15,712 bases of DNA from Microcaldota archaeon (lineage in GTDB: Archaea > Micrarchaeota > Micrarchaeia > Anstonellales > J096): contig WAPD01000040.1 in NCBI GenBank assembly GCA_015520875.1, positions 1 through 15,712 on the forward strand, written 5' to 3'. This document shows, piece by piece, positions 1 to 15,712 of the stretch. The translations under genes and the position numbers were made by a program. The notes under the pieces are model-generated. The model saw nothing but the letters and a program-made list of their open reading frames with translations, did not search any database and had not been told where the DNA came from. Numbering within the stretch: the first letter of the stretch is position 1; each line of letters opens with the position of its first letter.

Positions 1-954
1 AGACCTATATTTGGCTTCAATTTCCTTTATTTTATTGTCATCCTCTTCAAAGAAATAATAGAGCAACAAATAGGGAATATCTATATCTGGGTTTCCGCCC
101 TTTTTCCTGTGTTCTTCTATTGTAGGTTGGCCTCCTGAAAAAGCGTTCATTATCTTTTTCTTTAAAGATTTTTCATCTTCATCTAACCATATCACTGTTT
201 CTGGCTTTGAGGCACTCATCTTTGTAGAAAATCCCTTTAAAGAAGGAAAGAATTTACTATGAATAGCGGCTATTTTCTCATATCCTAAAGAAGGTGCAAT
301 ATCTCTTTGTATTCTCCAATAAGGGTCTTGGTCTATGCCCGCAGGTATCAATGAAACCTTTTCTTCAAAGAATGTTGGAGCAATTTGAATTGCTGGATAG
401 AAAATCAAACCTATGTTTGTTTCATTTGTAAAACCAAATACTGCCTTTGCTGTGGAAAATGTTATCTTCCTTGCCAATGTTAAAACGCCCTTATACATGT
501 TTTTAATATATTCCGTATCTCGGAAAATGAATGTTTTATCAGGGTTAAAACCTAAAGCGGCTATATCCTTTGCATTATCCAAGCTAAAGTTATCTATTTC
601 GTCCCATGAAAGATCCCTTTTATGAACGTATTTCTCATCATCGCTTAACATAATATAAACATTAACATCAAAGGCATCTTGCAGCCATTTTGCTAAAAAG
701 AAAGGTGGCAAATGACCCAAATGCATTTTTCCGCTAGGGCCCCTGCCTGTATAAACAAAAAAACCTTTTTCCAAGGCCCTTTTCAAATCCCTATGGGAGA
801 AAAAGAATTCCCTTCTTAGGACTGTGGGTAAAGGTTTTTTGGCCCTTTTTTCCAATTCATTTAACAAATCTTGGGTCAAAGGTTGTGTGCCAAACTCGCG
901 TATCAATTTTTCATAGTCTATCTCTCCCGAAACATCCCAAGGTGTAACATTCAT
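1..954 (-). CDS. trpS: Tryptophanyl-tRNA synthetase, archaeal/eukaryotic type, 3' end cut by window edge
   Basis: Class I aminoacyl-tRNA synthetase that charges tRNA-Trp with tryptophan in the cytoplasm. Reading the minus strand from ATG at 954 gives 318 uninterrupted codons to base 1, with no stop, so the C-terminus lies outside the window. Visible are the class I signatures: a HIGH-type motif HLGH at residues 78-81, within GRGPSGKMHLGH, and KMSAS at 245-249. Between them are blocks typical of the archaeal/eukaryotic TrpRS family, such as FYPAIQIAP and PAGIDQDPYWR. The start is the only ATG ahead of the conserved TPWDVSG block and lies about 20 bases from a TATA-like box, which suggests a leaderless mRNA. 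It is divergent from the metallo-beta-lactamase gene. The family assignment is firm. Only the missing C-terminus is uncertain. Confidence 0.95.
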   Translation of the reverse strand, partial: MNVTPWDVSGEIDYEKLIREFGTQPLTQDLLNELEKRAKKPLPTVLRREFFFSHRDLKRALEKGFFVYTGRGPSGKMHLGHLPPFFLAKWLQDAFDVNVYIMLSDDEKYVHKRDLSWDEIDNFSLDNAKDIAALGFNPDKTFIFRDTEYIKNMYKGVLTLARKITFSTAKAVFGFTNETNIGLIFYPAIQIAPTFFEEKVSLIPAGIDQDPYWRIQRDIAPSLGYEKIAAIHSKFFPSLKGFSTKMSASKPETVIWLDEDEKSLKKKIMNAFSGGQPTIEEHRKKGGNPDIDIPYLLLYYFFEEDDNKIKEIEAKYRS

Positions 955-974
955 ATTAGCATGTTCCAAACAGC

Positions 975-987
975 TTATAAAATATTT
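975..987. promoter_or_regulatory. Shared TATA-like box for divergent trpS and MBL genes
   Basis: The 50-bp gap between trpS and the metallo-beta-lactamase gene contains CTTATAAAATATTT. Its core at 975-982 reads TTATAAAA on the plus strand and TTTTATAA on the minus strand, so either strand offers an archaeal TATA-like box. The box ends 22 bases before the plus-strand ATG (1005) and 20 bases before the minus-strand ATG (954). TFB/TBP promoters start roughly 25 bases downstream of the box centre, so both transcripts would begin at or next to the start codon and be leaderless. This is inferred from spacing only. No other TATA-like stretch in the gap fits either gene as well. Confidence 0.6.
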
Positions 988-1004
988 GGGTTACTATTTA
1001 GGAC

Positions 1005-1694
1005 ATGAGAATTTATTTTGTAGGACCTGGTGGTACAAGACATTTAATAGCAAAACAACCTCCTGGCTTTGGAACAGGTGGTTTTTATGTTGAACCCTTC
1101 AATTACTATATTGACCCAGGACCTGCCGCTTTGTATAAGGCTTTAAGAATGGGTATCAACCCAGAGAAAATAAAGGCATTAATTGTTACCCACCATCATT
1201 TAGACCACACGGGAGATATGTTGGCAATGATAGAAGCCATCACAAAAACAGAAAAAAAAGTTCCTTTGATCACAACTTCTTTGGTCTATGAAGAAAGAAT
1301 AGACGATTACCATAAGAATCTTGTAATGTATAGACATTTTAGTGAATGGAGTAGGGCAATTCCAGTAAAGCATGGCACAGAATGTTTCGGAGTTCTTTTA
1401 GAAGAGGAAAAAAGATTGTTATATACCTCGGATACAACTTATGAAAAAGGGATGTTTCCTGATGTGGATGCTGTTATTGGAAATGTTGTTGTGTTTAGGG
1501 ATTCCCAATCTGGGAAACATTTAAGCCTGGACTCTTTCATTAATTTGATCCAGGATACGGGGGCCAAAATAGCTTTTGTTGCCCATTTTTCCCCTCCTTT
1601 ACTCTATAGATTGCAGGAGATTAAAGAAAGAATAGAAAGTGAAACTGATGCAAAGGCCATTATAGCAAGGGAAGGTTTAATCTATGATTTATAA
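1005..1694 (+). CDS. Metallo-beta-lactamase-fold metal-dependent hydrolase
   Basis: A 229-residue single-domain protein of the metallo-beta-lactamase superfamily, probably binding two zinc or similar ions. The HxHxDH motif is H63, H65, D67, H68 (THHHLDH). Further ligand candidates are H123 (VKHG), D143 (TSDT) and H194 (VAHF). The N-terminus gives the usual first strands, ending in IDPGP at 37-41. There is no beta-CASP domain and no RNase Z exosite arm, so neither RNase J/CPSF nor typical RNase Z is supported. The substrate is unknown. The ATG at 1005 has no Shine-Dalgarno but sits at leaderless distance from the TATA-like box at 975-982. Its last 11 bases overlap the pelota start, implying co-transcription and possibly coupled translation. 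A link with mRNA surveillance is only a contextual guess. Confidence 0.85.
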   Translation: MRIYFVGPGGTRHLIAKQPPGFGTGGFYVEPFNYYIDPGPAALYKALRMGINPEKIKALIVTHHHLDHTGDMLAMIEAITKTEKKVPLITTSLVYEERIDDYHKNLVMYRHFSEWSRAIPVKHGTECFGVLLEEEKRLLYTSDTTYEKGMFPDVDAVIGNVVVFRDSQSGKHLSLDSFINLIQDTGAKIAFVAHFSPPLLYRLQEIKERIESETDAKAIIAREGLIYDL

Positions 1695-2649
1695 GAGATT
1701 AAAGGAAAGCACCATTATAGAGCCAGAAGATAGCACCGATATCTGGTATTTATTTAATATTTTGAAACCAGGGGATAAAATAAAGATAAAAACTCATAGG
1801 GTTGTGGAGCAATTTAAGGAGAAAAAGCCTGTTACATTGAAGCTTGAGATAGAAAAAATCAAGTATATGAAGGAATTTAAGGCATTAAGGGTCACAGGGA
1901 AAATCCTTGAGGGACACCCAAGCGAATATGTGCAAATTGGCAGGTATCATAGCATAGATATAAAACCTGGTGTTAGGTTTGAATTGTTTAAAGAATGGGC
2001 CCAATATGAGAAAGAGCTTTTAGAAGAGGCCTCCCAGAAAAGCAAGAAAGTATGGGCAAACGTTGTTCTAATAGATGAGAGAAAAGCAGAGATTTATAGA
2101 ATGTATAGCACAGGGTTTGAATTTGTGAGCGAAGTTAATCTAGGATTCTCGAAAAAAGCCCAATCCAAGGATAAATCTGCTTATCTAAATATCTTGGAAC
2201 GTTTAGAAGCTGATAAAGTTATAGTGGCAGGACCTGGTTTTGAAAAATATGCTTTTGGAGAGTTTTTGAAAAAGGCAGGAAAGCAAGTTTCCATTTATGA
2301 TGTGTCCTATGCGGAAAGCTCTTCTTTAAAGGAATTGTTTAAAGTGGCCCAAAATGAAATCTCCCAAATGAGGCTTGCAGAGGAGGAAAAGCTTGTGGAA
2401 GAGATTATGAAGCGGTTGGGGAAAAATGACCCTCTAATAGCATATGGGGATATTAAGGATTTGGTTGAAGCAGGGGCTGTTGAAAAGGCTATGCTTTTAG
2501 AAGAATCTTTAGAATCTCTGGAAACCCGCGAGTTATTGAAGAAAATTGAAGAATATGGTGGGAAGGTTATTGTGTTTTCCTCAGATTCTCCTTGGGCAGA
2601 TATCATCAGGAATTTTGGAATTGTCGCCTTTCTAAGATACAGGCCTTAA
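1684..2649 (+). CDS. pelA: Pelota (Dom34) mRNA surveillance protein
   Basis: Archaeal Pelota, the eRF1-like factor that enters the empty A site of stalled ribosomes and, with its GTPase partner (aEF1A in archaea) and ABCE1, splits them for no-go and non-stop rescue. At 321 residues it is a little shorter than the usual 340-360. An Sm-like N-terminal domain spans about residues 1-115, with DIWYLFNILKPGD and a THR segment. A central eRF1-2-like domain follows at about 120-225, and an eL30-like C-terminal domain at about 226-321 carries GDIKDLVEAGAVE and ends FGIVAFLRY. The ATG lies inside the upstream hydrolase gene (11-base overlap). It lacks the GGTGA motif seen at other starts here, so its translation may depend on coupling. 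The rpoH start follows 38 bases after its stop. Confidence 0.92.
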   Translation: MIYKRLKESTIIEPEDSTDIWYLFNILKPGDKIKIKTHRVVEQFKEKKPVTLKLEIEKIKYMKEFKALRVTGKILEGHPSEYVQIGRYHSIDIKPGVRFELFKEWAQYEKELLEEASQKSKKVWANVVLIDERKAEIYRMYSTGFEFVSEVNLGFSKKAQSKDKSAYLNILERLEADKVIVAGPGFEKYAFGEFLKKAGKQVSIYDVSYAESSSLKELFKVAQNEISQMRLAEEEKLVEEIMKRLGKNDPLIAYGDIKDLVEAGAVEKAMLLEESLESLETRELLKKIEEYGGKVIVFSSDSPWADIIRNFGIVAFLRYRP

Positions 2650-2650
2650 C

Positions 2651-2660
2651 CTTTAAAACC
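2651..2660 (+). promoter_or_regulatory. Possible TATA box for the RNAP-exosome gene run
   Basis: The short gap between pelota and rpoH (2650-2687) contains CTTTAAAACC. Its TTTAAAA core at 2652-2658 is centred about 33 bases before the rpoH GTG, which would give a transcript with a leader of roughly 7 bases. The match to the archaeal TATA consensus is fair, but no purine-rich BRE precedes it. Read-through from the hydrolase-pelota pair is an equally possible source of transcript. Confidence 0.4.
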
Positions 2661-2687
2661 ATTTTGGTCTAAGTAATTAAGACCCGG

Positions 2688-2936
2688 GTGAAAAACTTGG
2701 ATAAAGAAACCGTAAAAAATTATTTTCTTAATTACAAAACGCGTGTGTTAAGTGATGAGGAGAAAGAAGAGCTTTTCATAAAATACAAGATAAAAAATCC
2801 TTCTCATCAAATGCCTCTAATACCTAAAAACGATCCTCTTGTGTTGGCCTTGGAAGCTAAACCAGGCGATGTTATAGCTATTGAAAGAGATGATTATGGT
2901 ATAAAGTACACCTATTATCGTTATGTTAAAGGGTGA
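2688..2936 (+). CDS. rpoH: DNA-directed RNA polymerase subunit H (Rpo5)
   Basis: Small RNAP subunit equivalent to the C-terminal domain of eukaryotic RPB5, part of the lower jaw that contacts downstream DNA. The 82 residues match the family length and order: a short variable head, then LSDEEKEELFIKY, the QMPLIPKNDP block, KPGDVIAIER and a terminal TYYRYVKG. The start is GTG at 2688. No ATG lies in the right place, and the reading begins ahead of the conserved region without a visible GGTGA motif. It is the first gene of the RNAP cluster, as is standard in archaea. Its TGA stop at 2934-2936 is embedded in the GGTGA motif that serves rpoB, so the two genes are probably translationally coupled. 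Confidence 0.95.
   Translation: MKNLDKETVKNYFLNYKTRVLSDEEKEELFIKYKIKNPSHQMPLIPKNDPLVLALEAKPGDVIAIERDDYGIKYTYYRYVKG
2932..2936 (+). promoter_or_regulatory. GGTGA ribosome binding site deciding the rpoB start
   Basis: GGTGA lies five bases before TTG at 2942 and contains the rpoH TGA stop. The GTG at 2933, which could also be read as a start, falls inside this motif, so the TTG is the better start by the pattern seen at other genes of this run (GGTGA then a start 3-6 bases later). Confidence 0.55.
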
Positions 2937-2941
2937 AAATC

Positions 2942-5900
2942 TTGAAAAAAGAACTTCTTCAACTTTATTTTGAGCATAATTCTTTAGTTAAGCAGCAACT
3001 AGATTCCTATAATCATTTTATTCAAGAAGGGTTGCAAAGGATAATAGATAGAAAGGGAAAAATAGAGCCTCAGAACGCTGACTTTTATTTGAGATTAGGG
3101 AAGATAAGAGTAGAACCTCCTTCCTATTATGAAACCCACGGAGGTGTGACAAAGCTTTATCCTATAGAGGCTCAGATGAGGGATTTAACATATGAGGGGA
3201 AGGTTTATCTTGAGATGACTAGGATTAGGGTTGTTGAATCTGAGGATGGAACAAGGAAAGAAATCCCTGTGGAAACAGATGAAGTCTATATTGGGGATTT
3301 ACCTATTATGGTTAAATCTATAAAATGTAATCTTTATGGGCTTTCTGAGGAGGAGCAAAAGGAAAAGGGTTTTGATCCTCTAGACCCTGGTGGTTATTTC
3401 ATAATAAATGGAACAGAAAGAGTTCTCATTGGAATTGAGGATTTGGTTCCAAATAAGATCTTGGTAACAAGGGATAAGGATAATGTTATTGCTAAGGTAT
3501 TCTCAACCAGAGATATCTTTAGAGCAAAGACTACTGTTACAAGAAATCCAGATGGTATTTTTTATGTTGATTTTCCATCTTCCATTCCTCAAGTTCCGTT
3601 TTTGGTGTTAGTGAAAGCATTGGGTTTAACTGATGAAGAGATCGATCAAGAATTCAGAGAACATAAATATACCTATAATGACTATCTTTTGAACAAAGAA
3701 ATCACCGAAACAAAGTACTTGAAAACAAAAGGGGAAGAACAAGCAGATCCATTAACCTATCTTGCAAAAAGAATGACACCAAATCAACCTCTACAAACCC
3801 AAATAAGCCGTTTCCATTATTTAATTAACAATCATTTATTGCCTCATTTGGGAACTGACGAGAGCTCTTGGAAGGTAAAAGCTAAATATTTGATAACTAT
3901 GGCTAAGAGGGCTACTTTGGTACATTTCAAGAAGATTCCAGAGGACGACAGAGACCATTATGGAAATAAGAGAATTAAATTGGCAGGAGACTTGATGGAA
4001 GAGCTTTGGAGTTATGCGTTCAGATATCTTGTGAAAGATATAGAATACCAAATAGATAAATCTCATTTAAGAAATAGGAAAATTCAAATAAGGACTGTTG
4101 TTAGGTCTGATGTGCTAACAGAAAGAATAAAATATGCTTTATCTACTGGAAACTGGATTGCAGGACAAACGGGTATCTCTCAATTGTTGGATAGGACAAG
4201 TTTTGCTGCTTCTTTAAGCCATAGAAGAAGGATTATTTCTCCATTGACAAAAACACATCCTCACTTTAAAGCCAGAGATCTACATGGAACCCTTTATGGA
4301 AAAATATGTCCTTCTGAAACACCTGAAGGCCAGTCCACATCTCTTGTTAAGAACCTCGCTTTGATGGCTGAGATTACCACAGAGGATGTAAACACAGATG
4401 GGCTGAGAAAAATTTTAGAGGATTTGGGAGTGTCCCATGATAATAAAGGTCCTATTGCTGTTTACATAGACGGAGACTACATCGGAAACTACGAAGATGG
4501 AAATAAATTATTTGAAAAGCTGGTTACATTAAGAAGAGATGGAAAGATACCCCATGTTGTTAACTTCCACTTTAGAGATTACATAAATGAATTTAACATA
4601 AATACAACTAAAGGTAGAATTAGACATCCTTACATTGTTGTTAAAGATGGAAAGCCTTTAATGAATACCAATATCCTAAAGAGGATAAAGGAGAAAAAGA
4701 TAAGATGGGAACATCTGGTAAAAACCGGTATTGTTGAATATCTAGATGCTGAAGAGGAGGAAAACGCTTTGATAGCTAAGTCTCCAGAAGAGGTTACAGA
4801 AAAGCACACCCACTTGGAAATAGAACCCTCCTCCATTTTCGGAGCAGTTGCCGGTTTATTGCCTTATCCTGAATACAACTCAAGCCCTAGGTTAACTATG
4901 GCTAGCTCTATGCTTAAGCAAAGCCTTGGACTTTACGCTTCCAATTATAATTTAAGATTTGATACAAAAGGCTATGTGATGTATTATCCTCAAAAGCCTA
5001 TTGCATCCACAGCTATCTATGATGCTTTAAGGCTTGAAAAGAGGGCAGCAGGACAGAACTTTGTAGTTGCTGTAATGTCCTATAGAGGATGGAACATGGC
5101 AGATGCCGTTGTAGTAAACAAATCAGCAATAGACAGAGGGCTTGGAAGAGCCGTGATGTTCAAAACCTATCAAACAGAAGTAGCCCAATACCCAGGAGGT
5201 TTTAAGGACAAGATAACTGTTCCAACATACAAAGTGATCGGATATAAAGGAGAAGAAGCATATGAGCATTTGGACGAAGATGGTGTTGCAAAGGTAGAGG
5301 CAGAAGTAAAAGAGGGCCATGTTGTTATAGGAAAGATTTCCCCTCCTAGGTTTATGGAGGAATTGGCAATCTTTGGAATAGTGGACGAAAAGATGAGAGA
5401 TACTTCAATAACGTTAAAAGAAGGAGAACATGGAAGGGTTGATAAAGTCATTATTACAGAAACAGATTCTGGAAATAGATTGATTAAAGTTAGGGTAAGG
5501 ATGAACAAGATTCCTGAAATCGGAGATAAGTTCTCTTCAAGACATGGACAGAAAGGAGTTATCGGAATGATCTTGCCACAACAAGATATGCCATTCACAA
5601 AGGATGGAATTGTTCCAGATTTGATTATTAATCCTCACGCAATCCCAAGCAGAATGACTGCAGGTCATCTATTGGAAATGCTTGGTGTAAAATGGGCTTC
5701 TATCACAGGAAATACAGTTGATGCAACTCCATTCTCTGGTGATAAATTAGAGAAGTTTACACAGGAACTTAAAGAATTGGGCTTTGATGAGTGGGGAGAA
5801 GAAGAGATGTACGATGGTATTACAGGACAAAAGATAAAGGCAAAGATATTTGTTGGTGTGATTTATTATGAGAGATTGCACCACTTAGTTTCCAATAAAA

Positions 5901-6260
5901 TCCACTCAAGAACAAGGGGACCTGTGCAATTATTAACAGCACAACCTACAGAGGGTAGAAGCAGAGAAGGAGGTCTAAGATTCGGTGAGATGGAACGTGA
6001 TACTTTGATAGGTCATGGAGCAGTAGCCACCATTAGAGATAGATTATTAGAAAATAGCGATAAAGCAACATTTTACATATGTAGGGACTGTGGAGCCTTT
6101 GGATACTATGATTATATTAAAAACACATTAATATGTCCTGTTTGTAAGAGCACCAACATAGGTGAGGTTGAGATGCCTTATTCATTCAAGTTGCTATTGG
6201 AGGAAATAAAGGCATTGCATATCTATCCTAAGGTTCATATTGGTAAGAAGGGTGATGTGG

Positions 6261-6268
<8 letters not shown>
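2942..6268 (+). CDS. rpoB: DNA-directed RNA polymerase subunit B, unsplit (Rpo2)
   Basis: Second largest catalytic subunit of archaeal RNAP, equivalent to bacterial beta and eukaryotic RPB2. It is a single chain of 1108 residues from the TTG at 2942, or 1111 if GTG 2933 is used; the former fits the GGTGA spacing. The family opening, with LDSYNHFI, is close to the N-terminus. The fork and rifampicin-pocket region carries KICPSETPEGQS. The strongly conserved GDKFSSRHGQKG loop begins near residue 861, followed by DGIVPDLIINPHAIPSRMT. A C-terminal zinc ribbon has cysteines at about 1047, 1050, 1065 and 1068 (CRDC and CPVC). No break occurs where the B'/B'' split is found in halophiles and many methanogens. 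The end overlaps the rpoA1 start by 8 bases. Confidence 0.97.
6251..6255 (+). promoter_or_regulatory. GGTGA ribosome binding site deciding the rpoA1 start
   Basis: GGTGA ends five bases before the ATG at 6261. Earlier in-frame candidates (GTG 6240 and 6252, ATG 6255) lie upstream of or within the motif and would add only residues without family similarity. Confidence 0.55.
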
Positions 6269-9826
<3,558 letters not shown>

Positions 9827-9835
9827 GTGATATGA

Positions 9836-10165
9836 ATGGGAAAGATATTAATAAGAAAAAGAACTAAGAAATCTGGAGAAGATCCAATTGCAGAGAACCT
9901 AAGATTAATTGCAGAAACAGGAAAAATCATAATCGGAGCAAGAGAGGCAGAAAGAGCTTTGATATCTGGAGAAGCAAAAGCACTATATCTTGCAAAAAAC
10001 ACACCTAAGGATACTAAGGAATCTTTAAAGGCATTAGCAGAAAGGTCCAATATTCCTGTAATTGAATATGGGTCATCTGTTGACTTAGGGCAAATTATCG
10101 GAAGACCTCATTTGGTATCAGCGATTGCTATAATAGAATTAGGAGAGGGTCAATTATCAGCATGA
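9836..10165 (+). CDS. rpl30e: Ribosomal protein eL30
   Basis: Large-subunit ribosomal protein of the L7Ae/L30e/S12e/Gadd45 fold, 109 residues. Family landmarks are TGKIIIGAREAERALISGEAKALYLA, then IPVIEYGSSVDLG and RPHLVSAIAI. The N-terminal extension MGKILIRKRTKKSGEDP is basic and somewhat long. ATG 9836 is preceded by GGTGAT at 9826-9831. An overlapping ATG at 9832 is in another frame and hits a stop quickly. eL30 between RNAP A'' and NusA is the standard archaeal order. The stop overlaps the nusA start as ATGA. Confidence 0.95.
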   Translation: MGKILIRKRTKKSGEDPIAENLRLIAETGKIIIGAREAERALISGEAKALYLAKNTPKDTKESLKALAERSNIPVIEYGSSVDLGQIIGRPHLVSAIAIIELGEGQLSA

Positions 10166-10581
10166 GCATAGAAATAGGAGAAAAAGAAATAGAGCTCTCC
10201 AACAAATTCTTTCAGATAACAGAGCAAATGCCCCTCAAGGTCTATGATGAGGGGGATTATCTTTATTTTTTGGTTGAGGATAAGGATAGCGCTTTAAGGA
10301 AATTAAAGCTTTTGGAAACGGCCTTTAAAAAGAAAGTCATTATCTATCAGGATTCTGATGACTTGGACCAATTTATAAAAAACTTTTTTAACAATGTTAA
10401 GATCCACCATTATGAAGTGGAGCAAATAGGAAACGAGAAACATTTATTGTTGTTTGTGGATGGTCGAGATGCTAAAAGGCTTTATGGGAGGGGAAAATCT
10501 CGTTTTAACGTAGCCAAAAAGATTTTAAAGGAAAAATTCAATATGGATTTACATATAAGGAAAGTTCCTTCCTTGGGGTGA
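10162..10581 (+). CDS. nusA: Archaeal NusA-like transcription factor, KH-type, GXXG loops lost
   Basis: A 139-residue protein at the invariant NusA position after eL30. Archaeal NusA consists of two KH domains only, without the bacterial N-terminal RNAP-binding and S1 domains, and is presumed to act in transcription elongation or termination by binding RNA. KH1 spans about residues 25-85 and KH2 about 86-135; the latter is recognisable from FVDGRDAKRLYGRGKSRFNVAKKILKEKF. The RNA-contacting GXXG loop is not intact in either: KH1 has SALRKLKLLE where AIGKKG is expected, and KH2 has GRGK at 109-112. The start ATG 10162 overlaps the eL30 stop. Its TGA stop lies inside the GGTGAT that precedes SBDS. 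The assignment rests on position and KH2 similarity and is fairly confident. Confidence 0.8.
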   Translation: MSIEIGEKEIELSNKFFQITEQMPLKVYDEGDYLYFLVEDKDSALRKLKLLETAFKKKVIIYQDSDDLDQFIKNFFNNVKIHHYEVEQIGNEKHLLLFVDGRDAKRLYGRGKSRFNVAKKILKEKFNMDLHIRKVPSLG

Positions 10582-10582
10582 T
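10577..10582 (+). promoter_or_regulatory. GGTGAT ribosome binding site before a likely ATT start of SBDS
   Basis: GGTGATATTATT at 10577-10588 matches GGTGATATTATG before rpoA2 in all but the last base, so the translation signal is intact while the expected ATG is ATT. The nusA TGA stop (10579-10581) is part of the motif. Confidence 0.6.
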
Positions 10583-10585
10583 ATT

Positions 10586-11287
10586 ATTACCTCCCTAGAT
10601 AAAGCAATAATCGGCAGGATAGAGAAAGGGGGCGAGCGTTTTGAGGTTTATTTAGACCCAGATAAAACCTATGATTATCTAAAGGGATTGAAAAAGGATT
10701 TGAAGAATATTTTAGTGGTTGAGGAGATTTTCAAGGATGCTAGAAAAGGAGAGAGGCAATCTCCATCCAATATAGAAAAAGCATTTGGCACCCAGGATAT
10801 TTATGCTGTTTTAAAGGAAATCCTAGAAAAGGGAGATGTTCAGCTAACAACAGAGCAAAAAAGGAAGATGATGGAGGAAAAGAGAAAAGCCATAATTGCC
10901 TATATCTCACAAAATGCAATAGATGTTAGGACAAATGCCCCGGTCCCTCCTTTGAGAATAGAAAATGCAATGGAGAAGCTTAAAATAAGGGTGGACCCTT
11001 TTAAGCCTGTAGATTCCCAAATACCTGAAATAGTTAAGGTTTTAAAAAGGGAAATACCATTAAAGATAGCAACCGCTCAAATAGCAATTAAAGTTCCTGT
11101 GGAATATTCGGGAAAGGTTCTCGGATATTTGAAGAGCTTCAAGGTAAAAAGAGAGGAATGGGGTTCTTCTGGAGAACTTTACGCTATAATTGAGATACCT
11201 GCCGGTATGCAAGGAGAGGTATTCGGAAAATTGAGCAAATTAACATCTGGAACTGTTGATGTTAAAGTATTGGAGGTGAAAGAATGA
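10586..11287 (+). CDS. sdo1: SBDS/Sdo1 ribosome maturation protein, probable ATT start
   Basis: Archaeal SBDS orthologue. In eukaryotes the family acts with EFL1 to release eIF6 from the 60S subunit; archaeal SBDS binds the large subunit and is usually encoded beside the exosome. From ATT 10586 the product is 233 residues, the usual length, and begins with the family opening (M)TSLDKAIIGRIEKGGERFEV. It continues with VVEEIFKDARKGER, FGTQDI, the KGDVQLTTEQ block, ISQNAIDVRTNAPVPPLRIE, and a C-terminal ferredoxin-like domain. No ATG, GTG or TTG lies in frame between the upstream stop at 10556-10558 and TTG 10688. Starting at that TTG gives 199 residues and deletes a third of the conserved N-terminal domain. 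So either translation starts at ATT, as in a few known genes, or a base is wrong. The stop overlaps rrp4. Confidence 0.88.
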   Translation: MTSLDKAIIGRIEKGGERFEVYLDPDKTYDYLKGLKKDLKNILVVEEIFKDARKGERQSPSNIEKAFGTQDIYAVLKEILEKGDVQLTTEQKRKMMEEKRKAIIAYISQNAIDVRTNAPVPPLRIENAMEKLKIRVDPFKPVDSQIPEIVKVLKREIPLKIATAQIAIKVPVEYSGKVLGYLKSFKVKREEWGSSGELYAIIEIPAGMQGEVFGKLSKLTSGTVDVKVLEVKE

Positions 11288-11871
11288 TTGTGTTGCCTGG
11301 AGATGAATTGGTAAATGTAAGAGCACCCCGTCAATATACCTACTTAAAGGACGGGAAAACATATGCGGCTGTTTTAGGAATAGTAGAAAATGGAACATTT
11401 ACACCATATGAATTCGTTTACACTCCTAAATTAGGGGATGTTGTTGTAGGAAGGGTTATTGCAGAGAAAAAGAGAGTTGCCTATATTGTTGATTTAGGAG
11501 CTTATAAAACAGCTGTTATCATGACAAGAGGGTTGCCAGTTAAAATAAAAATAGGAGATGTTGTAATGGGGAAACTGGAACAATCGGATGAAATATTGAG
11601 TAACATAAGGGTTTTAAGAGGGGGAGCTTTAATAAAAATAAACCCTTCTAAAATAGCCCGGGTTATTGGGACAAACGGTTCTATGGTGAAGATAATAAAG
11701 GAAAAGACAGAAACTTCTGTCTATGTAGGTTATAATGGATATATTTATGTGGCTGGGAAAAATGTTTCCAAGGCAATAAAAGCCATTTACACTATTGAAA
11801 GAAGGGCCCATATTAGGGGATTAACCGATTTTATTAGCGATATGTTGGAAGGTGAGAAGAATGAGGAGTGA
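11284..11871 (+). CDS. rrp4: Exosome RNA-binding cap subunit Rrp4, short form
   Basis: Cap protein of the archaeal exosome that binds substrate RNA and feeds it into the Rrp41/Rrp42 ring. Its 195 residues are fewer than the roughly 220-250 usual. A compact N-terminal domain starts at MIVLPGDEL. An S1 domain spans about residues 50-112 (KLGDVVVGRVIAEKKRVAYIVDLG), and a KH domain about 115-175 has an intact GTNG loop at 129-132. The shortness comes mainly from the N-terminal region and the C-terminal tail, which ends ISDMLEGEKNEE. GGTGA at 11275-11279 precedes ATG 11284, which overlaps the SBDS stop as ATGA. Its own end overlaps rrp41 by 11 bases. Confidence 0.93.
   Translation: MIVLPGDELVNVRAPRQYTYLKDGKTYAAVLGIVENGTFTPYEFVYTPKLGDVVVGRVIAEKKRVAYIVDLGAYKTAVIMTRGLPVKIKIGDVVMGKLEQSDEILSNIRVLRGGALIKINPSKIARVIGTNGSMVKIIKEKTETSVYVGYNGYIYVAGKNVSKAIKAIYTIERRAHIRGLTDFISDMLEGEKNEE
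11851..11855 (+). promoter_or_regulatory. GGTGA ribosome binding site deciding the rrp41 start
   Basis: GGTGA is five bases from ATG 11861. The in-frame GTG at 11852 is inside the motif and is therefore an unlikely start. Confidence 0.5.
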
Positions 11872-12568
11872 TGGAAGAAAAGTAGATGAATTAAGATCTC
11901 CTTTAAAGCTTAGAGTTGGTGTATTAACTGAGGCAACAGGTTCTGCTTATTTAGAGTGGGGAGGAAATAGGATAATTGTAGGTGTGTTCGGTCCTAAGGA
12001 TGCACCACCCCATTTCACAAGGCCCGATAAAGCAACCTTAAGGGTTGATTATAAGATGTCTACATTTTCTTCTAAAGAAGAGCACGGAAGAAGTGCTCCA
12101 AGCAGAAGGAGCATAGAAATTTCAAAAGTTCTAAGAGAGGCTTTGTCTAAAATAGTGATGCTTGAAAAATATCCCCAATCCCAAATAGATATACATATTT
12201 TGGTTTTGCAGGCAGAAGGTGGAACAAGGGTAGCATCCTTTTATGCTGCTGTAGCTGCTTTAATAGCCGCAGGTATTCCAATGAGAACAAGGGCCTTTGG
12301 AATCTCTGCGGGTAAGGTAAATGATGAAATTGTTTTGGATCTATCTAAAGAGGAGGATAATTTGGGACAGGCAGATATTCCTGTTTGTATGGATATGGAT
12401 GGGAATGTTTTATTGTTTCAATTGGATGGGAAGGTTAAACCTGAGGAACTGAAAAAGGCATTTGAATTAATTGAAGGTAAAAAGGAATTTTTTGATAAGA
12501 TGTTAAGGGAAGAGTTTGAGAAGTTCTATTCTCAAGAAATCTCCCATGAGTTTAGGGTGAAAGAATGA
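11861..12568 (+). CDS. rrp41: Exosome catalytic subunit Rrp41 (RNase PH family)
   Basis: Catalytic subunit of the archaeal exosome, a phosphate-dependent 3'-5' exoribonuclease that forms a hexameric ring with Rrp42 and can also add A-rich tails in reverse. From ATG 11861 it has 235 residues, starting MRSDGRKVDELR as the family does. Expected active-site features are present: the RNA-contacting Arg pair R82-R83 (SAPSRRSIEIS), the phosphate-binding GGTR at 120-123, and the metal/catalytic acid region around KEEDNLGQAD with D172. So the subunit appears catalytically competent. A GTG at 11852 would add three residues but is part of the GGTGA motif. The gene overlaps rrp4 upstream and rrp42 downstream, fitting co-translation of obligate partners. 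Confidence 0.96.
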   Translation: MRSDGRKVDELRSPLKLRVGVLTEATGSAYLEWGGNRIIVGVFGPKDAPPHFTRPDKATLRVDYKMSTFSSKEEHGRSAPSRRSIEISKVLREALSKIVMLEKYPQSQIDIHILVLQAEGGTRVASFYAAVAALIAAGIPMRTRAFGISAGKVNDEIVLDLSKEEDNLGQADIPVCMDMDGNVLLFQLDGKVKPEELKKAFELIEGKKEFFDKMLREEFEKFYSQEISHEFRVKE

Positions 12569-13332
12569 TATTGCAAAAAGAGGAAATTTTAAAGCATTTA
12601 AGAAAGGAAGGTTTGCGATTTGATGAAAGAGCACCATATGAGTATAGGCCTATTAAGATAGAAAAGAATGTTATAGAGACTGCAGAGGGTTCTGCTTTAG
12701 CAAGCATTGGAGATACAGTTGCATTGGCAGGAATAAAGGTTGAAATAGGGGACTTGTTTGAAGAAGGTAAAGCTAACTTTATAACAAGCGTTGAGCTATC
12801 TCCAATGGCTTCCAAGGGCTTTGAGCCAGGACCTCCAGATGAGAGATCCATTGAAATAGCTAGAGTTATAGATAGAGGTTTTAGAAGTGCAGAAGTGCTT
12901 GCTTTGGATAAACTAGCATTTGATGATAAAACAGGTTATACTATATTTTTAGATATCTATATATTGAATCATGGGGGTAATATGTTGGATGCAGGGTATT
13001 TGGCAGGTATGGCAGCTTTATCAACATTAAAAATCCCAAAAGTAGAAGATGAAACAATCATAAGGGACGAATTCTTGAACATAGATGTTTTGCAAAACTA
13101 TGTCACTTCTTCAACATTTGCAACAATAGAAGAGTTCCATCTATTGGATCCTAATGAAAGCGAAGAGGATGTTTCTGACGTGATGCTTTTGTTGGCTGTG
13201 GATGACGAACATATTGTAGGTGCCCAAAAGATGAAAGAAGGCTCCTATACACAGGAGCAAATCTTGGAACTGGTGGATATAACCTTTAAAAAGAGAAAGG
13301 ATATATTAAAGGTGCTTAAAGGTGATGAATGA
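12565..13332 (+). CDS. rrp42: Exosome non-catalytic ring subunit Rrp42
   Basis: RNase PH-fold partner of Rrp41, needed to complete the ring and shape the RNA path but without its own phosphorolytic site. It has 255 residues, close to the family length. Markers are GLRFDERAPYEYRPIKIE near the start, SPMASKGFEPGPPDERSIEIARVIDRGFRSA, LDIYILNHGGNMLDA and LLDPNESEEDVSD. The Rrp41 phosphate-binding GGTR is absent: the equivalent place reads HGGNMLD, as expected for Rrp42. GGTGA at 12556-12560 precedes ATG 12565, which overlaps the rrp41 stop (ATGA). Its stop overlaps the eL43 start. Confidence 0.96.
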   Translation: MILQKEEILKHLRKEGLRFDERAPYEYRPIKIEKNVIETAEGSALASIGDTVALAGIKVEIGDLFEEGKANFITSVELSPMASKGFEPGPPDERSIEIARVIDRGFRSAEVLALDKLAFDDKTGYTIFLDIYILNHGGNMLDAGYLAGMAALSTLKIPKVEDETIIRDEFLNIDVLQNYVTSSTFATIEEFHLLDPNESEEDVSDVMLLLAVDDEHIVGAQKMKEGSYTQEQILELVDITFKKRKDILKVLKGDE

Positions 13333-13559
13333 TGTTGAGAACTCCTAGGTATGGTAAAAAGAACAGGCAACTTTATAACAAGGCTATAGAGAAGAAAAGA
13401 CAAAAGTACATATGTCCACAATGTAAGACAAAAAAGCTTGTTAGGGTTTCATATGCTGTATGGCAATGTAAGAAATGTGGGTTTAAGATGGCTGGAGGTT
13501 CTTATACACCATTTACAGAAACAGGTGAAATTGTCCTAAGGATGTTGGGTGAGTTGTGA
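13329..13559 (+). CDS. rpl37ae: Ribosomal protein eL43 (L37Ae)
   Basis: Zinc-binding large-subunit ribosomal protein, 76 residues, normally found right after rrp42 in archaea. Four zinc ligands are C29, C32 (CPQC), C47 and C50 (CKKC), in a short beta ribbon with VRVSYAVWQC between them, followed by the family ending AGGSYTPFTETG. Two adjacent ATGs (13329 and 13332) follow GGTGA at 13321-13325. The first overlaps the rrp42 stop and is chosen, but either would serve. In many euryarchaeal genomes the next gene is RpoP, a second small zinc protein; here it is not. Confidence 0.95.
   Translation: MMLRTPRYGKKNRQLYNKAIEKKRQKYICPQCKTKKLVRVSYAVWQCKKCGFKMAGGSYTPFTETGEIVLRMLGEL
13548..13552 (+). promoter_or_regulatory. 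GGTGA ribosome binding site of the 42-codon ORF
   Basis: GGTGA lies six bases before ATG 13559, inside the last codons of rpl37ae. It is the main sequence evidence that the following short ORF is translated. Confidence 0.45.
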
Positions 13560-13687
13560 TGAAGTACTATCTTTGGCCTAAACTAAAAGAGGTCGAAGTA
13601 GAATCTTTGGATGAATTTTTTGTTACAGGTATTCATATTTTGGTAAAGAAAGATCCTGATGGACCTGTGGAAGTTTCTACTGATTAG
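13559..13687 (+). CDS. Unrecognised 42-residue protein after eL43
   Basis: A short ORF whose ATG overlaps the last base of the eL43 stop, and which is preceded by the same GGTGA motif used by its neighbours. The product opens MKYYLWPKLKEVEVES and ends DPDGPVEVSTD. It has mixed charge, no cysteine, no membrane segment, and looks like a few beta strands joined by a short helix (inferred by eye). I recognise no family. It is not RpoP, which would carry a CxxC zinc knuckle, nor prefoldin, which would be coiled coil. Its last 29 bases overlap the CAP-protein start, so it could act as a coupling leader for that gene. It could also be a small ribosome- or RNAP-associated protein. Reality as a gene is moderately supported; function is unknown. 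Confidence 0.5.
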   Translation: MKYYLWPKLKEVEVESLDEFFVTGIHILVKKDPDGPVEVSTD

Positions 13688-14435
13688 TTTTATTCTTTTT
13701 GCCGGTTGTATCTCTAATGACGATGTTATACCGGGCAATTATTCTAAAGTAGAAGTTAAACCTGTAAATGAGATGGAATATGCCACTTTTATCTATATAA
13801 ACGTGTTTAGAACCCATAATGGAATTGATAAGGTTAAATTAGACCCTTTATTATCTGAGGTCGCTAGAAACTATTCCAGATTAATGATTAGGAAAAACTT
13901 TTTTAGCCACTATTATCGGGGAAAAGATGTGAAATATAGAGTAAATAGCACAGGATATGGCTTTTTTAGCCTTGGAGAGAATTTAGCAGAGCTTTCTGGA
14001 GATTGTTATGATTTGGAGTTGGCAAGAAAAGCTGTAGATTTATGGTCTAAGAGCCCTGCCCACAGGTTTGTAATGGAAAATAGGATATTCGATAGAGTAG
14101 GTATTGGAGTATATTGTGAAGGGGGGCTAAATGCAATAACAACAATATATGCTCAAACCTGTTTAAACAAAACATTGCACCTTGTCCCTGACCAAATTCT
14201 TATGGTTGTTCCAGATTCTCAACCCAATAGTACTCGTGTTTTATATATAAAAACTCAAGGAAACTGCGAATATAAGCAATATGTGTTTCCTTTGGAAAAG
14301 CAGGATAGTTATTTCTTCTATGAAACACCTCATGAAATAATAAAAAAATATAAACTGCCTATTGGAATTGCTTTACATTCCCCTTTTGAGTGCTCTGTTA
14401 CCCTGGAATTTTGCTATCTCAATGATTTAGAATAA
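13659..14435 (+). CDS. Secreted CAP/SCP-domain protein, putative lipoprotein
   Basis: A 258-residue extracytoplasmic protein. The N-terminus MDLWKFLLISFILFAGC is a short hydrophobic signal ending in a lipobox-like FAGC with Cys17, so lipid anchoring is possible, though Phe at -3 is not ideal. Residues 42-165 form a CAP (CRISP/antigen 5/PR-1, YkwD-type) domain with NVFRTHNGI, FFSH (H84), GENLA (E107) and SPAHR (H135), the usual His/Glu cavity residues. The remaining C-terminal third is unrecognised. Six cysteines besides Cys17 (116, 153, 168, 203, 245, 252) could form disulfides. Five N-X-S/T sequons occur at N27, N71, N96, N170 and N190, fitting a glycosylated surface protein. No GGTGA precedes ATG 13659, so translation may depend on the overlapping 42-codon ORF. 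The function of archaeal CAP proteins is unknown. Confidence 0.87.
   Translation: MDLWKFLLISFILFAGCISNDDVIPGNYSKVEVKPVNEMEYATFIYINVFRTHNGIDKVKLDPLLSEVARNYSRLMIRKNFFSHYYRGKDVKYRVNSTGYGFFSLGENLAELSGDCYDLELARKAVDLWSKSPAHRFVMENRIFDRVGIGVYCEGGLNAITTIYAQTCLNKTLHLVPDQILMVVPDSQPNSTRVLYIKTQGNCEYKQYVFPLEKQDSYFFYETPHEIIKKYKLPIGIALHSPFECSVTLEFCYLNDLE
14342..14348 (-). terminator. Possible T-rich terminator of the thrS-kinase pair
   Basis: Seven A on the plus strand give a T7 run on the minus strand about 70 bases past the kinase stop. Archaeal termination uses T-rich stretches, but this run lies within the CAP coding sequence (a Lys-Lys codon pair) and may be incidental. Confidence 0.25.
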
Positions 14436-14958
14436 ACCTCAAGAACCTTAAGGATTTTTCTTTGAACTCTTTAAACGTTCCATTATTTTCCAATATTAAA
14501 TCTGGGATTATCTGGGAAAGGCCTAATTTATCTTCCAATTCCTCTTTTTTCAAAAATTCTTCATAGGTTAGAACATCGCCTTCTCTCCCCCGCTCCACTA
14601 TTCTTTTATATCTAATTTGGTCATCTGCATGTATCTTTAGTGTTATGGCATGGGCTACTGTTCTAAAGAATTCTATTTCTTCAGGAGACCTAGCACCCGA
14701 AACAACCACCAATTCATTGGGGAGTTTTTTTATGTGCTCCCAGGCAAGCCTCGCCACTATATCCCTACCCTTTTTATCTCTAAGCTCCTTTGCGAATTTA
14801 CCTACCTCAATAGCGTCCATTGTGAAACGTCCTTGTCTTCTCATCTCTTGGTAAATGAAATCGGACATCTCTATTGTTGGAATATTTTGCTCTTTAAAGA
14901 TGTGGGCGAACTCTGTTTTGCCCGCTGCCTTTCTTCCCGTAATAATCAACAATCTCAT
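14419..14958 (-). CDS. UPF0200-type P-loop kinase-like protein
   Basis: A 179-residue P-loop NTPase related to adenylate and dephospho-CoA kinases, matching the archaeal UPF0200 (MJ1399-like) layout. Walker A is GRKAAGKT at residues 8-15 (K14, T15). It continues with IPTIEMSDFIYQE, corresponding to the MGDVVREE block; VVVSGARSPEEIEFF, corresponding to the VDGIRS block; a lid-like RIVERGREGD; and LGLSQIIPDLILENNGTF near the end. The substrate is not established for the family, so only nucleotide binding and probable phosphotransfer can be inferred. The loop differs from the family's usual GMPGSGKGE. The ATG overlaps the thrS stop as ATGA, so the two are co-transcribed and probably coupled. The 3' end overlaps the CAP gene by 17 bases tail to tail. 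Confidence 0.8.
   Translation of the reverse strand: MRLLIITGRKAAGKTEFAHIFKEQNIPTIEMSDFIYQEMRRQGRFTMDAIEVGKFAKELRDKKGRDIVARLAWEHIKKLPNELVVVSGARSPEEIEFFRTVAHAITLKIHADDQIRYKRIVERGREGDVLTYEEFLKKEELEDKLGLSQIIPDLILENNGTFKEFKEKSLRFLRFILNH
14446..14463 (+). terminator. Possible terminator after the CAP gene
   Basis: Eleven bases past the CAP stop, the palindrome CCTTAAGG (14446-14453) is followed by ATTTTTCTTT. A T-rich tract after the last plus-strand gene fits archaeal intrinsic termination. The site also lies within the minus-strand kinase coding sequence, which weakens the case. Confidence 0.35.
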
Positions 14959-15712
14959 CTAAATTTCACTCTCTTGGAAAGCAAATAAGGCATGTTTAAT
15001 TCTTCAAAATGCTTTTGTTTAGATTTTAATTCTTCTTTTAATTGTTCCAAGCTATATGTTTTCTTTTCTCCTGTCTCTCTTATCGTTACCGATAATGTTC
15101 CCTCTTTAACTTCTTTTTCTCCTATTACCACAATATATGGCACCCATTCTTGTTGGGCCTCTCTTATTTTTTTAGATAATGTTTCATCTCTATCGTCCAA
15201 ATCAACTCTTGCCACATCCTTTAATAAACTCCATATTTCATGGGCTTTTTCCATATATTCTTGGGACACAGGGATTATCCTAACCTGGATAGGTGATAGG
15301 AAAAATGGGAACCTGCCTTTTTCACCCTTCTTTATCTTCATACCTTCTTTCTCTAGAATAGCGAACATTACTCTTTCCACAGCTCCGCTTAGGCTAGCAT
15401 GCAATATTAAAGGTCTTTTCTTTTTTCCATCTTCATCCACATAGGTTATATCATAGGTATGGGCATTTTCCACATCTATTTGAACGGTTGACAATGCGGC
15501 TGCTTTTTCCTTGCTATCTATAAAATTAAACTCAAACTTTGTTATGAAATAAGCATACCTTTTATCAAACAATTCCAACAAGAAAGGTTTTCCAACAATT
15601 CTTTGCAATTCCCTGTACCATTCTATGTGTTCTTGGAAAAAGTCCTTTTGGGCCCTAAATGCTATTTCTATATGGGAATATAGCTCATATTCTTCCATTA
15701 TCTTTCTTGAGG
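14955..15712 (-). CDS. thrS: Threonyl-tRNA synthetase, archaeal type, N-terminus outside window
   Basis: C-terminal part of the class II synthetase that charges tRNA-Thr. The frame is open to the right edge (visible start SRKIMEEYELY), so ATG 15698 is internal and the N-terminal editing domain and motifs 1 and 2 lie beyond the window. 251 residues are seen. The catalytic core is represented by FEFNFID, AAALSTVQIDVENA, YDITYVDEDG and motif 3 SLSGAVERVMFAILE. The anticodon-binding HGTP domain follows, with LSPIQVRIIPVS, VDLDDRDETLSKKIREAQQEWVPYIVVIGEKE, and the terminal LLSKRVKF. Divergence and wording are those of archaeal ThrRS. Its stop overlaps the kinase start. Confidence 0.94.
   Translation of the reverse strand, partial: SRKIMEEYELYSHIEIAFRAQKDFFQEHIEWYRELQRIVGKPFLLELFDKRYAYFITKFEFNFIDSKEKAAALSTVQIDVENAHTYDITYVDEDGKKKRPLILHASLSGAVERVMFAILEKEGMKIKKGEKGRFPFFLSPIQVRIIPVSQEYMEKAHEIWSLLKDVARVDLDDRDETLSKKIREAQQEWVPYIVVIGEKEVKEGTLSVTIRETGEKKTYSLEQLKEELKSKQKHFEELNMPYLLSKRVKFR

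Follow-up and report, generated by a model that had tools for sequence, protein, structure and literature searches.

In bacteria, the gene infC, which encodes IF3, starts with AUU and is autoregulated, and two works of 1987 cited in PMC9845219, one by Butler and one by Brombach and Pon, reportedly concern, going by their titles, this gene. For E. coli, AUU is quoted at ~0.3% of AUG in a paper whose title requires overlaps or very short distances for termination-reinitiation gene pairs (PMC10666635). The aIF1 of S. solfataricus favors discrimination against non-canonical starts, and this factor, not SBDS, is the known archaeal fidelity factor (PMC6237735). An ATT start has been inferred for the tubulin AtubA of the Asgard Kariarchaeaceae (PMC13394414), and archaeal SBDS is placed in an exosome super-operon (PMC8024482).

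Here, we describe an SBDS gene in a window of 15,712 nucleotides, the whole stretch of DNA that was analyzed, which is contig C40 of a 639-kb MAG (G000; 77% complete, 122 contigs). In this genome SBDS is full length only if it is started at ATT 10586–10588, and sequence comparison indicates that it very probably is initiated there. The comparison with infC drawn in the initial annotation holds for the codon class, both being AUU-class starts in genes of the translation machinery, whereas the SBDS gene is archaeal, has AUC as well as AUU, and encodes a protein with no known role in judging start codons. With AtubA, the locus shares the setting of an archaeal operon, a truncated database protein, and an ATT with a ribosome-binding site at a plausible distance; AtubA, however, is a structural gene described from one genome, while the SBDS codon can be compared across species. 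The SBDS of the archaeal exosome super-operon is of the same family and also neighbors Rrp4, but our locus differs from it in the start codon and in the NusA-like gene directly upstream. In both G000 and its sister species, 4 nt separate the nusA stop from the SBDS start, which agrees with the very short distances of termination-reinitiation pairs, although here the start is non-canonical and the coupling putative. Among the matches listed in a search of the open-access literature, neither an SBDS non-AUG start nor a conserved archaeal AUY start was reported in a title or abstract. The codon class is already known; what is, as far as we have seen, apparently new is its occurrence in this gene and in this domain of life, together with the exchange of AUU and AUC across species.

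The SBDS Gene and Its Neighborhood

The gene order consists of an upstream run of what we take to be RNA polymerase genes and an L30e-like gene, followed by the NusA-like gene, SBDS, the Rrp4-like gene and, beyond it, two genes that are presumably RNase PH-like (Table 1). The product read from 10586 matches the NCBIfam model TIGR00291 (SBDS) over its whole length (protein 3–229, model 3–230 of 231) at a score above the cut-off of 126.55, which places it in the SBDS family.

Table 1. Features at and around the SBDS start, in positions of the window.
Feature	Position	Strand	Remarks
GGTGATATTATG before the next RNA polymerase gene (rpoA2 in the initial annotation)	8759..8770	+	SBDS signal except for the last base
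NusA-like gene directly upstream of SBDS	10162..10581	+	TIGR01952 36.7 bits, under the cut-off of 74.35; same junction in G002
Shine-Dalgarno GGGGTGAT	10575..10582	+	Can pair (one G-U) with the 16S tail AUCACCUC found in genomes of the same genus
SBDS gene	10586..11287	+	233 aa plus stop; TIGR00291 242.8 bits; Pfam SBDS_N, domain II, SBDS_C
Probable ATT start codon of SBDS	10586..10588	+	ATC in G002
First in-frame canonical codon, TTG (residue 35)	10688..10690	+	Not conserved, ATT in G002
TTG (residue 39)	10700..10702	+	First codon of database protein P0001; CTC in G002
Rrp4-like exosome gene	11284..11871	+	4-nt overlap with SBDS stop; NF003181 122.9 bits, under the cut-off of 200

The conserved SBDS N-terminus opens directly after ATT 10586, downstream of GGGGTGAT. 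The initial annotation was right in coordinates and frame that no ATG, GTG, or TTG occurs between the in-frame stop at 10556–10558 and TTG 10688, and right too in likening the signal here to that of rpoA2, since GGTGATATTATG (8759–8770) and GGTGATATTATT (10577–10588) mismatch at the last base alone. Two neighboring ATT codons, 10583 and 10586, lie in the SBDS frame; the latter is favored because it leaves a spacing of 3 nt after GGTGAT and because G002 has AGC-ATC at the same two codons. The spacing fits the Shine-Dalgarno starts of G000 itself, where the signal is real (37 sites of GGTGATN{2,5}ATG vs. 13 in a reversed control). Pairing between GGGGUGAU and AUCACCUC is possible at eight positions, one of them G-U, with 3 nt left before AUU. 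A 16S gene was looked for in G000 and not found; the tail in G001–G004 is GATCACCTC-AAA (3′ ends L291–L294, from G002, G003, G001, and G004), and in G005, G010, G011, and G012 it is GATCACCTCC, so that the anti-Shine-Dalgarno tail of the genus seems to be one C shorter.

The stop of the NusA-like gene, TGA 10579–10581, sits within the Shine-Dalgarno sequence of SBDS, 4 nt ahead of the ATT. The junction reads TGA-TATT-ATT in G000, TGA-GAGC-ATC in G002 (GGGGTGA-GAGC-ATC with the preceding bases), and TGA-GTTT-ATG, at the same 4-nt distance, in the genus-mate G003. A scan for sigma-70-type promoters, a model not meant for archaea, found 5 where 4.1 were expected.

Elsewhere in the window, the second large RNA polymerase gene is started at TTG 6240 in the list of open reading frames (window 6240–6263), while GGTGATGTGGATG points to ATG 6261, from which the gene would overlap the end of the preceding one. 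Adjoining the exosome operon, positions 13659–14435 encode a CAP-domain protein (PF00188, 42.9 bits) with, by eye, a lipoprotein-like N-terminus.

ARAGORN, run on 30 of 32 tRNA matches in search of an unusual initiator tRNA, found one tRNA-Met(CAT). Loss of aIF1 was considered and rejected, with SUI1 above the cut-off in 13 of 14 genomes, G000 and G002 among them. A tRNA-Pro with A34 is unusual in archaea; ARAGORN reports one with anticodon AGG on contig C98 of G000 (L236 829–903, L256 1501–1575), which may be a misread anticodon.

The Probable Start Codon in the Sister Species

The closest genome found is that of a sister species, G002 (JAADEL010000015.1, the source of L032), with 88% protein identity to the SBDS of the window. 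Of the relatives that carry names, L032 and L033 belong to Micrarchaeota; among the closest predicted proteins, several bear the name Micrarchaeota or Anstonellales and one Methanobacteriota. In a 21-row protein tree, G000 and G002 group together (support 100/99), with P0002 and the group of G001, G003, and G004 nearby in no settled order.

At the codon aligned to ATT 10586, G002 has ATC, with no canonical start back to the upstream stop, which strongly supports the placement of the start where the initial annotation expected Met. The annotation had held that relatives with ATG at this position would speak for an error; the closest relative carries ATC, the opposite outcome. Two species, of one genus only, carry a non-NTG AUH codon where the homologous start lies. 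In G001 and G004 an ATG stands at the next alignment codon, with the nusA frames of both extending past it, and G001 has an extra in-frame GTG two codons ahead of its ATG.

Between the SBDS genes of G000 and G002, 115 codon differences are synonymous and 27 non-synonymous, and 43 of 71 fourfold sites differ (Jukes-Cantor distance ~1.24), so the non-AUG start survived near-saturating divergence. All 10 differences in codons 1–14, ATT/ATC at codon 1 included, are synonymous, while all 6 in the 10 codons ahead of the start (in the SBDS frame) are non-synonymous, a change of pattern that is partly imposed, since the upstream codons overlap nusA and are read in another frame. On this comparison the odd start looks evolutionarily kept and not like a sequencing mistake. 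AUG was probably lost once, the third base having since moved between U and C and never back to G; G000 and G002 share one ancestor, and the loss may be a single event. That AUG has failed to return suggests that a weak start is tolerated or favored.

The databases hold truncated proteins for both species because gene callers, as commonly set, accept only ATG, GTG, and TTG. The cluster of the window protein, P0001 (three member sequences), has 195 aa and begins at residue 39, TTG 10700, its representative differing from the window protein at one internal residue. The protein of the sister species, P0003, has 191 aa, begins at residue 43, and equals the G002 protein over all 191 residues; its JGI contig is 15,060 bases long, compared with 11,217 for that of G002, and may stem from the same sample. 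Truncation by automated callers had thus been correctly foreseen, but not at TTG 10688, which neither protein uses. Among the 120 proteins listed out of 1464, P0002 is the best full-length relative, with 72% identity and a Met start.

Occurrence of Candidate AUH Starts

SBDS was found in 283 of 295 genomes, and its 5′ end was read in under half of these. The 131 ends read comprise 30 loci of a first set (G000 and G002 included), two named ones, and 99 of 100 further loci fetched, L128 (G247) being left out; as L033 and L209 are probably the same record, ~130 genomes stand behind them. Only two of the 131, those of G000 and G002, have no ATG, GTG, or TTG in the stretch from roughly 8 codons before to 6 codons after the expected start.

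Some relatives are of interest in their own right. The locus of G006, from the same family, reads GGTGAT-TTT-ATA-GTT-TCA-ATG (L008 1486–1506; G006:C116, about 11124–11144), with ATA at the expected start and the usual Shine-Dalgarno distance, and ATG three codons later, possibly a third AUH start in the family. In the next relatives, L005 (G005), P0007, and P0010, SBDS begins with TTG behind GGGGTGA. In predicted folds this Shine-Dalgarno, too, is strongly masked, the unpaired probability being 0.01 in windows of 46 nt and 0.15 in windows of 100 nt; P0007, as called, carries a long N-terminal extension.

General use of AUH starts is rejected, as AUH codons behind a Shine-Dalgarno sequence are not enriched over controls in either genome. 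The scans, which covered forms beginning with GGTGA at the spacings given, yielded 52 sites of GGTGATN{2,5}ATH vs. 65 in the reversed control and 28 of GGTGAVNNNATH vs. 43 in G000, and 220 of GGTGAN{3,6}ATH vs. 278 in G002, the latter being counts with SBDS the one site read. In G000, 81 sites were read (53 in loci fetched for GGTGATN{2,5}ATH and the 28 of GGTGAVNNNATH), among which SBDS is the sole one with a frame of at least 60 codons, no upstream NTG, and none within the first 30 codons. Of the further ATT starts behind GGTGAT for which a search had been proposed, none besides SBDS was gene-like among these 81; the nearest, L112, has 60 codons from ATC with the first NTG after 26, and in L114 and L275 the codon after AUH is ATG. 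An AUH start is thus at most a one-gene exception. An 18-mer search of viral contigs gave one match.

Alternative Interpretations of the Start

It is very improbable that the ATT is a sequencing or assembly error hiding a true ATG. The fragmentation of the MAG would allow for such an error, but ATT and ATC occur in two species, with different third bases and no other NTG, and the database proteins, P0003 from a contig of different length and P0001 with its three members and one differing internal residue, are both truncated calls. A programmed +1 frameshift at GGG-UGA, fusing NusA to SBDS and turning the ATT into an internal Ile codon, would suit several observations: SBDS lies in frame +1 relative to nusA, G000 and G002 agree in GGG-TGA and in the length of the 4-nt spacer, AUU and AUC both encode Ile, and the U/C exchange at codon 1 would equally be shown by an internal Ile codon. 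We nevertheless give this fusion little credence, as the linker codons vary (GAT-ATT vs. GAG-AGC), GGGTGA is accounted for by the Shine-Dalgarno sequence together with the nusA stop, an identical junction in G003 is followed by an ATG of its own, and a review (PMC8211752) reports just one archaeal programmed frameshift, which is of the −1 type. A true start at an internal TTG, the choice of the gene callers, would leave about half of the N-terminal domain absent; it is barely credible given that the TTGs used differ by species, that the first canonical codon common to G000 and G002 is residue 95, and that residues 2–34 are under purifying selection.

Another proposal is compatible with initiation at AUU, namely that AUY has been kept as codons 1–3 would pair with their own Shine-Dalgarno sequence, opened only by an arriving nusA ribosome. 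Codons 1–3 (AUU-ACC-UC) are close to the 16S tail AUCACCUC, and the third base of the start codon faces a G in this pairing. In 46-nt windows, the predicted probability that the Shine-Dalgarno is unpaired is 0.06 in G000 and 0.15 in G002, less than at any of the 28 GGTGAT-ATG starts of G000 that were measured; with G or A as the third base it rises to 0.32–0.44 in G000, and in G002 to no more than 0.24. In 100-nt windows, however, 1 of the 28 starts is at or below the G000 value and 6 are at or below that of G002, folds of 85 nt show no excess stability over shuffled sequences (z 0.78 and −0.17), and G003, G004, G006, and G007 are without such masking in 46-nt windows. Synonymous recodings with the start codon fixed mask the Shine-Dalgarno at least equally in 34–36% (G000) and 74–80% (G002) of cases in 46-nt windows, and in 18 and 90–91% in 70-nt windows; this control thus reveals no selection for the pairing in G000 or G002, and G002 leans the opposite way. 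We consider it unlikely that such pairing has maintained the codon; the pairing may be a by-product of AUY following GGUGA.

Proposed Initiation and Its Implications

Under initiation at AUU 10586 (AUC in the sister species), Met would be placed there presumably by the ordinary initiator Met-tRNA, the Shine-Dalgarno GGGGUGAU, ending 3 nt upstream, would position the ribosome on the AUU, and initiation would be fed, at a reduced rate, chiefly by ribosomes coming straight from the end of nusA, the UGA of which lies inside the Shine-Dalgarno. AUU should be a weak start because aIF1 favors discrimination against non-canonical ones, and this weakness, together with the position of the nusA UGA within the Shine-Dalgarno and 4 nt before the start, is our reason for proposing that post-nusA ribosomes are the main supply, a supposition that might equally well hold or fail. 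It is more doubtful that the weak codon holds SBDS below its operon neighbors, though it perhaps does. A rationale for such a brake is that the SBDS of Sulfolobus inhibits the GTPase of aEF2 and the release of aIF6 in vitro, but SBDS is also very abundant in Sulfolobus cells, which by analogy counts against a dosage brake (both PMC8024482). The same abundance makes less probable an archaeal circuit like that of infC, in which an AUY start, fed by nusA and sensitive to the stringency of aIF1, would set the dose of SBDS, and SBDS would gate large-subunit maturation; this analogy we regard as rather unlikely. If it were true, ribosome assembly would be tied to start-codon fidelity in a reduced archaeon.

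By comparison of two species, the locus makes a case that archaea can retain an AUY start, and it suggests a screen of close genome pairs for genes that share an AUH behind a Shine-Dalgarno sequence but no NTG start. The SBDS start would be a natural reporter of the stringency of archaeal aIF1 and aIF2 on start codons, and could show whether weak codons brake ribosome-assembly genes.
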